From contig NZ_CP036425.1 of NCBI RefSeq assembly GCF_007747445.1, positions 2,650,175 to 2,714,174 on the forward strand: a stretch of DNA of 64,000 bases, in the 5' to 3' direction. Shown here piece after piece: positions 1 to 64,000 of the stretch. Each line of letters opens with the position of its first letter. Position 1 is the first letter of the stretch. The notes beneath the pieces were generated by a model, which worked only from the letters and a program-made list of their open reading frames with translations, made no database searches and had not been told where the DNA came from. The position numbers and the translations under genes were made by a program. Source of the DNA: Poriferisphaera corsica. Lineage in GTDB: Bacteria; Planctomycetota; Phycisphaerae; Phycisphaerales; Phycisphaeraceae.

Positions 1-1025
1 TTCTGAGAGGATGCACCGAGTACCGAGAGCAGGCCAGCTTTGGGGGCGGTCATCTGAGTCACGTGAGGCTTGATTGTGCTGGGTATCTGAGCTTGTGTAG
101 CGGCAACCTCGATAGCACGGTCCAGATAGCCGATTTCATCGACGAGGCCGTTTTCGAGGGCTTCAGTGGCGGTGTAAACCTTGCCTGTGGCGAGCTCACG
201 AACTTGTTCTTCGGTTAGTGTGCGAGTTTTGCCATCAAAAGTGATGGATTTGCGGCCTTCATAAACGACGCTGACGAATTGCTCGTAGGCGTTGTCGAGG
301 ATGTGTGTGATGAATTCGTAGTCTTTAGGTGTCCATTCACGGAACATGGAAAGCTCATCTTTGTCGACAGAATCGGTTGATGTGACGATTTTGGGTGTGA
401 CTCCGATTTTGGTCATGAGGCCGTCGACGGTGAAAGCTTGGGCGATGACCCCGATGGAGCCGGTGAGACCGGTACGCTCGATGACGATGGCATCGGCGGG
501 TGCAGAGACGTAATAAGCACCTGAGGCGGCAACGCCTGCAAAGGAGGCGATAATGGGGATTTTGTGTTCTTCTTTAAATTTTGCGATTTGATGCCAAATT
601 TGGTCTGAAGCGTTGACGTATCCGCCGCCTGAGTTGACGCGTAGCACGATGGCTTTGGGTTTGTCTTTGGCGAGTTGTTCGAGTGATTTTCGAACGAAAT
701 CGTACATGTCGTAATCAACAGTGCCTGAGATGGGGAGAATGACGATACGGTTGCTTTGTGAGCCTTCCAGGTAAAGTTTTTCGTATGGGCCTGATTGAAT
801 GGACGCATAGATAATCCAGCCCATGTAGAAGTTGAGGAATATGGAAAAGATGAGGAGTGATTTAACGATGCGGTTGATGAATTTGCCGCCCTCTTTGGGG
901 GGCTGAATGATCACTTGTGGGATGTTTGATGGCGGCGTCGGAGGTGTGTTTGTACCCAGACCTGAGATGGGTGGGCGTGAGGATGGCTGGTCGCCTGCTG
1001 GGGGGGGTGTGGGATTATTGGTCAT
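1..1025 (-). CDS. S49 family signal-peptide-peptidase-like protease (partial, C-terminus off left edge)
   Basis: My translation of the minus strand from an ATG at 1025 gives an uninterrupted reading frame to the window edge, about 341 residues. It begins with a proline-rich cytoplasmic stretch (residues 1-45), then one hydrophobic segment (about 54-75). An SppA/SohB-type protease domain follows, with RVNSGGG, GVAASGAYY (Ser nucleophile) and TGLTGSIGVIA. S49 peptidases cut membrane-embedded remnants such as signal peptides, with the active site outside the membrane. An AGGAG ribosome site lies 9 nt upstream of the ATG. It is shorter than the double-domain SppA at 23403-25268 and looks like the single-domain type, though the true C-terminus is not visible. 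The gene is divergent from larC. Confidence 0.9.
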   Translation of the reverse strand, partial: MTNNPTPPPAGDQPSSRPPISGLGTNTPPTPPSNIPQVIIQPPKEGGKFINRIVKSLLIFSIFLNFYMGWIIYASIQSGPYEKLYLEGSQSNRIVILPISGTVDYDMYDFVRKSLEQLAKDKPKAIVLRVNSGGGYVNASDQIWHQIAKFKEEHKIPIIASFAGVAASGAYYVSAPADAIVIERTGLTGSIGVIAQAFTVDGLMTKIGVTPKIVTSTDSVDKDELSMFREWTPKDYEFITHILDNAYEQFVSVVYEGRKSITFDGKTRTLTEEQVRELATGKVYTATEALENGLVDEIGYLDRAIEVAATQAQIPSTIKPHVTQMTAPKAGLLSVLGASSQ

Positions 1026-1155
1026 CGTGAAATGCTCCTGATGAATGAAGTTTCGCGGGAAGGCCGTCTGTGCGCTGTGGAGATGGAAGGAATGTGATCA
1101 TTCGCGGTCCGAAAATCTCTGCAAAAAACGGCTCTGGTAGGTATCATCGTCCAAT

Positions 1156-1956
1156 ATGAGCAGACATCTACACATTGACGCGTTTTCGGGCATTGCTGGT
1201 GATATGTTTTTAGGAGCATTGATTGATTTGGGTGTGGACGCAGGGGAAATTGAGCAAAGCCTGCGCCAATTACCGGTTGAAAAAGAATGGGAACTGAGTG
1301 TAAAACGTGTATCTCGCCATGGCATTGGGGCGATTGATCTCAAGGTGCTGACGGGTGAGAACAAGCACTCACATCATCATGATGAACAGGGTCATCACCA
1401 CCATCATCACACAAATTATCATGACATCATGCATATGATCGATCACCTCGATACAACCGAGCGAGGAAAAGACAAGGCGAGGCGAGTCGTGACACTTTTG
1501 GGTGAATCTGAGGCGCGCGTACATGAAACGACGCTGGATAAGATTCATTTTCATGAGGTGGGCGCAGTCGATTCAATCGTCGATATGCTTGGCAGTGTTG
1601 TTGCGTTAGAGTTGCTGGGAGTTGATAGTTTATCATGCGGCGTTTTGCCGATGTCACGTGGTTTTGTGAAATGTGATCATGGTGTGATGCCTGTACCTGC
1701 ACCAGCGACGGCTTATTTACTAGAGGGATTGGCGACGATTGGAGTAGATCGAAAAGGTGAACTGGTTACGCCAACAGGCGCAGCTCTGGTCAAAGGACTG
1801 TGCGAAGAATTTGGGGCGCAGCCTGGGATGATGATTGATGGTGTTGGGTATGGCGCGGGCGATCGTGAAGATCCTGAGATACCCAATCTTTTGCGTTTAT
1901 TTGTTGGAGAGCGAGTGGGCGCAAAGCGATTAATGCCAACGATCGAATCCGCATAA
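1156..1956 (+). CDS. LarC-type nickel-pincer cofactor protein, N-terminal domain only
   Basis: LarC (DUF111) inserts nickel into the pincer cofactor of lactate racemase-type enzymes. The N-terminal signature DAFSGIAGDM is at residues 8-17, a histidine-rich segment (possible Ni binding) at about 71-86, and HFHEVGAVDSIVD near 130. The product is 266 aa, against roughly 400 for full LarC, and ends just where the second domain (usually opening with an ETNIDD-like motif) should start. In Lactobacillus LarC the two halves are joined by ribosomal frameshifting. Here no such motif appears in any frame before the next gene at 1972. It may be a stand-alone LarC1-like protein or one that has lost its partner. 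The next gene starts 15 nt downstream. Confidence 0.8.
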   Translation: MSRHLHIDAFSGIAGDMFLGALIDLGVDAGEIEQSLRQLPVEKEWELSVKRVSRHGIGAIDLKVLTGENKHSHHHDEQGHHHHHHTNYHDIMHMIDHLDTTERGKDKARRVVTLLGESEARVHETTLDKIHFHEVGAVDSIVDMLGSVVALELLGVDSLSCGVLPMSRGFVKCDHGVMPVPAPATAYLLEGLATIGVDRKGELVTPTGAALVKGLCEEFGAQPGMMIDGVGYGAGDREDPEIPNLLRLFVGERVGAKRLMPTIESA

Positions 1957-1971
1957 GAAACGGGCAAACTG

Positions 1972-2892
1972 ATGAAAACGAGTTATGTGGTTCCAATGAT
2001 ATGTGTAATCGTGATCGCGGCTGCGTTGACGCAATACTACATTGGCCAACCGGCTGATCTTCCAACAAACGAAACGAATGAGACGGTATTGCGGCGTATC
2101 GAGCTGCGTGATGACTTTTCATCATTCATTCAGCATACGAATGCTGATATTGAAAAACGTGATGAGATTTACTCCACGATTATATCGGATTGGCTAGAGA
2201 AGAAGCATCAAGCGGGCTTCTGGAAGATACATGAGAAAACGCTGTTTCGAGTTTTGAATGGGCGTGAACCGGCACAAGGATTTATGGATGGTTGTTTTGA
2301 GATCAAATTAGGCGAGGTTCCTAGCGATATTGCTGCTATCGACAAGATAGGCAGCGAATTGATCGACTATGCGGATGATTTGGCTGAGCGTGGAGACGGG
2401 TTAAATGCTTATCATATCGGGCATATCGTTTTTGTTTGGGGATACGATTTATTACAGAGAAATACGATGCTTGATGCGCGGTTGCAGGGGCTGTGGATGC
2501 TAAACGCAGGAGGGAATGTAATGTTTAAAATGTTACGTCAATACCCAAAAATATCTGCGAAAGTTGAGATTGATGAGAATGTGCTTTTGGAGCTATCGGA
2601 TCATGTGAGTGAGATTGATCAGAGGTGGTCGAAGAAACTGCTACTTGTGAGAAGCGTTACACCACACCTAGGTGATCTTATGCATATTGCGGAAAAAGAT
2701 GAAGATCTGACATTTCGAATTGAAGGGGTCTTACGGTTGGGCTTATTTCAGCATGCTGCGAAATCACGCGGCAACCTTTGGAAAATGCAACAACTCATAG
2801 AATCAGCTCAGAAAGATGAGAATATCTTAATCCAAAAGGCTGGACATCGTGCGGCGGCTTTCAGTTTGAATGACGCGAAAGTTTTTCAGTAG
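1972..2892 (+). CDS. Unknown membrane-anchored protein
   Basis: Not recognised. The product is 306 aa, with a hydrophobic N-terminal segment (residues 5-24) that could be a signal anchor. The rest is soluble, helix-rich and mixed-charge, without obvious repeats or catalytic motifs. It lies 15 nt after the larC-like gene and 18 nt before an M48 peptidase on the same strand, so the three may be co-transcribed. The peptidase partner suggests envelope localisation, but function is open. Confidence 0.7.
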   Translation: MKTSYVVPMICVIVIAAALTQYYIGQPADLPTNETNETVLRRIELRDDFSSFIQHTNADIEKRDEIYSTIISDWLEKKHQAGFWKIHEKTLFRVLNGREPAQGFMDGCFEIKLGEVPSDIAAIDKIGSELIDYADDLAERGDGLNAYHIGHIVFVWGYDLLQRNTMLDARLQGLWMLNAGGNVMFKMLRQYPKISAKVEIDENVLLELSDHVSEIDQRWSKKLLLVRSVTPHLGDLMHIAEKDEDLTFRIEGVLRLGLFQHAAKSRGNLWKMQQLIESAQKDENILIQKAGHRAAAFSLNDAKVFQ

Positions 2893-2910
2893 CACAAGGA
2901 GTGGTTCGGT

Positions 2911-4401
2911 ATGATGCACGTGTTAATGATTGTGCTGGTCTTGTTAATATTCTTGAATGATTCACTAGAAATTCCTGATTCGCATTCACGTTGGTTTGTC
3001 GTATTAATTTGGCTCATATCACTAAGTGTATTGGGGTTTGGGTATTGGTTGTTCTGCAAGATTATTCATCGACGCTTGAAACGTCATGACAGTCGATTGC
3101 TAGGTCAACTAGATCGTATAAATATGATTTTTCGTTTGATTGGAGTAGGCCTTGCATGTGGCGTGATGCTTGCTGGTGTATTGAATTTTTTAAGAGATTT
3201 GATGGGGAATGTGTATTTTTTGCCGGATGCTTTGTTTTTAATGCCGACAATCTGTCTGTTTATTTGGGGGTGGTTGTGCCAATATCCAATTGATCAACAG
3301 CTAAAAGAAGCCTCGCTTATACGTTGTGTTGATGATGGCGATAGCGTGTATGAATTCCCCAATCGTTATCATTTTTTATTGAATCATTTGCGACATGAAA
3401 TGTTGATTGTATTGTTGCCATTACTACTGATTTTGCTTTGGGCGGAAACGACTGAATTTACTATCTTACCTTGGATATATGGCGCGGATTGGCAAGAAGA
3501 ATCTCAAGGTGTCGCGTGGCTGTTAAATGACATCGCTGAGGTTGGATCGGTTATTACGTTAACAGGTGGTGTTGTAATATTCGTGCTTTCGCCAATGATC
3601 GTGCGATGGGCTTGGGACACGGAGAAGCTTGTAGACGGTACTGTTCGCGAAAGAATATTAGCGTTATGCAAAACACATCAAGTGAATATTTCTGAGGTTT
3701 TGCTTTGGCGGACAGCAGGGACAATGATCAATGCGGCAGTCATTGGAGCTGTCTCAAAATTACGTTACATTTTATTGAGTGACGCGTTATTGGATCGCAT
3801 GCCGACACGAGAATTGGAAGCGGTGATGGCTCATGAAATCGCCCATATTCGCAAGAAGCACATTTTATTTCTGCTCATAGCGGCGATAAACCTAATCGGG
3901 CTACTTGAATTGCTTTTTAATTTGATTGGCGAAGGTATACACCAAATCATTGTGAGGATAACGGGGCATACTGATATAGATGTGCTTGAGTTGCAATTGA
4001 ATGACATTATTATTCTATTTGGTCTTGGTGCAACATTGATTGGCTGGTTCATACTGTTTGGTTATGTTTCAAGACTCGCGGAAAGACAAGCGGATACTTT
4101 TGGTGCTGTGCATATGACCCGTGTGCTGGAAAACGATTGGGAAGACGAAAACTGTGTTAGCCGAGCTGGTGCGGGGACAATGATATCGGCATTACAGCTG
4201 GTCGCTGACTTGAATCATATTCCGACAAAAAAGAATAATTGGCGGCATGGCTCGATTGAGAAACGCCAGGACTATTTACGTTCGATCGTCGGGCAGCAAA
4301 TTGACGAGTTGATCGTGGATCGCCAAATACGTTTCTTGAAATATGTGTGTATATTTTTGCTTGTACTTATGTCTGCAGGGTATTGGTATTTGGGAGGTTA
4401 G
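2911..4401 (+). CDS. M48-family membrane zinc metallopeptidase
   Basis: An integral membrane zinc protease of the Ste24/HtpX type, 496 aa. The zinc motif HEIAH is at residues 308-312 and the downstream glutamate ligand motif ERQAD is near 391. Several transmembrane segments surround the domain (about 3-15, 28-48, 75-95, 108-124, 163-178, 208-228, 316-340, 366-386 and a C-terminal one). Family members degrade misfolded membrane proteins or process prenylated and secreted substrates. The long N-terminal membrane part before the peptidase domain exceeds the usual HtpX size (about 290 aa). The start (ATG ATG) follows an AAGGAG site. The substrate cannot be told from sequence. Confidence 0.88.
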   Translation: MMHVLMIVLVLLIFLNDSLEIPDSHSRWFVVLIWLISLSVLGFGYWLFCKIIHRRLKRHDSRLLGQLDRINMIFRLIGVGLACGVMLAGVLNFLRDLMGNVYFLPDALFLMPTICLFIWGWLCQYPIDQQLKEASLIRCVDDGDSVYEFPNRYHFLLNHLRHEMLIVLLPLLLILLWAETTEFTILPWIYGADWQEESQGVAWLLNDIAEVGSVITLTGGVVIFVLSPMIVRWAWDTEKLVDGTVRERILALCKTHQVNISEVLLWRTAGTMINAAVIGAVSKLRYILLSDALLDRMPTRELEAVMAHEIAHIRKKHILFLLIAAINLIGLLELLFNLIGEGIHQIIVRITGHTDIDVLELQLNDIIILFGLGATLIGWFILFGYVSRLAERQADTFGAVHMTRVLENDWEDENCVSRAGAGTMISALQLVADLNHIPTKKNNWRHGSIEKRQDYLRSIVGQQIDELIVDRQIRFLKYVCIFLLVLMSAGYWYLGG

Positions 4402-4420
4402 CTTAGATATTTCGCAATAT

Positions 4421-4449
4421 TAGGCAATGACGTGGTGATGGTCTATAAT
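4421..4449 (+). promoter_or_regulatory. Candidate promoter for dapF
   Basis: A perfect -10 hexamer TATAAT lies at 4444-4449, with a weak -35 (TAGGCA at 4421-4426) 17 nt upstream. It sits in the gap between the M48 peptidase gene and dapF, about 40 nt before the dapF start. The -10 is convincing, the -35 is not. Confidence 0.45.
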
Positions 4450-4489
4450 TGCTGACTTATCCTAAACTCAGATTGGAACTGGAGGCGAC

Positions 4490-5350
4490 ATGCAGTTCAC
4501 AAAGATGCACGGTATTGGCAACGATTATGTGTATGTCAATGGTTTTGAAGAAACCGTTGAGCAGCCTGAAGAGTTAGCTCAGGTTATAGCAGACAGACAC
4601 TTTGGTGTTGGTGGTGATGGTCTGATTTTGCTGCTTCCTGCGGATAAGGATGTGGAGGCAGACTGCCGTATGAGAATGTTTAATTCGGATGGCTCTGAAT
4701 CTGAGATGTGTGGTAACGGGGTAAGATGTGTATGCAAACTGGCACATGATCGCGGAGTTGTAAAAGCGAATCCGATGAAAATTCAGACAGGTGCTGGCGT
4801 ATTAACGTTGGCATATACACTGGACGATGAGGGTATGGTCAGCGAAGTGACGGTGGACATGGGTGAACCGATTTATGTAGCTGAGCAAGTACCAGTTCTG
4901 CCAAAGCATATGAAAGAAACGGATGAGCCTCATACATTTGTGCTGGAGTTTTTAGATACTGGGGAATTGTTCACAGCGACGATGGTGAGTATGGGCAATC
5001 CACATGCGACGATTTTCGTGCCTGATGTTCATGCAATTGATCTAGAACGGATTGGCCCGAAACTAGAGAACCACCCGGCGTTTCCAAACAGAATGAATAT
5101 TCATTTTGTGCAACATCATTCACCTGATGAAGTTACGATGCGAACATGGGAACGCGGCTCAGGCATTACGCTTGCTTGCGGCACTGGAGCATCTGCTGTC
5201 TGCGTTTCAGGCGTATTAGATGGCCGAAATGACAAAAAAATTCTGGCACACTTGCCGGGCGGCGATCTCACATTAGATTGGCGTGAAGATGGCCATTTGT
5301 ATATGACGGGTACTGCGACAGAAGTGTTCCGGGGTGATTGGCCGGAGTAA
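4490..5350 (+). CDS. dapF: Diaminopimelate epimerase
   Basis: Converts LL- to meso-diaminopimelate, the last step before lysine and a peptidoglycan building block. The product is 286 aa, near the usual length (about 275). Both active-site cysteines are present in their motifs: Cys74 in SEMCGNGVRC and Cys230 in GSGITLACGTGAS. The opening MHGIGNDY motif and MGNPHATIFV also match the family. The ATG is preceded by a GGAGG site. It has its own candidate promoter and is followed by a strong terminator, so it is probably monocistronic. Its presence supports peptidoglycan synthesis in this organism. Confidence 0.97.
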   Translation: MQFTKMHGIGNDYVYVNGFEETVEQPEELAQVIADRHFGVGGDGLILLLPADKDVEADCRMRMFNSDGSESEMCGNGVRCVCKLAHDRGVVKANPMKIQTGAGVLTLAYTLDDEGMVSEVTVDMGEPIYVAEQVPVLPKHMKETDEPHTFVLEFLDTGELFTATMVSMGNPHATIFVPDVHAIDLERIGPKLENHPAFPNRMNIHFVQHHSPDEVTMRTWERGSGITLACGTGASAVCVSGVLDGRNDKKILAHLPGGDLTLDWREDGHLYMTGTATEVFRGDWPE

Positions 5351-5371
5351 TTGCTAAATGAATAAACATAT

Positions 5372-5400
5372 CAAGACCCAAAAAATTGGGTCTTGTTTTT
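5372..5400 (+). terminator. Rho-independent terminator after dapF
   Basis: A perfect 10-bp stem (CAAGACCCAA at 5372-5381 with TTGGGTCTTG at 5386-5395) and a 4-nt A loop are followed by a T run. Confidence 0.85.
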
Positions 5401-5416
5401 ATATGGATGTTGAAGC

Positions 5417-6352
5417 ATGAGAAATCCTAATCAGCGCATACTCTATATTACAGACACGCATGTTGGTGCGAATCTTAAGGATGGGTACTACATGCAAGGC
5501 CGATGTACTGATGAATGGGAGGCGATTATAGATGTTCTGCGCGGATATATTGCAGATCAGAAAATTGATATGGTTTTGCATGGCGGAGATTTAGTAGATA
5601 CCGCGGATGAACAGATCATAGCGCTTGCAGCAAAATCTATGCGATCATTGGGCGTGCCCGTCACGATGTGTTTTGGTAACCATGACCTGGATCATGTAGA
5701 TGCTAGAAAATCTTGGTACAAAATTGCTTCAGACCTCCTACCACAAGGCACTCATACTGGTGGCATCTGCGGTGATAAGATAAATGTATTTGTGATTAGC
5801 CATCATTATGCTTCAAATAATCCACCACATTACTGGGATATGAAGCGAACGGATGCGCAAATACCTGTCATTGATGAGACACAGCGTGCGACATTGGAGT
5901 TGTTCGTCGCTGCCTCGGATAAGCCTGTAATAATCGTCACGCACTGCCCTGTGCATGGTATTAGTGCTGAGCAAACCGGCGATACTGAATTCCACCCAGC
6001 CAATAAGGCGTATGCGAATTATCTATATAGTTTGGCGGCGCAAAGCGGAAATGTGCCGTTGATCCTTTCTGCACACAACCATGTAAGTTCTGTTCAAAGA
6101 CATCTGGGATTTGTCACAATGACGACAGGCGGATTAACGGAAGTGCCCTGCTCTGCTCGTTTATTGACGATTGATGATGAAAAAATAAAGATTGAGCAGG
6201 TTGATTTTGCAGGGCAATTGGGCCTGCTTGGAAAAATTGATGAATCGAAAAAATGGGTGGCGGGTATGGCTAAAGATCGTTGTATAGAAATTGATATTAA
6301 GTCGAATGATGACACAGGGGACATGCTGTCTGAACTGTTACCCATGATATAA
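5417..6352 (+). CDS. Calcineurin-like metallophosphoesterase
   Basis: A two-metal phosphoesterase, 311 aa. The motif order is complete: TDTHVG (D-x-H), HGGDLVD (GD-x), GNHD, THCPVHG and SAHNHV (G/A-H-x-H class). The arrangement resembles CpdA-type cyclic-nucleotide phosphodiesterases and related phosphohydrolases; the substrate cannot be fixed from sequence. No signal peptide is visible, so it is probably cytoplasmic. It starts just after the dapF terminator and ends at a terminator shared with the convergent accC gene. Confidence 0.88.
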   Translation: MRNPNQRILYITDTHVGANLKDGYYMQGRCTDEWEAIIDVLRGYIADQKIDMVLHGGDLVDTADEQIIALAAKSMRSLGVPVTMCFGNHDLDHVDARKSWYKIASDLLPQGTHTGGICGDKINVFVISHHYASNNPPHYWDMKRTDAQIPVIDETQRATLELFVAASDKPVIIVTHCPVHGISAEQTGDTEFHPANKAYANYLYSLAAQSGNVPLILSAHNHVSSVQRHLGFVTMTTGGLTEVPCSARLLTIDDEKIKIEQVDFAGQLGLLGKIDESKKWVAGMAKDRCIEIDIKSNDDTGDMLSELLPMI

Positions 6353-6380
6353 AAAAGCGACCTCAAAATAGGCCGCTTTT
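6353..6380. terminator. Bidirectional terminator between convergent genes
   Basis: An imperfect stem (AAAAGCGACCT pairing with AGGCCGCTTTT, one mismatch) has A residues on the left and T residues on the right, so it can end both the phosphoesterase gene (+) and accC (-). Confidence 0.7.
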
Positions 6381-6411
6381 GTTTTGATGCTGTGTTTTAT
6401 CTATTTCTATT

Positions 6412-7758
6412 TCATTCAATTTCTAGAAGCCGCTCAACATAATTAATATCAACGTTTGAAGTTAAAAACCCTTCATCAGTCAACAAATCTTCATGTAATG
6501 GGATCGTAGTTTTGATTGGCGCGATTTCAAATTCTCGCAGAGCGCGCCTCAATAAAATAATAACTTCGTCTCGTGTTTTTGCATGGCCGATAAGCTTGGC
6601 GATCATCGAGTCGTAGTTCGGAGGGATACGATAACCTGTGATGACATGTGTATCGAGACGAATACCGATACCACCTGGCGGGTCAAAGAAATCTACCAAA
6701 CCTGCACATGGAATGAAGTTATTGCGAGCATCTTCTGCATTGATACGCAATTCGATGGCGTGTCCATTGGGCTTGATATCTTTCTGCTCAAAGCCAAGTT
6801 CTTCGCCAGCAGCGATACGGATTTGAGTTTTTACGATATCGACACCGGTAATGGCTTCGGAAACAGGATGCTCAACTTGCACACGGGTATTCACTTCCAT
6901 CAGATAGAATTGCTTATTACTATCCATTAGAAATTCAACGGTTCCAGCAGAGTAATATCCCGCGGCTTTACATAAACGTGCTGCGGCTTTGCAAATTTTG
7001 TCTCGTTCAGTTTTGTCGAGGACTGGGCATGGTGCTTCTTCAATAAGTTTTTGCTTACGCCGCTGCATTGAACAATCTCGTTCATAGAGATGCACAACAT
7101 TACCATGTTTATCGCCGATGATTTGCACCTCGACATGACGGGCACGGTCGATAAATTTTTCGAGATAAACGGTACCATTGCCAAAAGCATTTTCCGCTTC
7201 CGCGATAGCTGCACGCATGCCTTGACGAAGTGAGTTATCGTCATGAGCTAAACGCATGCCTCGTCCACCACCACCTGCGGCAGCCTTGATCATCACTGGG
7301 TAGCCGATTTCGTTGGCGATCGTTACAGCTTTATCTTCAGATTCAACTGCACCCTTTGAGCCGGGTGAGGTAGGAACACGCTGTTTTATGGCAAGTTTTT
7401 TACACTCGACTTTGTCACCGAGCAATCGCATTGCTTCAGCGGACGGGCCAATGAATTCAATGTTACATTCTCGGCATACGTCGGCAAAATGCGCGTTTTC
7501 AGCGAGAAAACCGTAGCCGGGATGAATCGCTTGTGCGCCGGTCACTTCGGCGGCTGCGATGATGCGTGAGATGTTCAGATAAGACTCGTTTGGTGCTGGC
7601 GGGCCGATGCAAATTGCCTGATCCGCCATGCGGACGTGCTTGGAATCTTTATCGGCTTCGGAGTAAACCGCTACTGTTTCGATGCCGAGCTCTTGCGCTG
7701 CTCGGATAATACGAACGGCAATCTCGCCACGGTTTGCTATCAAAATACGTGAGAACAT
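6412..7758 (-). CDS. accC: Acetyl-CoA carboxylase, biotin carboxylase subunit
   Basis: An ATP-grasp enzyme that carboxylates biotin on AccB with bicarbonate and ATP, the first committed step of fatty acid synthesis. The product is 448 aa, the standard length. It carries N-terminal [16 protein letters not shown], the ATP-binding glycine-rich loop [12 protein letters not shown], and [15 protein letters not shown]. The start chosen is the ATG at 7758, matching conserved family N-termini; an upstream in-frame ATG at 7776 would add six residues. It lies 75 nt after accB on the same strand, an accBC operon. Confidence 0.97.
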
Positions 7759-7833
7759 AATCTTCACTCTTATCAATCAGGTTTATTGAATTGATCGCAT
7801 GTTGTCCATGCATACAAGCTGACTAACTTATGA

Positions 7834-8316
7834 TTAGTCTGGCTTAACGAGGAAGAGTGGCTGGCCGAACTCAACGGCTTGCCCATTCTCTACAAGACGT
7901 TTGACGACGGTCCCCTTCACTTCTGCTTTGATTTCATTAAACACTTTCATAGCCTCGACAATACAGACAACAGATGATTCGGTAACAGAGTCACCGATTG
8001 ATATGAAATCTTTTGCGTCGGGTGATGAAGCTGTGTAGAAAGAACCCACCATTGGCGAAATAATTTCGAGTAGATTCTCTTCTTCTGCGGCGGCAACAAC
8101 AGCAGGTGGACTGACGGGCGATGCTGGTGCAGCGGGCACCATTTGTGAAGCGGCAGGCATCTGCGTCATCGCTTGTTGTGCATTAACAAATTGAACGTCA
8201 TTACCAATTTTTCTTTTGAGCTTTACTTTGTCGCTTTCGCCTTCAATATCGAGTTCTACCAGGTCATTGTCGACCATGAGTTTGACGAGCTGTTTAAGCT
8301 TTTTGAGATCTGTCAT
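7834..8316 (-). CDS. accB: Acetyl-CoA carboxylase, biotin carboxyl carrier protein
   Basis: 160 aa. The N-terminal part (1-40) is helical. A proline/alanine-rich flexible linker (about 55-78) follows, then the biotinyl domain with EAMKVFNEI; the biotinylated lysine is Lys124. It carries carboxybiotin between AccC and the carboxyltransferase. An in-frame ATG at 8361 lies further upstream, but the conserved N-terminus begins at MTDLKKL, so 8316 is preferred. It sits between an M24 peptidase gene and accC, a common bacterial arrangement. Confidence 0.96.
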   Translation of the reverse strand: MTDLKKLKQLVKLMVDNDLVELDIEGESDKVKLKRKIGNDVQFVNAQQAMTQMPAASQMVPAAPASPVSPPAVVAAAEEENLLEIISPMVGSFYTASSPDAKDFISIGDSVTESSVVCIVEAMKVFNEIKAEVKGTVVKRLVENGQAVEFGQPLFLVKPD

Positions 8317-8554
8317 TGTTTTTGTGTTCCGTTCTGACTTACAACATTTTCCCAAGTACATGCAGCGTTTGTAAGTCCCTTGCCCTGATCATGAATTCGT
8401 GCGAGCGTAACACTCTACTGACACGTTTTTCATGGTTCTGCCTGATGAGTCATCTCCTAAACATCCAGACATTGCTGCTACATTTCTCGCGTCGACTCTC
8501 CCAAGCCGATTGGAATCACGGATCAAAACTGGTTGATCCAAACATGTTTGAGCC

Positions 8555-9685
8555 CTAAATGATCGCTGATTCTAGCGTTTTGGGCAAATCTGATAGCACT
8601 TTATAACCATTTGATGTAACGAGTACATCGTCTTCTATCCGTACTCCGCCAATTCCAGGAAGATAAATGCCGGGCTCGACGGTAACAACTTGCCCCTCTT
8701 GCAGTTCTCCCTTGACGGAGGCTGCGAGGCGCGGCTCTTCATGGATATCAAGTCCTAAACCATGACCTAAAGAGTGACTAAACTCTTTACCGTAACCTGC
8801 TTTAGTAATGATATTTCTTGCGACAGCATCGATATCACACAACCTGGCCCCGGGTTTGATTGCTGCGATTGCGGCTTCTTGCGCATCCAGTGTGATCTGG
8901 TAAATTTCACGAATCCTCGGTTTCATTTTACCTAAAGCAATTACACGCGTGAGATCGGAGCAATAGCCGTTATACCGAGCCCCCCAATCAATCAAAACGA
9001 TACCACCTGTTTTCACTTTGGTTTTGCCTGGAATCGCATGCGGCAATGATGCGTTTGCATCTGCGGCGACAATTGAAGGGAATGATGTGCCGTCTGCTCC
9101 CAATGCTCGCATTTTATATTCGAGAATTGCCGTAATCTCATACTCAGTCATCCCCGGCTTGATCTCGGCAATTGTTTGATTGAAAGCACACTGTTGAATA
9201 ACCAGTGCTTTTTGTATCTGTTTAATTTCATCGGGTGTTTTGATTGCACGTTGCTGAAGTAAGCCATCGTCATGTTCGAGAATATTTTTTGCACCAATTT
9301 TATTTGCGATCGCTTTACGGATTGCGAGCGTGGTGTAATCTGGCTGCAGAAGCACTTTCGTTAGTTTGCGTTTTAAAAGTGTTTCTTTCAATGAATCTGA
9401 GAGAGATTTGGTACGCATCACAGCTTTGGCGTGCGGGGCTTCCCGTTGTATCTGCTCTTCGAAGCGTGAGTCGCTGAGGATCGTGATAACAGAACCGCGC
9501 ATCGGCACAATGGCCCATGAGTCATCGCCAATAAAGCCGGTGAGATATCGGATATCTTTAGGGTTAGTCAGCAGAACGGCATCTGCTTGAACCTGCTCAC
9601 CTTTCAAACGTTTTTGTAACGTTTTGGTGCGAGAAATAAATAAGCTCGATTTTTGAGCTGATTGTTTTGAGACTTGCTTCGGCAT
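8555..9685 (-). CDS. Xaa-Pro aminopeptidase-like M24B metallopeptidase
   Basis: 376 aa. An N-terminal creatinase-like domain (about 25-150) precedes a pita-bread catalytic domain. The metal ligands are visible in IDWGARYNGYCSDLTR (two Asp), HSLGHGLGLDIHEEP (His), VEPGIYLPGIGG (Glu) and RIEDDV (Glu). It removes N-terminal residues that precede proline. The ATG at 9685 follows AGGAGG with an 8-nt spacer, so the upstream in-frame ATGs are not used. It lies about 240 nt before accB on the same strand; a gene of this family next to accBC is a recurring layout. Confidence 0.92.
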   Translation of the reverse strand: MPKQVSKQSAQKSSLFISRTKTLQKRLKGEQVQADAVLLTNPKDIRYLTGFIGDDSWAIVPMRGSVITILSDSRFEEQIQREAPHAKAVMRTKSLSDSLKETLLKRKLTKVLLQPDYTTLAIRKAIANKIGAKNILEHDDGLLQQRAIKTPDEIKQIQKALVIQQCAFNQTIAEIKPGMTEYEITAILEYKMRALGADGTSFPSIVAADANASLPHAIPGKTKVKTGGIVLIDWGARYNGYCSDLTRVIALGKMKPRIREIYQITLDAQEAAIAAIKPGARLCDIDAVARNIITKAGYGKEFSHSLGHGLGLDIHEEPRLAASVKGELQEGQVVTVEPGIYLPGIGGVRIEDDVLVTSNGYKVLSDLPKTLESAII

Positions 9686-9880
9686 AGCCAAATCCTCCTG
9701 TATCCCACACATAAGCGTATCCGTACGCATCGGCTTGTGCGCATATTGTGACACAAAGAACTGCTTTTCTCAATAGATACCTGTAATTGGGAGCACCCCT
9801 ACCCCAGCAACACCTAAAAGATCGTAATGCCCGGTTTTGCATGCAAATCTATTCAGCAAATAGCCACCTATAAATAATAG

Positions 9881-9907
9881 AAAAAGCGAGCTAACTTTTA
9901 GCTCGCT
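9881..9907 (-). terminator. Rho-independent terminator after hisI
   Basis: A perfect 10-bp stem (AGCGAGCTAA at 9885-9894 with TTAGCTCGCT at 9898-9907) is followed, in minus-strand sense, by a T run. Confidence 0.85.
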
Positions 9908-9934
9908 CACTATTACTCTTAGCAGTAAATATTT

Positions 9935-10336
9935 TTACTTATAAACATCGTTGGGGTCAAAAACTTTTGACTCAACGGTTTCCAAAGTCGTTGGATCCGT
10001 GATCCTACGATAGAAGCACGACTTGTATCCGACGTGACAGCATGGGCCGTGCGAAATGCATTTTAGAACAACAACGTCTTGATCACAATCGGTACGAGCT
10101 TCGACGACTTCTTGGATGTGGCCGGAGGATTCACCTTTGACCCACATTTTTTGACGTGATCGTGAGTAGAAAGTTGCTTTCTTGGTTTCGATCGTTTGCT
10201 TCAAAGCAGCTTCGTTCATCCAGCCCATCATGAGGATTTCGCCAGATTGATGGTCTTGGACAATTGCGGGGACGAGTCCATCGCTATCAAATTTGATATC
10301 CAAAACACTGCCTTCTTCACGTTGTGGGTCAGCCAT
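9935..10336 (-). CDS. hisI: Phosphoribosyl-AMP cyclohydrolase
   Basis: Opens the purine ring of phosphoribosyl-AMP in histidine biosynthesis (third step). It is 133 aa and monofunctional, without the HisE domain. The zinc and magnesium motifs are present: TDCDQDVVVLKC (Cys84 and Asp residues) and GPCCHVGYKSCFY (Cys99/100 and Cys107). It is followed by a strong terminator and has no other his genes nearby, so it is probably a single-gene unit. Confidence 0.95.
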   Translation of the reverse strand: MADPQREEGSVLDIKFDSDGLVPAIVQDHQSGEILMMGWMNEAALKQTIETKKATFYSRSRQKMWVKGESSGHIQEVVEARTDCDQDVVVLKCISHGPCCHVGYKSCFYRRITDPTTLETVESKVFDPNDVYK

Positions 10337-10626
10337 TTTACATCTCCAATATCTGTGAGCGGTTCATCCGCCCGAAGCTAAATCATGACCTGTTCGATTC
10401 GTTTCGAGCTGGACATTATACGAAACGATGAGTTGCAACGCATTTCACCATTCAAGACCCAAAAACAGGTCGGCTGCGAAAATTCCCAGCCATGGGGGCA
10501 GGATTTCAAAAATCTTTGCAAAAACATAAGACCAGCAACTCGCAAGAGTCATGTGCGTTATCTATACTTCGTAGACAAAGCATATTGCCTGTTTTGACAC
10601 GCTTAACATTATTCAGGAATTTCAGA

Positions 10627-11022
10627 ATGACTGACTCCGAATCGCCCAAGATTCACATCGATAGTGACTGGAAAGCCCAAGCCCAAGCCGAGAAAGAACG
10701 CCTCTCTGCTGAAGCTGAGCAAAAAACTGATACAGACCAAGGTGCCGGCGGGATGGGCGAGATGCCTCCTGCGAACTTTGAAACCTTGATTGGCACATTT
10801 GTCACGCAAGCCTTGTTTGCTCTTGGCGCAATTCCAGACCCTCGAACTGGACAGCCATCGCTCAGCCTCGATCTTGCTCGCCATAACATCGATATGCTGA
10901 CCGTTGTTTCCGACAAAACCAAGGGCAATCTTTCTAAAGAAGAGGAAGAAACCTTGGCAACAACTCTGTACGAATTACGTAATCGTTACGTACAGATTTC
11001 GCAGGCTGCAAGGCAACAATAA
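10627..11022 (+). CDS. DUF1844 family protein
   Basis: 131 aa. The N-terminus (1-45) is charged and probably disordered. The core follows: FETLIGTFVTQALFALGAIPDP, DLARHNIDMLTVVSDKTKGNL and a C-terminal helix, typical of DUF1844. This is a small cytoplasmic family of unknown function found in several phyla, including Planctomycetota. The start is MTDSES at 10627; longer in-frame starts upstream extend into non-conserved sequence. Confidence 0.85.
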   Translation: MTDSESPKIHIDSDWKAQAQAEKERLSAEAEQKTDTDQGAGGMGEMPPANFETLIGTFVTQALFALGAIPDPRTGQPSLSLDLARHNIDMLTVVSDKTKGNLSKEEEETLATTLYELRNRYVQISQAARQQ

Positions 11023-11236
11023 TCGCGTAATTGAGAACCTGTCTCAGCTGCTAACTTTCTGTAGGTGCAAATGCTTATGGAATTTGACGCAGTTAAAGAC
11101 AGGAGTATCCTTTGTATTGTCACAGCTAGCAGACCTGTGTTGTCCAACCCTCGCGAAAGCGTTTAGCTGTGATGGAATCTCCCATTGACATTACCTCTCC
11201 TTATTTTCCTAGTGTACGGTGAAAGGATCCCCTGCC

Positions 11237-12136
11237 GTGTCTGATTCAACAGTCGCTTTAGCAGAACCGAAAAGCATGTTCGGTAAGTACCACTTCCTGC
11301 TCCGCAGGTTGCATTCGCTGTCCGGTATCATTCCGATCGGTTTGTTTGTTTGTGTGCACTTGTTCACAAACGCTCAGATGATCTTGAATACCCTGTTCGG
11401 CCCAAACCCAGCAACAGGTGAAAGCTACTTCCAACACGAAGTTAACTTTATTCACTCTATGCCCGCACTCGAAATCATCGAGTACACACTTTGGGCAAGC
11501 ATTGCTTTCCATGCTGTGCTGGGCTTTGTGTACATCTTCAATTCGAAGTGGAACACAACTCATTACAAGTATGAAGCAAACTACCGTTACACGCTCCAAC
11601 GTTTGACTGGGATCATTGCGATCATCTTTATCTTCTTCCACATTGCCACACTTCGCTGGCGTTGGGATATTGGTGGCTTCTGGTACACCCCATTCTGGGC
11701 ACATGGTGGCTATACCGTCGATAACTGGGAAAAAATCGGAATGGGCGAGCTTGGACACGTTCCAATGTCACTCCCATATACCGCATATGCACTTCAGTTC
11801 CATTGGCTGATTATTGTCTTCTACATCGTCGGTGCTGGTGCCGCGATCTTCCACTGGGCCAACGGTCTCTGGACAGCTGCCATCACTTGGGGTCTCACGA
11901 TCACACCAACATCCCAAAAACGTTGGGGCGGTGTCTGCTGGGCCTTGGGTATCTTCCTCACCCTCGCAATGGCTGCTGCACTCATCGGTGCGATGACATT
12001 CAATTTCAAAGCGATGACACCTGATCAAAAAGCTGTCTTCAGTCGCACCGTACCTCAGAAGCAAGTCGAACGCTTCCTCGGTACAGGCGTTCCAAAAGAA
12101 AAGCTTGAAATCGAAATCAACGAAATCGGCCACTAA
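11237..12136 (+). CDS. sdhC: Succinate dehydrogenase cytochrome b558 subunit
   Basis: The membrane anchor of complex II, binding heme b and passing electrons to quinone. The product is about 299 aa with five hydrophobic segments (near residues 30-50, 85-105, 125-145, 190-215, 245-268) and RRLHSLSGIIPIGLF at the start of the first, as in the b558 family. The GTG at 11237 is chosen because AAAGGA lies 9 nt upstream; an in-frame GTG at 11219 would add six residues. First gene of sdhCAB. Confidence 0.92.
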   Translation: MSDSTVALAEPKSMFGKYHFLLRRLHSLSGIIPIGLFVCVHLFTNAQMILNTLFGPNPATGESYFQHEVNFIHSMPALEIIEYTLWASIAFHAVLGFVYIFNSKWNTTHYKYEANYRYTLQRLTGIIAIIFIFFHIATLRWRWDIGGFWYTPFWAHGGYTVDNWEKIGMGELGHVPMSLPYTAYALQFHWLIIVFYIVGAGAAIFHWANGLWTAAITWGLTITPTSQKRWGGVCWALGIFLTLAMAAALIGAMTFNFKAMTPDQKAVFSRTVPQKQVERFLGTGVPKEKLEIEINEIGH

Positions 12137-12222
12137 TCAAAACCCCGCGACACACGTTTCTTTAAGTAACTGAAATTTCCCCTTCCTCAAGCGAAGGGCA
12201 GCAATAAAAGGTATTGAACACA

Positions 12223-14079
12223 ATGTCTGATCATCCAAGAGTCATAGTCGTCGGCGGCGGTTTGGCAGGTCTGGCAGCGACCGTAAGGATCGCTGAGCAA
12301 GGCGTCCCCGTTGACCTCTTCTCCATGGTCCCCGTTAAGCGATCACACTCCGTGTGTGCTCAGGGCGGCATCAATGCATGTAACGAAGTTGCTCGTCAGC
12401 AAGGCTACTCAGAGTGGCAGCACATGGACGAGACACTCTACGGTGGTGACTTCCTCAACCACCAACCTCCAGTCTACGAAATGACCCACTGGGCTCCGAA
12501 GATCATCGATCTTCTCGACCGCATGGGCGTTCCATTCAACCGCACAGCTGAAGGCTTCCGTGACCTCCGTCTCTTCGGCGGCTCACTCTTCAAGCGTACA
12601 CACTTCTCCGGCGCATCCACCGGCCAGCAGCTCCTCTACGCTCTCGACGAACAAACCCGTCGTTACGAAGACAAAGGCCTCGTAGAAAACTACGAATTCT
12701 GGGAATTCCTCTGGCCAGTCCTCGACGAAAACGGCGTCTGTAAGGGTATCATCGCTCAAGACCAACGCACCATGGAAATGAAAGCTTTCCGTGCTGACGC
12801 AGTCGTCATGGCAACCGGCGGTTGCGGCGTCGTCTACGGTAAATCAACAATGTCCGTCATCTGCACCGGTGCTGCAGCAGCTCGCTGCTACGAAGCCGGC
12901 GTCAAGCTCGGCAACCCTGAAATGATTCAGGTTCACCCAACAGCAATTCCAGGCGAAGACAAATGTCGTCTCATGTCTGAATCAGCTCGTGGTGAAGGCG
13001 GCCGCGTCTGGGTCCCACGCAAAAAGGGTGACGACCGTAAACCAACCGACATCCCTGAAGAAGAACGCTGGTACTTCCTCGAAGAACGTTACCCCAAATA
13101 CGGCAACCTCGTTCCTCGTGACATCGCAACACGCGAAATCTTCTCTGTCTGCGAAGAAGGTTACGGCGTCGGCGGCGGCCGCATGGCTTACCTCGACATC
13201 ACCCACCTTCCAATCGAAACCAAAGACAAGCTCGCTGCGATCCTCGAAATCTACGAGAAGTTCACCGGCGACGATCCACGCTTCGTTCCAATGAAGATCT
13301 TCCCAGCTGTTCACTACAGCATGGGTGGCCTCTACACCGAATACGAAGCCGAAGAACGTCTCCCTGTCCCTGGCGACAAGCTCGACAAGGTCTGGGGCAT
13401 GAAGGACGGCGATCCAAAGAACATGATGACCAACGTTGAAGGCCTTTACGCTTTCGGCGAAGTCAACTACCAGTACCACGGTGCAACACGCCTCGGTGCT
13501 AACGCCCTGCTCTCCTGCATCTTCGACGGCCTCTTCTGCGGCTCTTCCGTAGCTAACTACGTCAAAGCATGTGAAGACAAGGCTGCCGATAAGCCCGAAG
13601 CTCTTTACCAGAAGTTCCTCGATCAGGAAAAGGCAAAGATCGACAAGCTCATCAACATGAACGGCAAGTTCAACCCATACGAGATTCATGCTCGTCTCGG
13701 CGACGAAATGACCGCTTCATGTACCGTCGTCAAGAACGAAGAGCGTATGCTCCAGTGTTACGAAGCTCTCAAAGAAATGAAAGCTCAGTACAAGGACATC
13801 AAACTCTCCGACACAGGTGATTACACCAACGCTAACTTGGTCTTCTCACGTGCACTCGGTGACATGATCGTCTACGCTGAAGCAATCCTCCTCGCTTCTA
13901 TCGAACGTAAAGAATCACGCGGCTCACACTTCCGCAGTGACTTCCCAGATCGTATCGACGATCCGTTCCACAAAACCGCTGTTTGCTCATACGACGTAGA
14001 GAACGACAAGCCCATCCTCGAATGGGAAGACGTTCCACTGCACATGGTCGAACTGCGTAAACGCGACTACTCCAAGTAA
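12223..14079 (+). CDS. sdhA: Succinate dehydrogenase flavoprotein subunit
   Basis: Oxidises succinate to fumarate, or works in reverse. 618 aa. The FAD-binding GGGLAGLAAT is at residues 11-20. The covalent-flavin histidine His42 sits in RSHSVCAQGGINA, and the capping and C-terminal domains are complete (HYSMGGLYTEY, GATRLGANALLSC). The ATG at 12223 follows AAAGG. Codon use is strongly biased to C-ending codons, more than in most neighbours, as expected for high expression; this bias also produces long open frames on the opposite strand that are not genes. Confidence 0.96.
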   Translation: MSDHPRVIVVGGGLAGLAATVRIAEQGVPVDLFSMVPVKRSHSVCAQGGINACNEVARQQGYSEWQHMDETLYGGDFLNHQPPVYEMTHWAPKIIDLLDRMGVPFNRTAEGFRDLRLFGGSLFKRTHFSGASTGQQLLYALDEQTRRYEDKGLVENYEFWEFLWPVLDENGVCKGIIAQDQRTMEMKAFRADAVVMATGGCGVVYGKSTMSVICTGAAAARCYEAGVKLGNPEMIQVHPTAIPGEDKCRLMSESARGEGGRVWVPRKKGDDRKPTDIPEEERWYFLEERYPKYGNLVPRDIATREIFSVCEEGYGVGGGRMAYLDITHLPIETKDKLAAILEIYEKFTGDDPRFVPMKIFPAVHYSMGGLYTEYEAEERLPVPGDKLDKVWGMKDGDPKNMMTNVEGLYAFGEVNYQYHGATRLGANALLSCIFDGLFCGSSVANYVKACEDKAADKPEALYQKFLDQEKAKIDKLINMNGKFNPYEIHARLGDEMTASCTVVKNEERMLQCYEALKEMKAQYKDIKLSDTGDYTNANLVFSRALGDMIVYAEAILLASIERKESRGSHFRSDFPDRIDDPFHKTAVCSYDVENDKPILEWEDVPLHMVELRKRDYSK

Positions 14080-14110
14080 CCCCGGAAGTAGTCACACTTG
14101 TCGGCATCGG

Positions 14111-14130
14111 CCCCGGACAACATTCCGGGG
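14111..14130 (+). promoter_or_regulatory. Intercistronic hairpin between sdhA and sdhB
   Basis: A GC-rich perfect 7-bp stem (CCCCGGA at 14111-14117 with TCCGGGG at 14124-14130) lacks a T run. It lies in the 136-nt gap before sdhB. It may act in RNA processing, stability or partial attenuation. Confidence 0.45.
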
Positions 14131-14215
14131 ATCGCCACCTAGAATGATGTAAATAAACAGGTAACACCTGCAATAAATACAACAACAAAGTACCCTGATT
14201 GAAGGTACCTCGAAA

Positions 14216-14980
14216 ATGTCAACGAAAACATTTAAAGTCAAAGTAAAACGTCAGGACGAAGCTGCCTCAGCATCCTACTGGCAGACCTTTGATGTCGATT
14301 ACACTCCGAACATGAACGTCATCTCCACCCTTCAAAAGATCGCTGCTAAGCCAGTGACTGCTGACGGCAAAGACGTTGCTCCCGTCGTATGGGACTGTGG
14401 TTGCCTCGAAGAAGTCTGTGGTGCATGCACCATGGTCATCAACGGCCGCGCATGCCAAGCATGTTCTACTCTCGTCGATGACCTGCTCGAAGAAGCATCC
14501 GTCATCCAGATCGAGCCGATGAGCAAGTTCCCAGTCGTCCGCGACCTTTGGGTTGACCGTGCTCGCATGTTCAACAACCTCAAGCGCATCAAGGGCTGGG
14601 TCCCAACCGACGGCACATACGACCTCGGCGCCGGCCCACAAGAAACCCAAGAAGAGCAAGACCTGCGTTACGCATATTCTCGCTGCATGACTTGCGGTTG
14701 CTGCCTCGAAGCTTGTCCGCAGTTCACCAAAGACAACGACTTCATGGGTGCTCAAATTTTCGCCCAGACCGACTACTTCAACTCACACGCCACCGGCAAA
14801 CTTCTCGCTGACGATCGTCTCGACGTCATCATGGGTGAAGGCGGTATCTCAGACTGTGGTAACTCGCAAAACTGCGTCCAGGTATGCCCGAAAGAGCTTC
14901 CACTACTCAACGCCATCGCAAGCGTCGGCCGCCAAGCAACGATCTACTCGATCAAACGCTTCTTCACCGGCAAAAAATAA
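14216..14980 (+). CDS. sdhB: Succinate dehydrogenase iron-sulfur subunit
   Basis: Carries electrons from SdhA to SdhC through three clusters. 254 aa. The [2Fe-2S] ligands are Cys63, Cys68, Cys71 and Cys83 (C-x4-C-x2-C-x11-C). The ferredoxin-like part holds Cys157, Cys160, Cys163 and Cys167, then Cys214, Cys220 and Cys224 for the [4Fe-4S] and [3Fe-4S] clusters. Last gene of the operon, followed by a strong terminator. Confidence 0.96.
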   Translation: MSTKTFKVKVKRQDEAASASYWQTFDVDYTPNMNVISTLQKIAAKPVTADGKDVAPVVWDCGCLEEVCGACTMVINGRACQACSTLVDDLLEEASVIQIEPMSKFPVVRDLWVDRARMFNNLKRIKGWVPTDGTYDLGAGPQETQEEQDLRYAYSRCMTCGCCLEACPQFTKDNDFMGAQIFAQTDYFNSHATGKLLADDRLDVIMGEGGISDCGNSQNCVQVCPKELPLLNAIASVGRQATIYSIKRFFTGKK

Positions 14981-15007
14981 GCGATCATAAATTCCTAAAT
15001 ACCATAA

Positions 15008-15035
15008 GGCTGACGCCCCTGCGTCAGCCTTTTTT
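15008..15035 (+). terminator. Rho-independent terminator of the sdh operon
   Basis: A perfect 9-bp stem (GGCTGACGC at 15008-15016 with GCGTCAGCC at 15021-15029) is followed by six T. Confidence 0.92.
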
Positions 15036-15347
15036 CATGTCCATAAATCCTCAAACCATCACTTTGCGTCAGTACCGTAGATGGCTTGTATTCCAATTAT
15101 TACCATTACAACCGTTTACTCCGGCCGTATTATCGGGACACTCACGGTCACGCAATTAGACACGATCATCAATACGATAGCGCGAACCATATCCCCCTCC
15201 CCCATATTGAATTTTCATCCCAGCGATTTACCCCAATCAGGTGTTTCACGCATCACTAATCTTTTTGCCTTCAAATTAGCCGATACGAATTTAAGTGGGA
15301 ATTGTTGGAACCATTTAAATCCTGTTAACACGGGGAGCCTGTTGCCC
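15036..15347. other. Gene-poor stretch before the GH2-like gene
   Basis: The frame of the next gene stays open back to an ATG at 15081, but that ATG has no ribosome site and the 89 extra residues look unlike any family. I see no RNA or repeat here. Confidence 0.4.
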
Positions 15348-16118
15348 ATGTCTTGTGATCTCCGCCTCGCCTCTGTCTCGCCGCAAATCCGTTATGTTGA
15401 CACGGATCGTGCTATCGTCGATGTACTCTTTGCAGTTACACCCGTCGAACCTAGCTCTCCAAAATTCAATCCGGAAGCTAAAATCGAAGTACTTCTAGAT
15501 ATCGATGGAGCAGATGGCTTCCACGATGAAGGCCGCGCACACGTCCGTCTAAACCAAGGCATGGGCTGTGTTCGATTCGAAATTGTTCATCCGCAACGCT
15601 GGTGGCCCGCTAATATGGGCGAACAACCTTTATACGAACTCACCATCGGTCTACTCGTTGACCAAATCATCACTGATAGCACGGGCGTTCTTTTCGGCCT
15701 CTCATCGGTTCGACAAGATCCATTCACAGAAATGTCACTCGACCCCACCCTTCTCGTCAATGGCGAAGTGTGCGATATCGAATCCATCGTCATCGTCGAT
15801 CAATACGAAGACCAGAACCTCCTCCCCGAAAGCGGTGGCTCACTTCTCGTCGTCCGCGATCACTTCGCCCCTGACGTCCTTTTCGAAGCAGCAGACAGAG
15901 CCGGCATTCTTCTGATCCAATGCTTCCCCGAAATTGAAGAAACAGATACCGACGAGCAAATCTCACAAGCCATTAATCGTATTAGTCCCCATCCCTCGCT
16001 TGCTGGCTGGTACGTTGGCAACCATGGGGATAAATCTCAAAAAATTGCAGATCGAATCAAAAAAGTCGATCCAACCCATACTATTTTCCACGAATTCCCA
16101 CTCGTATACGCTGCCTGA
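15348..16118 (+). CDS. Truncated, GH2-like (beta-mannosidase/galactosidase-related) protein
   Basis: About 256 aa. Pieces resemble glycoside hydrolase family 2 in order: an immunoglobulin-like sandwich region with HPQRWWPANMGEQPLYEL, a hinge with LLVNGEVC, then short parts of the TIM barrel, DRAGILLIQCFPE and HPSLAGWYVGN. The full barrel and the catalytic glutamates are absent, so it is unlikely to be an active glycosidase; it may be a domesticated binding protein. The start chosen (15348) has GGGGAG 10 nt upstream; 15081 is an alternative. It lies 14 nt before the LolA-like gene, probably co-transcribed. Confidence 0.55.
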   Translation: MSCDLRLASVSPQIRYVDTDRAIVDVLFAVTPVEPSSPKFNPEAKIEVLLDIDGADGFHDEGRAHVRLNQGMGCVRFEIVHPQRWWPANMGEQPLYELTIGLLVDQIITDSTGVLFGLSSVRQDPFTEMSLDPTLLVNGEVCDIESIVIVDQYEDQNLLPESGGSLLVVRDHFAPDVLFEAADRAGILLIQCFPEIEETDTDEQISQAINRISPHPSLAGWYVGNHGDKSQKIADRIKKVDPTHTIFHEFPLVYAA

Positions 16119-16132
16119 TAGAATCATCCATC

Positions 16133-16915
16133 ATGAATACATTCAACCGCACCCTCACCTCCTTACTTTGCCTAATCACGCTACTCATCGCCACTAGCTG
16201 CGTCATCGCTCAAAACGAGTCGAATACCAATGAGCCGACACTCGATCAATGGCTCACAAAACTCGAAAACAAAGCCGACGAAATCAAAACCCTTTCCTCC
16301 GAGCTTCGTTACGACCGTATCAACGAACTGCTCGACAGCAAGGAAATCCGCAAAGGCACCTTCTACTACAAAGCCGGACCACCTCGCAGCTTTGCCGCAC
16401 ACTTCACCCTGCAAATCTCAGCATCACGCCGCGGAGAACGTATCGATAAATGGTGGATATACGACGCACGCTGGCTGGTCGAAAAAAACGTCAAAGACAA
16501 ATTCTTTAAACGTTATGAAGTCGCACCACCTGCTGACGCGGATGAAGAACAAACCGAAGTCCTTGAGCTTGGTGAAGGTCCATTCGCAATCCCCATCGAC
16601 TTCAATAAAGGCACGCTGCTTAAGAAATTTGAAGTTAAACTAATCGATGATCGCGATGGCGGCCCAGAAAATTCAATCCACCTCCGCTTAACCCCTAAAA
16701 ATCCTGAGCAAATTGAAGAAACTTACTTCGATCTCTGGTATGACCGAGATACGCTTCTTCCAACCATGGTCGAAACAATCAATGAAGACCAGGAAACACG
16801 CTCTCTCTTCAAAATGACGAATACCAAACTCAACACGGATATCGATGAAGATGTTTTTGATACCACACCGCCCAAAGACAAATCTTGGACGATCGACGAA
16901 CAACGTATTGACTAA
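16133..16915 (+). CDS. LolA-like periplasmic protein
   Basis: 260 aa with a signal peptide (hydrophobic about 8-22, ending near Ala-Gln at 26-27). The body has the alternating strand pattern of the LolA/LolB fold, with stretches such as RKGTFYYKAGPPRSFAAHF, WWIYDARWLVEK and DLWYDRDTLLPTMVE. In the family LolA carries lipoproteins across the periplasm. Many planctomycete relatives are divergent and could bind other lipids, so the exact role is inference. It is convergent with the GH105 gene, 10 nt apart. Confidence 0.7.
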   Translation: MNTFNRTLTSLLCLITLLIATSCVIAQNESNTNEPTLDQWLTKLENKADEIKTLSSELRYDRINELLDSKEIRKGTFYYKAGPPRSFAAHFTLQISASRRGERIDKWWIYDARWLVEKNVKDKFFKRYEVAPPADADEEQTEVLELGEGPFAIPIDFNKGTLLKKFEVKLIDDRDGGPENSIHLRLTPKNPEQIEETYFDLWYDRDTLLPTMVETINEDQETRSLFKMTNTKLNTDIDEDVFDTTPPKDKSWTIDEQRID

Positions 16916-16925
16916 ACATACATAT

Positions 16926-18083
16926 CTACTTCAACGATAATTCATACAGTTCATCAAGCGCTAGCAGCAAAGCTCCAACGCCATACGGCATCGTTGATGA
17001 TGCATCAAAATCATAAGGCGATTTCCCAATAGGTTGCACGTTCTCTAACTTACCATCAGCCGTGATAGATTGAGTAAGCGCCTGATACCCTTTCACAATA
17101 ACAGAAGTATATTTCTCTCGCGGCAGGTATCCCTGATTCACTCCCCAAGCAAGACCATAAACAAAAAACGCTGTCCCACTGGCTTCTGATTGCCGCCACT
17201 TTTCTTCGTCTAACAAACCAATAGGCCAGAAACCGTTCTTCATCTGTAAGCCAGCAATCCGCTCCGCCATATCAACATACAGCTTCTCATACCGCTCTCG
17301 CTGCGGATCTTCTACCGGCATCAACTCGATCACATTGGCCAAGCCAGCGAGCACCCAGCCATTACCTCTAGACCAAAAAACCTTCTTCCCATTCGGCTCG
17401 CGCTTATCAAAATATCGACTGTCACGAAAATACAATTTTTCGTCTGTATCGTATAAGTATTCTGTTGTCTTCCACCACAATTTATGCTGAAATTTCAGAT
17501 ACTTCATATCGCCTGTCAATCGATACATTTTCATCAAAGTCGGTGGGCCCATAAACAACGCATCACACCAAGCCAACTCGCGATCCACAATCCCCCTTCT
17601 AAATTCAAGCGATTCATCGTACGATTTCTGCATCGCGTCATCCAAACATGACACCATCGGGTCAATCATCTCCGCCTTCTTCTCCCGCTCATACAGCATG
17701 GCATACGCCCAACCTATCGCCCAATCGTCTGCATGTCGCGGACGAAAACCAAACCGCCAATCAATCGCCTCAAAATCTCGTTTCATCACCGACAGCCACG
17801 ATTGCTGACCCGTCGTTTCAGCAAACCTGATCGCTCCGATGTAAAACGGAGCAAAAACCCAATCATCTCGCCGCCGATCGACATCATCCATATGCATGAT
17901 CTGCCACCAAAATACATCATAACCAATCTGCTTGATCTGTTCTGGCTCAAGTAATGCTTCATAATGATCATAGATTTGCCTCTGCTCTACAGACGTTTTA
18001 GCCGCATGAACAGACTCGATAAATTTCAAATCCACACCAACCAATACCACCAATAAAGCAAAATTTAATACAAGCTTAGACAT
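16926..18083 (-). CDS. GH105/GH88-like unsaturated uronyl hydrolase, exported
   Basis: About 385 aa with an N-terminal signal peptide (hydrophobic residues 5-18, cleavage near AHA-AK). An alpha/alpha-barrel glycosidase of the unsaturated rhamnogalacturonyl/glucuronyl hydrolase type: DDWAIGWAYAMLYE, WCDALFMGPP (catalytic Asp region), VFWSRGNGWVLAGL and a C-terminal ASSTMPYGVGALLLA are all present. It removes the 4,5-unsaturated uronic acid left by polysaccharide lyases, as in pectin or ulvan breakdown. The ATG at 18083 follows GAGG; a GTG one codon upstream is less likely. No lyase or SusC/D-like genes are adjacent. Confidence 0.85.
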   Translation of the reverse strand: MSKLVLNFALLVVLVGVDLKFIESVHAAKTSVEQRQIYDHYEALLEPEQIKQIGYDVFWWQIMHMDDVDRRRDDWVFAPFYIGAIRFAETTGQQSWLSVMKRDFEAIDWRFGFRPRHADDWAIGWAYAMLYEREKKAEMIDPMVSCLDDAMQKSYDESLEFRRGIVDRELAWCDALFMGPPTLMKMYRLTGDMKYLKFQHKLWWKTTEYLYDTDEKLYFRDSRYFDKREPNGKKVFWSRGNGWVLAGLANVIELMPVEDPQRERYEKLYVDMAERIAGLQMKNGFWPIGLLDEEKWRQSEASGTAFFVYGLAWGVNQGYLPREKYTSVIVKGYQALTQSITADGKLENVQPIGKSPYDFDASSTMPYGVGALLLALDELYELSLK

Positions 18084-18313
18084 CACACCGACCTCTCAAA
18101 ACAATCATGTCACACAGCGAAACTTCAGAATACCTCGCGAACACATACTTCTTCGAAAGTAAAACCTGACGTTCGTATCATATTCTGACGGATCATTTTC
18201 GAATAGATTCAACCAATAACATTTCCCATCATTGGGATGCAATAACTTATATTGCCATTGATCATGCCTCAAACATCCCTCAAACCCTCTTTCACATAAC
18301 CGATATACCAATA

Positions 18314-18340
18314 AAAATCACCCAGTTGTTGGGTGATTTT
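18314..18340. terminator. Bidirectional terminator
   Basis: A perfect 11-bp stem (AAAATCACCCA at 18314-18324 with TGGGTGATTTT at 18330-18340), A-rich on the left and T-rich on the right. It ends the class V aminotransferase gene on the minus strand. The rest of the gap 18084-18373 shows no supportable gene. Confidence 0.8.
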
Positions 18341-18373
18341 GTCGTCAATAAACATATTGGCATAAACTAATAA

Positions 18374-19537
18374 CTAAATCATTGGCAACGCTTCAACAAA
18401 TTTCTTCATATGCCCAACTGTGTTGTAAAAGTGCGGACTAACGCGTAATCGACCTTCACGTAATGCAATAATTACACCTGATCGCTCCATCTCGTTGACA
18501 ATTTTCTGGTGTAACTCTGGTTTATTTGGATGCTCGAAAATCAAAATCCCACTACGCTCTTCTTGTTTCTCTCGTGGAGAAAAAATGCGATACCCCTTCT
18601 CAACTAACCCCTTTTCCGCAATAGCTTGAAGCGCATCAACTCGCTGCCAAATCTCATCAATCCCCACTTCCATGATCAAGGCTAAGCTACCTCCCAAGCC
18701 CAAGATCCCCGCAACATTACTTGAGCCTGGCTCAAACCGTCTTGCATCCTTCAATAACTCAAACTGATATTGTCCATAATTATCTGCATCCACCATGTTC
18801 ATCCAACCCACGACTGTCGGATACAACTTCTCAGCCAGTTCTTCCTTGCAATAAAAGATCCCCAATCCCTCCGGTGCCAACATCCACTTATGCCCATCCG
18901 CGCTTAAGAAGTCAATCCCCATCGCTCGTACATCCACCGGCAACACACCCACGCTCTGAATCCCATCCACACACAAATACCCACCCTTCGCATGAATCGC
19001 TTCACTAATCGGCTTCAAATCAATCCGATGCCCCGACGCAAATTGAGCATGCGATAACGACACAACTCGCGTCCCATCCTCAATCGCATCAACCACATCT
19101 TCAATGTGAATCCGCGCATCATCACGCTGCTTCACTTCAATCAGCTTGATACCTTTTGTCTTCGCAAGATTTTCCCACGGATACCGATTCGCCGGATACT
19201 CGACATCCGTAATCACCACACTATCTCCCGCCTGCCAATTCAATCCATTGGCTACCATCGCCAAGCCCGTCGTCGTATTGGGTATAAACGCGATCTCCTC
19301 ACGACCCTTCGCGCCAATCACCTTCGCTGCTAAATCTCTTACCGCATCGATTTTTCCGGTATACCAACCACTCCCTACATACGCCGCTTCCGCCGCTTGG
19401 TCCGCATACTCCTTCATCGCCTCCGCGCTCCGTCCGCTAATCGGTGCAACCGCCGCGTGATTCAAAAAAATCATCCGATCAGCAATCGGAAACCCATCAG
19501 TATAATCCCGCTCATTCAGTAATTGTTCTTCACGCAT
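18374..19537 (-). CDS. Class V aminotransferase-fold PLP enzyme
   Basis: 387 aa, fold type I PLP enzyme of the class V (cysteine desulfurase/isopenicillin epimerase-like) group. Visible are FLNHAAVAPIS at the N-terminus, NTTTGLAMVANG, HAQFASGHRIDL, DGIQSVGVLPVDV and the PLP-lysine motif SADGHKWMLAPEGLG. No conserved cysteine loop typical of NifS/IscS is seen near the C-terminus, so an epimerase- or lyase-like role is as likely as sulfur transfer. Monocistronic between two intergenic gaps. Confidence 0.85.
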   Translation of the reverse strand: MREEQLLNERDYTDGFPIADRMIFLNHAAVAPISGRSAEAMKEYADQAAEAAYVGSGWYTGKIDAVRDLAAKVIGAKGREEIAFIPNTTTGLAMVANGLNWQAGDSVVITDVEYPANRYPWENLAKTKGIKLIEVKQRDDARIHIEDVVDAIEDGTRVVSLSHAQFASGHRIDLKPISEAIHAKGGYLCVDGIQSVGVLPVDVRAMGIDFLSADGHKWMLAPEGLGIFYCKEELAEKLYPTVVGWMNMVDADNYGQYQFELLKDARRFEPGSSNVAGILGLGGSLALIMEVGIDEIWQRVDALQAIAEKGLVEKGYRIFSPREKQEERSGILIFEHPNKPELHQKIVNEMERSGVIIALREGRLRVSPHFYNTVGHMKKFVEALPMI

Positions 19538-19670
19538 CCTAACAACCGATCCTTACTTTAACGTTCATTTCTTCTCTGGTTCGTCCCTCGCACACACGCC
19601 ACATCCATCCTCATTTTATCGGCTCCCTCTTTCTTTGCCGCCGCAAACCCATCATTTCATATAAAATATC

Positions 19671-22400
19671 ATGCAACAATTCCCCCCCTACATCCGCGGC
19701 ATCACCAGTACCATCATCTTCCTCACGGCTGTATGGGTACAATCGCCCACCACCCTCTCTGCCCAAGATGATTCACCACCCGTCCCCACTTCCCCGCTAC
19801 TCACTAAAATCCTCAACGATCCGATCAACTCTCCAAAAGATCAACGCCGACTTGCTCTATTTCATGGCCGATACGATCTACTCGACAACAATGAACTCAC
19901 TCCCACAGAAGCCGCCCAACTCGCCATACAGCAATACAATCTCAATCACCCCTCACTAACCGATCCACAAACACCAGCCAACCTCCGAGCCAAAGCTGCT
20001 CTTCTTAAAGGCAATCCTAATCAAACGCTACAACTCATCCCTAACCCGCGATCCATCATCGAGCGCCACCTCGTATCCCTCGCATATCTAGATCTCGGCC
20101 AACCTCAAAACGCAATCAAAAACCTGCAATCTATCCGAAAGATAGCCTCAACTCGAAAACTCATTGCCCCCATCAACATCATCGCTGCCGCCGAATCACT
20201 CGTCCTTCTCGCTCGTCTTGAAGGCCGCCCCGCTCAAGACTGGCAACTCGCGCTAAACCTCCTCACAAAAATCCACCAAGAACAAGATCCTCTTTATTGG
20301 CCAGCCTTCATCTCCGAGGCCAAACTCCTCTACCTCAAAGACAACCGTCACGCAGCCATTGATGCCCTCACACATACACTATCGCTCAACCCCAACGCCT
20401 CCGAAGCCTGGCATCTCCTCGGCGTCATGTCCGCCGAATCATTCGACTTCAAACGCGCAAATGACGCCGCGCGCCGCCTACGCACACTCTCCCCCGATCA
20501 CCCCCTCGCAACCATCATCGAAGCACGCGCCTTTCTCACTCAACGTGATCATCAACGTGCCTTACATACCATCAACCAGGCCCTTGAAATATTCCCCAAT
20601 CATCGTCAGCTTATCGCCCTCAAAGCCGCCGCATACGCTACCGCCTTCGATGACAAGCAATACAACCAAACACTCACCCAACTCGATAACCTCATGCCCA
20701 ACTCACACCTCGGTTATCTCGAAGCTGGCCGCTACCTCTCACTGGACCGCCAATACGCCCTCGCTCAAACTGCCCTCAACCTAGCCGCCAAACGCCTTCC
20801 CAATGATGCTGAGCCTGTCACCGAGCTCGGCCTACTCCTTATCCAAGACGGTCAACTCGTCCTCGCCCATCAAACCCTCACACGCTCCGCTCAACTCGAT
20901 CCTTTCAACCGACGAGCCGTCAATTCACTACAACTCGTCCAAGACCTCCTTTCCTACAAAACCATTGAAACACCTCACTTCACCATCCGCTACAAGCCCG
21001 GCATCGACCACGTCCTCGCCACTGATATCTCTCAACAAGCTGAAGCCATCTACACCGCCGTCACTTCCTTCTACAAGCACCAACCCGAACGAAAAACCCA
21101 GATCGACATCCTCCCCGATGAAGAATCCTTCGGTGTCCGCATCACCGGCATGCCCGAGATATGGACCGTAGCCGCCGCCACAGGCGATTGCATCGCGCTC
21201 ACCCCACCACGCTCCGGTGCCAAACAACGAGGCTCCTACGACTGGTATAACGTCATACAACACGAATTCACCCACACAGTCACACTCTCCCTAACCAATA
21301 ACCGCATCCCACACTGGCTCACTGAAGCCTGCGCAGTCGAACTCGAAATCACCGAACGTGATTTCGAAACCGCCAAACTCCTCTCTTGGGCACTCAGCGA
21401 AAATAAACTCTTCGACTATAACAACATTAACTGGGGCTTTGTTCGCCCCGAAACCGACTACGATCGCTCACTCGCCTACGCACAAGCCAACTGGATGCTC
21501 CAATACATCATTGAGACCTACTCCCATGATGCCCTCCTTAACCTGCTCGCCCTTTACCGCACCGGCACCTCCGACTCAGACGGCCTCCATCAAATCACCG
21601 GCCTCTCAACCACTGAATTCATGACAAATTTCAAACAATGGGCCACAAAAGAAGTCACCGCCTGGGGCCTTGATCAATCCACATCCCCACTTCCTAAAGA
21701 AACCGCACAAAGCCTAAACACACTCCCTCTTGATCAGCTCCGCGCAAAGCTCGCCGACTACCCCGACAATCCACTACTCTTGCACACACTCTCGAAAAAA
21801 CTCCATCAGCAAGTCAAAACCCTCCGTGACAACCCAACCATACAAAATCTCGAAAACGAGCAGCAACTCACCATCGAATTACTAGCCATCCTCGATCATT
21901 TCCAAAAACTCCACCCCATCGACACATACCCCGCACGCCTCCAAGCGGAGCTTACCCTCAACAGCACTAAATCTAATCGTCTAATAGACTCACTCAAACG
22001 TCTCGACAGCACCGAACAGGCCAAAGGCAACTGGTCTTATCAGCTCGCCAAACGTTTTCGTAAACAAACCGATTACCCCAAAGCCCTCAAATACATTGCC
22101 CGCGCTCTTCACCGCGAGCCCTACAATCCCTCATACCGCCAGTTTGCCGCCGCCCTTGCAATCCAGGCCACCGATCTCTCAGCCGCAGAGCACCACCTCA
22201 CCATGCTCACCTACCTCGAACCCGAGCAATACACCCATCACCTCCGTCTCGCCGCGTTCTTTAAAAAAACAGGCCACCCCGACAAAGCTCTCCAAGCCGC
22301 CCGCAAAGCCAAAAACCTCAACCCCAAGATCAATCTCACACCCTTCCTCACCCTCAACACGCTCGCCCCTTCATCGCTCAATAATAAAGCGGCCCCCTAA
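19671..22400 (+). CDS. TPR-repeat protein with peptidase-MA-like zinc domain, exported
   Basis: 909 aa. A signal peptide (hydrophobic 10-30) is followed by degenerate TPR repeats (about 60-420), with repeated NPNASEAWHLLG-like units. A gluzincin domain of the peptidase MA type follows: HEFTH is at residues 531-535 and the third zinc ligand lies in HWLTEACAVELE. More TPR-like helices run to the C-terminus. Such proteins are common in planctomycetes. The zinc motif is intact, so catalysis is plausible; the substrate is unknown. It overlaps the convergent ispD by 4 nt. Confidence 0.85.
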   Translation: MQQFPPYIRGITSTIIFLTAVWVQSPTTLSAQDDSPPVPTSPLLTKILNDPINSPKDQRRLALFHGRYDLLDNNELTPTEAAQLAIQQYNLNHPSLTDPQTPANLRAKAALLKGNPNQTLQLIPNPRSIIERHLVSLAYLDLGQPQNAIKNLQSIRKIASTRKLIAPINIIAAAESLVLLARLEGRPAQDWQLALNLLTKIHQEQDPLYWPAFISEAKLLYLKDNRHAAIDALTHTLSLNPNASEAWHLLGVMSAESFDFKRANDAARRLRTLSPDHPLATIIEARAFLTQRDHQRALHTINQALEIFPNHRQLIALKAAAYATAFDDKQYNQTLTQLDNLMPNSHLGYLEAGRYLSLDRQYALAQTALNLAAKRLPNDAEPVTELGLLLIQDGQLVLAHQTLTRSAQLDPFNRRAVNSLQLVQDLLSYKTIETPHFTIRYKPGIDHVLATDISQQAEAIYTAVTSFYKHQPERKTQIDILPDEESFGVRITGMPEIWTVAAATGDCIALTPPRSGAKQRGSYDWYNVIQHEFTHTVTLSLTNNRIPHWLTEACAVELEITERDFETAKLLSWALSENKLFDYNNINWGFVRPETDYDRSLAYAQANWMLQYIIETYSHDALLNLLALYRTGTSDSDGLHQITGLSTTEFMTNFKQWATKEVTAWGLDQSTSPLPKETAQSLNTLPLDQLRAKLADYPDNPLLLHTLSKKLHQQVKTLRDNPTIQNLENEQQLTIELLAILDHFQKLHPIDTYPARLQAELTLNSTKSNRLIDSLKRLDSTEQAKGNWSYQLAKRFRKQTDYPKALKYIARALHREPYNPSYRQFAAALAIQATDLSAAEHHLTMLTYLEPEQYTHHLRLAAFFKKTGHPDKALQAARKAKNLNPKINLTPFLTLNTLAPSSLNNKAAP

Positions 22401-23251
22401 TCCTCATCCTCATCTCCAAACAACCGTTTTTTCGCCAACCCAGCGGCTGCCTTGGTTTCACGTTTCTCCAACAGCGCCTCAGCTAGTTCCGCATCTTCAC
22501 GCCGTGTAATTTTAAAATTCGTACTCTCTCCCTCCACCACATAAACATCAATCCCCATGGCCTCGACCAAACTCGCATCATCCGTGATCCCGTTGCCATC
22601 CATCTCGCCATCTCTAATTTGCGCGTAGGCTTTCTTCATCAATCCAACCGCCACAACCTGTGGCGTCTGCACTTCAACCATCGCCTCTCTGCTGACCGTC
22701 TCTACAACCCGCTGCACAGGCACAGAAACCTTCCCAGCACTTCCCAAAATCGCATCCGCCAACACGTCATCCGCCCCACCCACTTCCAAGCCTGCATCTG
22801 CAACTTTCTTAAGCGTCGCGTTCACAGCCACACCAGGAATCACCGCATCATGCCTCTCACATGCCGTAAACACCCGCTCAATCATCTCGCCACTCGCCAG
22901 CGGCCTTGCCGCATCATGCACCGCCACATGCGTCACCACATCATCCACCGCTTCCAGCGCGTTCATCACCGTTTCCCAACGTTCCTTCTTTCCACCTGCC
23001 ACAATTTTCACACCCATAAACCCAAGCTTATCCCCATACCTCATTCTAAACTCACCCACCTGATCTGGATTGACCGCCAAGATCACTTGATGCACATCAT
23101 GATGATGCAAAAACAATTCAATCGCGCGCAAAAACACCGGCTTCCCCGCCAGCACCATCTCCACCTTACTACCACCACCAGCGATCTCTTGCCCCCCTTC
23201 AACAAACCGCTTTCCAATCCCCGCAGCCGGTATGATCACAGCAATCTTCAT
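22397..23251 (-). CDS. ispD: 2-C-methyl-D-erythritol 4-phosphate cytidylyltransferase
   Basis: Third step of the MEP isoprenoid pathway, transferring CMP to methylerythritol phosphate. 284 aa, longer than usual (about 230). It has IIPAAGIGKRF near the N-terminus, AVHDAARPLAS, VQTPQVV and ITDDASLVEA. The excess is an insertion after the nucleotide loop (about 17-28, glycine-rich) and a C-terminal tail ending in acidic residues. The ATG at 23251 follows GAGGA; a TTG two codons upstream is less likely. Confidence 0.93.
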   Translation of the reverse strand: MKIAVIIPAAGIGKRFVEGGQEIAGGGSKVEMVLAGKPVFLRAIELFLHHHDVHQVILAVNPDQVGEFRMRYGDKLGFMGVKIVAGGKKERWETVMNALEAVDDVVTHVAVHDAARPLASGEMIERVFTACERHDAVIPGVAVNATLKKVADAGLEVGGADDVLADAILGSAGKVSVPVQRVVETVSREAMVEVQTPQVVAVGLMKKAYAQIRDGEMDGNGITDDASLVEAMGIDVYVVEGESTNFKITRREDAELAEALLEKRETKAAAGLAKKRLFGDEDED

Positions 23252-23402
23252 CTTCAATCCTCTTCAAAACATTATTCTGCAACACAAACATCTTACGCAA
23301 ACATCATACCATTTTCCGCCCTTATCAACCTCCTAATCTCATCAATTAAAAAAGCCCGCAGCAGCCGCTACGAGCGATTAATTGATTCACATTAAGACCG
23401 GC

Positions 23403-25268
23403 CTACTTCACCACAATCCCAACCGGCAATATCGTTAGCACCGGCTCATCTTTCAGCAACAACATCCCATCCAACACCCGGCTCACACTGACCCACGCCT
23501 GTTCACCCAACACCCTTTTCACGCTCTCGCCAATCAAAGTCCCACTCACATCAACTCGCTTCGCGCTCACCCCCATCACCCCATTTAAAAACTCAGGCAA
23601 ACTCACGGGCTCAGGAAAATGCTTCACATCAAAAGCTCCCTCCTCCAGCGCCAACTCACCCACCAATGCATCAATCGAATTCTTCAAATCCCCAACCTGA
23701 TCAGCCATCCCCAACTCAACTGCCTGTTGCCCTGTAAACAGCATCCCCTCATCTACCGCCTCCAAATCCATCAACCTCGACCCCCTGCCCCGCTTCACAC
23801 GATCCTTAAACTGATCATAAATATTCTGCATCGATTTCAACATCAACTCGCGCTGTTCCGTGCTGAACGGTTTCGTCGAACTAAACAAATCCCCATATTT
23901 CCCTCGACTCCTTGAAGTCACCTCCACACCAATCTTCTCATACAACCCACCCAAAATAATCTTCCCACTCACCACACCAATCGAACCCACCACACTCGAC
24001 GGCGACACAAACACTTCATCCCCCGCACATGCCATGTAATACCCACCACTCGCCGCCATACCACCAACACTCACATACACTGGCTTCTTCTCTCCTAACT
24101 CTCGAATAGATTGCCACATCACCTCACTCGCCAGCGCACTCCCGCCCGGCGAATCTATCCTTAAAACTACACCCTTCACATTCTCATCACCCTTCAACCT
24201 TGCCAACAATTTCGTAACTGTTTTGCTGCCAATCTGATCATCACTAAACATCCCATCACCCCGTGACGACTCTCCACCATAAATCGGCCCGCTGCAATGC
24301 ACCACCGCCACCGTCTCACGCGTCACCGCAGGTGCCCGCTGCTTAAACAACAGTTGAAACATCGCCATCGGGTTTCCACCCGCGCCAAAGCCGCCCCCCT
24401 CATACGCCATCCCCATCTGCTTATCCCACTGAAACCCATCACCAAATTCAATCTCCGTCACACTGATCAAGTCCCGCCTCACCAAGTGATCCACCAGCCC
24501 CGCCTCAACCAACTCCTCATCCGTCATCGCCCATGTCCGACCAAACAGTTCATCAACCTGCTCCGCCGCCATCTCTCTATTCTCCATCACTGCATTCACA
24601 ATCTGGCTATGCAAATCATCCAGCAACCCCTCAATATTTTTATTCCATGCCTCGCTCGGCTTCCGCCGCGTTAACGCCTCGTTCGCCCCCTTATACTGGC
24701 CAATCTGAAGCAACTCCGCTTTTGCACCAATCTTCTCCAGCAGTCCCGCCAAGTACATCTCTTCCACCGAAACACCCGACAATTCAATCGCACCTTTATG
24801 CTGCAATAAAACCAAATCCGCGCTGCTCGCCAGCACGTAATCTTTTGTCGAATAGGTCTCGCCAAACGCAAGCACCTTCTTTCCTGCCTCGCGTACTGCC
24901 TTCACTTCTTTCGATAGCGTTTGTACCTGCGCCAAACTCAACGACGCATCATTCATAAACAAGATCAGCCCCAAGTACCGCTCGTCATCTCGTACCGTCC
25001 GCAATTGCCCCACCACACCTTCAAGTGATGGCCCCATTTCATCTTCACTCACCCATGCAAACGGCGATGTGCCCTCGCGTAACCCGCCCGTCAATTCCAA
25101 CCACCCCACCAACACCTCCTGATCTTCCGGCACCACTTCCTCATCACTATCTTGCGCATATACCACGACACCCTGCAAAGCCATCACAACCACAATCAAA
25201 ACTCGAAGCCACCTATATCTAATCACTGGATAGCCCTTACAATTTAATGGATTAAGCAAATCTGACAT
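23403..25268 (-). CDS. sppA: Signal peptide peptidase SppA, 67K (two-domain) type
   Basis: 621 aa. The N-terminal membrane anchor is at about 18-38. Tandem S49 domains follow. The dyad is Lys193 in GQYKGANE (first domain) and Ser407 in VGGMAASGGYY (second domain), nearly the same spacing as Escherichia coli SppA (Lys209/Ser409). It degrades signal peptides at the cytoplasmic membrane with the active site outside. GGAGG lies 10 nt upstream of the ATG. A second, single-domain S49 gene opens the window, so two paralogues lie about 23 kb apart. Confidence 0.95.
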   Translation of the reverse strand: MSDLLNPLNCKGYPVIRYRWLRVLIVVVMALQGVVVYAQDSDEEVVPEDQEVLVGWLELTGGLREGTSPFAWVSEDEMGPSLEGVVGQLRTVRDDERYLGLILFMNDASLSLAQVQTLSKEVKAVREAGKKVLAFGETYSTKDYVLASSADLVLLQHKGAIELSGVSVEEMYLAGLLEKIGAKAELLQIGQYKGANEALTRRKPSEAWNKNIEGLLDDLHSQIVNAVMENREMAAEQVDELFGRTWAMTDEELVEAGLVDHLVRRDLISVTEIEFGDGFQWDKQMGMAYEGGGFGAGGNPMAMFQLLFKQRAPAVTRETVAVVHCSGPIYGGESSRGDGMFSDDQIGSKTVTKLLARLKGDENVKGVVLRIDSPGGSALASEVMWQSIRELGEKKPVYVSVGGMAASGGYYMACAGDEVFVSPSSVVGSIGVVSGKIILGGLYEKIGVEVTSRSRGKYGDLFSSTKPFSTEQRELMLKSMQNIYDQFKDRVKRGRGSRLMDLEAVDEGMLFTGQQAVELGMADQVGDLKNSIDALVGELALEEGAFDVKHFPEPVSLPEFLNGVMGVSAKRVDVSGTLIGESVKRVLGEQAWVSVSRVLDGMLLLKDEPVLTILPVGIVVK

Positions 25269-25632
25269 CGGACACGTTCCTCCGGAATTAATCGACCTAT
25301 CGAATTCTCCACCCTAATAAAACAGGCATTTCCCCACCCCCAACAGCCCTTTAGCATAACCGATAAACCCCAATACAGCACCCCAATTCTTGCTTTTCTC
25401 ATACCTGCACAAAATCGTAAAAAATTTCTCATTTGCGTATAAACCAATGTAATAACATAGCTTCCATCGCCTCAGGGACGCACCCCACAAAATCCACAAA
25501 ACAACCCCACGAACCCCAAACACCCTCAGGCGTAATAACCTCAGGCTCATAACACAAACCACTCAACTCCTCCGAATAATTTCGCCGACTTAACTGTTGA
25601 AATCATGAGCCATTTGAAAGGAGATTATTACC
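25269..25632. other. Intergenic region upstream of sppA and hpf (divergent)
   Basis: This stretch separates two divergent genes and must carry both promoters. Short minus-strand open frames here lack ribosome sites and family features. GAAAGGAG just before 25633 is the hpf ribosome site. I see no repeat or RNA. Confidence 0.5.
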
Positions 25633-25998
25633 ATGGATTGGCAAATCAGAGGCCTAAATATCAGTCTTTCAAAACCGCTTAAAAAGCATACCGAAAGCAA
25701 ATTAATAGCCCCCCTACGTAAATTCAAAAACGCCGTTAATAAAGTCGTCATCCGCTTCCAGGACGCCGACCTAGCCAACCACCACTCTGAAGTCTCAGCA
25801 AAAGCACTCGTTATCCTCAGCAACGGCCGCGTTATTGAAATCGAGCAAACTAACCGTAACTACTACGATGCAATCAACCAACTCGCTGATCGCATCAAAC
25901 TCAACGTCTCTAAAAACCTCAACAAACAACGCGACAAGCAACGCCGCGCATCGACCAGACGTGTCGGGAATCTGTTCAAACGTCGTAGTTCAAACTAA
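25633..25998 (+). CDS. Ribosome hibernation/translation-inhibitor factor, short HPF/RaiA type
   Basis: 121 aa. A beta-alpha-beta-beta-beta-alpha domain (1-100) opens with WQIRGLNISLSKPLKKHTESKL; a basic Arg/Lys/Gln-rich tail (100-121) follows. Family members bind the 30S decoding centre and silence ribosomes in stationary phase. The C-terminal dimerisation domain of long HPF is absent, so this is the short form. A strong GGAG site precedes it. Confidence 0.88.
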   Translation: MDWQIRGLNISLSKPLKKHTESKLIAPLRKFKNAVNKVVIRFQDADLANHHSEVSAKALVILSNGRVIEIEQTNRNYYDAINQLADRIKLNVSKNLNKQRDKQRRASTRRVGNLFKRRSSN

Positions 25999-26203
25999 CC
26001 ACTAACACTTAGAAATCTCTCACCGGAGTAAGCTGCGCGATTATCCATAGTTTGATGTAAAGTCTATTTTTAGACAACAGAGACATCAAATACGCGACAT
26101 GAATGTACTCAACCTACTTCTTAACGCAATAAATAATCTTGCCAAACGCTTTTTAACTCTTCTTCTTTACATGGCTGCCCAAGCAGCCTGGATTGTGACA
26201 AAG

Positions 26204-26231
26204 CACGCCCGCTGCACCGGGCGTGTTTTTT
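26204..26231 (+). terminator. Rho-independent terminator (plus strand)
   Basis: A perfect 8-bp GC-rich stem (CACGCCCG at 26204-26211 with CGGGCGTG at 26218-26225) is followed by six T. Confidence 0.9.
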
Positions 26232-26250
26232 ATATCCCTCTTTCACACTA

Positions 26251-26277
26251 AAAAAGACGCCGCTTTCGCGACGTCTT
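26251..26277 (-). terminator. Rho-independent terminator of metH
   Basis: Stem AAGACG (26254-26259) with CGTCTT (26272-26277), extended by inner GC pairs, with a T run in minus-strand sense (A run at 26250-26255). Confidence 0.8.
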
Positions 26278-26301
26278 CTAATTTACGGTTAGCCAACCTG
26301 A

Positions 26302-29300
26302 TTACACGTTAAAATACTTCGCTTCAGGATGATGCACCACAATCGCACTCGTCGATTGCTCCGGATCAATCTGCCAATTCTCCGTCAACTGACAACCAAT
26401 CCGTTCAGGCTTCAATAAACCAAACAGCTTGTCTTGATCGCTCATTTCTGGCACGGCTGGATACCCAAAACTATACCGTGATCCACGATATTTCTGTGTA
26501 AATAGCTCACGGATCTTCGGCGAATCTCCTCCATCAATCCCCATCTCCTGTCGCATCCGCTTATGCCACATCTCCGCACAACCTTCACACGCCTCAACAC
26601 CCAACCCATGCGTATATAAATACTCCTGATACGAATTCGCATCATAAAGTTTCTTCGCAACCTTCGACACCTCACTGCCCATCGTCACGCAGCTCAACCC
26701 AATCACATCTTTCTCCCCACTCTCTACGCTCTTAAAGAAATCGCTCACGCACAACCGCTTTTTATCCTTCTGTCGCGGCCATGTAAATCGCTCAATCTCC
26801 TTATCATGATCCTCTGGATCAAAAATAATCAGATCCTCCCCTTCACTCTGGCACGGCCAATACCCATACACAACCTTCGGCCGCAGCACCCCTTCATCCT
26901 TAAACCGCTTACACATATCCCTGAACAGCGGCCGCACATCATCTTCCAACTGCTGCTCATATTCCTCCGCCGTCTTTCGGCCTTTCTTAAACTGCCACTG
27001 CCCCCTAAACAATGCAACCTCATTGATAAATGGATACACCTGATTCAAATCAATTTCTTCAACAACCCGGCTGCCGAAAAACGGTACCGTTGGCACAACT
27101 ACATCTATCGCTACATCACTCTTCACAGCAACAGCCGTTCCACCTTCAGCAGATTCTGCAGCAATCTTCGCTTTTTTCTTCGCCGCGATCTCCGCCAGCT
27201 TCTTATCTGTCTCTGCACGTTTACCTAAACGCACCTCAATCTCTTCATTCAATCCATCCTGCTTCCCATCATGCATCATGTCCATCACACGCAGCCCCTC
27301 AAACGCATCCGTCCCATGGAACACATCCCCCTGATAAACCTCCCGTAAATGCGTCTCACAGTACGGCCGCGACAGCGCCGCACCACCTAAAATCATCGGA
27401 ACATCAATCCCCAAATCATTTAGTTCCTTCAAATACTCCTCCATCACATTCACACTCTTAACGAGCAAGCCCGACAACCCAATCACATCAGGTTTCAACT
27501 CCCGATACTTCTCAACAATCTCGTTGATCGGCACCTTGATCCCAATATTGTGAACCGTATACCCATTATTCGACAGAATAATATCAACAAGATTCTTGCC
27601 GATATCATGCACGTCCCCTCGAACCGTCGCTAAAAGCATCGTTCCCTTTGTCGTCCCCTCAACCTTTTCCATGAACTGCTCAAGATACGCAACAGCCGCC
27701 TTCATCACCTCCGCGCTCTGCAGCACAAACGGCAACTGCATCTGCCCACTCCCAAACAATTCACCCACAACCTTCATCCCCTCAAGCAAATGCTCATTGA
27801 TAATCTCAACCGGGGCATACTGCTTCATCGCTTCATCCAGATTACTCTCCAGATCGCGCTTTTCACCATCAATAATGTGCTTCTGTAATCGTTCTTCAAG
27901 CGGCAGCTCACTCATATCAACCTTCGTACTCACCACTGCAGCATCATCACCAAACATATCCACAAAAATCTGCAGCGGATCCTTCGTCTCCGTCCCATCT
28001 TGCAGCGTCACCGGCTCATCCGCCCAACGGTTATAAACCAAATCAAGCGCCGCATTCCATTGCGTCTCATCTATCTTCTGCTTAGGCAAAATCTTGCTTA
28101 CATGCAGAATCGCACTGTTCATGCCCACCTTTACAAGCTCAGACAAAAACACACTATTCAGTACCTGACGCGCTGCTGGTTTCAAACCAAAACTCACATT
28201 CGACAACCCGCACGTCATCTGACTCTCAGGCATAACCTCCTGAATCTGACGTGTCCCCTCAATTGTCTCCAGCGCACTACGCCTATCCTTATCCATCCCC
28301 GTCGAAATCGGCAACACCAACGGGTCAAACATTAAATCACGACCGTCTAACCCATACTTAGTCGTTGCCAAATCATACATCCGCTTTGCGATCGACAGCT
28401 TACGCTCTGCCGTACGCGCCATCGCCTCTTCTGGATCTTCATCAATACAACCAAGCACCAGCCCTGCGTTGTATTTCTTCGCAAGCCTGCACATCACCGC
28501 AAACTTCTCTTCACCATCCTCCAGATTCCCAGAGTTGATGATGCACTTACCACCCGCACACTTCAAACCCGCCTCGATCGTCGCAGGCTGCGTCGAGTCA
28601 AGCATCAACGGCGCATTCACCTGATTCACAAGCTTCTGCACCACCGTCTTCATATCCGCCTGATTATCCCGTCCCGCATAATCAACATTCACATCCACCA
28701 CATGCGAACCTTCCCTCACCATCTCCTTCGCAAGCGACATAATCTCATCCCAACTCTCCTCCTCAAGCAGCCGCTTAAACTTCCGCGACCCCGATGCATT
28801 CGTCCGCTCACCCACATTCAAAATCGACGCATCCTGCTCATACGCCACCGCCCCCATCAACGAACTCACCCCCGGCAACTCCGCCGCCTTCTTAATCTGC
28901 AGCGGCTCCTGATCTCCCACCTTCTCAACCAGCGCTTTAATATGCGCAGGCGTCGTCCCACAACAACCACCCACGATATTCAAACCATACTTCACCACAA
29001 ACTCTCCAACCTTCTCCGCAAACGGTTCCGCCTCAAGTGGAAACACCGTCTCCCCCTCCACCAACGTCGGCAACCCCGCGTTCGGCAACAAACTAATACG
29101 CTTGCGCCAATTCTCACTCAGCCACTGCACATGCTCCGCCATCTCCGTTGGCCCCGTCGCACAGTTCATCCCGACCGACAAAATCGGATACCCATCCAGC
29201 GCCGCCGCAACACCCGCAATATCTGTCCCCACCAGCGTCGTACCAAACTGCTCAATCGTCACCTGCACCATGATCGGCACATCGCCCTCACCATCAACGT

Positions 29301-29856
29301 CAGGCTTCAACCCCTTCTCCGCTAGCGCCTCAATAGCTGCATTCACCACACACTTCACTTGGAGAATATCCTGCGCCGTCTCAATCAACAGCACATCCGC
29401 ACCACCATCAACAAGCCCCCTCACCTGCTCCTTATAACTCTCCAGCATCTCATCCCACCCAATCTGACCCAGCGAAATCAGTTTCGTGCCCGGCCCGATC
29501 GACCCCACCACAAACCGTGGCTTCTCATCTGTCGCCCACTTCTCACACGCCTGCTTCGCCGTCTCTGCCGCCAGTCTATTCAATTCATAGACACGATCAC
29601 TCAGATCTTGATCTTCCATCGTATGAATCGACGAGTTAAACGAGTCCGTCTCCACCGCATCCGCGCCCGCTTCCAGATACTCCTCATGGATCTGCTGGAT
29701 CAGCTCCGGCCTCGTCAGCAGCAGCACCTCCGTACAATTCTCACGCCCCAGATAGTCCTTCTCAAGATCCAATCCCTTGATCTTGTGAATACTCGTACCC
29801 ATCGCGCCATCCAAAAACAGCACGCGCTTCTTCAGTTGTTCAACAAACTGGCTCAT
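26302..29856 (-). CDS. metH: Cobalamin-dependent methionine synthase
   Basis: 1184 aa, close to the usual 1227. All four modules are present. The homocysteine domain has zinc cysteines Cys298/Cys299 in GGCCGTTPAHI. A pterin-binding domain with NVGERTNASGSRKFKR lies near 347-362. The B12 domain has the lower-ligand histidine His750 in DVHDIGK. The C-terminal reactivation domain has RYSFGYPAVPEM. It methylates homocysteine from methyltetrahydrofolate via methylcobalamin, with AdoMet-dependent rescue. No cobalamin or SAH riboswitch is recognisable upstream. Confidence 0.97.
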   Translation of the reverse strand: MSQFVEQLKKRVLFLDGAMGTSIHKIKGLDLEKDYLGRENCTEVLLLTRPELIQQIHEEYLEAGADAVETDSFNSSIHTMEDQDLSDRVYELNRLAAETAKQACEKWATDEKPRFVVGSIGPGTKLISLGQIGWDEMLESYKEQVRGLVDGGADVLLIETAQDILQVKCVVNAAIEALAEKGLKPDVDGEGDVPIMVQVTIEQFGTTLVGTDIAGVAAALDGYPILSVGMNCATGPTEMAEHVQWLSENWRKRISLLPNAGLPTLVEGETVFPLEAEPFAEKVGEFVVKYGLNIVGGCCGTTPAHIKALVEKVGDQEPLQIKKAAELPGVSSLMGAVAYEQDASILNVGERTNASGSRKFKRLLEEESWDEIMSLAKEMVREGSHVVDVNVDYAGRDNQADMKTVVQKLVNQVNAPLMLDSTQPATIEAGLKCAGGKCIINSGNLEDGEEKFAVMCRLAKKYNAGLVLGCIDEDPEEAMARTAERKLSIAKRMYDLATTKYGLDGRDLMFDPLVLPISTGMDKDRRSALETIEGTRQIQEVMPESQMTCGLSNVSFGLKPAARQVLNSVFLSELVKVGMNSAILHVSKILPKQKIDETQWNAALDLVYNRWADEPVTLQDGTETKDPLQIFVDMFGDDAAVVSTKVDMSELPLEERLQKHIIDGEKRDLESNLDEAMKQYAPVEIINEHLLEGMKVVGELFGSGQMQLPFVLQSAEVMKAAVAYLEQFMEKVEGTTKGTMLLATVRGDVHDIGKNLVDIILSNNGYTVHNIGIKVPINEIVEKYRELKPDVIGLSGLLVKSVNVMEEYLKELNDLGIDVPMILGGAALSRPYCETHLREVYQGDVFHGTDAFEGLRVMDMMHDGKQDGLNEEIEVRLGKRAETDKKLAEIAAKKKAKIAAESAEGGTAVAVKSDVAIDVVVPTVPFFGSRVVEEIDLNQVYPFINEVALFRGQWQFKKGRKTAEEYEQQLEDDVRPLFRDMCKRFKDEGVLRPKVVYGYWPCQSEGEDLIIFDPEDHDKEIERFTWPRQKDKKRLCVSDFFKSVESGEKDVIGLSCVTMGSEVSKVAKKLYDANSYQEYLYTHGLGVEACEGCAEMWHKRMRQEMGIDGGDSPKIRELFTQKYRGSRYSFGYPAVPEMSDQDKLFGLLKPERIGCQLTENWQIDPEQSTSAIVVHHPEAKYFNV

Positions 29857-30217
29857 AGCATCCCTTTTCCATTTTTCTCACCGCGGCGCCAACTTCCCAA
29901 TCAGCCGCCACAGTACACTTTTTGCAAATCGTATAACACATCCCATCTCCCCTCTTCTCTTCTCCCTCCCTCTCATCTGCCCCACATCCTCCTCCCTGGC
30001 ACTCCGCCCCTCACACCCATCAAACCACACCCTCACCACTTTATTCCATCCGTATATCCGGATGTACGGATATATTACAGCCGCCCTCCCCTACAATCAA
30101 CCGCAAACCTCGCTCTCACCCCCATTTAACACCTCAAAGCCGCAAAAACACGCGCAACTCGCCCCTATTTCCGCTACCCTATCCTCTCATTCAAGCACCC
30201 AACGAAAGGATTCGCCC
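29857..30217. other. Divergent intergenic region metH/uppP
   Basis: About 360 nt, C-rich on the plus strand. It must hold promoters for both flanking genes, but I cannot pick convincing hexamers. AAGGA at 30206-30210 is the uppP ribosome site. Confidence 0.5.
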
Positions 30218-31126
30218 ATGACCTGGTGGGAAGCCATCATCCTCGGCCTCGTCGAAGGCATCACCGAATACCTACCCGTCTCCTCCACAGGACACCTCAT
30301 CCTCACTCAAAAAGCACTCAACCTCACCGGCCCTGCCGCCAACGCCTTCGCCATCTGCATCCAAGCCGGCGCCATCATCGCCGTCCTCGGCCTCTACTAC
30401 AAACGCTTCATCCAAATGACCCGCGGCTTCTGGCTACGCCCTCTCGGCCTCACCAAATCCGCAACCCCCGATTTACAAAAATCCGACGTCGCAGGCCAAA
30501 AACTCGCTTTCAACATCATCATCGCATTCCTCCCCGCCGCCGTCATCGGCCTACTCTTCGACGACCTCATCGAACAAAAACTCTTCGGCCTATACCCCGT
30601 CACCGCCGCTTGGTTCTTCGGCGGACTCGCCATCCTCATCACTGTTTGGCTCAAAAAATTCCACGCAAAAAAACAAGGCATTTCAGCCGCGGAACTCAAA
30701 GCAGCAACCAATGCTGGCAACCCACTCGAATCACTCACCGCCCTCCACGCACTCGCCATCGGCTTCATCCAATGCATCGCCATGTGGCCCGGCACATCCC
30801 GCTCACTCGTCACCATCGTCGGCGGCCTCATCGTCGGACTCTCTGCCGCCGCCGCTGTCGAGTTCTCCTTCCTCCTCGGCGTCATCACACTCCTCGCCGC
30901 CACACTCTACAAATCACTCGATGCAGGCCCCATCATGCTTGAACAATACGGCTGGACACCCATGCTCATCGGCTCGCTCGCCGCATGGCTCTCCGCCGCC
31001 CTCTCTATCAAGTGGTTAGTCGGCTACCTCAAATCTCACGGCCTACAAATCTTCGGCTACTACCGCATCCTCCTCGCTCTCATCACCCTCACCCTCCTCC
31101 TCCTAAACCTCATCAACAACAACTAA
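30218..31126 (+). CDS. uppP: Undecaprenyl-diphosphatase (bacitracin-resistance type)
   Basis: 302 aa integral membrane enzyme recycling the lipid carrier of peptidoglycan and O-antigen synthesis. The family signatures LVEGITEYLPVSSTGHL (about 11-27) and AMWPGTSRSLVTI are intact. About eight hydrophobic helices are visible. The ATG at 30218 has AAGGA 7 nt upstream; an open frame upstream adds a non-conserved extension and is not used. With dapF it indicates an active cell-wall pathway. Confidence 0.96.
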   Translation: MTWWEAIILGLVEGITEYLPVSSTGHLILTQKALNLTGPAANAFAICIQAGAIIAVLGLYYKRFIQMTRGFWLRPLGLTKSATPDLQKSDVAGQKLAFNIIIAFLPAAVIGLLFDDLIEQKLFGLYPVTAAWFFGGLAILITVWLKKFHAKKQGISAAELKAATNAGNPLESLTALHALAIGFIQCIAMWPGTSRSLVTIVGGLIVGLSAAAAVEFSFLLGVITLLAATLYKSLDAGPIMLEQYGWTPMLIGSLAAWLSAALSIKWLVGYLKSHGLQIFGYYRILLALITLTLLLLNLINNN

Positions 31127-31157
31127 CCCTCACACCAACCTCTTCGCATCTCCCCAC

Positions 31158-31187
31158 AAAAACAAGCCCCTGACCGCCGGTCAGGGG
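31158..31187 (-). terminator. Rho-independent terminator of the SIR2-like gene
   Basis: A perfect 9-bp stem (CCCCTGACC at 31167-31175 with GGTCAGGGG at 31179-31187) has a T run on the minus-strand side (A run at 31158-31162). Confidence 0.85.
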
Positions 31188-31218
31188 ATGTCTGCAACAA
31201 TCATTCTTACTTACCCCC

Positions 31219-32295
31219 TTATACTGCCGCTTCTTGCTGCGACACACCAAACGAAACCACTTCACGCAAATACTCATATGCTGTCATTTCATTATGATCT
31301 GGCTCAATACAGATTTGACTATTTACATGCGTTACGTATTCTTCAAACATTCTTTTCACACCATACACTTCTTGCTGAGTCATACCATAGGTTGTTCCAA
31401 AAATCTGTGCTTTCGTTACACCTTTACCAAATAGTGTACGCAGATTATCTGGATGATAGGCAAACCCTAAAAATATAATCCTCTCAGCCTGAAGCATTTC
31501 ACTTCTCAAATTATCAACAAATGTCTCATCTTCATTTTTATCACCAATAATACGAATTCCATTACATGCACTTTGCAACCGGCTCACTTCTATATGATCG
31601 TTATAGGGCCAAACTCCGCTTGGGCCAACCACATCTGCAGTATGTAACCCTAAACAGCCATGCACATGTCTTATTCGAGAGGCTATAAGCGTATCTACAC
31701 CACTTTTGTTATTGCAGTAATTCATAATAACTTTACTGAAATACTGCTCTAATGACCTATCATAATTAAATGTTACAAAAAGTGGGCATTGACTTTCCAT
31801 AAAATATTTTACACTTTTTGCGCCCCCTAAATACCCTTGCATCTGCGACCAAATATATTTGTATACACTTGGACCCACATAGCTACTGTGTTCTTTATTT
31901 TGAAATTTTTGCCTCAAAAATAAATCCACCTCTTGTTCTGCCTTAATTAGTATGTGCGAAATTGCCGTCTTGCCAAGATCTTTAAAATGCTTGTTATTTC
32001 GCAAAAATGAATCTATTGAGTTGGTATCTGAATAATATATTCTTTCTCGAAATCGCTGAATTTCTTGATAATCAAAGCATAAAACTAGCAAAGCATCAAT
32101 TAAGCAATTCATTTCCAATTCAATATCATCATCACTTCTCCAATGCGACTTTACCCATTTGCCTTCGTGTAATTTGTATTCATATTCACTCTTCGCAAGT
32201 TCCTCACAAATATTATCCACCAACTCTGCCCCACTCGGAAACCCATACTGCATTGAAACACCAGCACCAAGTACAAAAACAGTCTTCTTTTGCAT
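31219..32295 (-). CDS. Solitary SIR2-like domain protein, candidate defence effector
   Basis: About 358 aa. The NAD-binding signature VFVLGAGVSMQYGFPSG is at residues 6-22. Further SIR2-like elements are PLFVTFNYDRSLEQYF, RHVHGCLG (catalytic-type His) and RIIFLGFAYHPDN. It lacks the zinc cysteines of protein deacetylases, so it belongs to the SIR2-like NADase group found in anti-phage systems. It is markedly AT-rich against the C-rich flanking genes, which suggests recent acquisition. The start at 32295 has AGGG 8 nt upstream; further in-frame starts lie at 32301 and 32310. No TIR, Argonaute or helicase partner gene is adjacent. Confidence 0.75.
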   Translation of the reverse strand: MQKKTVFVLGAGVSMQYGFPSGAELVDNICEELAKSEYEYKLHEGKWVKSHWRSDDDIELEMNCLIDALLVLCFDYQEIQRFRERIYYSDTNSIDSFLRNNKHFKDLGKTAISHILIKAEQEVDLFLRQKFQNKEHSSYVGPSVYKYIWSQMQGYLGGAKSVKYFMESQCPLFVTFNYDRSLEQYFSKVIMNYCNNKSGVDTLIASRIRHVHGCLGLHTADVVGPSGVWPYNDHIEVSRLQSACNGIRIIGDKNEDETFVDNLRSEMLQAERIIFLGFAYHPDNLRTLFGKGVTKAQIFGTTYGMTQQEVYGVKRMFEEYVTHVNSQICIEPDHNEMTAYEYLREVVSFGVSQQEAAV

Positions 32296-32406
32296 GTTCA
32301 TTGCCCTCATAAGATAAAAGAACAACTCAATTTTACTTGAGTTGCTCCATCTCACAAGCGCTTTTATATTCTCAACCACAACCTCACCACCCAGCACTTT
32401 CTAGCA

Positions 32407-33267
32407 CTAGCCACTAGCACTAGCACTCTCAAGTCCGGGGGCCACCCAAACCCCAAACGGCGCATAAACATCCTCTCCATCAATCCGCACCTGCACATAC
32501 AACCTCAAATACCCAGCCTCCTCCGGCTGCAAATGAAACTTCAACATCGGCCCGCCCCGCTCACCAATACTCTTCGGCTCCTCCCCCATCGGATGCGTAT
32601 GCGCAATCGTCTCATAATCCCCATAAAAACCCATCATATGTGCAAACGCGCCCATCACTGGCTCTAACTCGCGCATAGCCCCACCATCTCGACTCACATC
32701 CACCTCAGCCATCACTTCCTTCCCCTCAACCACCGGCCCATCAAACTTTAACTTAAACGTATACCCATCCACCTCCACTTCATGATTCACATACTCATCA
32801 ATCGCAACATTACAATCCAAACCACTTGCAAGCTCCTCTTGAATAAATCGCTGCCCACCATCTATCGGCTTCACATCCACCCACATCCGGTACCCACAAT
32901 CACTCTCAGGCGTAAACTTAAATCCATACTTCCCATCGCCCAGATACTCCGGGTGAACATGATGATAATCACTATAATTCGGATCAAGCAGCATCACATG
33001 TACCGGCTGCTCGTGCACCACCTCAAACTCACCCACATCCATCGGCTTCCCTTCTCCATCGGTCAACGTAAACACCACATCATTCAACTGATCTGGTATC
33101 AAACGCATCCCATCCCTCGTCTTAACGATAACCTCTCCACCCCCCTCCTTCTCTACCATCCCATGACCCGCATGCCCTTCTATCCCCACAGTACCTTCCT
33201 GCCCATACACCCCAACACCCAAAAACATACCAACTAACCACGCAATAGATACAAGTGTCTTTTCCAT
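32407..33267 (-). CDS. Exported His-rich protein of the metal-resistance-associated (YtkA-like) type
   Basis: 286 aa with a signal peptide (residues 5-22). The short histidine motif GHAGHG (31-36) is followed by two beta-sandwich-like halves. The first has EQPVHVMLLDPNYSDYHHVHPE and the second GAFAHMMGFYGDYETIAHTHP, the pattern seen in exported proteins encoded beside copper and heavy-metal efflux systems. No efflux gene adjoins it here. Metal binding is inference from the paired His motifs. Its stop lies about 110 nt from the SIR2-like start on the same strand. Confidence 0.65.
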   Translation of the reverse strand: MEKTLVSIAWLVGMFLGVGVYGQEGTVGIEGHAGHGMVEKEGGGEVIVKTRDGMRLIPDQLNDVVFTLTDGEGKPMDVGEFEVVHEQPVHVMLLDPNYSDYHHVHPEYLGDGKYGFKFTPESDCGYRMWVDVKPIDGGQRFIQEELASGLDCNVAIDEYVNHEVEVDGYTFKLKFDGPVVEGKEVMAEVDVSRDGGAMRELEPVMGAFAHMMGFYGDYETIAHTHPMGEEPKSIGERGGPMLKFHLQPEEAGYLRLYVQVRIDGEDVYAPFGVWVAPGLESASASG

Positions 33268-33734
33268 AGCACAATGCTATCCCGCATCGCCTCCCTGAAA
33301 CATTAATCAACCCTTAAGGTTTCCCCCAAACACACTCACCAATCCACGACCCTTTTGCGTCATCACTGACATGATTAACCATTAAACCCCTATTTTTTAA
33401 GCATTTCTTAATGCGCACCCACCAGACATCTTTCTCTCCTTACTTCTACACACTTCGTTTTCTATCTTTTGCCTATTACCTAAATTCACATCATTTGTGC
33501 TTGAGCCAACTCTTTTTCTCGATAAACTGCGGCCATGCTCAGCAACCGTAACCTGAGCATCACGATTCACGAGAGCAATACATTGACTTGCAGCAACAAA
33601 CCCCACAACTAACGAATCAAACGTTAGTAAACTCAAATCAAAAATTGAATTCAACACACAAAGCATCACAACCATGATGCCCACTTATCCCTCGCCGCTT
33701 GCCAAACGTTCAGCTCAATAGGAGATACAACATT
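33268..33734. other. Divergent intergenic region upstream of the LPMO gene
   Basis: AT-rich, about 470 nt, without a supportable gene. A 95-codon minus-strand frame at 33397-33684 lacks a ribosome site and family resemblance. GGAG at 33721-33724 serves the LPMO start. Confidence 0.5.
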
Positions 33735-34469
33735 ATGAAACTCTCACTCTGCATCACCACCGCACTAACACTCTTTGCAACCACCACCCTCGCCTTCGGC
33801 CACGGCTCAGCTATCGACCCAGCTTCGCGCGTTTGGCGCGTTCGTCAAAGCAACCCCGAACGCCCCAGCTTCCAACTCGCTCAAAACGCCGTCAATATGG
33901 ATGGCAAAAATGCCTATTACACATGGAATCAAGTCTCACAAAATATCTCAGCCGCTGTTCAAGCCGGCCTCCCCGAAGGCTTCGACTACTCACCTTGGGT
34001 GCCAGACGGCCAAATCGCCTCAGGCGGCAACCGTTCATACTCCGGCCTCGACCAAGTCTCTGACGAATGGCCAACCACACCCGCCACCGCAGGCGAAACC
34101 TTCTCCGTTGACTTCCACGCAACAGCCGTCCACGAACCCTCCGTCTTCGATGTCTGGATGACCACTGAAGACTGGGACCCCAACACTCAACTCAACTGGG
34201 ATCAAATGGAATTCCTCGGCCGAGCTGACACCACACTTCAAAACAACCACTACTACTTCGACGTTGACATCCCCGAAGACCGCTCCGGACACCACGTCCT
34301 CTGGATCGCATGGCAACGCAATGACCCCGTCGGCGAAGTCTTCTTCTCAACCTCCGATCTCATGATCGCACCATCCAACGTCCCTGAACCCGCATCCCTC
34401 GCCCTCTTCGGCGCCATCGGCATCCCCGCCCTACTCCGTCGTCGCCGTAAAGCAACCATACAAGCCTAA
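33735..34469 (+). CDS. AA10 lytic polysaccharide monooxygenase with PEP-CTERM tail
   Basis: 244 aa. Signal peptide 1-22 with a cut before His23, giving the N-terminal histidine needed for the copper histidine brace; it is followed by GSAIDPASRVWRV as in AA10 enzymes. The second brace histidine is His133 in TAVHEPSVFDVWMT. The C-terminal AA10 strand IPEDRSGHHVLWIAWQ and an axial aromatic in EVFFSTSDL (about 203) are present. Residues 216-238 form a PEP-CTERM sorting signal (VPEPA, hydrophobic helix, RRRRK) that exosortase would process. It oxidatively cleaves chitin or cellulose; substrate choice is not visible. GGAG lies upstream, a terminator downstream. Confidence 0.87.
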   Translation: MKLSLCITTALTLFATTTLAFGHGSAIDPASRVWRVRQSNPERPSFQLAQNAVNMDGKNAYYTWNQVSQNISAAVQAGLPEGFDYSPWVPDGQIASGGNRSYSGLDQVSDEWPTTPATAGETFSVDFHATAVHEPSVFDVWMTTEDWDPNTQLNWDQMEFLGRADTTLQNNHYYFDVDIPEDRSGHHVLWIAWQRNDPVGEVFFSTSDLMIAPSNVPEPASLALFGAIGIPALLRRRRKATIQA

Positions 34470-34519
34470 TCATAAGTTAGTACGAACTAAATCAAAACAA
34501 CTAAACTTCTCCTCCTCTC

Positions 34520-34546
34520 ACTGCGGCCATCTTGGCCGCAGTTTTT
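34520..34546 (+). terminator. Rho-independent terminator after the LPMO gene
   Basis: A perfect 9-bp stem (ACTGCGGCC at 34520-34528 with GGCCGCAGT at 34534-34542) is followed by a T run. Confidence 0.92.
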
Positions 34547-34947
34547 CATATTCCAAGATCAGCCGCCAAATACGTAAATCGCACCGCAATCAACCGCGCG
34601 CACAAAAACAAAACCCGCCAATTTGGCACCCTTCAAAAACTGTTCATTTCTTCGAATTCTTCACAAATCTTTGACCAAACTATCTCAAACTTCGCCATTC
34701 TTCACCTATTTCAACCCATTTCTGATTACCGTACACATCCTAACCTATGATTAGTTTTGATCCCGAACCCAATGCAAATGAACAACTTACAGGCGATACG
34801 AAATTCGATCGCGCAGAATGCGCGCACATCAATTTTCTGCAATCCCAAGCATTATCTTCGAGCGCATGAAAAAACGGTGCGCATACTTTGAAAATGGCGC
34901 ACAGTTCACTCACCAAGTAAACCTAATTATTTCGACTTGTACTAATT
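34547..34947. other. Intergenic region after the LPMO gene
   Basis: About 400 nt between convergent genes, with repeated GCGC-containing words near 34,810-34,910 but no clear hairpin set. A 40-codon frame at 34747-34869 has no ribosome site. I see nothing supportable. Confidence 0.5.
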
Positions 34948-35946
34948 TTATGGCTCAAGCAACACTTTGATAGCACCACTCTTTGCTGCCACGATCGCTG
35001 CTTCACCATCACTTAATTTCATACGCCGACTGATCAAACTGACCACATCCACCTTTTCAGCCGACAAAGCGTCTAATGCGATCGGAAACGGACCACACCG
35101 GCTTCCAATGACCTTAATCTCATTAATCACAACCGGAGATAAGTCCAGCTCCTCAAACCCATTAGATACCTGCAAATCATCATGCCGAGGCGCGACTGTT
35201 GTTTTTAAAACTATGGTCCCGCGAGGCCGCACCATCCCCATGGCAACCTTCATCCCCTCATGACTGCCCGTACAATCCACCACAATATCCTGATCCATCC
35301 GCAGCCCCACATCCTGCAGCAATCGATGCTTCACGCCCCACTTCTCACACAGCGACAATTTCTCTGGATGCTTACCAATACATCGCACCGTCGCATTGAG
35401 CTGACTCAACACCTGAGCACACAACAACCCTAACCGCCCGTCTCCTAAGACAGTTACGAATGGCCTGCCCTCAATCGTCAACTGCTGCAGAATCTGATAT
35501 GCAGCCGCTAACGGTTCAGTAAATACCGCATGATCATCATCCACATTCTCCGGCACTTCAAGCAGGTTCATCACCGGTAAGCAAAACTGATCTGAAAAAC
35601 AGCCATCCCGATTCATAATCCCCAGCACTGTCCGGTCCCGACAATGCTCACGCAAACCCGCTTTACACATATCGCACTGACCACAAACACAATTGATCGT
35701 GCCAACAACACGCTTGCCAACCCAGTGCTTATCTTCCTTATTTCCAACCGCTTCGACCACACCAACAAACTCATGCCCTAACACACCACTGTAACCCATA
35801 TAACCCTTACAAAGCTCAATGTCGGTCGAACACACACCCAGCCGTGTCGGGCGGATCAACGCCTCACCTGCTGCGGGTTTTGGGTCCGCATAGTTTGCTT
35901 CATACTTCAATCCATTGCCATCAAATACAAGTGCCTGCACGTTCAA
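34948..35946 (-). CDS. Zinc-dependent medium-chain alcohol dehydrogenase-like protein
   Basis: 332 aa, MDR superfamily. The catalytic zinc region has GVCSTDIELCKG and GHEFVGVVE; the structural-zinc lobe has CVCGQCDMCKAGLREHC (four cysteines). A Rossmann part with VTVLGDGRLGLLCAQVL is near 166-182. It is related to threonine/sorbitol dehydrogenases; the substrate cannot be named. It is divergent from nadK with about 190 nt between. Confidence 0.88.
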   Translation of the reverse strand: MNVQALVFDGNGLKYEANYADPKPAAGEALIRPTRLGVCSTDIELCKGYMGYSGVLGHEFVGVVEAVGNKEDKHWVGKRVVGTINCVCGQCDMCKAGLREHCRDRTVLGIMNRDGCFSDQFCLPVMNLLEVPENVDDDHAVFTEPLAAAYQILQQLTIEGRPFVTVLGDGRLGLLCAQVLSQLNATVRCIGKHPEKLSLCEKWGVKHRLLQDVGLRMDQDIVVDCTGSHEGMKVAMGMVRPRGTIVLKTTVAPRHDDLQVSNGFEELDLSPVVINEIKVIGSRCGPFPIALDALSAEKVDVVSLISRRMKLSDGEAAIVAAKSGAIKVLLEP

Positions 35947-36139
35947 TCCTCTTTTTTGAGCTATTCAGCCTGATTTTGGCTACGTCCGCCCTGTTTTAAA
36001 CAGTTAAGTGAGCCTGAAAGCTAAATCATCTTGTATACAATCTTTACAGCTTATAGTCGCTTGACGCAACTAGCCGATTGTATGATTATCCTTCGGCTTA
36101 TTCCTGCCATAACAACACCCCAACGGTTACAATACCTTT

Positions 36140-37081
36140 ATGACTGAGATTCACGACTTGCACAACCCACAGATTACGCACAAGCCCCGAATATTTATTC
36201 TGGCTAACCGGATTAAGCCACAAGTTGTTGAGGCGATGCACTCATTCCGACCTTGGCTGGAAGAACGAGCAGACATCGTTGCGGAGCCTGACATGCAGAC
36301 GCTGTTTCGAGAAACAGCGAGTGATTTGCCACAGGCTGATTTGGCCGTTGTTTTGGGCGGCGATGGGACGCTGCTTTCTCAAGCGCGGGCTTTGGTGGAT
36401 CTTGAGATCCCAATGATCGGGGTGAATTTTGGAAAGGTCGGATTTTTAGCTGAATTCTCGATCGCGGATTTAAAGCGGCATTGGAAGTGTATTTGCAGCG
36501 GCGCTTGCCGAATGTCAAAGCGAATGATGCTTGATGTGATGGTGTATGACGAGGGGACACCAGAATGGGGAGACGGTGACGAAACGATCATGCCGAAGCC
36601 GATTTTCAGATCGGTCTCATTGAATGATGCAGCGGTTGTCGCAGGGCCGCCATTCAGGATGATTGAGATTGAACTAGCGATTGAGCCGAAACAAACGAAA
36701 TCTTCAGCGACCACGATTAATGGCGATGGGCTTGTCGTTGCAACACCATCTGGATCAACGGCATATAACTTGGCAGCAGGAGGACCGATTGTATCGCCGG
36801 GGATTGACGGGATTTGCATCTCGGCGATTGCGCCGCAATCAATTGCGTTTAGGCCAATTGTTTTTAATGCGTCATGCGATGTATGGCTGACGCTCAAACG
36901 GGTGAACGAAGGCTCGGAACTTGTGCTGGATGGCCAAGAATCCAAACCCTTATGCACTGGCCAACAGATTTATATTCGAAAGCATGATCGTGTTCTGAAA
37001 TTAGTCCATAATCCTGACATGAACTACTGGCAACTACTTGCAAAGAAAATGCATTGGGCGGCTAGGCCATCACGTGATTGA
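36140..37081 (+). CDS. nadK: NAD kinase
   Basis: Phosphorylates NAD to NADP. 313 aa. The GGDGT motif is at residues 73-77, followed by GVNFGKVGFLAEF, and the NGDGLVVATPSGSTAYNLAAGGP segment is split only by ordinary residues. A charged insertion (about 130-150) lies in the linker. The start is ATG at 36140; SD spacing is poor, but the family N-terminus fits. Followed by a hairpin without a clear T run. Confidence 0.95.
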   Translation: MTEIHDLHNPQITHKPRIFILANRIKPQVVEAMHSFRPWLEERADIVAEPDMQTLFRETASDLPQADLAVVLGGDGTLLSQARALVDLEIPMIGVNFGKVGFLAEFSIADLKRHWKCICSGACRMSKRMMLDVMVYDEGTPEWGDGDETIMPKPIFRSVSLNDAAVVAGPPFRMIEIELAIEPKQTKSSATTINGDGLVVATPSGSTAYNLAAGGPIVSPGIDGICISAIAPQSIAFRPIVFNASCDVWLTLKRVNEGSELVLDGQESKPLCTGQQIYIRKHDRVLKLVHNPDMNYWQLLAKKMHWAARPSRD

Positions 37082-37398
37082 TTCTTCTCATACATAACCC
37101 GACAAATGCCTAATCGTTGATTAGGCATAAGCGTGCCGACCAATATCACGATTAATCGCTCTTACATGGCTTGCTCACATAAAACTGAACATTCATTTTA
37201 TACAGTACGGGCACATGGTACCGCGCATGGTGCTTAGGATTTGCCACGAAAGTATGGGGCAATTACCTGCGATATTTCCTGATATGTTCTTCTATCAACG
37301 TCAGTGTTGTGATAGCCTATGATTGTGGGAGCAATGATGTATACGAGGCATACTGATGTGACATTGAGCAGAGATAGATCAGGCACAGGAGATATGTA
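37082..37398. other. Gap between nadK and the DUF2007 gene, with a hairpin
   Basis: A perfect 9-bp stem (TGCCTAATC at 37107-37115 with GATTAGGCA at 37119-37127) may end nadK transcription, although no T run follows. The remaining 270 nt show no gene. Confidence 0.5.
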
Positions 37399-37689
37399 AT
37401 GCAAGAAAAATCGAAGTCTGGCGAAACTGTGATTTTGGTGCAAATGGAAACGGAAATCGAAGCCGCGATGTTGGTTGATGCGCTAAAAGATAAAGGGATC
37501 GAAGCGATGGCGTCGGGCGCAATTGCTTCGGGATTCAGAGCAGAAGCGCCTGGCTATGTCAATGTACTGGTTCATCAGAGTGATGTGGAACGAGCAAAGG
37601 CAGCAGCGGAAGCCTTCAGCAATGAGCATTTTAATATCGATTGGGACAATGTGGATGTGGACGCCAACTTGCCGGATGAAGACGAATAA
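37399..37689 (+). CDS. DUF2007 family protein
   Basis: 96 aa. The core VILVQMETEIEAAMLVDALKDKGIEAMASG and a second half VNVLVHQSDVERAKAAAEAF match DUF2007, a small ferredoxin-like-fold domain proposed to be signal-transducing; its function is unproven. The C-terminal tail is acidic. AGGAG lies 8 nt upstream. It is the last chromosomal protein gene before the tRNA. Confidence 0.8.
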   Translation: MQEKSKSGETVILVQMETEIEAAMLVDALKDKGIEAMASGAIASGFRAEAPGYVNVLVHQSDVERAKAAAEAFSNEHFNIDWDNVDVDANLPDEDE

Positions 37690-37871
37690 TCGAGTTCATG
37701 CCTATTCATCATCTCGCGAAAAAGTTGATCGTGGATGACGGCTCTGCGTACGAAATACGTACATTAACAAGGCCTTGAAGCGCGATTGCGTCTAGAATTG
37801 CGGTGTTCTGACTGGCAACTCCTGAGTTTTCCACGATTTATGGATCGAGGATATTGGGTGGGTGTGCGTAC

Positions 37872-37899
37872 TTGCCCTGAATAAAAATCTCGTTAAAAT
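37872..37899 (+). promoter_or_regulatory. Promoter of tRNA-Ala
   Basis: A -35 TTGCCC (37872-37877) and a -10 TAAAAT (37894-37899), 16 nt apart, lie 14 nt before the tRNA 5' end. Confidence 0.6.
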
Positions 37900-37913
37900 A
37901 TCGACTCACTTAA

Positions 37914-37986
37914 GGGGCCTTAGCTCAGTTGGGAGAGCGACTGGTTTGCAACCAGTAGGTCAGCGGTTCGAGCCCGCTAGGCTCCA
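37914..37986 (+). tRNA. tRNA-Ala (anticodon UGC), phage integration-site candidate
   Basis: 73 nt, complete cloverleaf. The acceptor stem GGGGCCU/AGGCUCC includes the G3-U70 pair that marks alanine tRNAs. The anticodon loop TTTGCAA gives UGC, the T arm has GGTTCGAGCCC and the discriminator is A73. CCA is not encoded. The chromosomal gene style ends here and a phage begins directly downstream, so the 3' part is the likely attachment site. Confidence 0.97.
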
Positions 37987-37996
37987 TTAACATAAA

Positions 37997-38027
37997 CCTC
38001 TGAATCTAAACGATTTAGGGGTTTTTT
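37997..38027 (+). terminator. Terminator of tRNA-Ala
   Basis: A 10-bp stem with two G-T pairs (CCTCTGAATC at 37997-38006 with GATTTAGGGG at 38012-38021) is followed by six T. Confidence 0.85.
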
Positions 38028-38055
38028 GATGCGCGGGGTGAGAATATATTTTATC

Positions 38056-38079
38056 TCTCGGCGCGCATCTCGGCGCGCA
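38056..38079. repeat. Perfect 12-bp tandem repeat, possible operator or integrase arm site
   Basis: TCTCGGCGCGCA occurs twice back to back (38056-38067 and 38068-38079). It sits six nt upstream of a -10-like TATACT and within about 90 nt of the tRNA 3' end, so it could be a regulator-binding site or an integrase/excisionase arm site. Confidence 0.7.
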
Positions 38080-38084
38080 AATGG

Positions 38085-38090
38085 TATACT
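38085..38090 (+). promoter_or_regulatory. -10-like box of a phage promoter
   Basis: TATACT lies just after the tandem repeat. No TTGACA-like -35 is present; the repeats occupy that position, as expected for an activator-dependent or repressor-controlled promoter. It would read toward the gene at 38206. Confidence 0.4.
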
Positions 38091-38205
38091 GTGTTCGGTG
38101 ATTATTCGGGTAACACTCTCAAATCTGGTGCAGATGTTTTGATCTGAGAACGCATTTCGCAACCCGTAAATCACTGGCTGGCAGGCGATCCGAGAAGGTC
38201 GCTAT

Positions 38206-38433
38206 ATGTCAGCGTGGACAAAACGAAACAACAAAATCAAGCCTGCCAGCTTCGCACGAAAAGCCAAGCCCGCTATCGGTTCGTCCGGTGGTGGGTCGCT
38301 TTTTGCGCGCCTAGGTAAGGGCTTGGAAGTTGCCTATTACTGGGGCGTGTTGGTGGCGGTTGGGGGTCTCGCATTCTTATTGGCAATTCTGGCGGCATTG
38401 GTTGGCGCTGGGTATCGAGGGTGTGAGAGATGA
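38206..38433 (+). CDS. Small phage membrane protein, unknown
   Basis: 75 aa. The basic N-terminal half (1-40, many Lys/Arg) is followed by one long hydrophobic segment (about 46-70). GAAGG lies about 9 nt before the ATG. Its stop overlaps the next gene's ATG by 4 nt. Function unknown. Confidence 0.6.
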   Translation: MSAWTKRNNKIKPASFARKAKPAIGSSGGGSLFARLGKGLEVAYYWGVLVAVGGLAFLLAILAALVGAGYRGCER

Positions 38434-38594
38434 GAAAGAGTGTCGGGTATATCAAAAGAGCCAGCAGCAATAAGTCTTGGTGCATTTCTAAACACAAGAT
38501 TGACCGATTTCGGCTTGAGATTGAAAGCTACATTCTGCGACGTGGCTACATGGTTGATGACATGATCGCAATTACTAGAGGGCCTAGAGTATGA
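38430..38594 (+). CDS. Very small basic phage protein
   Basis: 54 aa, basic, no recognisable domain. It overlaps both neighbours by 4 nt (ATGA junctions), which supports translational coupling and reality despite its size. Confidence 0.5.
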   Translation: MRKSVGYIKRASSNKSWCISKHKIDRFRLEIESYILRRGYMVDDMIAITRGPRV

Positions 38595-39517
38595 CCTACC
38601 CCCAACTACAAACAGCAAAGAACCCAAACGAAGTTATTACCGCTATATCAAACGGTAGCAATGCAAGTGTAGTTAAAGAGGATGGGTTGAAGCCTAATGA
38701 AGCAGTCCTTCACGTATCTACCACAGAGCGGTACAGAGTCAACGCCGATCCTGAAATTATGGTTGTGAATGAATCCGATGAGGGCATGGCAAGAATGGGA
38801 GTCACAAAGGCGCTCGAAGCGGTGAAGATGGCGGGTGAGAGAGGTAAGGTTAAGAGGGTCGCGAAACCAGCAAGCCCGGCCAAGGCGTCAAAGAAAACCC
38901 GCATCATCAAGCTCCACGGATTCAACGTCCACGATAAAGGCGCAGCTACCGTTGATATGCTCAACCCCTATCTAGCTGATTACGATTATCAGGATTTGGA
39001 TTATGGGTATTTCAACCTTAAAGATGTACGAATGAAAAACAGTACTGTGGCACTAGCGTTAGCAGTACAAACCAAGCAACCGAAACAGGATATATGGCTA
39101 GGGCACAGTAACGGGTGTGCAATAATATATGAAGCCTTGGAGCTTATGAGTGATGTGTCTGCCGTATCGCCAGAAATAGCCGAATATTTGCCATACCCTC
39201 AAGGCATCATCCTAATTAACCCTGCCCTAGACGCTGATATTGAATTCCCCGAAGGCAACTACTTCATTCACATCTACTACTCACCTTCGGATGACCCCGT
39301 CTGGTGGGCTAAATGGCTTTGGTGGCACAAATGGGGATCAATGGGGCGTGATGGCTACACGGGCAAACCAGACCCAAGAATCAATCAATTCAACGAAATG
39401 GATCTGCTGGCACGCAATATTGAACACTCGGATGTGTTTAAGCCCGGCATTGTTAAGCGATTCGCGCCGTTCCTTATTCACAACATCAAAACAGAGTTGG
39501 AAGCGAGCAAACCATGA
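38591..39517 (+). CDS. Phage alpha/beta hydrolase with intact triad
   Basis: 308 aa. A non-conserved N-terminal region (1-100) is rich in Lys/Ala near 85-102. A compact alpha/beta hydrolase follows: the oxyanion segment IIKLHGFNV, nucleophile elbow GHSNG (Ser173), an acid in SPSDDPVWW (Asp234 or Asp235) and a histidine in NIEHSDVF (His279). Family members are esterases, lipases or peptidases. In a phage, an esterase acting on the envelope for lysis, or on an exported lipid or polysaccharide, is possible. No signal peptide. It is next to a small lipoprotein gene, which favours a lysis link. Confidence 0.75.
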   Translation: MTYPQLQTAKNPNEVITAISNGSNASVVKEDGLKPNEAVLHVSTTERYRVNADPEIMVVNESDEGMARMGVTKALEAVKMAGERGKVKRVAKPASPAKASKKTRIIKLHGFNVHDKGAATVDMLNPYLADYDYQDLDYGYFNLKDVRMKNSTVALALAVQTKQPKQDIWLGHSNGCAIIYEALELMSDVSAVSPEIAEYLPYPQGIILINPALDADIEFPEGNYFIHIYYSPSDDPVWWAKWLWWHKWGSMGRDGYTGKPDPRINQFNEMDLLARNIEHSDVFKPGIVKRFAPFLIHNIKTELEASKP

Positions 39518-39732
39518 AACTCTTAGCTGTTGTATTTTCTATAGTTATGTTACTGACTGGTTGTGTACAGAAGAACCAAACCGTCAATATCAACCTGCCA
39601 GAAGGCATCAAGATCGTGCCGCCGTTGATGATTAACCAAAACGCTGAATACCTCAGCGATACGGATGTGCGAGATAACAACCCATCGGGTGAGTTTGATT
39701 TTATTCCTATGAACCGAAAGGTATCGAGATGA
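39514..39732 (+). CDS. Small phage lipoprotein (outer-spanin-like size)
   Basis: 72 aa. The signal peptide 1-16 ends in the lipobox LLTGC, with Cys17 as the lipidation site. The mature part is about 56 residues. Size and class fit an outer-membrane spanin subunit, but no clear inner-spanin partner lies beside it. It overlaps the hydrolase gene by 4 nt. Confidence 0.6.
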   Translation: MKLLAVVFSIVMLLTGCVQKNQTVNINLPEGIKIVPPLMINQNAEYLSDTDVRDNNPSGEFDFIPMNRKVSR

Positions 39733-40190
39733 GCAATTTGGTTGAACATGCAAAGAAAGAATTGAAACTGGCTGGGTATGCAGGCCCAGACGAGGAAGGC
39801 CCCAACGGATGGGCATATAAAAACATCATTGAGTTGATAGAGGTTTTTGCCAAACAAGGCCATAGCGGGTCTTCAGCCCCGTATGTTTCTGAGACATTCA
39901 GCAAACTTGCAGAATACGAACCATTAACCCCGCTAACTGGTGAAGACGACGAATGGAACGACATTAGCGCGTACTCGGATAATCCAAAGTGGCAAAACAA
40001 GCGAGACAGCCGTGTGTTTAAAGATAAAGGCGGCAACGCCTCATTTATCAAAGGCAAAGTATTTTTTGGTCCAGACGGAATTGGCTATACCAACTCAGAC
40101 AGCCATGTACCAGTTACCTTCCCCTTTACCCCAAAGACTGAATACATCAAGGTAGACGAGGAAGGCAACCCGCTAACAGAACAAAACTAG
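39729..40190 (+). CDS. Phage protein of unknown function
   Basis: 153 aa, soluble, mixed charge, not recognised. The N-terminal part (1-60) resembles small phage proteins with a helical start (EHAKKELKLAGY); the rest has no motif I can name. It overlaps the lipoprotein gene by 4 nt and is followed by a terminator. Confidence 0.6.
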   Translation: MSNLVEHAKKELKLAGYAGPDEEGPNGWAYKNIIELIEVFAKQGHSGSSAPYVSETFSKLAEYEPLTPLTGEDDEWNDISAYSDNPKWQNKRDSRVFKDKGGNASFIKGKVFFGPDGIGYTNSDSHVPVTFPFTPKTEYIKVDEEGNPLTEQN

Positions 40191-40202
40191 CCCACCCTGA
40201 CC

Positions 40203-40238
40203 ACCGCCCTGCTCTCTCTTGAGCAGGTGCGGTCTTTT
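40203..40238 (+). terminator. Terminator ending the first phage transcript block
   Basis: A 12-bp interrupted stem (ACCGC plus CCTGCTC at 40203-40214, with GAGCAGG and GCGGT at 40221-40233) is followed by CTTTT. Confidence 0.85.
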
Positions 40239-40261
40239 AATTCTACTGAGAGGTAGAGGTG

Positions 40262-40609
40262 ATGAACGAATCTACGGAAACCAGATGTACCACTCTGAAG
40301 GGCGCGCAGATACCCGAAGACTGGCAAGGCAAAGACAAACTTGTCGGTATTCAGTATTACCCATTCGTAACCAAGGACGGCGGCGTAGACGAGTCGCGTT
40401 CTGAAGTCATGACAATGCATCATTCAGAAAACGGGATTGCCGAAACAGCTTTCTACGTCCTGCCAATGGGCTACGCAGATGTTCACGCATTGAGTGTCTT
40501 GGGGATCTCACCTTTGGATAACGACAACTTTCACAATGCGGATCTCAAGGCGATGGGCGTGGTGAGAGAGGCTGGGAAGCACAAAAGAAAGGAAGAAGAA
40601 AATGAGTGA
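40262..40609 (+). CDS. Phage protein of unknown function
   Basis: 115 aa, soluble, with a central MTMHHSENGIAETAFYVLPMGYADVHAL and a basic C-terminus (KHKRKEEENE). Not recognised. AGAGGT motifs lie right before the ATG; a GTG one codon upstream is possible. Its end overlaps the next gene by 8 nt. Confidence 0.6.
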   Translation: MNESTETRCTTLKGAQIPEDWQGKDKLVGIQYYPFVTKDGGVDESRSEVMTMHHSENGIAETAFYVLPMGYADVHALSVLGISPLDNDNFHNADLKAMGVVREAGKHKRKEEENE

Positions 40610-40718
40610 CGAAGGAGTTGTCATTGTTGTGATTGCTGTTTTTTTGAATAGTCTTGGCATTGGTAGTCTTTTGGGATTAGGTGTGGATCAATCCCGTTGG
40701 CAAAACACGCGTTATTGA
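40602..40718 (+). CDS. Tiny phage membrane protein
   Basis: 38 aa, mostly one hydrophobic helix (residues 5-28). GAAGAAGAA precedes the ATG, which overlaps the previous gene. Compatible with a small inner-membrane phage protein; function unknown. Confidence 0.4.
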   Translation: MSDEGVVIVVIAVFLNSLGIGSLLGLGVDQSRWQNTRY

Positions 40719-40794
40719 ACGCGGCATCGCCGAGTACGACTCGCAGACAGGCGAATGGCAGTATAAGGCCGAGTATAGGTTGGAGGGCGAGTGA
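40681..40794 (+). CDS. Tiny phage protein, GTG start, overlapping
   Basis: 37 aa (VWINPVGKTRVIERG...), soluble, hydrophilic, in the +1 frame against the preceding tiny gene. It has to start at the GTG at 40681 because a TAG is directly upstream. GGGA lies 5 nt before it. Its stop shares an A with the next gene's ATG. The composition looks coding, but the size makes it tentative. Confidence 0.35.
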   Translation: MWINPVGKTRVIERGIAEYDSQTGEWQYKAEYRLEGE

Positions 40795-41102
40795 TGAATA
40801 ATCAAAGATACGAGCGGTACTATCACTGTTCCGAACACAACAGTTTTTTTTGGGATTGGTGTGAAGCACTAGAGAACCTTGGGTGCAAACTTCTCGGCCT
40901 CTATGGGAGTAATTTTTGCGAGGGTTACAGGCTCTATTGCGTTGTAGCGAACAATTCAGGCAACAGGTCAACTATCAAGATTGATTCTAGGAATAAAGAA
41001 TTGAAAGTATGTGCCGCCAAAATTCCATCATTTAGGGCTATGTCTCTTTACAACTATGTACGCCAATGGGTGGTACGCCAGCTGGAGGGGAAAGATGTTT
41101 AA
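40794..41102 (+). CDS. Phage protein of unknown function
   Basis: 102 aa, starts NNQRYERYYHCSEHNS, with several aromatic residues and three cysteines in the first 50 residues. Not recognised. GGAGGG lies 8 nt upstream. It overlaps the following gene by 8 nt. Confidence 0.55.
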   Translation: MNNQRYERYYHCSEHNSFFWDWCEALENLGCKLLGLYGSNFCEGYRLYCVVANNSGNRSTIKIDSRNKELKVCAAKIPSFRAMSLYNYVRQWVVRQLEGKDV

Positions 41103-41499
41103 TACGATTCACAAAGAAACGCATCACCATCACAACACCACCAATGTTGAGCAAGCAGGAGTTCATGACGCAGCACGCTTGTACCGTGATATGAAGGATG
41201 AAGTAGAAGCGAATGTGATGTGTCAAAAACTGATTGGGCAAGAAGCGCGTATAGCCATGTTTGAGTGTATGGATATTGGGCTAGAGTTAAAGATTTCATT
41301 TGGCATCAAACTCAACAATCAGTCTTTAGTTGGCCTAAGCAGTCTTGGACGATGTGAATATGAAATGATTAGAGGTGGGCTAAACAAGAGCGAAGAAGCC
41401 AAAAGGACAGTTGACCGCATTTTGAATGAGATAACAGAGCCGATTCGCGATGCTCTGCTGACCGAGTTAGTTGAGATGCTTGGGATAAAGGGGGAGTAA
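41095..41499 (+). CDS. Phage protein of unknown function, His-rich start
   Basis: 134 aa (FNTIHKETHHHH at the N-terminus). The rest is helical with charged residues, ending in a helix EITEPIRDALLTELVEML. Start chosen at 41095 because GGAGGGGA lies just upstream; longer in-frame starts lie inside the preceding gene. Function unknown. Confidence 0.6.
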   Translation: MFNTIHKETHHHHNTTNVEQAGVHDAARLYRDMKDEVEANVMCQKLIGQEARIAMFECMDIGLELKISFGIKLNNQSLVGLSSLGRCEYEMIRGGLNKSEEAKRTVDRILNEITEPIRDALLTELVEMLGIKGE

Positions 41500-41828
41500 T
41501 GGACAGCCTCTATAAGAAGCTTGGAGGGAAGGCTCCATATGTGATCGTACCGAATTGGCCTTGCCCAAAAACAGAGAATTTTATTAAAGAGTTGAGGTTG
41601 CGCGGAGAACGTAGTGGGAAAACAGATCAGTTGTACAAGCTCATGAAAGATTCCATGATCCCAAATAGCCAAGTAGCAATCGTTAAAGCAAATGGGGTTG
41701 TGATGATTGAATGCAACACACCACCAACCCCTCACTATTGGCAGAGATTTAAAGAATATATCCGCACATACAAATTAAGAATTAAGAGGGCGTGGCAAAT
41801 TTCAATAGGAGTAAACGATGACCTGTAG
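41499..41828 (+). CDS. Phage protein of unknown function
   Basis: 109 aa, basic, soluble, not recognised. GGGGGAG precedes the ATG, which shares one base with the previous stop. It overlaps the zinc-ribbon-like gene by 11 nt. Confidence 0.55.
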   Translation: MDSLYKKLGGKAPYVIVPNWPCPKTENFIKELRLRGERSGKTDQLYKLMKDSMIPNSQVAIVKANGVVMIECNTPPTPHYWQRFKEYIRTYKLRIKRAWQISIGVNDDL

Positions 41829-41946
41829 CAAATGCCGCTTCTGCGGAGAGAAATGTAAGGGTAACGAGAACCCTAAACCAACCTGCAAAGACTGTGAAGC
41901 ACGCAGGGAAGCAAACGAACGAGCAGAGAGGAACGCAGTTAAATGA
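41818..41946 (+). CDS. Very small Cys-rich (zinc-ribbon-like) phage protein
   Basis: 42 aa with cysteines in the pattern CSKCRFCGEKC followed by CKDC, compatible with one zinc ion, then a charged helix. ATAGGAG lies 6 nt upstream. Its stop overlaps the next ATG by 4 nt. Small zinc proteins of phages often bind host factors or DNA; here that is inference. Confidence 0.5.
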   Translation: MTCSKCRFCGEKCKGNENPKPTCKDCEARREANERAERNAVK

Positions 41947-42248
41947 TTAATTGTAAGTCCAAAACCAGATTCGGCGCAGTACATTTCAGGGAAGCCAGTG
42001 AAACCGTTTTGAGGGATATATGCGGTATCACAGATGGCCCCATTAGCGTTAGTTTTGACGACGATGGCTCACCGAAGCTGCACGTATCTACGGAATACAC
42101 GATGGAAGGAGTTGAGTTGGGGCAGGTTTTGGTTAGGGACTGGTGCAAATCCACGCTCGAAACAATGAGTTTAGATGATTTTGAGGCAAGGTTCGATCGT
42201 GAGAGTGAGGTAAAGAATGAGTATGTGGAACCGGATGCTCAAGGATAG
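41943..42248 (+). CDS. Phage protein of unknown function
   Basis: 101 aa, acidic toward the C-terminus, no domain recognised. Coupled by a 4-nt overlap to the zinc-ribbon-like gene and overlapping the next small membrane gene by 32 nt. Confidence 0.5.
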   Translation: MINCKSKTRFGAVHFREASETVLRDICGITDGPISVSFDDDGSPKLHVSTEYTMEGVELGQVLVRDWCKSTLETMSLDDFEARFDRESEVKNEYVEPDAQG

Positions 42249-42348
42249 TGAATACCCAGAACTGCCAGACTATCCAAAGATAGCTTTCTGGATGTGTGTG
42301 GCGGTTTTTCTGGTATGGGCGGGGTTTGGTTTTATGGTGATCTTTTAA
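42217..42348 (+). CDS. Tiny phage membrane protein
   Basis: 43 aa. A short polar start is followed by one hydrophobic helix (about 22-43) that runs to the C-terminus. It overlaps the preceding gene by 32 nt in another frame; GTGAGG lies upstream. Confidence 0.4.
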   Translation: MSMWNRMLKDSEYPELPDYPKIAFWMCVAVFLVWAGFGFMVIF

Positions 42349-42372
42349 ATGCGATAGGGATACAACAAGATA

Positions 42373-42636
42373 ATGGCTAAGTACAGAAAGAAACCAGTTG
42401 TCGTTGAGGCAGTGCGTTGTGCGGGAAGTGTAGAGTCCATTGCAGGATTTATTGGTGGTGCTGTTCTTACATTTGATATGCGAGAGGTGCTGCTAGAAAC
42501 GGCCAACGAAAAGCTTCGAGTACCAGCAGGCCATTATCTAGTGAAGGATATAGACGGATTAAAGGTAGTTCCTCCTGACATATTTGCCGCCACATACGAG
42601 AGGGTTGAAGACCCCATAGCAAAGGATGAAGGATGA
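42373..42636 (+). CDS. Conserved phage protein (KYRKKPVVVEAV family)
   Basis: 87 aa. The opening AKYRKKPVVVEAVR and the later VPAGHYLVKDIDGLKVVPPDIFAATYE match a small protein found in many tailed phages, whose function is not established. This supports the phage origin of the small-gene cluster. It overlaps the next gene by 4 nt. Confidence 0.75.
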   Translation: MAKYRKKPVVVEAVRCAGSVESIAGFIGGAVLTFDMREVLLETANEKLRVPAGHYLVKDIDGLKVVPPDIFAATYERVEDPIAKDEG

Positions 42637-42794
42637 GCGGAGCGCAAGCACAATTGGGTAGTGCTGCAAAGCAAGGCAAACCATCGAAGTATAGGCAATT
42701 TGTTAAACGCATGCATCGCCGGTGGTTTCGTAGGGAATGCAAACGTAACCCAGAGGGCGCGCCAACAAAGCGCATCTACAGGTACTACGACTAA
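42633..42794 (+). CDS. Very small basic phage protein
   Basis: 53 aa, strongly basic (Arg/Lys-rich, KRMHRRWFRRECKRN), ending in tyrosines. Nucleic-acid binding is plausible by charge alone. Coupled by a 4-nt overlap to the preceding gene. Confidence 0.5.
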   Translation: MSGAQAQLGSAAKQGKPSKYRQFVKRMHRRWFRRECKRNPEGAPTKRIYRYYD

Positions 42795-42821
42795 CCCCCA
42801 AGACAGATAGAGGATGATGAG

Positions 42822-42971
42822 ATGAGTGGATATGTGTGTTTGATTCTGTGTGTTTGTTGCTGGGTATCGTGGGGCTGCGTAGGCGATATTTATCCAGCAT
42901 ATGAAAACACAATATCAGCGCTTAATACATGTGGATGGTTTTTTCTTGTTGGTTGGTTGCTCAGCAACTAA
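42822..42971 (+). CDS. Very small Cys/Trp-rich membrane protein
   Basis: 49 aa, two hydrophobic segments (3-19 and 34-48) with six cysteines. AGGATGATGAG precedes the ATG. Function unknown; a small membrane toxin-like or lysis-related role cannot be excluded. Confidence 0.4.
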   Translation: MSGYVCLILCVCCWVSWGCVGDIYPAYENTISALNTCGWFFLVGWLLSN

Positions 42972-43217
42972 CCCCGCCTACACGGATCGCAAGCCTAGAC
43001 GACTTGCGAAAGGGGTAACTAGCTATCGCAATTGTATTTTTCGGCTTGTTTGGATTTCTTATTTTACGTTTCACTCGAAAAGTATATTAGCGCAATTTTA
43101 TGTGTCATATTTATCAAACTGAAGGATAGTTTCGCACACAAATACAAATTTCAGGTTGCAGAAATATCCAGTGAGAAAAAAACCCGCTCCAATATGGGGC
43201 AATCACAAGGAAAAGAA

Positions 43218-43577
43218 ATGTATTCAGATGGTAGTAGAGTAGTGAGACAGGTTGGCGAGAGAACGGCTGGTGGTGCGTATGCGAAGTATCAGATTGTGAA
43301 CTATGAAGTTCCAGATGGCGCAACGCCAGACGACAAGAGCGTTTTGGCTTTTATCCCATTCCAGCACGACGTGATCCCTAAAGTGGGCGTAGTAGGTGCT
43401 ACAAACGAATGCTTACTGGCAATCGTTATCGACCGACTTGAAGCATTTCAAAGCAATGGATTTGGGTGTGTGGAAAATGAGATTGCACTGAACGCCTGTA
43501 AGTCTGCGTTGAAAGTTCTTGAGTATCGCACAGAACTACGCAAGCAACGCAATGTTGAAGGTAAACACGAAAAGTGA
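43218..43577 (+). CDS. Acb2/Tad1-type cyclic-nucleotide sponge (anti-CBASS/anti-Thoeris)
   Basis: 119 aa. The C-terminal 70 residues carry the hallmark sequence of this phage family: IPFQHDVIPKVGVVGATNE, LLAIVIDRLEAFQS, then an ENEIALNACKSALKVLEYRT helix and a terminal VEGKHEK. Known members (Acb2, Tad1) form oligomers that bind cyclic di- and trinucleotides or cyclic-ADP-ribose signals and so silence CBASS or Thoeris defence. The first 45 residues are a separate, less conserved segment. AAGGAAAAG lies upstream of the ATG at 43218; the frame stays open further upstream without a good site. Which ligand it binds cannot be read from sequence. Confidence 0.85.
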   Translation: MYSDGSRVVRQVGERTAGGAYAKYQIVNYEVPDGATPDDKSVLAFIPFQHDVIPKVGVVGATNECLLAIVIDRLEAFQSNGFGCVENEIALNACKSALKVLEYRTELRKQRNVEGKHEK

Positions 43578-43617
43578 TCGACCAACTAGCCAGCGGCTAG
43601 ATGGCAGTCGAGGCCGA

Positions 43618-43648
43618 CGCGGAGCCAGTCTGACGAATCCGCGTTTTT
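43618..43648 (+). terminator. Terminator before the phage tRNA
   Basis: A 6-bp GC stem (CGCGGA at 43618-43623 with TCCGCG at 43638-43643) is followed by five T. It ends the small-gene transcript after the Acb2/Tad1-like gene. Confidence 0.7.
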
Positions 43649-43649
43649 C

Positions 43650-43739
43650 GGTAGGTCAAGCCAACAGCAGGCGATGGCAACTCACCGCTAATGAGTCGAG
43701 GCTTAACCGTCCTTGCAGGTTCGACCCCTGCACCTACCG
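43650..43739 (+). tRNA. Phage tRNA-Ser (anticodon GCU)
   Basis: 90 nt. The acceptor stem GGTAGGT/ACCTACC is perfect and the D stem is GCC/GGC. The anticodon stem ACTCA/TGAGT has loop CCGCTAA, giving GCU. The long variable arm (GAGG/CCTT) is typical of class II tRNAs. The T arm GCAGG-TTCGACC-CCTGC is perfect and the discriminator is G73 as in serine tRNAs. Oddities: C instead of U at position 33, C instead of U at position 8, and three bases between acceptor and D stem. CCA is not encoded. Confidence 0.8.
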
Positions 43740-43751
43740 CTTTTGAAAACC

Positions 43752-43811
43752 AAGAGGCTACTAGCGATTAACAGCGATCACAACAAAGCCTCCTTCGGGA
43801 GGCAGCCTCTT
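43752..43811 (+). terminator. Nested hairpins after the phage tRNA
   Basis: A perfect stem GCCTCC (43788-43793)/GGAGGC (43798-43803) with a TTCG tetraloop lies inside an outer pairing AAGAGGCT (43752-43759)/AGCCTCTT (43804-43811), followed by TT. It may act as terminator or as 3' processing boundary of the tRNA. Confidence 0.6.
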
Positions 43812-43827
43812 TTATCTTGGAGACTTT

Positions 43828-45174
43828 ATGGGCAGCTTTAAACACAAATGGACGCACGATATGGATGCGGTGTTGTTGCGCATGAAATCCCAAAAGAAAA
43901 ACTTCGGTGAAATTTCCAGAGAGCTATCGAACAAGCTTGGTGTAGACCTAAATCGGAAACACACACTCGCTCGATTTGAATATCTTAAAAGGCAGTCTAA
44001 CAAAGAAGCGGCCACCGCATCTGATGCAGAATACGCTACTCTCCCCGAAACTACCGAATTTAGTCGGTTCGTCTACATTGACTCGCCGGAAGCGATCAAG
44101 AATCCAAACGAATTGCTCTCACGCGCCGATATTGACCTTGATCCCAATGAATATGAGATCACCAAAGTCAATCCCAAGGCGTGGACTACCACGATGAAAA
44201 GTGAGGATGGTGGCCCGCCCCTCCAAGTCCAGAACTACGGCGTACAGATCGACATTAGGCGCATACCGCCAACTGATCCAAGAGCGATGAAGCAGGCAAT
44301 TATCGATGAAATCAAGGCCAACACATCCAAGCCCCAAAAGATCAAACGCAAGCCCATACCCAATCACGCAACCGGCCACATGCTCGAAATCTGCGTCTTT
44401 GACCTGCACCTCGGCAAGTACGCATGGAAGCCCGAAACCGGCCAAAACTACGACATCACAATCGCCAAGCAACTCTTTGAGCATACACTCAACCAGATCA
44501 TTGAACGCTCAAAAGTCCATCCCGTCTCACGCATCCTGTTTCCAGTCGGCAACGACCTCATCCACATCGACAACCCTGACAACACCACAACCAGAGGCAC
44601 GCGGCAAGATGTAGACACACGCTACATGCACATTATCAAAGAAACACGCCAACTCATCGTCAAGGCTATCAATACCCTCCGCGAAATCGCCCCCGTCTAC
44701 GTTCCCATCATCCCCGGTAATCACGACAAAATCACGGTCATGAACCTTGGCGATACGCTAGAAGCGCTGTTTGAACATCACGAAGACGTATATATCGATA
44801 ACACACCCTCTCCTCGCAAGTACCACACTTGGGAGGATGTTTTGATTGGGTTTGTGCATGGCGACAGGAGAACAGAGATCAACAAGCTTCCTTTGCTGAT
44901 GGCGAACGAAGCAAGGGAGCAGTGGTCAACAGCACGGTTTACCGAGTGGCACTGCGGCCACCTGCACACACGCAAAGCGGTTGAGCATGTGACGTGCGAC
45001 TCTCATAACGGTGTTGTTGTAAGAACGATGGATTCATTGTCGGGAACCGACAATTGGCACGCTGAGGAAGGATATATCGGTGGGGCGAGAGCAGCTAACG
45101 CGCTGGTCTGGCACCCGAAACATGGATGTGTTGCCGAATACATCGCTCACGCGCCGGAGGAAGCGTATGCCTAA
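43828..45174 (+). CDS. Phage metallophosphoesterase with N-terminal HTH-like domain
   Basis: 448 aa. A SANT/Myb-like helix-rich domain (about 5-55) precedes a linker and a calcineurin-type catalytic core: FDLHLGK (Asp192, His194), VGNDLIHID (241-243), PGNHD (297-300), VHGD (344-346) and CGHLH (377-380). All metal ligands are present. SbcD/Mre11-like nucleases and other phosphoesterases share this core; a DNA-directed activity is suggested by the HTH part but unproven. The gene lies directly after the tRNA-Ser and overlaps the next gene by 8 nt. Confidence 0.8.
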   Translation: MGSFKHKWTHDMDAVLLRMKSQKKNFGEISRELSNKLGVDLNRKHTLARFEYLKRQSNKEAATASDAEYATLPETTEFSRFVYIDSPEAIKNPNELLSRADIDLDPNEYEITKVNPKAWTTTMKSEDGGPPLQVQNYGVQIDIRRIPPTDPRAMKQAIIDEIKANTSKPQKIKRKPIPNHATGHMLEICVFDLHLGKYAWKPETGQNYDITIAKQLFEHTLNQIIERSKVHPVSRILFPVGNDLIHIDNPDNTTTRGTRQDVDTRYMHIIKETRQLIVKAINTLREIAPVYVPIIPGNHDKITVMNLGDTLEALFEHHEDVYIDNTPSPRKYHTWEDVLIGFVHGDRRTEINKLPLLMANEAREQWSTARFTEWHCGHLHTRKAVEHVTCDSHNGVVVRTMDSLSGTDNWHAEEGYIGGARAANALVWHPKHGCVAEYIAHAPEEAYA

Positions 45175-46378
45175 TAAGATCACACTGAATATACCAGAAG
45201 ACACAGAGCTTACGGTCAACGTAGTAAAAGACATTAAAAGTGACCCCGCACCTAAGCCTACGCCAAAGCCTGAACCTGCTACCAAGCTTGATGGAATTGG
45301 CATGAACCTGTCCCACTCGGATCAGGAGTGGGGATGGTGGCCAATATCTGAAAACGATCCGGCTATTGATCTTCTAAAAACGTTCCCGGTCATACGAACG
45401 ATGAACTGGGAGTTTGGTGATTGTACTGTAGCGTCGCAGGTTCAGGTTTGTAACTGGGCCAACGCGGATATGTGGTGGTGCTGCTTCCCACAAAAGAATA
45501 TTTCAGAGATTGAAGACGATCTGAAATATATCAAGTCACACCTCATGGGGAAGCTGTATTTCGCGTATGGCAATGAGATGTGGGCAAGTGGGAATAAAAC
45601 CGATCAGATTATCCGCGAAAGATATGGGCTGGCTGGTCGGCATGAAATAAAGCGGAGCGCACAAGCCCTCGTAACGCTGCAAAAGACGCTTAGAGGTGTT
45701 GCCCTTGATTCTGAGGAGATTGCTCGCAAGGACTCAAAAATCAGGTTAAACAACATCTATATCGACTGCTGCGTGCATGAGATGAAGCGATCATTTGAAG
45801 CGGCAAGGCAGATATTCAGTGATGATCCTGACCGGCTTAAATGCGTTATTGAATCACATGATGAGAACCCTTGGTATTCCGGTGTTTTTAGTGAGGGGGT
45901 CGGTGCGGGGAACTTTGATGCGCTTGCGATTGGCTCGTACTTCGGCGCGTGGGCTGTACCGGAGAACATTGACGGATTGACCGACGACCAAATCCTCGAG
46001 GTGATGTTTGAGAAGGGGCTTGTAGACATCGGGGATAAGCTGCCCAAGAAGCAAGAACATAAGGAAGTCGCAGGGAAGTATGGTGTTGAACTCTTCACCT
46101 ATGAGGGTGGCCAGCACTTCATTATACCCCGCAAAGTCACTTCAAAGGATAAAGCGCGGTTAGGCAAATTGGTACGGCAAGCTCAAGCAGACGATCGCAT
46201 GAACGAACTGACCAAGTTAAACATAGAGATGGCCAAAAAATCGGGCATCAGCATGTTTATGGCCTACTCGTTCCACAAGCAAAACATGGGCAAAGACCCG
46301 TTCGAACATATCTTCAAAGATTTAAACACTAATACGCCCAAGTGGCGTGCGCTGATGGAGTATTCAATTGGCAACTAA
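45167..46378 (+). CDS. TIM-barrel glycosidase-like phage protein
   Basis: 403 aa. After a proline-rich leader (about 20-42, PKPTPKPEP), the region IGMNLSHSDQEWGWWP, AYGNEMW (N-E catalytic-acid-like pair) and VELFTYEGGQHF (second Glu) follow the order of clan-A type glycoside hydrolases, in a form common in planctomycete proteins. A phage use would be to cut a surface glycan during adsorption. GGAGG lies upstream of the ATG at 45167; a longer in-frame start lies inside the preceding gene. It overlaps the next gene by 11 nt. Confidence 0.65.
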   Translation: MPNKITLNIPEDTELTVNVVKDIKSDPAPKPTPKPEPATKLDGIGMNLSHSDQEWGWWPISENDPAIDLLKTFPVIRTMNWEFGDCTVASQVQVCNWANADMWWCCFPQKNISEIEDDLKYIKSHLMGKLYFAYGNEMWASGNKTDQIIRERYGLAGRHEIKRSAQALVTLQKTLRGVALDSEEIARKDSKIRLNNIYIDCCVHEMKRSFEAARQIFSDDPDRLKCVIESHDENPWYSGVFSEGVGAGNFDALAIGSYFGAWAVPENIDGLTDDQILEVMFEKGLVDIGDKLPKKQEHKEVAGKYGVELFTYEGGQHFIIPRKVTSKDKARLGKLVRQAQADDRMNELTKLNIEMAKKSGISMFMAYSFHKQNMGKDPFEHIFKDLNTNTPKWRALMEYSIGN

Positions 46379-48176
46379 CATTTCTAAAGCTTCGCTTGAT
46401 AACACTTCTGATTGGTCAAAAGTACAAGACTCTAAATGCAAGGACATTTGTGTATATCAATCTGGCAAACGTGTTCCCACGTACATCGAGAACGGTGACC
46501 TGGCCAATAAAACTGCAGTCGTCTGGTATCGAGCAGATAGCAGTAAAACGATACAAATTACAGGCGGCGTAACACCCTCCGGGAAAACGTACATCGGATC
46601 TGAGTTGCAGCCTGCAACGCAGATCGATCTTTCTGCCAATCACACTGATGGCGGCGGGCACAACCCCATTGCGTCCTACCTGCATCCCTCTGTCGTCGAT
46701 TTTGGGCAAGCATGGAACGGCTACCGATACTGGATGACAGCAACCCCGTTCGATGTGTCTGGTGACGACTACGAGGATGGATTCGTCTTTGTGTCTAATG
46801 ATGGCGCAAGCTGGACAGCATTCGACGTAGACGGCGGTGGTAACTCAAATATCACATCCATCTTTCCCAATCAGATAAACCGCTTTCATTCAGATCACCG
46901 ATTACTGATCGACGATAACAAATTGGTTTGCTATTACCGCCGTAATGCCACCGACTTGCCGGGTAAAAAAGAAACGATTCTTCGTATTGAATCGAGTGAC
47001 GGGCAGAATTGGAGTGCGCCAGTTGAATGCATCACCAGCGACGACAACCCCACTCACTACATGTCGCCATCCGTAATCAAACGAGGAGAAAACGATTGGC
47101 TGATGTTCGTTTCTCGCTTGGATGTGAGCGATGACGCGCAGACGAGGGTAGTACGATTAGTTTCTAGTGATGGCGTTAATTGGTCGGAGCAAGGTTTTGT
47201 TGGTATGGCCTTGCCAGATTTCGTAAATGGCCCTTGGCACAACGATGTACAGCACGACGCAGTTAATGACCGATTGATCATGCTTTTTCCGACAGGCCGA
47301 AGATCTATACAAGATCCGACATGGCAAGGCATGTTTATGCTGGCGTATTCGTATGACTGGGGGTTGACGTGGCAACTCGACGAGATGCCGCTTGTGGGAG
47401 GTCGTACGCAGTCCTACATGCGAGACAGGTGTTACAAGGGTTGCTTGTTAGACCTAGGCGGTGGGAACTGGCGCGTGTTTATTTCCGGTCGTAATGCGGA
47501 TGATACGGCGTGGGTTGTGGGACGGCTTGACACAGCGATCACCGCCATCCCACGTTCATGTCCTAACATCACGAGTGTTTTTCTTGGCGGCGATGATTTT
47601 GAAGATGACAACTTCGATTCAACACCGATGTGGAGGCAACGTGAAGGCAATGCTTCGGTATCCGGTGGTGTGATTGATGTGAATCGATCGGCGGGGCAAG
47701 CCGGAGTTGTTGTGATGGGGGAACTGTTGGGTTCAAAGTTTACTATGGCCTTTAACTTTAAGCTGAAATCTATCAACTCACTTGCTCGTATCTATGGCGC
47801 GAGCGGTTCGGGTTTCCTATGGAATGACTTCTCCGCAAGAGATGAAGTCATGTTGAGGCCGGGACACGCAGAGAAAAGTCCACTCCCTGCCAATACTGAT
47901 TGGCATAAATGCGAGATCGTACGAGATGGTTCGTCGTGGACGATCAAGCTTGATGGCGCAACGGTACACACTGCCACATATGACGATGGCGGCAAGCAAG
48001 GCGGGGTTGAGCTTGGCGGTAGCGGTTCTGCCGTTGGTGATGGTGTACTGATCAAAGATGTGATGTGGTATGACCACACGCGCGTGGGTATTTCAACAGA
48101 ACAATTAAATCCTGTGGTCAAATCCTATCGTAAGGACAGTATTGCACCCGGTATGGGAATGGGGTTTGGATACTAA
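46368..48176 (+). CDS. Sialidase-like beta-propeller virion protein with lectin-like C-terminus
   Basis: 602 aa. Residues about 100-400 show repeated blades with Asp-box-like turns (SNDGASWTAF, SSDGQNWSAP, SSDGVNWSEQ, SYDWGLTWQL), as in sialidases and GH43/GH32-like propellers. Residues about 410-570 look like a concanavalin-type sandwich (FKLKSINSLARIYG, DWHKCEIVRDGSSWTIKLDG). It probably binds or trims a glycan receptor. The start must be TTG at 46368 (GGAG 7 nt upstream) because an in-frame stop precedes it. It overlaps the TIM-barrel gene, so the two are probably a functional pair. Confidence 0.7.
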   Translation: MATNISKASLDNTSDWSKVQDSKCKDICVYQSGKRVPTYIENGDLANKTAVVWYRADSSKTIQITGGVTPSGKTYIGSELQPATQIDLSANHTDGGGHNPIASYLHPSVVDFGQAWNGYRYWMTATPFDVSGDDYEDGFVFVSNDGASWTAFDVDGGGNSNITSIFPNQINRFHSDHRLLIDDNKLVCYYRRNATDLPGKKETILRIESSDGQNWSAPVECITSDDNPTHYMSPSVIKRGENDWLMFVSRLDVSDDAQTRVVRLVSSDGVNWSEQGFVGMALPDFVNGPWHNDVQHDAVNDRLIMLFPTGRRSIQDPTWQGMFMLAYSYDWGLTWQLDEMPLVGGRTQSYMRDRCYKGCLLDLGGGNWRVFISGRNADDTAWVVGRLDTAITAIPRSCPNITSVFLGGDDFEDDNFDSTPMWRQREGNASVSGGVIDVNRSAGQAGVVVMGELLGSKFTMAFNFKLKSINSLARIYGASGSGFLWNDFSARDEVMLRPGHAEKSPLPANTDWHKCEIVRDGSSWTIKLDGATVHTATYDDGGKQGGVELGGSGSAVGDGVLIKDVMWYDHTRVGISTEQLNPVVKSYRKDSIAPGMGMGFGY

Positions 48177-48199
48177 ATAAACAATTAATGGAGATACAA

Positions 48200-48511
48200 A
48201 TGGCAACAGACAATCCATATGACAATGATTTTAAAATTGACTTCTCAGTCACAACAACAGCAACAAGCGTGTTTGAAACGTCTGGCGACGGTGACCACGC
48301 ATTTTCACACTTCCAAATCGATGCGACTGATTCGGCTGAAGACATCCAGTTTAGATTCAAAATCAAACAGCATTGGACAAGTTGGGGGCGAGTCAGATTG
48401 GGCACAATTTCCCCAACCATTGGACGTGTTGGTAACCAAATTAAAGATGTTGAATTACAAACCGCAAGCGGCACAGGCACCTGTGATTTCGCTGTGTTAT
48501 ACAGGCAATAG
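48200..48511 (+). CDS. Phage protein of unknown function
   Basis: 103 aa, beta-rich composition (Thr, Ser, Gly), e.g. DFSVTTTATSVFETSGDGDH. Not recognised; it could be a small tail or decoration protein. ATGGAGATACAA precedes the ATG at 48200, better than the one at 48188. Confidence 0.55.
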   Translation: MATDNPYDNDFKIDFSVTTTATSVFETSGDGDHAFSHFQIDATDSAEDIQFRFKIKQHWTSWGRVRLGTISPTIGRVGNQIKDVELQTASGTGTCDFAVLYRQ

Positions 48512-48513
48512 AG

Positions 48514-49044
48514 ATGAGTGAAGCAGATAAGACAACTGAACAAATCGTTGAAGAACAGGGATATAGCCCAGTTGCAGAAGTACGCGATAATAGAGGGCGC
48601 TACGCCCAAGGTTACACGCCACCCGGTGCGAAACCTTGGCCGAAAGGTAAATCCGGCAACCCTAAAGGATCAACCAGTATTGGTACTCGCCTTTCAAGGT
48701 TAGTCAATTCATATGGATCTGAAGTAGAGGTTACAGATAAGAATGGTAATGTTGTTATCGACCCAGAAACGGGTGACCCCAAAATGGTGGGAAAATATTC
48801 GGTTGCACAACTCAAAAAGATAATTGATGAATCGGGTGACCCCTGCAAGATCGCTGCCGCTGTTCGCGTCATACGATCAATGGAGGATGACAGACTCGGT
48901 CTTGATACTTTCACCACACTGATTGATTACACAGACGGCAAACCTCACCAGAGCGTTAACATTAAACACGAAACCGAACCCGATTCTATCGGCGATCTTC
49001 TAACTAAAGCGACATCAGTTGGCAGGGTGGGAAACAATCAATAA
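48514..49044 (+). CDS. DUF5681 protein, small-terminase candidate
   Basis: 176 aa. Residues 24-60 carry the DUF5681 signature (NRGRYAQGY..., PWPKGKSGNPKG, then TRLSRLV). Genes of this type commonly stand directly before a large terminase, where they may fill the small-subunit or DNA-recognition role; that is inference from position. It ends 6 nt before the terminase gene. Confidence 0.65.
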   Translation: MSEADKTTEQIVEEQGYSPVAEVRDNRGRYAQGYTPPGAKPWPKGKSGNPKGSTSIGTRLSRLVNSYGSEVEVTDKNGNVVIDPETGDPKMVGKYSVAQLKKIIDESGDPCKIAAAVRVIRSMEDDRLGLDTFTTLIDYTDGKPHQSVNIKHETEPDSIGDLLTKATSVGRVGNNQ

Positions 49045-49050
49045 CTGCCA

Positions 49051-50688
49051 ATGGTATCACTTGCTGACTTCAACCAACCCGTCACTCACCCAATACACGA
49101 ACTACATGATCGTGTCCGCTATGAACTTGCCTTATTCGAGGAAACAGGTCAATGCAGCGAAGGGATTACGCCTCGTTGGATCAAAGATGCCACGGCACAG
49201 TTAGCAAACAATCAGCTTGAATTGCTGTTTCGCCCATCACGCAAACCGGGTGAGGAAAATGGGCAGAGGTATACGGGAGCTGGATCTAAACAGCTTCAAA
49301 TGAAGCTGGACTGGGAAGCCAAAGAGCGATTCATTGCAGCCGGTGGCGCTAACCGATCCGGCAAAACGCAAGGTATCGGTGGGATCGTCTGCCTTGAAAT
49401 CCTGCATAACCTCAAGGACGGTGATATCATCTGGGTTATCGCGCAGGACTGGGACATGATGAACGCCGTCCCGCAGAAATTCCTATGGGATTTTCTACCT
49501 CGCTCAATGTTTCCTGATAGTCTTGAGTACAAAGATGAATGTGGGTTCGGTAAACAGCGTTCTAGCATCACGCTCACGCTCCCTAATAATCGCGGCAAGG
49601 TTATCGTTCGATTCAAGAACGAAAAGATGGATCTCAATAAATACGAGTCAGAGCCAGTCGCTTTGATCTGGTACACCGAACCATCCAAAGAACAGATCTT
49701 TGACGCAATACAAACACGATTGGTTGATAAGGCTGGCAAGCTCTATATTGACTACCTTCCTCGCTTTGGGTGGCTGAAATACAAAGTGCGCTTAAGCGGG
49801 GATTTCAAGGTTTATCAGGTGGGCATGGCCGACAACGCCCACAATCTGCCTGATGGCGAAATCGATAAAGTCATCAAGCGGTACAAGAACGAGCCCGCTG
49901 AGGTCGCAGTCCGCGTCTACGGTAAAGAAGCCAGTGCGTTTGGCACCGTTTTCCCTCAATTCCAAGCGAATCTTGATGGCCATATTTGCAAACGCTTCCC
50001 ACTACCGAAAGAAGCTAAACGCGCATTGTATCGATGTTATGACTACGGATTCAGAAACCCCTCGGCTTGCTTGTGGGCTTCTCTACTACCTGCTGGGTTT
50101 AAATTTCCGTCTGGCGTTGGTTCGGTATGGGATGGCAAGGAGTTAGATTGCGAAGTGCTTTTGATCTATCGCGAATACTACAAGACAGGTCAAACACTCT
50201 CGCAACAGGCTAATGAAATCATTGCCATGTCCGGCAACAATAAAGTATTGGAACGCACCTATCAAAACATCTCATATTATCGTGAGGTCTTTGAGCGCGA
50301 GCATTTCAGAATGGACATGGTTTCCGACCCTTCTATCTTCAACACAGACCAAGCAGAAAAGGGGGAGTCCAAAGCAGCGATACTTGACAGGAATGGGCTT
50401 AGAGCCAAGAGAGGTAAACGCGCCAATGCTTCAGATGGTGCTTCGTTGGTGGCAAAAGTCAGACTCTGGTTTGAGGATAACAAAATCGTGTTCTTTGAAG
50501 ATTGCGAGAATGCAATACGTGAACATGAAATCTGGAGACACAAAGAAAACTCGAATGGTGAGGCTCCAAGTAATGAGCCTTATGAGGATCGAAATAATCA
50601 CACCTGCGATGCGCTCAAAGAGTTGGTGGCCGAGCAATTGGTCTATCACCAGCCGAGAGGACGTATTGTAGACATACCATTGGATTGA
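49051..50688 (+). CDS. Terminase large subunit
   Basis: 545 aa. The packaging ATPase has Walker A GGANRSGKT at 98-106. The nuclease part starts near 315, with CYDYGFRNPSACLW holding a metal-binding Asp, and continues to about 520. It translocates and cuts phage DNA into proheads through the portal. No strong ribosome site precedes the ATG, which suggests coupling to the upstream gene ending 6 nt before it. Confidence 0.9.
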   Translation: MVSLADFNQPVTHPIHELHDRVRYELALFEETGQCSEGITPRWIKDATAQLANNQLELLFRPSRKPGEENGQRYTGAGSKQLQMKLDWEAKERFIAAGGANRSGKTQGIGGIVCLEILHNLKDGDIIWVIAQDWDMMNAVPQKFLWDFLPRSMFPDSLEYKDECGFGKQRSSITLTLPNNRGKVIVRFKNEKMDLNKYESEPVALIWYTEPSKEQIFDAIQTRLVDKAGKLYIDYLPRFGWLKYKVRLSGDFKVYQVGMADNAHNLPDGEIDKVIKRYKNEPAEVAVRVYGKEASAFGTVFPQFQANLDGHICKRFPLPKEAKRALYRCYDYGFRNPSACLWASLLPAGFKFPSGVGSVWDGKELDCEVLLIYREYYKTGQTLSQQANEIIAMSGNNKVLERTYQNISYYREVFEREHFRMDMVSDPSIFNTDQAEKGESKAAILDRNGLRAKRGKRANASDGASLVAKVRLWFEDNKIVFFEDCENAIREHEIWRHKENSNGEAPSNEPYEDRNNHTCDALKELVAEQLVYHQPRGRIVDIPLD

Positions 50689-50691
50689 GAG

Positions 50692-50913
50692 ATGGATAAG
50701 CCAACTTGTAGCGCGTCAGGGTGCGGCATGAAGGCGATTGCAAAAGCAACACTTCACGATGAGTCGGTTCAATATCTTTGTCAGAATGATCTTTGTGCAA
50801 TGAAAGACTTCTTCATGCAAGAGATTCAAGAAGGAGATATTGATGCGAAGGAGTTCCCAAACGTTGAGTACTTCGACACTCAACATAAAATAAGTGAGGT
50901 GGTGCATGGATAA
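50692..50913 (+). CDS. Small Cys-containing phage protein
   Basis: 73 aa. The cysteine pairs CSASGC and CQNDLC are spaced as in zinc-ribbon-like domains (residues 6-36), followed by an acidic helical tail. Unknown function. It starts 3 nt after the terminase stop and overlaps the next gene by 8 nt. Confidence 0.55.
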   Translation: MDKPTCSASGCGMKAIAKATLHDESVQYLCQNDLCAMKDFFMQEIQEGDIDAKEFPNVEYFDTQHKISEVVHG

Positions 50914-51334
50914 AACTGCTGCACAGCATGCAATGGGGTTGTGGTTACCCAAACTTAAGACGTACCTAGGTTTGGACACATGGAATATTGATCTGGAACT
51001 AAACAACCGAATTGAGGCGGCCGGGGAATGTGAACTGCAAAACTACGCCTATAGATGTGCTGTTATCACGGTAAATCACGACAATATTCAAGATCATACA
51101 ACTCTTTTCCATACCTTGCGACACGAGTTGTTGCACATTCTTCTTGCTCAATTCGTCCAAACCGAAACGATGGTAGCTGAATGCGTTGCAGGCAAATCGC
51201 TCGATTTGATTAACCTAAGTTTTACAGATTCGACAGAGCTAGCCATAACGAATATCGAATTTCTACTCAATCGTATAGACCTTGATTTTTCTAAGAGTTT
51301 AATTCGCATGGCTGAAGGGGTACGGAATGATTAA
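50906..51334 (+). CDS. Phage zinc metallopeptidase-like protein
   Basis: 142 aa. The zinc motif HELLH (residues 73-77) lies in a helix LRHELLHILLAQF, with a preceding helix and a later EC motif (VAEC) that may give the third ligand. The size and fold pattern resemble SprT-like or minigluzincin peptidases. It sits between terminase and portal, where a prohead or maturation protease can occur, but this type is unlike the usual prohead proteases. Confidence 0.65.
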   Translation: MDKTAAQHAMGLWLPKLKTYLGLDTWNIDLELNNRIEAAGECELQNYAYRCAVITVNHDNIQDHTTLFHTLRHELLHILLAQFVQTETMVAECVAGKSLDLINLSFTDSTELAITNIEFLLNRIDLDFSKSLIRMAEGVRND

Positions 51335-51554
51335 CACACAAGATTTCTGTTGCGCCAAGGAAGTAGCAAGCAAGGTCGGTAAATCAGTCCGTACTATTCA
51401 ACGAATGTGCGGTAAGAATGCGATCAAAGCCATTCAACTGATACCAGGCGGTGAATATTCAATACCCACCAGTGAAGTTGAGCGGTTGTTGAAAACTCGC
51501 CTTTCTGCGTCATCTGCGACACCTGCGACACCACCCCCAAACAATGCCGCATAA
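51327..51554 (+). CDS. Helix-turn-helix (excisionase/MerR-like) DNA-binding protein
   Basis: 75 aa. AKEVASKVGKSVRTIQRMC (residues 10-28) forms a winged-helix HTH of the helix_turn_helix_17 class, and EYSIPTSEVERLL is the wing and following helix. A Pro/Ser/Ala-rich tail follows. Its place within the packaging module makes a DNA-recognition (terminase helper) role as likely as excision. It overlaps the peptidase gene by 8 nt. Confidence 0.65.
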   Translation: MINTQDFCCAKEVASKVGKSVRTIQRMCGKNAIKAIQLIPGGEYSIPTSEVERLLKTRLSASSATPATPPPNNAA

Positions 51555-51571
51555 CAAAGCATAATAAGTGC

Positions 51572-51805
51572 ATGGAGGTTCCTATCTCATACGCACTGGC
51601 TCTCGGCTTTGGATTAGCAGCAACCCTGCTTGCCTCTCATGCTGTCATCTTTATTTTCGGATGGAACCTCTGCGCCAAAAATCATAGGACTGGAAATACG
51701 CCAGATCCAATTACACTTCCTGCTAGTCGCCCAACCAAACCACACGAACCCGTCTCGATCGAAGGTGAACCGATCAAAGACACCAATCGCAACGGTGGCC
51801 CATAA
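51572..51805 (+). CDS. Small phage membrane protein
   Basis: 77 aa. One transmembrane segment (about 7-31) is followed by a Pro-rich polar tail. No ribosome site is obvious. Unknown function; size and topology do not exclude a lysis role. Confidence 0.45.
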   Translation: MEVPISYALALGFGLAATLLASHAVIFIFGWNLCAKNHRTGNTPDPITLPASRPTKPHEPVSIEGEPIKDTNRNGGP

Positions 51806-51810
51806 CGCGG

Positions 51811-53922
51811 ATGTTTGGCTTCAATCCAAAAAAAGAAAAAGAGAATGAGCTACGCCGTAAGCGCCACAAAACCGCGATGATGGTCAAGGATCTTGTGTCT
51901 GAATCTCGCTCCAAACTGGGCGATCAGATTACGCCGCAATCCACAATTGGCGACCAATTCACCGCCAATATGCGGGCATTTCTAGGCGATATGTGGACGA
52001 CCAAAGCGAGAGAAGGTATCCATCGCATGACCCTTAATATGACGGGCAATGCGATCATGGCGATGTCGGCTATTCAGTCCGACCAATCATACCGCCCGTC
52101 AGTTGAACCCGTTGAGATCAAGAGCGGCGATTCTCCTGTTTATCTCTCACCAAAAGCTGCAAGAATCATCACCAAACACATCGAAAGAAATGAATTGATT
52201 CTTGATGAATCGATTACGGATGATCAACTCAACTCCTCAGCACCCCTATCACAGAACCAATTAGAAGCGATTGAACCACTGACCGAGCCTTGGGTATCAG
52301 GTAGCAATATGGCGATGCCAGCCTCACTTGAACCAGAGGATCTGATCGAAGTTTCTGACGTTTTCCTAGCCAAGCAAATCCAGCAGCGATTTAACATCAT
52401 GTGGGATCGCGCAATCGGTGATTTCCATCTAGCCGAACACGATTTGTACAAGAACATCTTTGGTCATTGCCCAATCGGTATTGAGTACGATGAAGAATCC
52501 AACAGTGTCAAGTTGTTTAATGCGAACGTGTTGGACGTACATATCGACCCAACTTGTACAAAAATCGAAGATGCTGCTTATGTTATTTTCGATCAATATG
52601 TCCCGATTGAAACCGCAATCAAGCAATATCCTAAGTACAAGGATCAGATTAAGAAGGCGGCTGACAACGGAAAATTCACGCGGTCTTCACGGTCTTCAGA
52701 TGAACACGGCACTGCGAGCGCTATGGGCTATAGCTCGGTAGATTTCAAGCGAGATATGGTCACAATTCGCCGCGCATGGCTACGCGATCACCAATACCCT
52801 CTGCCAGAGGACGAAGTCGGCGGATCGCAATTTAACATCATTGAACGCAGTGCAAAGAAAATCGGTACGACACTTATTGAAACTGATGGCTACGAGCTAG
52901 TGACGGAGCGAAATGATAGTGGCGAGATCGTTGAAACAAGCGAAATTGAATACGGTGATAAAGATTGGCCTGTGTTAAATGGTATTCGTCAGCTCGAAAT
53001 CATTGCCGAGATTGACGAAGTTGTCAGTGACAGTCCCTGCCCTTACAGCGACATTCCTTGGGGATGGTCAGTTAGCTGGCCCATACCATACTGCCCATAC
53101 GGCATGGGCGAACCGCTTCGCACTCAAGACCTTTCAGAATACATCAACCGTCTTGGCACAATCATTATCACGATTGCTCATTACTCACAGTATCCAGAAA
53201 CGATCATGCCGGACGAATTGCTCGATCACTTGCAGAAGATGGCCGGTGACAAGGGTGTGATGTCAAGGCCGGGTCGCATCAACGGCATACCATCCAACGT
53301 TTGGGATCGTTTTGTCGGACAAAACGGTACAACACCAATCCTCAAGCTTGAGCGTGATCAACTTCCCGCTGATCTTCTGAACTTCTTCTTTAAATTGGTA
53401 GAACTGCACAGCGAGCTTTCAGGCAATGTCGATGTTCTGCAAGGACAAGCCCCCACCAACAATGCATCCGCAAAGCTAACTGAAAATTTGGGTACGGTTG
53501 CGCGTGGGCCTATCAAATACAAAGCTTTCCAAACGGAATTCACTATACGCCGCCTTGGTCGTTTGATTATTGATGCGATGGTTAAGTTTATGCCGCCGCA
53601 CATCTGGGATCAGATGGGTGATGAATACCCGCCTGTTGTGATGGACGCGATCAGACGTGGTGCCAAGTCACTCAAATACGATATATCCGTTGAACTTCAA
53701 GCTGGTAAGGGCGCATCAAAAATAGCTCGTGCGGAAAAAGCACGCTTCGATTTTGGTGCAGGGCTAATCGATCGTGTTACCGCGCTCGAGGAAACAGGCA
53801 GAAATGCGGAGAAGATCGAACGGCGGTTTAAAGAACAACAAGAAGCCAGTGCTGCGGAAACGCAACAGATGGCGCTTCCTTTTAATCAAAGCCCTGCGCA
53901 GGGTGTTCCTGCTCAGGCGTAA
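51811..53922 (+). CDS. Portal protein, P22-like size
   Basis: 703 aa, the length of P22-type portals (725). Typical features: a polar helical start with MVKDLVSESRSKLG, DVHIDPTCTKIEDAAYVIFD followed by ETAIKQYPKYKDQIKKA, a central CPYSDIPWGWSVSWPIPYCPYG-type region and a late helical NVDVLQGQAPTNNASA segment. It forms the ring at the head vertex through which DNA passes. The C-terminus is Gln/Glu-rich. Position after terminase and before scaffold agrees. Confidence 0.85.
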   Translation: MFGFNPKKEKENELRRKRHKTAMMVKDLVSESRSKLGDQITPQSTIGDQFTANMRAFLGDMWTTKAREGIHRMTLNMTGNAIMAMSAIQSDQSYRPSVEPVEIKSGDSPVYLSPKAARIITKHIERNELILDESITDDQLNSSAPLSQNQLEAIEPLTEPWVSGSNMAMPASLEPEDLIEVSDVFLAKQIQQRFNIMWDRAIGDFHLAEHDLYKNIFGHCPIGIEYDEESNSVKLFNANVLDVHIDPTCTKIEDAAYVIFDQYVPIETAIKQYPKYKDQIKKAADNGKFTRSSRSSDEHGTASAMGYSSVDFKRDMVTIRRAWLRDHQYPLPEDEVGGSQFNIIERSAKKIGTTLIETDGYELVTERNDSGEIVETSEIEYGDKDWPVLNGIRQLEIIAEIDEVVSDSPCPYSDIPWGWSVSWPIPYCPYGMGEPLRTQDLSEYINRLGTIIITIAHYSQYPETIMPDELLDHLQKMAGDKGVMSRPGRINGIPSNVWDRFVGQNGTTPILKLERDQLPADLLNFFFKLVELHSELSGNVDVLQGQAPTNNASAKLTENLGTVARGPIKYKAFQTEFTIRRLGRLIIDAMVKFMPPHIWDQMGDEYPPVVMDAIRRGAKSLKYDISVELQAGKGASKIARAEKARFDFGAGLIDRVTALEETGRNAEKIERRFKEQQEASAAETQQMALPFNQSPAQGVPAQA

Positions 53923-54057
53923 GTGCGTTGTATGCGCACAAATTGTCCTTCGTGGGCCGGTCTAAGGCTCGCTACCCGTGACACAGCCAGCTACTTCGAT
54001 AGCCGCTGAAAACGGTCGGGGACGCAGCAAACCTAGCAAATGATAAGGATTGGATTT
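53923..54057 (+). ncRNA. Structured intergenic stretch between portal and scaffold genes
   Basis: 135 nt in an otherwise gapless operon. Short stems are visible: GTGCG/CGCAC around 53925-53941, GCTA/TAGC around 53991-54004 with a TTCG-containing loop, and CCG/CGG near 54006-54018. The end has AAGGA, the ribosome site of the scaffold gene. It may be an RNA element controlling scaffold expression; no family is recognised. Confidence 0.3.
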
Positions 54058-55020
54058 ATGGAAGATCTCAATAATCAGGAGATTTCGCAAGAAACCGAAG
54101 ATAGTGAATTTGACTTTGATGCTCTGAGTTTCGATGAAGAAATCGACGGACTTCACAATGACGAGGATGATTCTGGCGATGAGCTTGATGATTCCAGCGA
54201 ACCTGAAGATACCGAAGATGATGACGTTGAAATTGCAGAGAATGACAGCGACGATCAAGATGATAGTGGTGATTCCGATTTACGCGATACTGACTTAGGC
54301 AAACAGATTCAAAAAGTGCAGATGCGTAATGCAAATCTCGAAAAAGGTATGGATAAGCTGACCAAACTTGTTGAATCATTGGCAAATCGCCAATCAGCGC
54401 CTGCCGAATCACCCGTCACTGATACGCAATCCACACCAGATACTGAAACGCCCGCCTCTGTGGCGGATCTGAGCCAAATCAAGTTCGTCGATGAAGACGG
54501 CGTGCCACGGCCAGAAGCACAGGCGGAAGCCCTTGCAATCATTCAGCAAGGTCTTGCGCAAGAAAACCGGGAGTTTCAACAGGGATTGCTTGATCGTGTC
54601 AAGTCGCTCAATGACGAGACGCGCAGCACCGTCGATCAAGTCAAGCAGGAAAAAGCCGTTCAGCAGCACTGGCAAGAATATGCCAAACAACACCCTTCTG
54701 TTGGAAGTAAAGGTGGTCAAGAGCTGTGGTCAAAGGCGAAAGAACTTGCGAATAAAGAAGAGCCTAACGGATCGCCCGAAGAACTCGGCGCTATTGCCCG
54801 AACCTACTTGCGTCAATTGACCAAACAGGCTGAGGCTGCGGCGAAGAAAAACGAGTCTAAATCCAAACCTAAATCGAAAACCACTGAAGGCACCAAAAGT
54901 ACAAGAACCAAAGGTGCCAAGAGTACACGACAAGCTAACAAAAACAATTTTGACGAAATGTCAGACGACGAATTGCTGCGTGAAGCGCAAATTGAATTCG
55001 GGAATGATGGCTTGTTGTGA
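54058..55020 (+). CDS. Scaffolding protein candidate
   Basis: 320 aa. A very acidic N-terminal third (1-85, many Asp/Glu/Ser) is followed by coiled-coil-like helices (about 90-250) and a Lys/Ser/Thr-rich basic stretch (about 265-295, KKNESKSKPKSK) before a short C-terminal helix. This composition and the position between portal and capsid fit a scaffold that guides capsid assembly. AAGGA lies upstream of the ATG at 54058; an in-frame ATG at 54040 is less well placed. Confidence 0.75.
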   Translation: MEDLNNQEISQETEDSEFDFDALSFDEEIDGLHNDEDDSGDELDDSSEPEDTEDDDVEIAENDSDDQDDSGDSDLRDTDLGKQIQKVQMRNANLEKGMDKLTKLVESLANRQSAPAESPVTDTQSTPDTETPASVADLSQIKFVDEDGVPRPEAQAEALAIIQQGLAQENREFQQGLLDRVKSLNDETRSTVDQVKQEKAVQQHWQEYAKQHPSVGSKGGQELWSKAKELANKEEPNGSPEELGAIARTYLRQLTKQAEAAAKKNESKSKPKSKTTEGTKSTRTKGAKSTRQANKNNFDEMSDDELLREAQIEFGNDGLL

Positions 55021-55055
55021 TGCGTTGGCATCTTTCATGATGAAAGGTGTCTCAA

Positions 55056-56192
55056 ATGAGTTTGGGATATTCGGCAATTGATGCCTACATTGGTCGTTAC
55101 GTTATTCGTAAGCTTCATACTAGCTATATTACTAGATCGCCTCTTCGATATTTTATTGTTGGCGAAGACAAGAAGGAATTGCTTAAGCTAGGCAAACCCA
55201 ACGAATCCGTTGTTTTTGGGCGCAAGGATATGGGTAGCGCTCAGCGTAAAAAACTTGCGGGTTCAAAAGGCGTAGAGATCCGCTTCCAAAAAGATGTTCC
55301 TGATCCGCCAACAGCCGGTTCATATAATGGCGAGACAACGCCCACGGCAACCAAGTATGCTGAAGATCTCGTTGAAACTGGCGAAATTCGTTGGTCGGAA
55401 AAATGGACACCATTAAAGATACGTGAACACTCGCTTCGCATGGCCCGCAAATCTGGCAACATGGCAAACTTTGCTGCGATCGCCGAAGAAGTCGTCCAGA
55501 TGGGAATGAATGAGCATATTAAGCAGGATAACACTGACCTTCACGAAGGCACCCTGACCACTGAACAGCAAGATGCTGAAGTTTGGAATAGCTACCTTGG
55601 ATTGCGTCATACGCTTTCAGATGGACAAGGCGATGAGTCAGGCTATCGTTATTACGCAGGCAAAGACCGTAACACATATACACAATTACAAGCGAAAGTG
55701 GTTGACGTCGCCGCTGAAACCGCCGCAGGTAGATTACCTGATACAAAAATTCGTCTTAATCTCGCGCGTAAAGCAGATACCGTTTACGGTATGAATCAGT
55801 ACACCGAAGGAGGTGTTGGCCTTTGTCTTGTAAGCGCAGATTTATACGAGCCTCTTGCAGAAGAAGCCAACAAACGTGCAAGCATTTACCGCGAAAGTAT
55901 TGGTGTTCCTGATTTCGCTGTTGATGGATTCAAGTACCCTGTTATTCAAGTTGGCAACAAGTTTATAACCTATGATTCCGGCTGTAAGACAGGGGAAATG
56001 TGTTGTCTCAATCTGGACGACTGGATGTTTGAAGTCCAAGACGACGCTAACTTCCAACTTGAACCGTGGCAGCGTAAATGGCTCAACGAAGAGGGTGGCG
56101 GATACTATCGTTGGACACAAATACACTCCGTCACACGTCTCTCATGTGCGCGGCCGTGGGCCCAGCTTAAGTACACCGGCCTCACAATCTAA
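55056..56192 (+). CDS. Major capsid protein
   Basis: 378 aa, directly after the scaffold and before the adaptor. No transmembrane region; balanced composition with N-terminal SAIDAYIGRYVIRKLHTSYI and a central long helix (VVQMGMNEHIKQDN). This fits an HK97-fold coat protein, though I match it by position and general features rather than a signature. AAAGG lies 8 nt upstream of the ATG at 55056. A very strong terminator follows, usual for an abundant capsid transcript. Confidence 0.75.
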   Translation: MSLGYSAIDAYIGRYVIRKLHTSYITRSPLRYFIVGEDKKELLKLGKPNESVVFGRKDMGSAQRKKLAGSKGVEIRFQKDVPDPPTAGSYNGETTPTATKYAEDLVETGEIRWSEKWTPLKIREHSLRMARKSGNMANFAAIAEEVVQMGMNEHIKQDNTDLHEGTLTTEQQDAEVWNSYLGLRHTLSDGQGDESGYRYYAGKDRNTYTQLQAKVVDVAAETAAGRLPDTKIRLNLARKADTVYGMNQYTEGGVGLCLVSADLYEPLAEEANKRASIYRESIGVPDFAVDGFKYPVIQVGNKFITYDSGCKTGEMCCLNLDDWMFEVQDDANFQLEPWQRKWLNEEGGGYYRWTQIHSVTRLSCARPWAQLKYTGLTI

Positions 56193-56217
56193 AACCGTCA
56201 ACCTCCTCCTCTCAATA

Positions 56218-56259
56218 GGGGAAACGGCTTGGGCGATCGCTCAAGCCGTTTCCCCGTTT
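56218..56259 (+). terminator. Strong hairpin terminator after the capsid gene
   Basis: A perfect 14-bp stem (GGGGAAACGGCTTG at 56218-56231 with CAAGCCGTTTCCCC at 56242-56255) and GTTT at its end. The weak T run suggests partial readthrough into the tail genes. Confidence 0.85.
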
Positions 56260-56279
56260 ACAAAGAAGGATTAAAGCCT

Positions 56280-56915
56280 ATGAATCTACTTGAGGCTCAA
56301 CAGACGTTGACAGATTCCGTTCTTTGGAGTGGTGAGAGCTATCCCAAAGAAAAACTCAACCGAGCAATCCGATACGTCCTCCAAGACTTTATTAACGACA
56401 CCAAATGCGCCCGCAAAGTTGGTGTTGTCTCTGTATCCAGTGGTGATGACGTTTTAGATATTCTTGCATCGCTGCCAGATTTTAACATCGAAAGCATGGA
56501 CGGTATCCGTATTGGCAAGCAGCCCTATATTACGCAGGTTGGCGTGTCCGAAATCCTCGGTGATTATAAAAACCATCCGGATAAAGTCGGCGAACCAACC
56601 AAGATTGCCTTTGAAACGCCAGACAAAGGGATGATATTCCCCGTATCTGATGATAACTATGATTTCTCAGTGGTTTACTCCCCGCCTTTAACAGCCTTCG
56701 CGGTAGATACAAATACACCGGAAACAATCGAACTCAACATACCGGATCGCTTCATCGATGCGGCTTTATGGCATGGGTGTAAGGCGGCATTAACCCGTGG
56801 GCAAACTGGAGCGAAAACTAGCGAAGATTGGGCTATTTATACCCAGTACAAATACAAAATTGCTTCGAAAGTTAATCGGGTTTCATTCACCGCTTTTGCT
56901 GGCACTGCAATTTAA
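56280..56915 (+). CDS. Head-tail adaptor (gp4/gp6-like connector) candidate
   Basis: 211 aa. The helical start (EAQQTLTDSVLWSGESYPKE) and C-terminal RFIDAALWHGCKAALTRGQ resemble podovirus and siphovirus adaptors that sit under the portal ring. Placement right after the capsid gene fits. The start at 56280 is chosen over the in-frame ATG at 56229, which lies inside the terminator. Confidence 0.65.
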   Translation: MNLLEAQQTLTDSVLWSGESYPKEKLNRAIRYVLQDFINDTKCARKVGVVSVSSGDDVLDILASLPDFNIESMDGIRIGKQPYITQVGVSEILGDYKNHPDKVGEPTKIAFETPDKGMIFPVSDDNYDFSVVYSPPLTAFAVDTNTPETIELNIPDRFIDAALWHGCKAALTRGQTGAKTSEDWAIYTQYKYKIASKVNRVSFTAFAGTAI

Positions 56916-56925
56916 GGATTGATAC

Positions 56926-57675
56926 ATGAGCGATTCACTTATACAAAACGGGCAACTTGATATCAGCAATAATCCGGTGATCAACGAACTACTTGGATTC
57001 GTTCAAGCGGTCACCCCCACCGTGCCTGTTTCAGTTGGTAACACCGTTTCATACGAAACGGGGCGTACCACGTATCACGTTGGCGTGTCCGGTGTTTTTG
57101 TCGATGACGAGAATTACCCCAAACCCGTTAACGTCGCTGTTGCAAACTCGCCGTTCTCAAGAGTTGGCAGGGTCAGGCTCTCACGTTCATTCCCGACAAC
57201 TCCGACCAGCGGGGATACCGAGAACGAAAACACCTCAACATTCTCACCCGGCAACCCAACATTCACGGGGGCCATGACCGCCTACCAAAAGCAGACAGAC
57301 AGGCCGATCGAACCCGGCAGTATTAAAGTCAACAACCTCACAATCCCCTTCAGTAACGGTATCTCAATTAAGGGCAATGCAATCTTCGCCGTCAGGCGTA
57401 AACAGATCAACCGGGTCAAAGGCGGCGGAGTACGTGTGACATGCAACTTCATTCTCAACGGCAATATTACCTTTACCGGCAACACGCCGTTTGGCAGCAA
57501 CGAAACCGCCTATCAGACCTTCGCCGCCGACATACGCACAGACAACGGGCGTAAGATGACCGGCGATGTCATCGTGCCGCAGATGTCTGTGGACATTGAC
57601 TACGAAAACCAGACCCCCACACAAATCGATATGCGGGGCATGTTTAACGGCCTTGTTACTTTTGCGGATGTTTGA
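56926..57675 (+). CDS. Phage structural protein, beta-rich
   Basis: 249 aa, beta-rich, no signature I can name. The middle (125-165) has IKVNNLTIPFSNGISIKG-like strands. Position in the tail or neck cluster suggests a neck, tail-tube or fibre-base part. GGATTG lies upstream. Confidence 0.6.
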   Translation: MSDSLIQNGQLDISNNPVINELLGFVQAVTPTVPVSVGNTVSYETGRTTYHVGVSGVFVDDENYPKPVNVAVANSPFSRVGRVRLSRSFPTTPTSGDTENENTSTFSPGNPTFTGAMTAYQKQTDRPIEPGSIKVNNLTIPFSNGISIKGNAIFAVRRKQINRVKGGGVRVTCNFILNGNITFTGNTPFGSNETAYQTFAADIRTDNGRKMTGDVIVPQMSVDIDYENQTPTQIDMRGMFNGLVTFADV

Positions 57676-57677
57676 GC

Positions 57678-58247
57678 ATGAGTGATTACATGAAAGATCG
57701 ATTCGCAAAAGAACGTCGTGTGAAAAATGACCCGTACGCACCTGATCCTGCGCCTACAGCAGATCCACAAGATGAAGAGCGGGAACAGGAAAATCAAAAG
57801 CTTGACCAGATCCTTGAGATGGTTGAGGAACTTCTGAGCCAGTCAAGCGACCGAGCGGGGTTAGCGGGCCGTTTGCTGGACAACCTCGAAGAACGCGAGA
57901 ATGGCGAGGATGATGAGGACGAAACCTCTGTTGCCTCTGAAGGCGATGAAAAGAAGAAAAAGAAGAACGGCAGGTTTCGCAATCAAAGCGACAAGTTCAA
58001 TAACCAGAGCGATAAGTTTAAGAATCAAAGCAGCGTTCTTAAAGGACAAGTTGTACACGACGGGAGAGACGAACAAGAGGTTGAGCAGGCTAATGACAAT
58101 CAGGCGGGTCATCAGAGCGAATCAGATAGCGGCGATCTGAAGAAGGCTGTTGATGAAATGCGTGAAGATATTGCATCTATCGTCGAATACCTTCAGCAGC
58201 TTCCTGAACAGATGGTTGAGCAACTGGAAAACCTCAATGTCGAATAA
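57678..58247 (+). CDS. Charged coiled-coil phage protein with heptad repeat
   Basis: 189 aa, Glu/Asp/Lys-rich, with coiled-coil helices (about 36-75 and 150-189) and three near-identical seven-residue repeats of the form F-x-N-Q-S-D-K in the middle. No enzyme motif. It overlaps nothing but starts 3 nt after the previous stop. A structural spacer role is likely. Confidence 0.6.
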   Translation: MSDYMKDRFAKERRVKNDPYAPDPAPTADPQDEEREQENQKLDQILEMVEELLSQSSDRAGLAGRLLDNLEERENGEDDEDETSVASEGDEKKKKKNGRFRNQSDKFNNQSDKFKNQSSVLKGQVVHDGRDEQEVEQANDNQAGHQSESDSGDLKKAVDEMREDIASIVEYLQQLPEQMVEQLENLNVE

Positions 58248-58258
58248 CAAAGGATGAT

Positions 58259-59113
58259 ATGGCAACTTTAAAAAGACATATCCACGCAACGACCCGCGCC
58301 TACTACGGCGTGCAGGATTTACGACGAAGCCGTTTCGACGTGGGCGGTCTGGTGACTGGTCTGAGCTTGTCAGGTAACGAGGGGGTGTCTCAGGCTGCAG
58401 CAGATTGGCTTTTGGAAACAGGTGCTAATGATGTTTTTGATCGCATTCAAAGCGATATCCATGATGTGCCGATTAATGCGGTTCATATCAAACCATTCAC
58501 CAGCTCGAAAGCAATCGTCAAGCTGATCTATGCGTATGGTCGTGGCTCGAACATGCCATACGACCCGTTTCTTGCGTGCCCCAGATTGTCGATTGGGAAG
58601 CGTTCGTTCAAACATTTTGAAGATAAGAAAGAAGAATCCGAAGACCCAACTAATCCAGGCGGCGATCCAGTAATAAAAGTGATTGGAAGCTTTAAGGTAA
58701 AACGGTATACGATCTCTAGATTGCCGGTTATTACAATACTTAACGAGCCTACAAAGCCAGACCTACCAATAAACTCTTTTAATAGCGATAAGGTTTACTT
58801 CAACAACCTACCATGCGAACCATATACACTCGAGTATGTTGATCACGAAGTGCTTGATCCAATACCACACATCAACGGCACAATGCAATTTCCTCATGTC
58901 TATTTGTTCCACTATTGCGAAGCTGGGTGGGGAACAAAAAAAACAACAATTGAACTAGATGGAACTACTGAAACAGAGGACATACCACCAGAAGATTCTA
59001 GTGAATTTGCAGGTAAATTCATAACCCACCTAGGCTCTGGCCCCCCCACAAGTAAAACCAACAACACCGGTAGCGGCAGCACGATCGGTAAAGACGCACT
59101 TCCATCACCTTAA
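58259..59113 (+). CDS. Phage tail protein candidate
   Basis: 284 aa, start ATG after AAAGGATGAT. A central Lys/Glu-rich turn (EDKKEESED) separates two beta-rich parts. The C-terminus is Gly/Ser/Thr-rich (flexible). No signature; its neighbours suggest tail or fibre. Confidence 0.55.
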   Translation: MATLKRHIHATTRAYYGVQDLRRSRFDVGGLVTGLSLSGNEGVSQAAADWLLETGANDVFDRIQSDIHDVPINAVHIKPFTSSKAIVKLIYAYGRGSNMPYDPFLACPRLSIGKRSFKHFEDKKEESEDPTNPGGDPVIKVIGSFKVKRYTISRLPVITILNEPTKPDLPINSFNSDKVYFNNLPCEPYTLEYVDHEVLDPIPHINGTMQFPHVYLFHYCEAGWGTKKTTIELDGTTETEDIPPEDSSEFAGKFITHLGSGPPTSKTNNTGSGSTIGKDALPSP

Positions 59114-59121
59114 CTAAGCCT

Positions 59122-61398
59122 ATGACAAATAACGGAACAAAATCTCTACCCAACGATATAGCCATGTTCCCTCGGCAAGCCTTTTTCGTGACAGACAGCC
59201 GGGTCACAAGCTATCTCCGTCAAAGTTTCAGGCGGTGCTTGATATGGATCGAAGGCGAGGGAGATGTATACATTGATTCGGGTAACCAGGGTTCGCTGTT
59301 TGTCGAAAAGAGAATTGATTCTGAACCGAATCCATCGCCTTCGGTTTTAAAGCCTATCATCAAAGGGTTAAAACCATACCAAAACTCAAACTGGCGAGAA
59401 ATTGTAAATCACAATTTTTCATCTCTCATAACAGGATCCACGTCAAACGATATTGCTCTGGAAGGAAACGAATCTGGCACGCTACATTTCATTGATCTTG
59501 AAGCTGAGTCAATTGTCTGGTTCAGCCCAAAGTCACACGATCAGCGGTTCCAGAAAAACCAAAACGGCACATTGATCATTCCAGACGGCGCGTCAATCAA
59601 GGAAATCGCGGATATTTGTGATTACAACTTTTCGATGGCGATCACAAACGTGACCTGTACCAACGATTTTGTCATCCGAATTGTTAACCAAGGCATCTGG
59701 CATATCTTTGCTGAAAATCTTGACGGCATTCCCGATAATGGCGATGGAGCAGGCGGTGGAGGCGGCGGGGGTAGTAGCAGCAGCTCAGATGGGAATGGTA
59801 GCGGCAGCGGCCCCTCATCATCATCTAGCAATGACGCTGAGTACATGCAGTTTGCTAGCTGCTTAACTGGCGATGCGGCTGACTGGTGGCTCGATATTTC
59901 CGCATATCAACCCCAAGTATTCGAAATCAACGGTGAATGCTTTGTGCCTTCTGGGCATACAGATAACCCTCCAGGAGCGCTGATACCTTGGACAACGGTC
60001 AGTAAATACGATAGCTGTAACGATTGTCATGGATGCTGTAAAACTGGCGATTGTTACTTTCATCCTGATTCAACTGTTAGCGGATATCAGGAAGGTATCT
60101 CTGAGTTGGTATCAGAGGGAGAGCGGTTAGAATTTTCGGGATTAGAGTATGTGAGTTGTGGGTCATGGAAAGGCAAAGGCACCTTTAAGACACTTGGAGA
60201 AGACGGGTGGAGTGATGGGATAGAAAAGAATGTAGTCGTAACTTATGGTTCAGGTGCATTTTCGATCAATGGGAGTTCGCTGAAAGCAGAAAACTGTGAG
60301 TGTGAAAGTGGTCATTATTATTTAGAATTTAACGACCCTGTAGATGGCCCGCATAAAAGCACTCTAACTGTCAGTGTTGATAACAATGATAAATGCGCAC
60401 AGGATGAGGGCGGTAGTAGTTCATCATCACAAGCGGCTAATATGCCGTCATTAACTGTTCTTGCCAGCAACCCCGCCAACAATGCAATCTGTGAGGCATG
60501 TGAAAACTTTTTAGGCTATCAAGATGATAGCAAAGGGGTGAAGTGTGATGCGGTTACATCTTCATGCGGGTGTGTACGATTCTCACAAAGATGCCCTGAA
60601 AACAAGTGGGCACCTTCTGTTGAAGCTGTACAGGCCGTAGTCACACCGCCCAAGCCCGAACCACTGATCGTCTTTTATCCCTACGTGCGCGGTGAATTCG
60701 GTAATCGTGAGCTGCGGTATTCCATCCGATCTCTTGAAAACATCGAGGGCGATGTCGAAATCTATGTTGTCGGCGATGATCCCGGTATACCGGGTGGGCA
60801 GTTTGGGGCGATCAATCACATCCATGTTGAGAAGCGGTCTGGCTCGTTCTGCGACATGTTCTATAAGGCGATCTTGTTTGCCGGTATGCGATTCATGCAG
60901 GGCAAACAGTTTCTATGGATGAATGACGATTTTTACTTCGTCAACCACACGCCGCTCAGCTATCTCAAACACGCTAAAGCTTCTGGGCGATACAGCACAA
61001 GCTCGGTATCACGTATCACTGAAAACAATAACGGCAAGTGGCAGCAGCTCCGCCAGCGATCACTTGTGAAGCTGCTCGAAACGCGCACCAGAGCGTACGA
61101 CTACACGGGACACCTTCCCACAGTGTACGACGCGGACAAGCTGCGCGAATTGAACAAGACGTATCAGTTCATTAATGGGCAACTCACACCACAGATCATC
61201 TATCACAATCTTTACCCTTCCGGCAAACCATTCGCTGACAGGAAGCAATGCCGCGTTAGAAGTGAAATATCAATAGGTGAACTGCAGTCACAAGCTGAGG
61301 ACGCTTGTGTTCTGAACCATGTTGCAAGTCAATTCGGTGGCACGGTAGAAAAATATCTCAAAACACGGTTCCCGCACAAGAGCAGATGGGAAGGCTAA
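59122..61398 (+). CDS. Virion-associated protein fused to a glycosyltransferase-like domain
   Basis: 758 aa. Residues 1-205 form a beta-rich structural domain. A long Gly/Ser linker (208-236) and a shorter Ser-rich one (431-436) flank a Cys-rich module (247-428, with CNDCHGCC). A third, short Cys-rich part (457-491) leads into a Rossmann-like domain (514-758) with LIVFYPYVRG, IYVVGDDPG and WMNDDF (600-604), the last a DxD-type motif of nucleotide-sugar transferases or Stealth-like phosphotransferases. Catalysis is plausible but unproven; the domain may serve glycan binding. Confidence 0.7.
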   Translation: MTNNGTKSLPNDIAMFPRQAFFVTDSRVTSYLRQSFRRCLIWIEGEGDVYIDSGNQGSLFVEKRIDSEPNPSPSVLKPIIKGLKPYQNSNWREIVNHNFSSLITGSTSNDIALEGNESGTLHFIDLEAESIVWFSPKSHDQRFQKNQNGTLIIPDGASIKEIADICDYNFSMAITNVTCTNDFVIRIVNQGIWHIFAENLDGIPDNGDGAGGGGGGGSSSSSDGNGSGSGPSSSSSNDAEYMQFASCLTGDAADWWLDISAYQPQVFEINGECFVPSGHTDNPPGALIPWTTVSKYDSCNDCHGCCKTGDCYFHPDSTVSGYQEGISELVSEGERLEFSGLEYVSCGSWKGKGTFKTLGEDGWSDGIEKNVVVTYGSGAFSINGSSLKAENCECESGHYYLEFNDPVDGPHKSTLTVSVDNNDKCAQDEGGSSSSSQAANMPSLTVLASNPANNAICEACENFLGYQDDSKGVKCDAVTSSCGCVRFSQRCPENKWAPSVEAVQAVVTPPKPEPLIVFYPYVRGEFGNRELRYSIRSLENIEGDVEIYVVGDDPGIPGGQFGAINHIHVEKRSGSFCDMFYKAILFAGMRFMQGKQFLWMNDDFYFVNHTPLSYLKHAKASGRYSTSSVSRITENNNGKWQQLRQRSLVKLLETRTRAYDYTGHLPTVYDADKLRELNKTYQFINGQLTPQIIYHNLYPSGKPFADRKQCRVRSEISIGELQSQAEDACVLNHVASQFGGTVEKYLKTRFPHKSRWEG

Positions 61399-61400
61399 GC

Positions 61401-61775
61401 ATGACTGACACGGCAAAAATGGTACTTCATAACAAATGGCTCCCGTGGTTGGCCGCAATTATTGGGTTTTGCGGATTCTTCTACACCTTGGGTGGGCGTG
61501 ATATTTCACAAGCAGAGCGAGTTTTAGAAAACTCTGAAGATATCAGGTTACTCCAAGACACTAAAGCAGATCGCACGGAGTTAGAGAAAGCGGTTAAAGC
61601 CTTAAGCGAAAGCAATATGCGGTTAGACACAAAGACTGAAAAGCTCGCAGAGATTTATGTGATCTTAGCTGAAGTCAAGCAGGGCGTATCGAGCAACAGT
61701 CAGCGAACGGACAGAATAGAAAACAAATTGGATCGCTTCATGATGGCGTATCCAGCCAGAAAAGAAGGGCGATAG
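61401..61775 (+). CDS. Holin-like or membrane coiled-coil protein
   Basis: 124 aa. The start MTDTAKMVLHNKW is followed by one transmembrane segment (about 14-31) and a long charged coiled coil (about 45-115). This one-segment-plus-coil layout is seen in some phage holins and tail-tip proteins; either is possible. It starts 2 nt after the preceding stop. Confidence 0.5.
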   Translation: MTDTAKMVLHNKWLPWLAAIIGFCGFFYTLGGRDISQAERVLENSEDIRLLQDTKADRTELEKAVKALSESNMRLDTKTEKLAEIYVILAEVKQGVSSNSQRTDRIENKLDRFMMAYPARKEGR

Positions 61776-61777
61776 GC

Positions 61778-63334
61778 ATGAGCAAAATAGATCAGCTTGA
61801 AGCAATGGCATTGAGAAACAAGGGCTATAAAAATTCTTTCGGATTAAACCCTGTTAAACGAAAAAAGAAGAAAAGGCAGAAACTCGAATTAGGAGAAGCC
61901 ACTGATCTAGATTCGCTTATTTCACCATTGTCAAAAACAACACAAAGCCAAGACATTAAAGCAGCAGTCGATAAGGTGATCCTTCCATACAACCAAAACA
62001 CAAAAGCATCCACACCAATCAAAGGTGGTGGGCTACCTGATGAGAATAGTATAGATCCTCGCGTTGGATTGCATGAATCAAATGTAAACAATAAAAAGAA
62101 CAAGCCCAAAACCACTAAACCTGAGACTGCAACAGCTCAACCAGTCGGCAAGCCAAATCCAATAATATCAGCAACGCCCCACGTCCAAAGTACTGAAAAC
62201 AAAGCCTCGATAACACCAATAAAACGGGACGCAACCAATATCCAAACCAAATACACGCCTGAAGGGCAGGAAGCGTTATCATTAGGCATTCGACTATTAG
62301 ATGATGATTCAATTGCTCGAAATCGTGAGATTGACAACACGCTTGACCGTCTTTCATTGTCCAGTCAAATAGATAGAGGTGACGCAGTCGCTGCAAAGGA
62401 TATATCTCCACTTACTACCCAGCAGTTACAAAAAATGGGTGTAAATGTGGATTATAGTAACACTCCAGCAGCGCACGCATTAACGAAGTACTACCGTAAC
62501 GAAAATGAGAAGCAAGGCATCTATCCAACTACGGGTGATTTCTCAACTGATCGACAAGAATGGTCAGCAGATAAAGAAGCTCGAATCAGTGAAGCTGAAC
62601 AGTGGGCTGCCAATTTAAAAGCAAGGGGCTTGCTTCGCACAACACCTGAACAGGATGCAGAAAATCAAAAGCTGATTGCAGCGAGACGAAACGAATATCA
62701 TGAATCCGGTCAGGCTGAAGAAGATCGGCAGCGTAAGCAATTTGCAAGAGAACAAAAAACTAGAAGAGCTAATGAATATTTTGATCGCAGGCAAGATCGC
62801 CTTGATCAGCGATACGCACAACTTGATGAGCAAAAGCATGTAGGGGCTTTAAAAGATACTATTGATAATGACCCGCTCATAGCATCATTAATCCAAAATC
62901 GCACCTATAACGAACAACCCCAACGATCAGAAAACATTAGCCCAATACCTACTGGGCAAAGGCAATCTGTCCACTCCCCGCAGATGAAGGTTGAGGGGCC
63001 GATTTCATACACCCCCAAGAAACAAAAAATTACACTGCCAAAGCTCCCCAATAACGCCGCTGACCAGTACGGAAGCCGTATTAGCATTCGTCCGGACTAT
63101 CAGGTAGGCGGGGCGTACACGGATGAACAAGGCAATCCAATCACATCATTTACGCAATTGCCTCCAGAAGAACAACGGCGTGTTGGGCAATACTGGGCTG
63201 GATTTGCTGCGGATATGGGCGACATTGAAGTTGGTAAACACTTTGTTGAAAGTGAAAACGGCATTGTCCCTAATGATGATGGATGGGCACTAATAGGCCG
63301 CATTGCACAACATTATGGCGGATGGACATTGTAG
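61778..63334 (+). CDS. Large internal-virion or tail protein candidate
   Basis: 518 aa. A Lys-rich patch (residues 27-33) is followed by Gln/Arg/Glu-rich helical stretches (about 260-360, EQDAENQKLIAARRNEYHE), low-complexity Pro/Thr/Lys parts and no enzyme signature. Size, composition and position suit a podovirus internal virion protein; not recognised further. Its last 30 residues have an aromatic end (HYGGWTL). Confidence 0.55.
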   Translation: MSKIDQLEAMALRNKGYKNSFGLNPVKRKKKKRQKLELGEATDLDSLISPLSKTTQSQDIKAAVDKVILPYNQNTKASTPIKGGGLPDENSIDPRVGLHESNVNNKKNKPKTTKPETATAQPVGKPNPIISATPHVQSTENKASITPIKRDATNIQTKYTPEGQEALSLGIRLLDDDSIARNREIDNTLDRLSLSSQIDRGDAVAAKDISPLTTQQLQKMGVNVDYSNTPAAHALTKYYRNENEKQGIYPTTGDFSTDRQEWSADKEARISEAEQWAANLKARGLLRTTPEQDAENQKLIAARRNEYHESGQAEEDRQRKQFAREQKTRRANEYFDRRQDRLDQRYAQLDEQKHVGALKDTIDNDPLIASLIQNRTYNEQPQRSENISPIPTGQRQSVHSPQMKVEGPISYTPKKQKITLPKLPNNAADQYGSRISIRPDYQVGGAYTDEQGNPITSFTQLPPEEQRRVGQYWAGFAADMGDIEVGKHFVESENGIVPNDDGWALIGRIAQHYGGWTL

Positions 63335-63384
63335 GTATTCTTGTTTTCAACATTAATCTATCTTTTGATTAGGCTTAAAAGAGC

Positions 63385-64000
63385 ATGAACAATACATTAT
63401 CCGAAGCTATGAAAGCAGCAACCCTCGCTGAATCATCCAATATTCAGGGCCATCGAGAAAAGGATGAATCTACACTTGCTGATGCAATGAAAAGCTCGGG
63501 TGTATCACAACCCAATATCGTTTCTGATAATGTGACTTCGGCACCTTTGCGCCGTCAGATGACGCAGCGCCAATACAACCAAGTACAGAAGTTGCAGCAA
63601 AAAATGGTTGCGGATGCCCAAGCTAGAGGCTCTGTAACTAAGGGTGCTGATGTCGCTAATTTCTATGCGCTTAAAAAACTCGGCCAGCAGAATAACCGCA
63701 TCGAAAAAAGACCAAACGGCGGCACGCGCATCGTAGCTGGGCATATTGGGAAACCGGAACTTAAAAAACAATATGAAGCTGAAACGCTCGTTCCTATTGA
63801 TGAACAGAGGTGGTCAAGCATTCAAAAGGCTATGGATGCAAGTAATCCTAGCAATTCACATAACCTTTTGCGTGACCAACTGCATCAGCACGCATCAAAA
63901 TACGACACCGCCTATAGAAACCTTGATACTATTGGAAAAGGCAAGCGAATCGATCAATACCTTGAACAGATGGGTATGCCTACTTCCGACAAGATCGCCG
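63385..64000 (+). CDS. Large phage virion protein candidate (partial, runs off right edge)
   Basis: My translation from the ATG at 63385 stays open to the window end (205 complete codons). The visible part is helical and polar, with Gln-rich QYNQVQKLQQKM and KYDTAYRNLDTIGKGKR. No signature visible yet. It lies 50 nt after the preceding gene on the same strand. Confidence 0.65.
   Translation, partial: MNNTLSEAMKAATLAESSNIQGHREKDESTLADAMKSSGVSQPNIVSDNVTSAPLRRQMTQRQYNQVQKLQQKMVADAQARGSVTKGADVANFYALKKLGQQNNRIEKRPNGGTRIVAGHIGKPELKKQYEAETLVPIDEQRWSSIQKAMDASNPSNSHNLLRDQLHQHASKYDTAYRNLDTIGKGKRIDQYLEQMGMPTSDKIA

Follow-up and report, generated by a model that had tools for sequence, protein, structure and literature searches.

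What is an AA10 LPMO doing with a PEP-CTERM sorting signal at its C-terminus? The question arises in Poriferisphaera corsica, within a window of 64,000 nucleotides (the whole stretch of DNA analysed), where an earlier note made from the sequence singled out an intact open reading frame of 244 residues (33735-34469, + strand). Its coordinates and residues agree with those given in that note: the frame starts with an ATG at 33735, 10 nt downstream of a ribosome-binding-like AGGAG read at 33720..33724 (+), and its stop codon ends at 34469. The + strand encodes, in order, a predicted signal peptide (residues 1-22, 33735..33800), an AA10 (LPMO_10) catalytic domain (residues 23-212, 33801..34370), the end of a short linker (34371..34379) and a PEP-CTERM sorting signal (residues 216-239, 34380..34451). 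It is the only AA10 gene of the genome, a single contig of 4,291,168 bases. The protein is best read as an AA10 that enters an exosortase pathway, a design kept within one small clade of planctomycetes, and its processing would follow that of the families it resembles.

The identity of the catalytic domain is clear. PF03067 matches residues 23-209 far beyond chance (129 bits against a cut-off of 23, E 4.2e-37, profile positions 1-183 of 183). The histidine brace, which the earlier note had described as intact, has both residues in place, His23 (codon at 33801-33803, + strand) and His133 (34131-34133), and these are invariant across 54 aligned AA10 domains from the scan, as are the second-sphere residues Arg195, Glu201 and Phe203. 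An AlphaFold2 model, made solely from loci of the scan, has a mean pLDDT of 88.7, with values of 95-99 for the ten-residue blocks between 31 and 210. Its best structural match is Tma12 (6if7; Z 28.2, rmsd 1.4 over 179 residues, 37% identity), and CbpD (8c5n; Z 26.9) and ScLPMO10D (7zjb; Z 26.8, 32% identity) also lie close. The comparison with CBP21 (2bem) that had been proposed gave a Z of 21.6. As modelled, the protein has the AA10 fold, and by analogy with known families it is expected to bind copper. The mature domain contains no cysteine, and hence no disulphide braces the fold.

For the brace to form, His23 would have to become the first residue of the mature chain, as the earlier note had supposed. 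The N-terminus consists of a hydrophobic segment followed by an A-F-G/H site, with A-F-G at positions -3 to -1. The residues (A/S/G/V)-x-G immediately precede the histidine in all 13 tailed AA10 proteins, and the solved chains 6if7, 7zjb and 8c5n each begin with a histidine that aligns to His23. This family-wide pattern, together with the solved mature chains, points to signal cleavage before His23. Four untailed relatives (L038, L039, L040 and L042) have a proline directly before the copper-binding histidine, where an ordinary signal peptidase should not cut; these proteins are either processed in another way or have been assigned the wrong start.

The C-terminal tail, a VPEPASLALFG...RRRRK sequence read previously as VPEPA, helix and RRRRK, bears out that description in a profile run. 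TIGR02595 matches residues 216-239 with 20.7 bits (cut-off 16), PF07589 at 19.6 bits just misses the Pfam cut-off of 20.7, and the tail was recovered at 25.0 bits in a PEP-CTERM scan of the whole genome. Over 15 residues, hydrophobicity in the mature protein peaks at 220-234, and RRRRK comes next. Between the last strand of the model (DSSP 201-212) and the tail, which begins with residue 216, there is almost no linker (about four residues, A212-N215). The sequence contains no LPXTG or LAETG motif with a long linker. Among the 12 tailed AA10s scanned (E <= 0.1), PF07589 matches 11 and TIGR02595 matches 10, and this recurrence in 12 further genomes means that the tail is not a product of chance.

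Sorting signals of this kind abound in the P. corsica genome, with at least 132 PEP-CTERM matches over the cut-off (132 of the 142 listed, with scores computed for 150 of the 194 candidates), and 2 of 14 control genomes also gave matches over it. All of the 60 P. corsica tails that were read end within about 10 residues of the basic cluster, as expected of true C-termini. A search of the genome for exosortases, which the earlier note had called for, found three homologues over the PF09721 cut-off, two of them with the conserved cysteine. In P0002 and P0003 the Cys, Arg and His at conserved positions are all present, and we take these residues to have active-site roles. The third, P0004 (L004:1441-2343, - strand), is without the conserved cysteine; it is probably not a working exosortase, judging from its sequence, and is perhaps a non-catalytic paralogue. 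P0002 adjoins a gene for a DUF3485 (EpsI-type) protein, while P0003 carries a DUF3485 fusion and follows an SLBB-domain gene; an exopolysaccharide gene setting such as this has been described for the PEP-CTERM/exosortase system (PMC1569441). None of the three genes is near the LPMO gene. With His23 placed first by the cleavage pattern and exosortase homologues in the genome, the interpretation in the earlier note is supported.

How widely is this architecture shared? An AA10 domain with a PEP-CTERM tail was found in 13 distinct genomes, two from Poriferisphaera and eleven of Pirellulales type. In the family sample AA10 occurs in 2 of 51 genomes, namely the two Poriferisphaera. In the class sample it occurs in 15 of 397, of which two are tailed (both Poriferisphaera), 12 are untailed and one is cut off. 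The phylum sample has AA10 in 12 of 392 genomes; of nine additional proteins, eight have no tail and the ninth cannot be read as far as its end. A scan of named genomes gave seven tailed proteins among the best 80 of 237 relatives, comprising the ortholog in ZRK32 (G359), which belongs to the same genus as P. corsica, and six of Pirellulales type (L023-L028). Nine of these 80 were left unjudged where the C-terminus ran off the contig or the frame was broken (L034, L048, L052, L055, L076, L081, L086, L090 and L098), and the remaining ones were untailed when their C-terminal ends were inspected by eye. Finally, in the order around one Pirellulaceae genome, AA10 was present in 8 of 396 genomes, three of them already counted in earlier samples; the start of a tail is seen in all eight and can be read to the end in seven. 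Two of the Pirellulales-type proteins, L026 (2793-3662) and L028 (4001-4831), place dockerin-like repeats between the AA10 domain and the PEP-CTERM tail, thereby combining modules that usually belong to different attachment systems. In two MAGs a premature stop or a shift of frame interrupts the AA10 gene (L048:991-1101 and L052:4001-4123), and these are either pseudogenes or sequencing errors.

Does the tail go together with the enzyme that should recognize it? An exosortase is present in 12 of the 13 genomes with a tailed AA10, the exception (L023) being a MAG, whereas only 3 of the 13 nearest untailed genomes in the same AA10 clade have one (Fisher p 0.001, without correction for shared descent). 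The result is the same when G693, in which the C-terminus of the AA10 (L109) is unreadable, is left out. Exosortases are also found in all 13 Phycisphaerales genomes whose AA10s have another architecture, and in G755. Set against all 26 untailed genomes (16 with an exosortase, G755 not counted) the contrast is weaker (p 0.06), again uncorrected for shared descent. An exosortase may thus be needed for the AA10 tail, but its presence in many untailed genomes indicates that it does not bring the tail with it.

The history of the gene was traced on a maximum-likelihood tree of 92 rows, from which near-duplicates had been left out, together with two truncated rows and any row that had unknown residues in the domain. 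The 13 tailed AA10s form one clade (95/90) that requires a single change of state, a count reached by none of 500 shuffles. Within this clade the Poriferisphaera proteins fall inside the Pirellulales set (93/83), although an AU test does not reject a tree in which the Pirellulales AA10s are a clade of their own (p 0.289), so that this nesting is not forced. The AA10 domain of P. corsica is about 69-73% identical to six Pirellulales-type domains and only 30-44% identical to AA10s of its own order. Own-order AA10s were considered as nearest kin and rejected (AU p 3e-5 against Poriferisphaera grouping with them), in a test that is confounded because the other AA10s of the order are themselves scattered on the tree. 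That only 2 of 51 genomes in the family have an AA10 speaks for lateral gain, and a move of the gene between Pirellulales and the lineage of Poriferisphaera is probable.

The tails of the two Poriferisphaera AA10s (VPEPASLALFG...) are like the other tails of their own hosts, whereas Pirellulaceae AA10 tails read VPEPGT or VPEPGS, then FAG..FC..RRRR, and are unlike them. Host tails were taken from 60 of the 142 own-genome matches, the strongest or clustered ones and not a random draw, and 59 entered the profile. Both Poriferisphaera AA10 tails favour the Poriferisphaera profile (by +3.1 and +7.6 bits) and 9 of 10 other AA10 tails favour the Pirellulaceae profile, the two profiles separating imperfectly (leave-one-out assignment correct for 64 of 74 and 15 of 21). 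A tail that matches those of the host and not those of the Pirellulaceae AA10s suggests that the tag is kept by selection, and there is moderate evidence, from sequence comparison, for the upkeep of a working, host-specific sorting signal. A cysteine stands late in the hydrophobic helix, immediately before the basic cluster, in all eight readable Pirellulaceae-type tails without dockerin repeats (L023, L024, L025, L027, L113, L114, L115 and L116) and in neither Poriferisphaera tail.

The remark in the earlier note that AA10 enzymes are mostly secreted free or fused to carbohydrate-binding modules needs correction in so far as cell-anchored AA10s have a precedent in ScLPMO10D and its subclade, which are anchored by sortase (PMC10067821). 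ScLPMO10D (CbpC of Streptomyces coelicolor, subclade A2) is, like the P. corsica protein, an AA10 of the nearest structural group; its C-terminal sorting signal likewise comprises a motif, a hydrophobic stretch and a basic tail, and it is cell-bound with C1 activity on chitin (PMC10067821). However, it relies on a Gram-positive sortase E, an LAETG motif and peptidoglycan as its anchor, and its linker is about 98 residues long (PMC10067821), whereas the P. corsica enzyme combines a PEP-CTERM/exosortase pairing and a Gram-negative-type envelope with a linker of about four residues. The novelty therefore lies in the probable use of an exosortase in place of a sortase and not in a new kind of enzyme. 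Tma12, from the fern Tectaria macrodonta, is the nearest solved AA10 by both sequence (E 6.6e-30) and fold, but is a plant protein with no PEP-CTERM-type tail in its solved chain of 183 residues. CbpD of Pseudomonas aeruginosa, an AA10 with an outlier YDWNGVN motif, differs in having GbpA2 and CBM73 domains and in being a type 2 secretion substrate (PMC9344471). The other Phycisphaerales AA10s share order and family with the P. corsica protein but are only 30-44% identical to it, carry dockerin-like repeats and CBM2-like modules (named by eye), are untailed in all 12 readable cases and lie far from it on the tree.

With the PEP-CTERM/exosortase (EpsH) system itself, the protein and its genome share the predicted signal peptide, the PEP motif, helix and basic end, and exosortases beside EPS-type genes. 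Fewer than 10% of PEP-CTERM proteins were reported to match any Pfam family (PMC1569441), whereas the P. corsica one is a defined redox enzyme. A survey of LPMOs notes GPI or LPXTG anchors with no mention of PEP-CTERM in its main text (PMC8615602), and a survey of planctomycetal AA10s discusses signal peptides and lipoprotein anchors, PEP-CTERM again being absent from the main text (PMC11131199). For P. corsica KS4, an aerobic, aggregate-forming isolate from a calcareous sponge (PMC10945688; PMC7783415), a table counts one auxiliary-activity family member and gives no description of it there (PMC7783415). No paper combining PEP-CTERM with an LPMO was found in the literature searched.

Which polysaccharide might such an enzyme attack? 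The protein contains the L2 motif Y62-T-W-N-Q-V as well as T130-A-V-H133, and motifs resembling these have been reported for the chitin-active CbpD and Tma12 (PMC9344471). The Arg-Glu-Phe combination is found in some chitin-active and also in cellulose-active AA10s (PMC11137697). Three GH18 genes lie elsewhere in the P. corsica genome, one of them with CBM2 domains. The likeness of the two motifs and the three GH18 genes suggest chitin as the likelier substrate. Against it count the absence of GH18 from both Pirellulaceae genomes tested and the sponge class from which KS4 came, which is said to lack chitin (PMC7783415). Chitin is therefore put forward as the probable substrate on grounds of sequence, and more weakly than the processing is. 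Tailed GH18 partners were considered and rejected, since none of the three genes has a PEP-CTERM match among the 142 listed for the genome.

Taken together, these data favour a secreted AA10 LPMO, probably acting on a crystalline, chitin-like polysaccharide, from which an exosortase removes the tail helix so that the enzyme becomes attached to the outer surface or exopolysaccharide, and we hold this reading with reasonable, though not strong, confidence. Sec would export the protein, and the signal peptidase cut would expose His23 for the copper brace while the tail helix is parked in the inner membrane. Exosortase would then cut near the PEP motif and transfer the enzyme to an acceptor, after which it would cross the outer membrane and attach to that membrane or to the exopolysaccharide of the producing cell. 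In the transferred gene, the tail would later have come to match the sorting signals of the new host. Processing by exosortase is expected from known families, and retention on the surface or matrix is suggested less firmly by the same analogy. The steps that follow recognition of the tail have been proposed for Nostoc and other systems, in which the acceptor and the route through the outer membrane are described as unsettled (PMC12188702; PMC11980579), and the destination of PEP-CTERM proteins is called unproven even where they have been studied (PMC12188702).

Alternatively, the tail could be a bare membrane anchor that tethers the enzyme to the inner membrane, facing the periplasm, with no part played by exosortase. 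A linker of just four or so residues would suit this arrangement, as would the suggestion that polysaccharides taken up by planctomycetes are broken down in the periplasm (PMC11131199). A bare anchor, however, needs no PEP motif, which is kept in all 13 tailed proteins, nor would it track the presence of exosortase within the AA10 clade or resemble the other PEP-CTERM tails of its host, and we regard it as quite unlikely. Exosortase might instead clip the tail and release the enzyme to the medium or to outer membrane vesicles, the tag serving for export or release. PEP-CTERM proteins are described as outer-membrane anchored or released and have been detected in the Nostoc exoproteome (PMC12188702), and KS4 has cells coated in outer membrane vesicles (PMC7783415). 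Exosortase-type enzymes are, on the other hand, thought to leave their substrates attached (PMC11980579), and KS4 forms aggregates (PMC7783415); neither point is decisive, and release appears unlikely.

The AA10 domain could also have ceased to cut and serve as a matrix adhesin or surface copper binder, in the manner of structural PEP-CTERM proteins. The PEP-CTERM proteins studied so far are credited with roles in floc and biofilm formation, and a mature domain without cysteines, and hence without a disulphide brace, could be read in the same sense. Yet the brace, Arg195, Glu201 and Phe203 are invariant in the 54 domains, and AlphaFold2 gives a confident model that lies near active AA10s in fold, which leaves this alternative highly improbable.

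The favoured reading, a surface-attached LPMO processed by exosortase, can be extended to a more speculative one. This lineage may have made a shared-good LPMO private: exosortase would tie the enzyme, by scarcely any linker, to the exopolysaccharide or outer membrane of the cell that makes it, oxidative cutting of crystalline chitin would be confined to the surface, and the tail would have been refitted to the exosortase of the new host on transfer between planctomycete classes. We offer this tentatively, considering it possible but not probable. If true, the private LPMO would be a Gram-negative counterpart, independently reached, of the sortase-anchored LPMOs of Streptomyces. The tailed AA10 also touches on the question whether polysaccharide degraders in the environment keep their oxidative enzymes to themselves or share them. 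Few of the numerous PEP-CTERM proteins lend themselves to a functional assay, and where exosortase products end up is still debated. An LPMO has an activity that can be measured, a fold already known and an N-terminal histidine that is diagnostic, and could therefore report on exosortase sorting in planctomycetes.

The genes adjoining that for the LPMO are housekeeping or unrelated (BacA, methionine synthase, a dehydrogenase and NAD kinase), so that the LPMO gene stands alone and a dedicated chitin gene cluster can be rejected. A terminator-like hairpin of 10 pairs followed by a T run (34520..34542, + strand) probably ends a single-gene unit, the pattern scan being suggestive only (four such sites found against 1.7 expected in shuffles). 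The same kind of scan found no sigma-70-like promoter site for the gene, and no Rfam match to a structured RNA lies near it. A plasmid origin was also rejected, as the 35 plasmid records that match are all below 60% identity and none is planctomycetal by name.

Divergent from the LPMO gene lies one for a secreted histidine-rich protein (32407-33267, - strand), which is retained at this place in ZRK32 with 46% identity. It is found beside an AA10 gene only in the two Poriferisphaera genomes (111 loci compared). The protein had no family match at the thresholds used, PADLOC giving only hits of E 0.02 and above, and no match to a solved structure (best E 0.7); its look of a metal handler had made it a candidate copper-chaperone partner, but in that role it was rejected and is not claimed as part of the system. 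Beyond it is a gene for a SIR2-like protein (31219-32397, - strand), with a PF13289 match that falls under the cut-off (E 0.0017) and weak PADLOC matches to ThsA and SIR2. Its GC content is 37%, compared with 48% in the window, and it is missing from the stretch of ZRK32 (L022) that separates the BacA gene from the His-rich one. It is perhaps a recent insertion, or has been lost in ZRK32, and is possibly a defence gene.

Follow-up and report, generated by a model that had tools for sequence, protein, structure and literature searches.

The open reading frame at positions 43218-43577 is a genuine, full-length member of the Tad1 family, and we consider it likely that this is the tad1 gene of a temperate phage of 60 kb that has inserted into a tRNA-Ala gene, that its product acts as a hexameric signal sponge, and that Tad3, encoded in the same prophage, serves as a second inhibitor of Thoeris. 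The stretch of DNA that was analysed, here called the window, is 64,000 nucleotides long and corresponds to positions 2650175-2714174 of the single 4,291,168-bp contig of Poriferisphaera corsica. This host belongs to the class Phycisphaerae, in agreement with a first-pass annotation, made from the letters alone, that had placed the gene in a planctomycete. The features needed for the argument are given below in window coordinates.

37914-37986, + strand: tRNA-Ala (TGC), the integration target (ARAGORN)
37944-38005, + strand: attL core, a 62-bp exact direct repeat beginning inside the tRNA-Ala gene
38206-43577, + strand: left-end accessory region, with tad3, tad1 and several short genes without a family match
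39729-40190, + strand: tad3, encoding a 153-aa protein of PF25185, "Type I Thoeris inhibitor Tad3" (PF25185, 9b7d)
43206-43217, + strand: probable ribosome-binding site of tad1, AAGGAAAAGAA ahead of the ATG (sequence)
43218-43577, + strand: tad1, encoding a 119-aa Tad1-family protein (phrog_2428, PDB Tad1 chains, AlphaFold2 model)
43650-43740, + strand: prophage tRNA-Ser (GCT), directly 3' of tad1 (ARAGORN)
43828-45174, + strand: phage DNA repair exonuclease (phrog_704, E=1.2e-73)
49051-50688, + strand: terminase large subunit (phrog_2, E=3.6e-12)
51811-53922, + strand: portal protein (phrog_156, E=1.4e-6)

The tad1 reading frame is intact. Its ATG at 43218 is preceded by a purine-rich ribosome-binding site, AAGGAAAAGAAATG, and relatives agree with this start: the N-terminus of L099 is MYSDGDRIVQQMGERT, and L100 has MYSDGNRIVQQAGERT. 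A longer start at TTG 43032, an upstream extension given by the ORF tool, was rejected because both the ribosome-binding site and the relatives favour 43218. All of the motifs picked out in the first-pass annotation (IPFQ, VGVVGATNE, LLAIVIDRLEAFQ and VEGKHEK) are present in the reading frame, and its family assignment was borne out by profile, sequence and fold matches. The profile phrog_2428 matches residues 9-119 with E=2.4e-24, and the solved Tad1 chains are found by phmmer with E values from 6e-9 (8kbb) through 8.5e-8 (7uav, 7uaw and 8smd) to 1.2e-7. The top PDB sequence match in phmmer is gp184 (8y6v), at E=1.7e-14. The Tad1 of phage SBSphiJ7, annotated as such in its record, aligns end to end with the P. 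corsica protein at about 34% identity, and similar sequences occur in 131 annotated phage records and in 224 stretches of viral contigs. Residues F48, Q49, G60, E64, R73, F77, Q78, N87, R104, T105, R108 and V113 are kept in all 38 sequences aligned, that of P. corsica included. Judged by these comparisons, the sequence similarity to Tad1 is well above chance. Such relatives were found through alignments, which were needed because peptide patterns drawn from the single P. corsica protein returned nothing from viral or genome contigs; there was also no phage DNA near-identical to that of this prophage.

A profile search of the Acb2/Tad1 families, proposed at the outset as a check, succeeded in one part and failed in another: the Tad1 family phrog_2428 was hit, whereas PF24729, the Pfam family shared by Acb2 and Tad1, gave no match. 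Pfam as a whole (at E<=1), NCBIfam and PADLOC likewise gave no match. PF24729 matches two Tad1 controls (1e-8) and misses the protein of Rhizobium phage IC12, which is clearly a Tad1 homologue, and because that homologue is missed too, we regard the failure as a shortfall of the model.

An AlphaFold2 monomer model, built from 38 natural sequences, reached a pLDDT of 86.9. It has strands at residues 7-15, 21-28 and 42-47 and helices at 63-79 and 85-111, that is, an antiparallel beta-sheet at the N-terminus and then two long helices, as in Tad1. Every one of the 20 best Foldseek matches of the model was a Tad1 chain, some of them in complex with 1''-3' gcADPR, cA3 or cAAG, and the first unrelated fold appeared at E=0.23; in VIA-align, Tad1 structures gave Z scores of 11-12 and any other fold 7.1 or less. 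The first 45 residues had been described as extra and less conserved. They are less conserved, but in the alignment they correspond to the beta-strands at the Tad1 N-terminus, and since residues 1-47 form the three strands of Tad1's own beta-domain, they are not an addition to the family fold.

The prophage setting, which had been called probable, was confirmed. The second copy of the 62-bp repeat (attR) lies beyond the window at genome position 2748127, 60,009 bp from attL, with a phage integrase gene adjoining it, and the element between the repeats also carries DnaB, SSB, terminase and portal genes. This 60.0-kb element in the tRNA-Ala gene is a complete-looking temperate prophage, and tad1 sits 5.2 kb in from its left end, immediately ahead of tRNA-Ser.

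The same prophage carries, 3.0 kb upstream of tad1, the gene tad3, whose product is unrelated to Tad1; the first-pass annotation had overlooked this gene, as it had the loop changes discussed below. The Tad3 protein matches PF25185 with E=3.7e-43 (146.5 bits, against a cut-off of 27), and the solved Tad3 structure 9b7d is matched at E=5.2e-11; inhibition of type I Thoeris by this protein is predicted, the function being taken from the name of the Pfam family. Among 392 genomes drawn from the phylum, Tad3 was found only in the present one and Tad1 (phrog_2428) in seven, and with both genes here within 3.0 kb of each other, we think the pairing unlikely to be accidental. The two genes are also about 3.2 kb apart in a Crocinitomicaceae MAG (Bacteroidota; L107), and a search of 13 further genomes or records with Tad1 found no Tad3. 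By a route different from that of Tad1, Tad3 would interfere with Thoeris as well, and the left end of the prophage can therefore be read as a putative anti-Thoeris island.

The sponge function first proposed for the gene is supported by its membership in the Tad1 family, from which we infer its assembly, ligands and mode of action. Following the sponge mechanism and the two types of pocket described for Tad1 (review PMC12043709), the P. corsica protein would most likely form a hexamer built as a trimer of dimers, like other Tad1 proteins. Alarm nucleotides would be captured by this hexamer and kept intact: the glycocyclic ADP-ribose that Thoeris TIR enzymes produce would sit in pockets formed by pairs of protomers, and the cyclic di- or trinucleotides of CBASS would also be bound, the trinucleotides on the trimer faces. 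The death effectors of Thoeris and CBASS would in this way be kept silent while the phage replicates.

The host itself gave no match to the SMODS, TIR_2 and ThsB_TIR models searched, and among 61 related genomes TIR_2 was above cut-off in 19 and SMODS in five. Since the host has no TIR or SMODS match, the presumed use of Tad1 and Tad3 is in the infection of other strains in which such systems are present, as they are in relatives from the order. A host SIR2-like gene at 31219-32397 (- strand), just outside the prophage, matches ThsA weakly (PADLOC, E=2.8e-6) and SIR2_2 below the cut-off. It was set aside as a ThsA candidate because it had only these weak matches, had no TIR partner with the models tried and lies outside the prophage.

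In a maximum likelihood tree, P. corsica Tad1 forms one clade, made up largely of Phycisphaerae sequences, with L101, L100, L099, L019, L085 and L108 (support 97/91), within a Tad1 tree whose long branches leave the inner branching order unsure. L099, L100 and L101 are sequences from Phycisphaerae MAGs and L019 is from a viral contig; identity to the P. corsica protein is 51-54% for L019, L099 and L100 and 42% for L101, and most of the four begin with the same MYSDG/GERT N-terminus. The three MAG genes adjoin phage genes: next to L101 are genes for a terminase, a methyltransferase and a DnaB helicase, next to L100 is a gene with a weak tape-measure match, and the neighbour of L099 is a very long gene that matches phage families. 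In contrast to the window locus, these four have unrelated neighbour genes and no Tad3 nearby.

What sets the clade apart is the absence of H22, G51 and N59 from all seven members (L108 has a gap at position 51), the P. corsica protein having A22, D51 and V59 instead. Outside the clade, 29 Tad1 sequences keep H22 in 27 cases, G51 in every case and N59 in 28. The helix residues F77, Q78, N87, R104 and R108, invariant in the 38 sequences, are unaltered in the clade. The three loop residues do not define membership of the family, because CbTad1, which binds ligand and has a solved structure, carries H at position 59, and gp184 has K at position 22; G51 is unbroken outside the clade. The changes fall in loops of the kind described as pocket-forming (review PMC12043709), and binding of the standard ligands by P. 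corsica Tad1 is therefore not assured. Loss of these residues with the helix residues kept suggests, but does not prove, an altered ligand preference, and by sequence the changes sit where specificity could shift. It is possible, though we hold the idea only tentatively, that Tad1 of the Phycisphaerae clade has a remodelled gcADPR/dinucleotide pocket and sequesters some other signal, another cADPR isomer or a cyclic oligonucleotide, perhaps with only the trinucleotide site kept. The clade-wide loss of otherwise near-invariant residues and the retention of R104 and R108 argue for such remodelling; the deviations of CbTad1 and gp184 at two of the same positions, and the uncertain alignment of the clade's FQ-loop, argue for caution. 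We think it decidedly unlikely that this phage lineage, with its pocket rebuilt, captures an alarm nucleotide other than gcADPR and so points to an undescribed Thoeris- or CBASS-like signal of planctomycetes, attacked at two levels by Tad1 and Tad3.

CbTad1, from a Clostridium botulinum prophage (7uav, 7uaw, 8smd, 8kbe, 8kbf), shares the full-length fold with the P. corsica protein (VIA Z 11.6 over 113 residues) at about 31% identity, and has in common with it the GGAY beta-strand, the FQ...EN helical hairpin and the C-terminal tail. CbTad1 comes from another host lineage, and in the P. corsica protein its H22 is replaced by A, its G51 by D, and the H at its N59 position by V. The Tad1 of Bacillus phage SBSphiJ7 and CmTad1 (8kbb-8kbd) have the same domain order, the invariant F, Q, N, R and R and the VEG tail; at 34% identity, the P. 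corsica protein differs from them in lacking RENA as well as the conserved H, G and N of the loops. The third comparison is with gp184 (230 aa) and its homologues in Pseudomonas giant phages, which share the VGVxG and TADCLL/TNECLL motifs and a C-terminal Tad1 domain. In gp184 this domain stands behind a long N-terminal extension, whereas the P. corsica protein is a lone Tad1 domain.

That gp184 should be the best PDB sequence match raises the thought that the prophage carries a decayed or repurposed Tad1 fold that no longer binds a signal, for instance a virion component, a thought to which the three lost loop residues and the lack of a match to the target-system models in the host would also lend themselves. 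We consider this improbable. A ribosome-binding site precedes the unbroken reading frame, at least 12 family-invariant residues are kept, and the gene, which lacks the gp184 extension, is placed among accessory genes near tad3 and outside the structural cluster. Moreover, a Tad1 encoded by orf184 is reported to occur naturally in phages that resist CBASS (review PMC12043709).

The first-pass annotation had filed the gene under a joint Acb2/Tad1 heading; the protein is Tad1, not Acb2. That it could be a short, helix-only Acb2-type anti-CBASS sponge is very improbable indeed and is already disfavoured by the full-length Tad1 match, for although Acb2 shares the signal-sponge principle and a C-terminal helical hairpin of the type that Pfam joins under PF24729, it is a protein of about 94 aa lacking the N-terminal beta-domain of Tad1 (review PMC12043709), whereas the P. 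corsica protein has three N-terminal strands in its model, no match to PF24729, no sequence match to any Acb2 chain and no Acb2 among the fold matches listed.

Tad1 is a known and widespread family, and the added interest of the present case comes from its Tad3 neighbour and from the clade-specific loop changes. The suggestion that the class was new to planctomycete phages did not stand: the gene is not unique, because relatives at 42-54% identity are present in Phycisphaerae MAGs among other public genomes, and the family occurs in the seven genomes of the phylum mentioned above. We found no paper on Tad1 in planctomycetes, in a literature search that did not reach the two primary Tad1 papers. 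With this finding, a well-studied form of counter-defence is extended to a phylum whose phage biology is sparse, and the joint presence of Tad1 and Tad3 in a single prophage suggests that Thoeris-like immunity is of importance to the Phycisphaerae. The clade-wide loss of three loop residues offers a concrete, inexpensive way to test the evolution of ligand specificity in Tad1, and as the host is apparently a cultured type strain (P. corsica KS4), the finding is open to experiment. One Phycisphaerae MAG, IP29b_bin.106, holds two different tad1 genes (L099 and L100) on two contigs, each amid probable phage genes.

Among the other genes of the prophage left end, that at 42373-42636 has its match in a phage family whose function is unknown, and those at 38591-39517, 40259-40609, 40791-41102, 41499-41828 and 41943-42248 had no convincing match in the libraries tried. 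None of the short genes other than tad3 and tad1 matched a known anti-defence family; given their neighbours, those without a match (window positions 38591-43000) are candidates for further anti-defence genes. The right arm of the prophage carries a tRNA-Trp (CCA; L010, 4216-4290). Past attR, host sequence at genome positions 2748127-2748309 is similar to the prophage's left end, at 84% over a stretch of 184 bp that contains a GGTATACT...TTATTCGGGT block. At 2753614-2753675, 5.5 kb beyond this, the att core occurs for a third time, in weaker form. Together these suggest that an earlier or tandem integration took place at this same tRNA.
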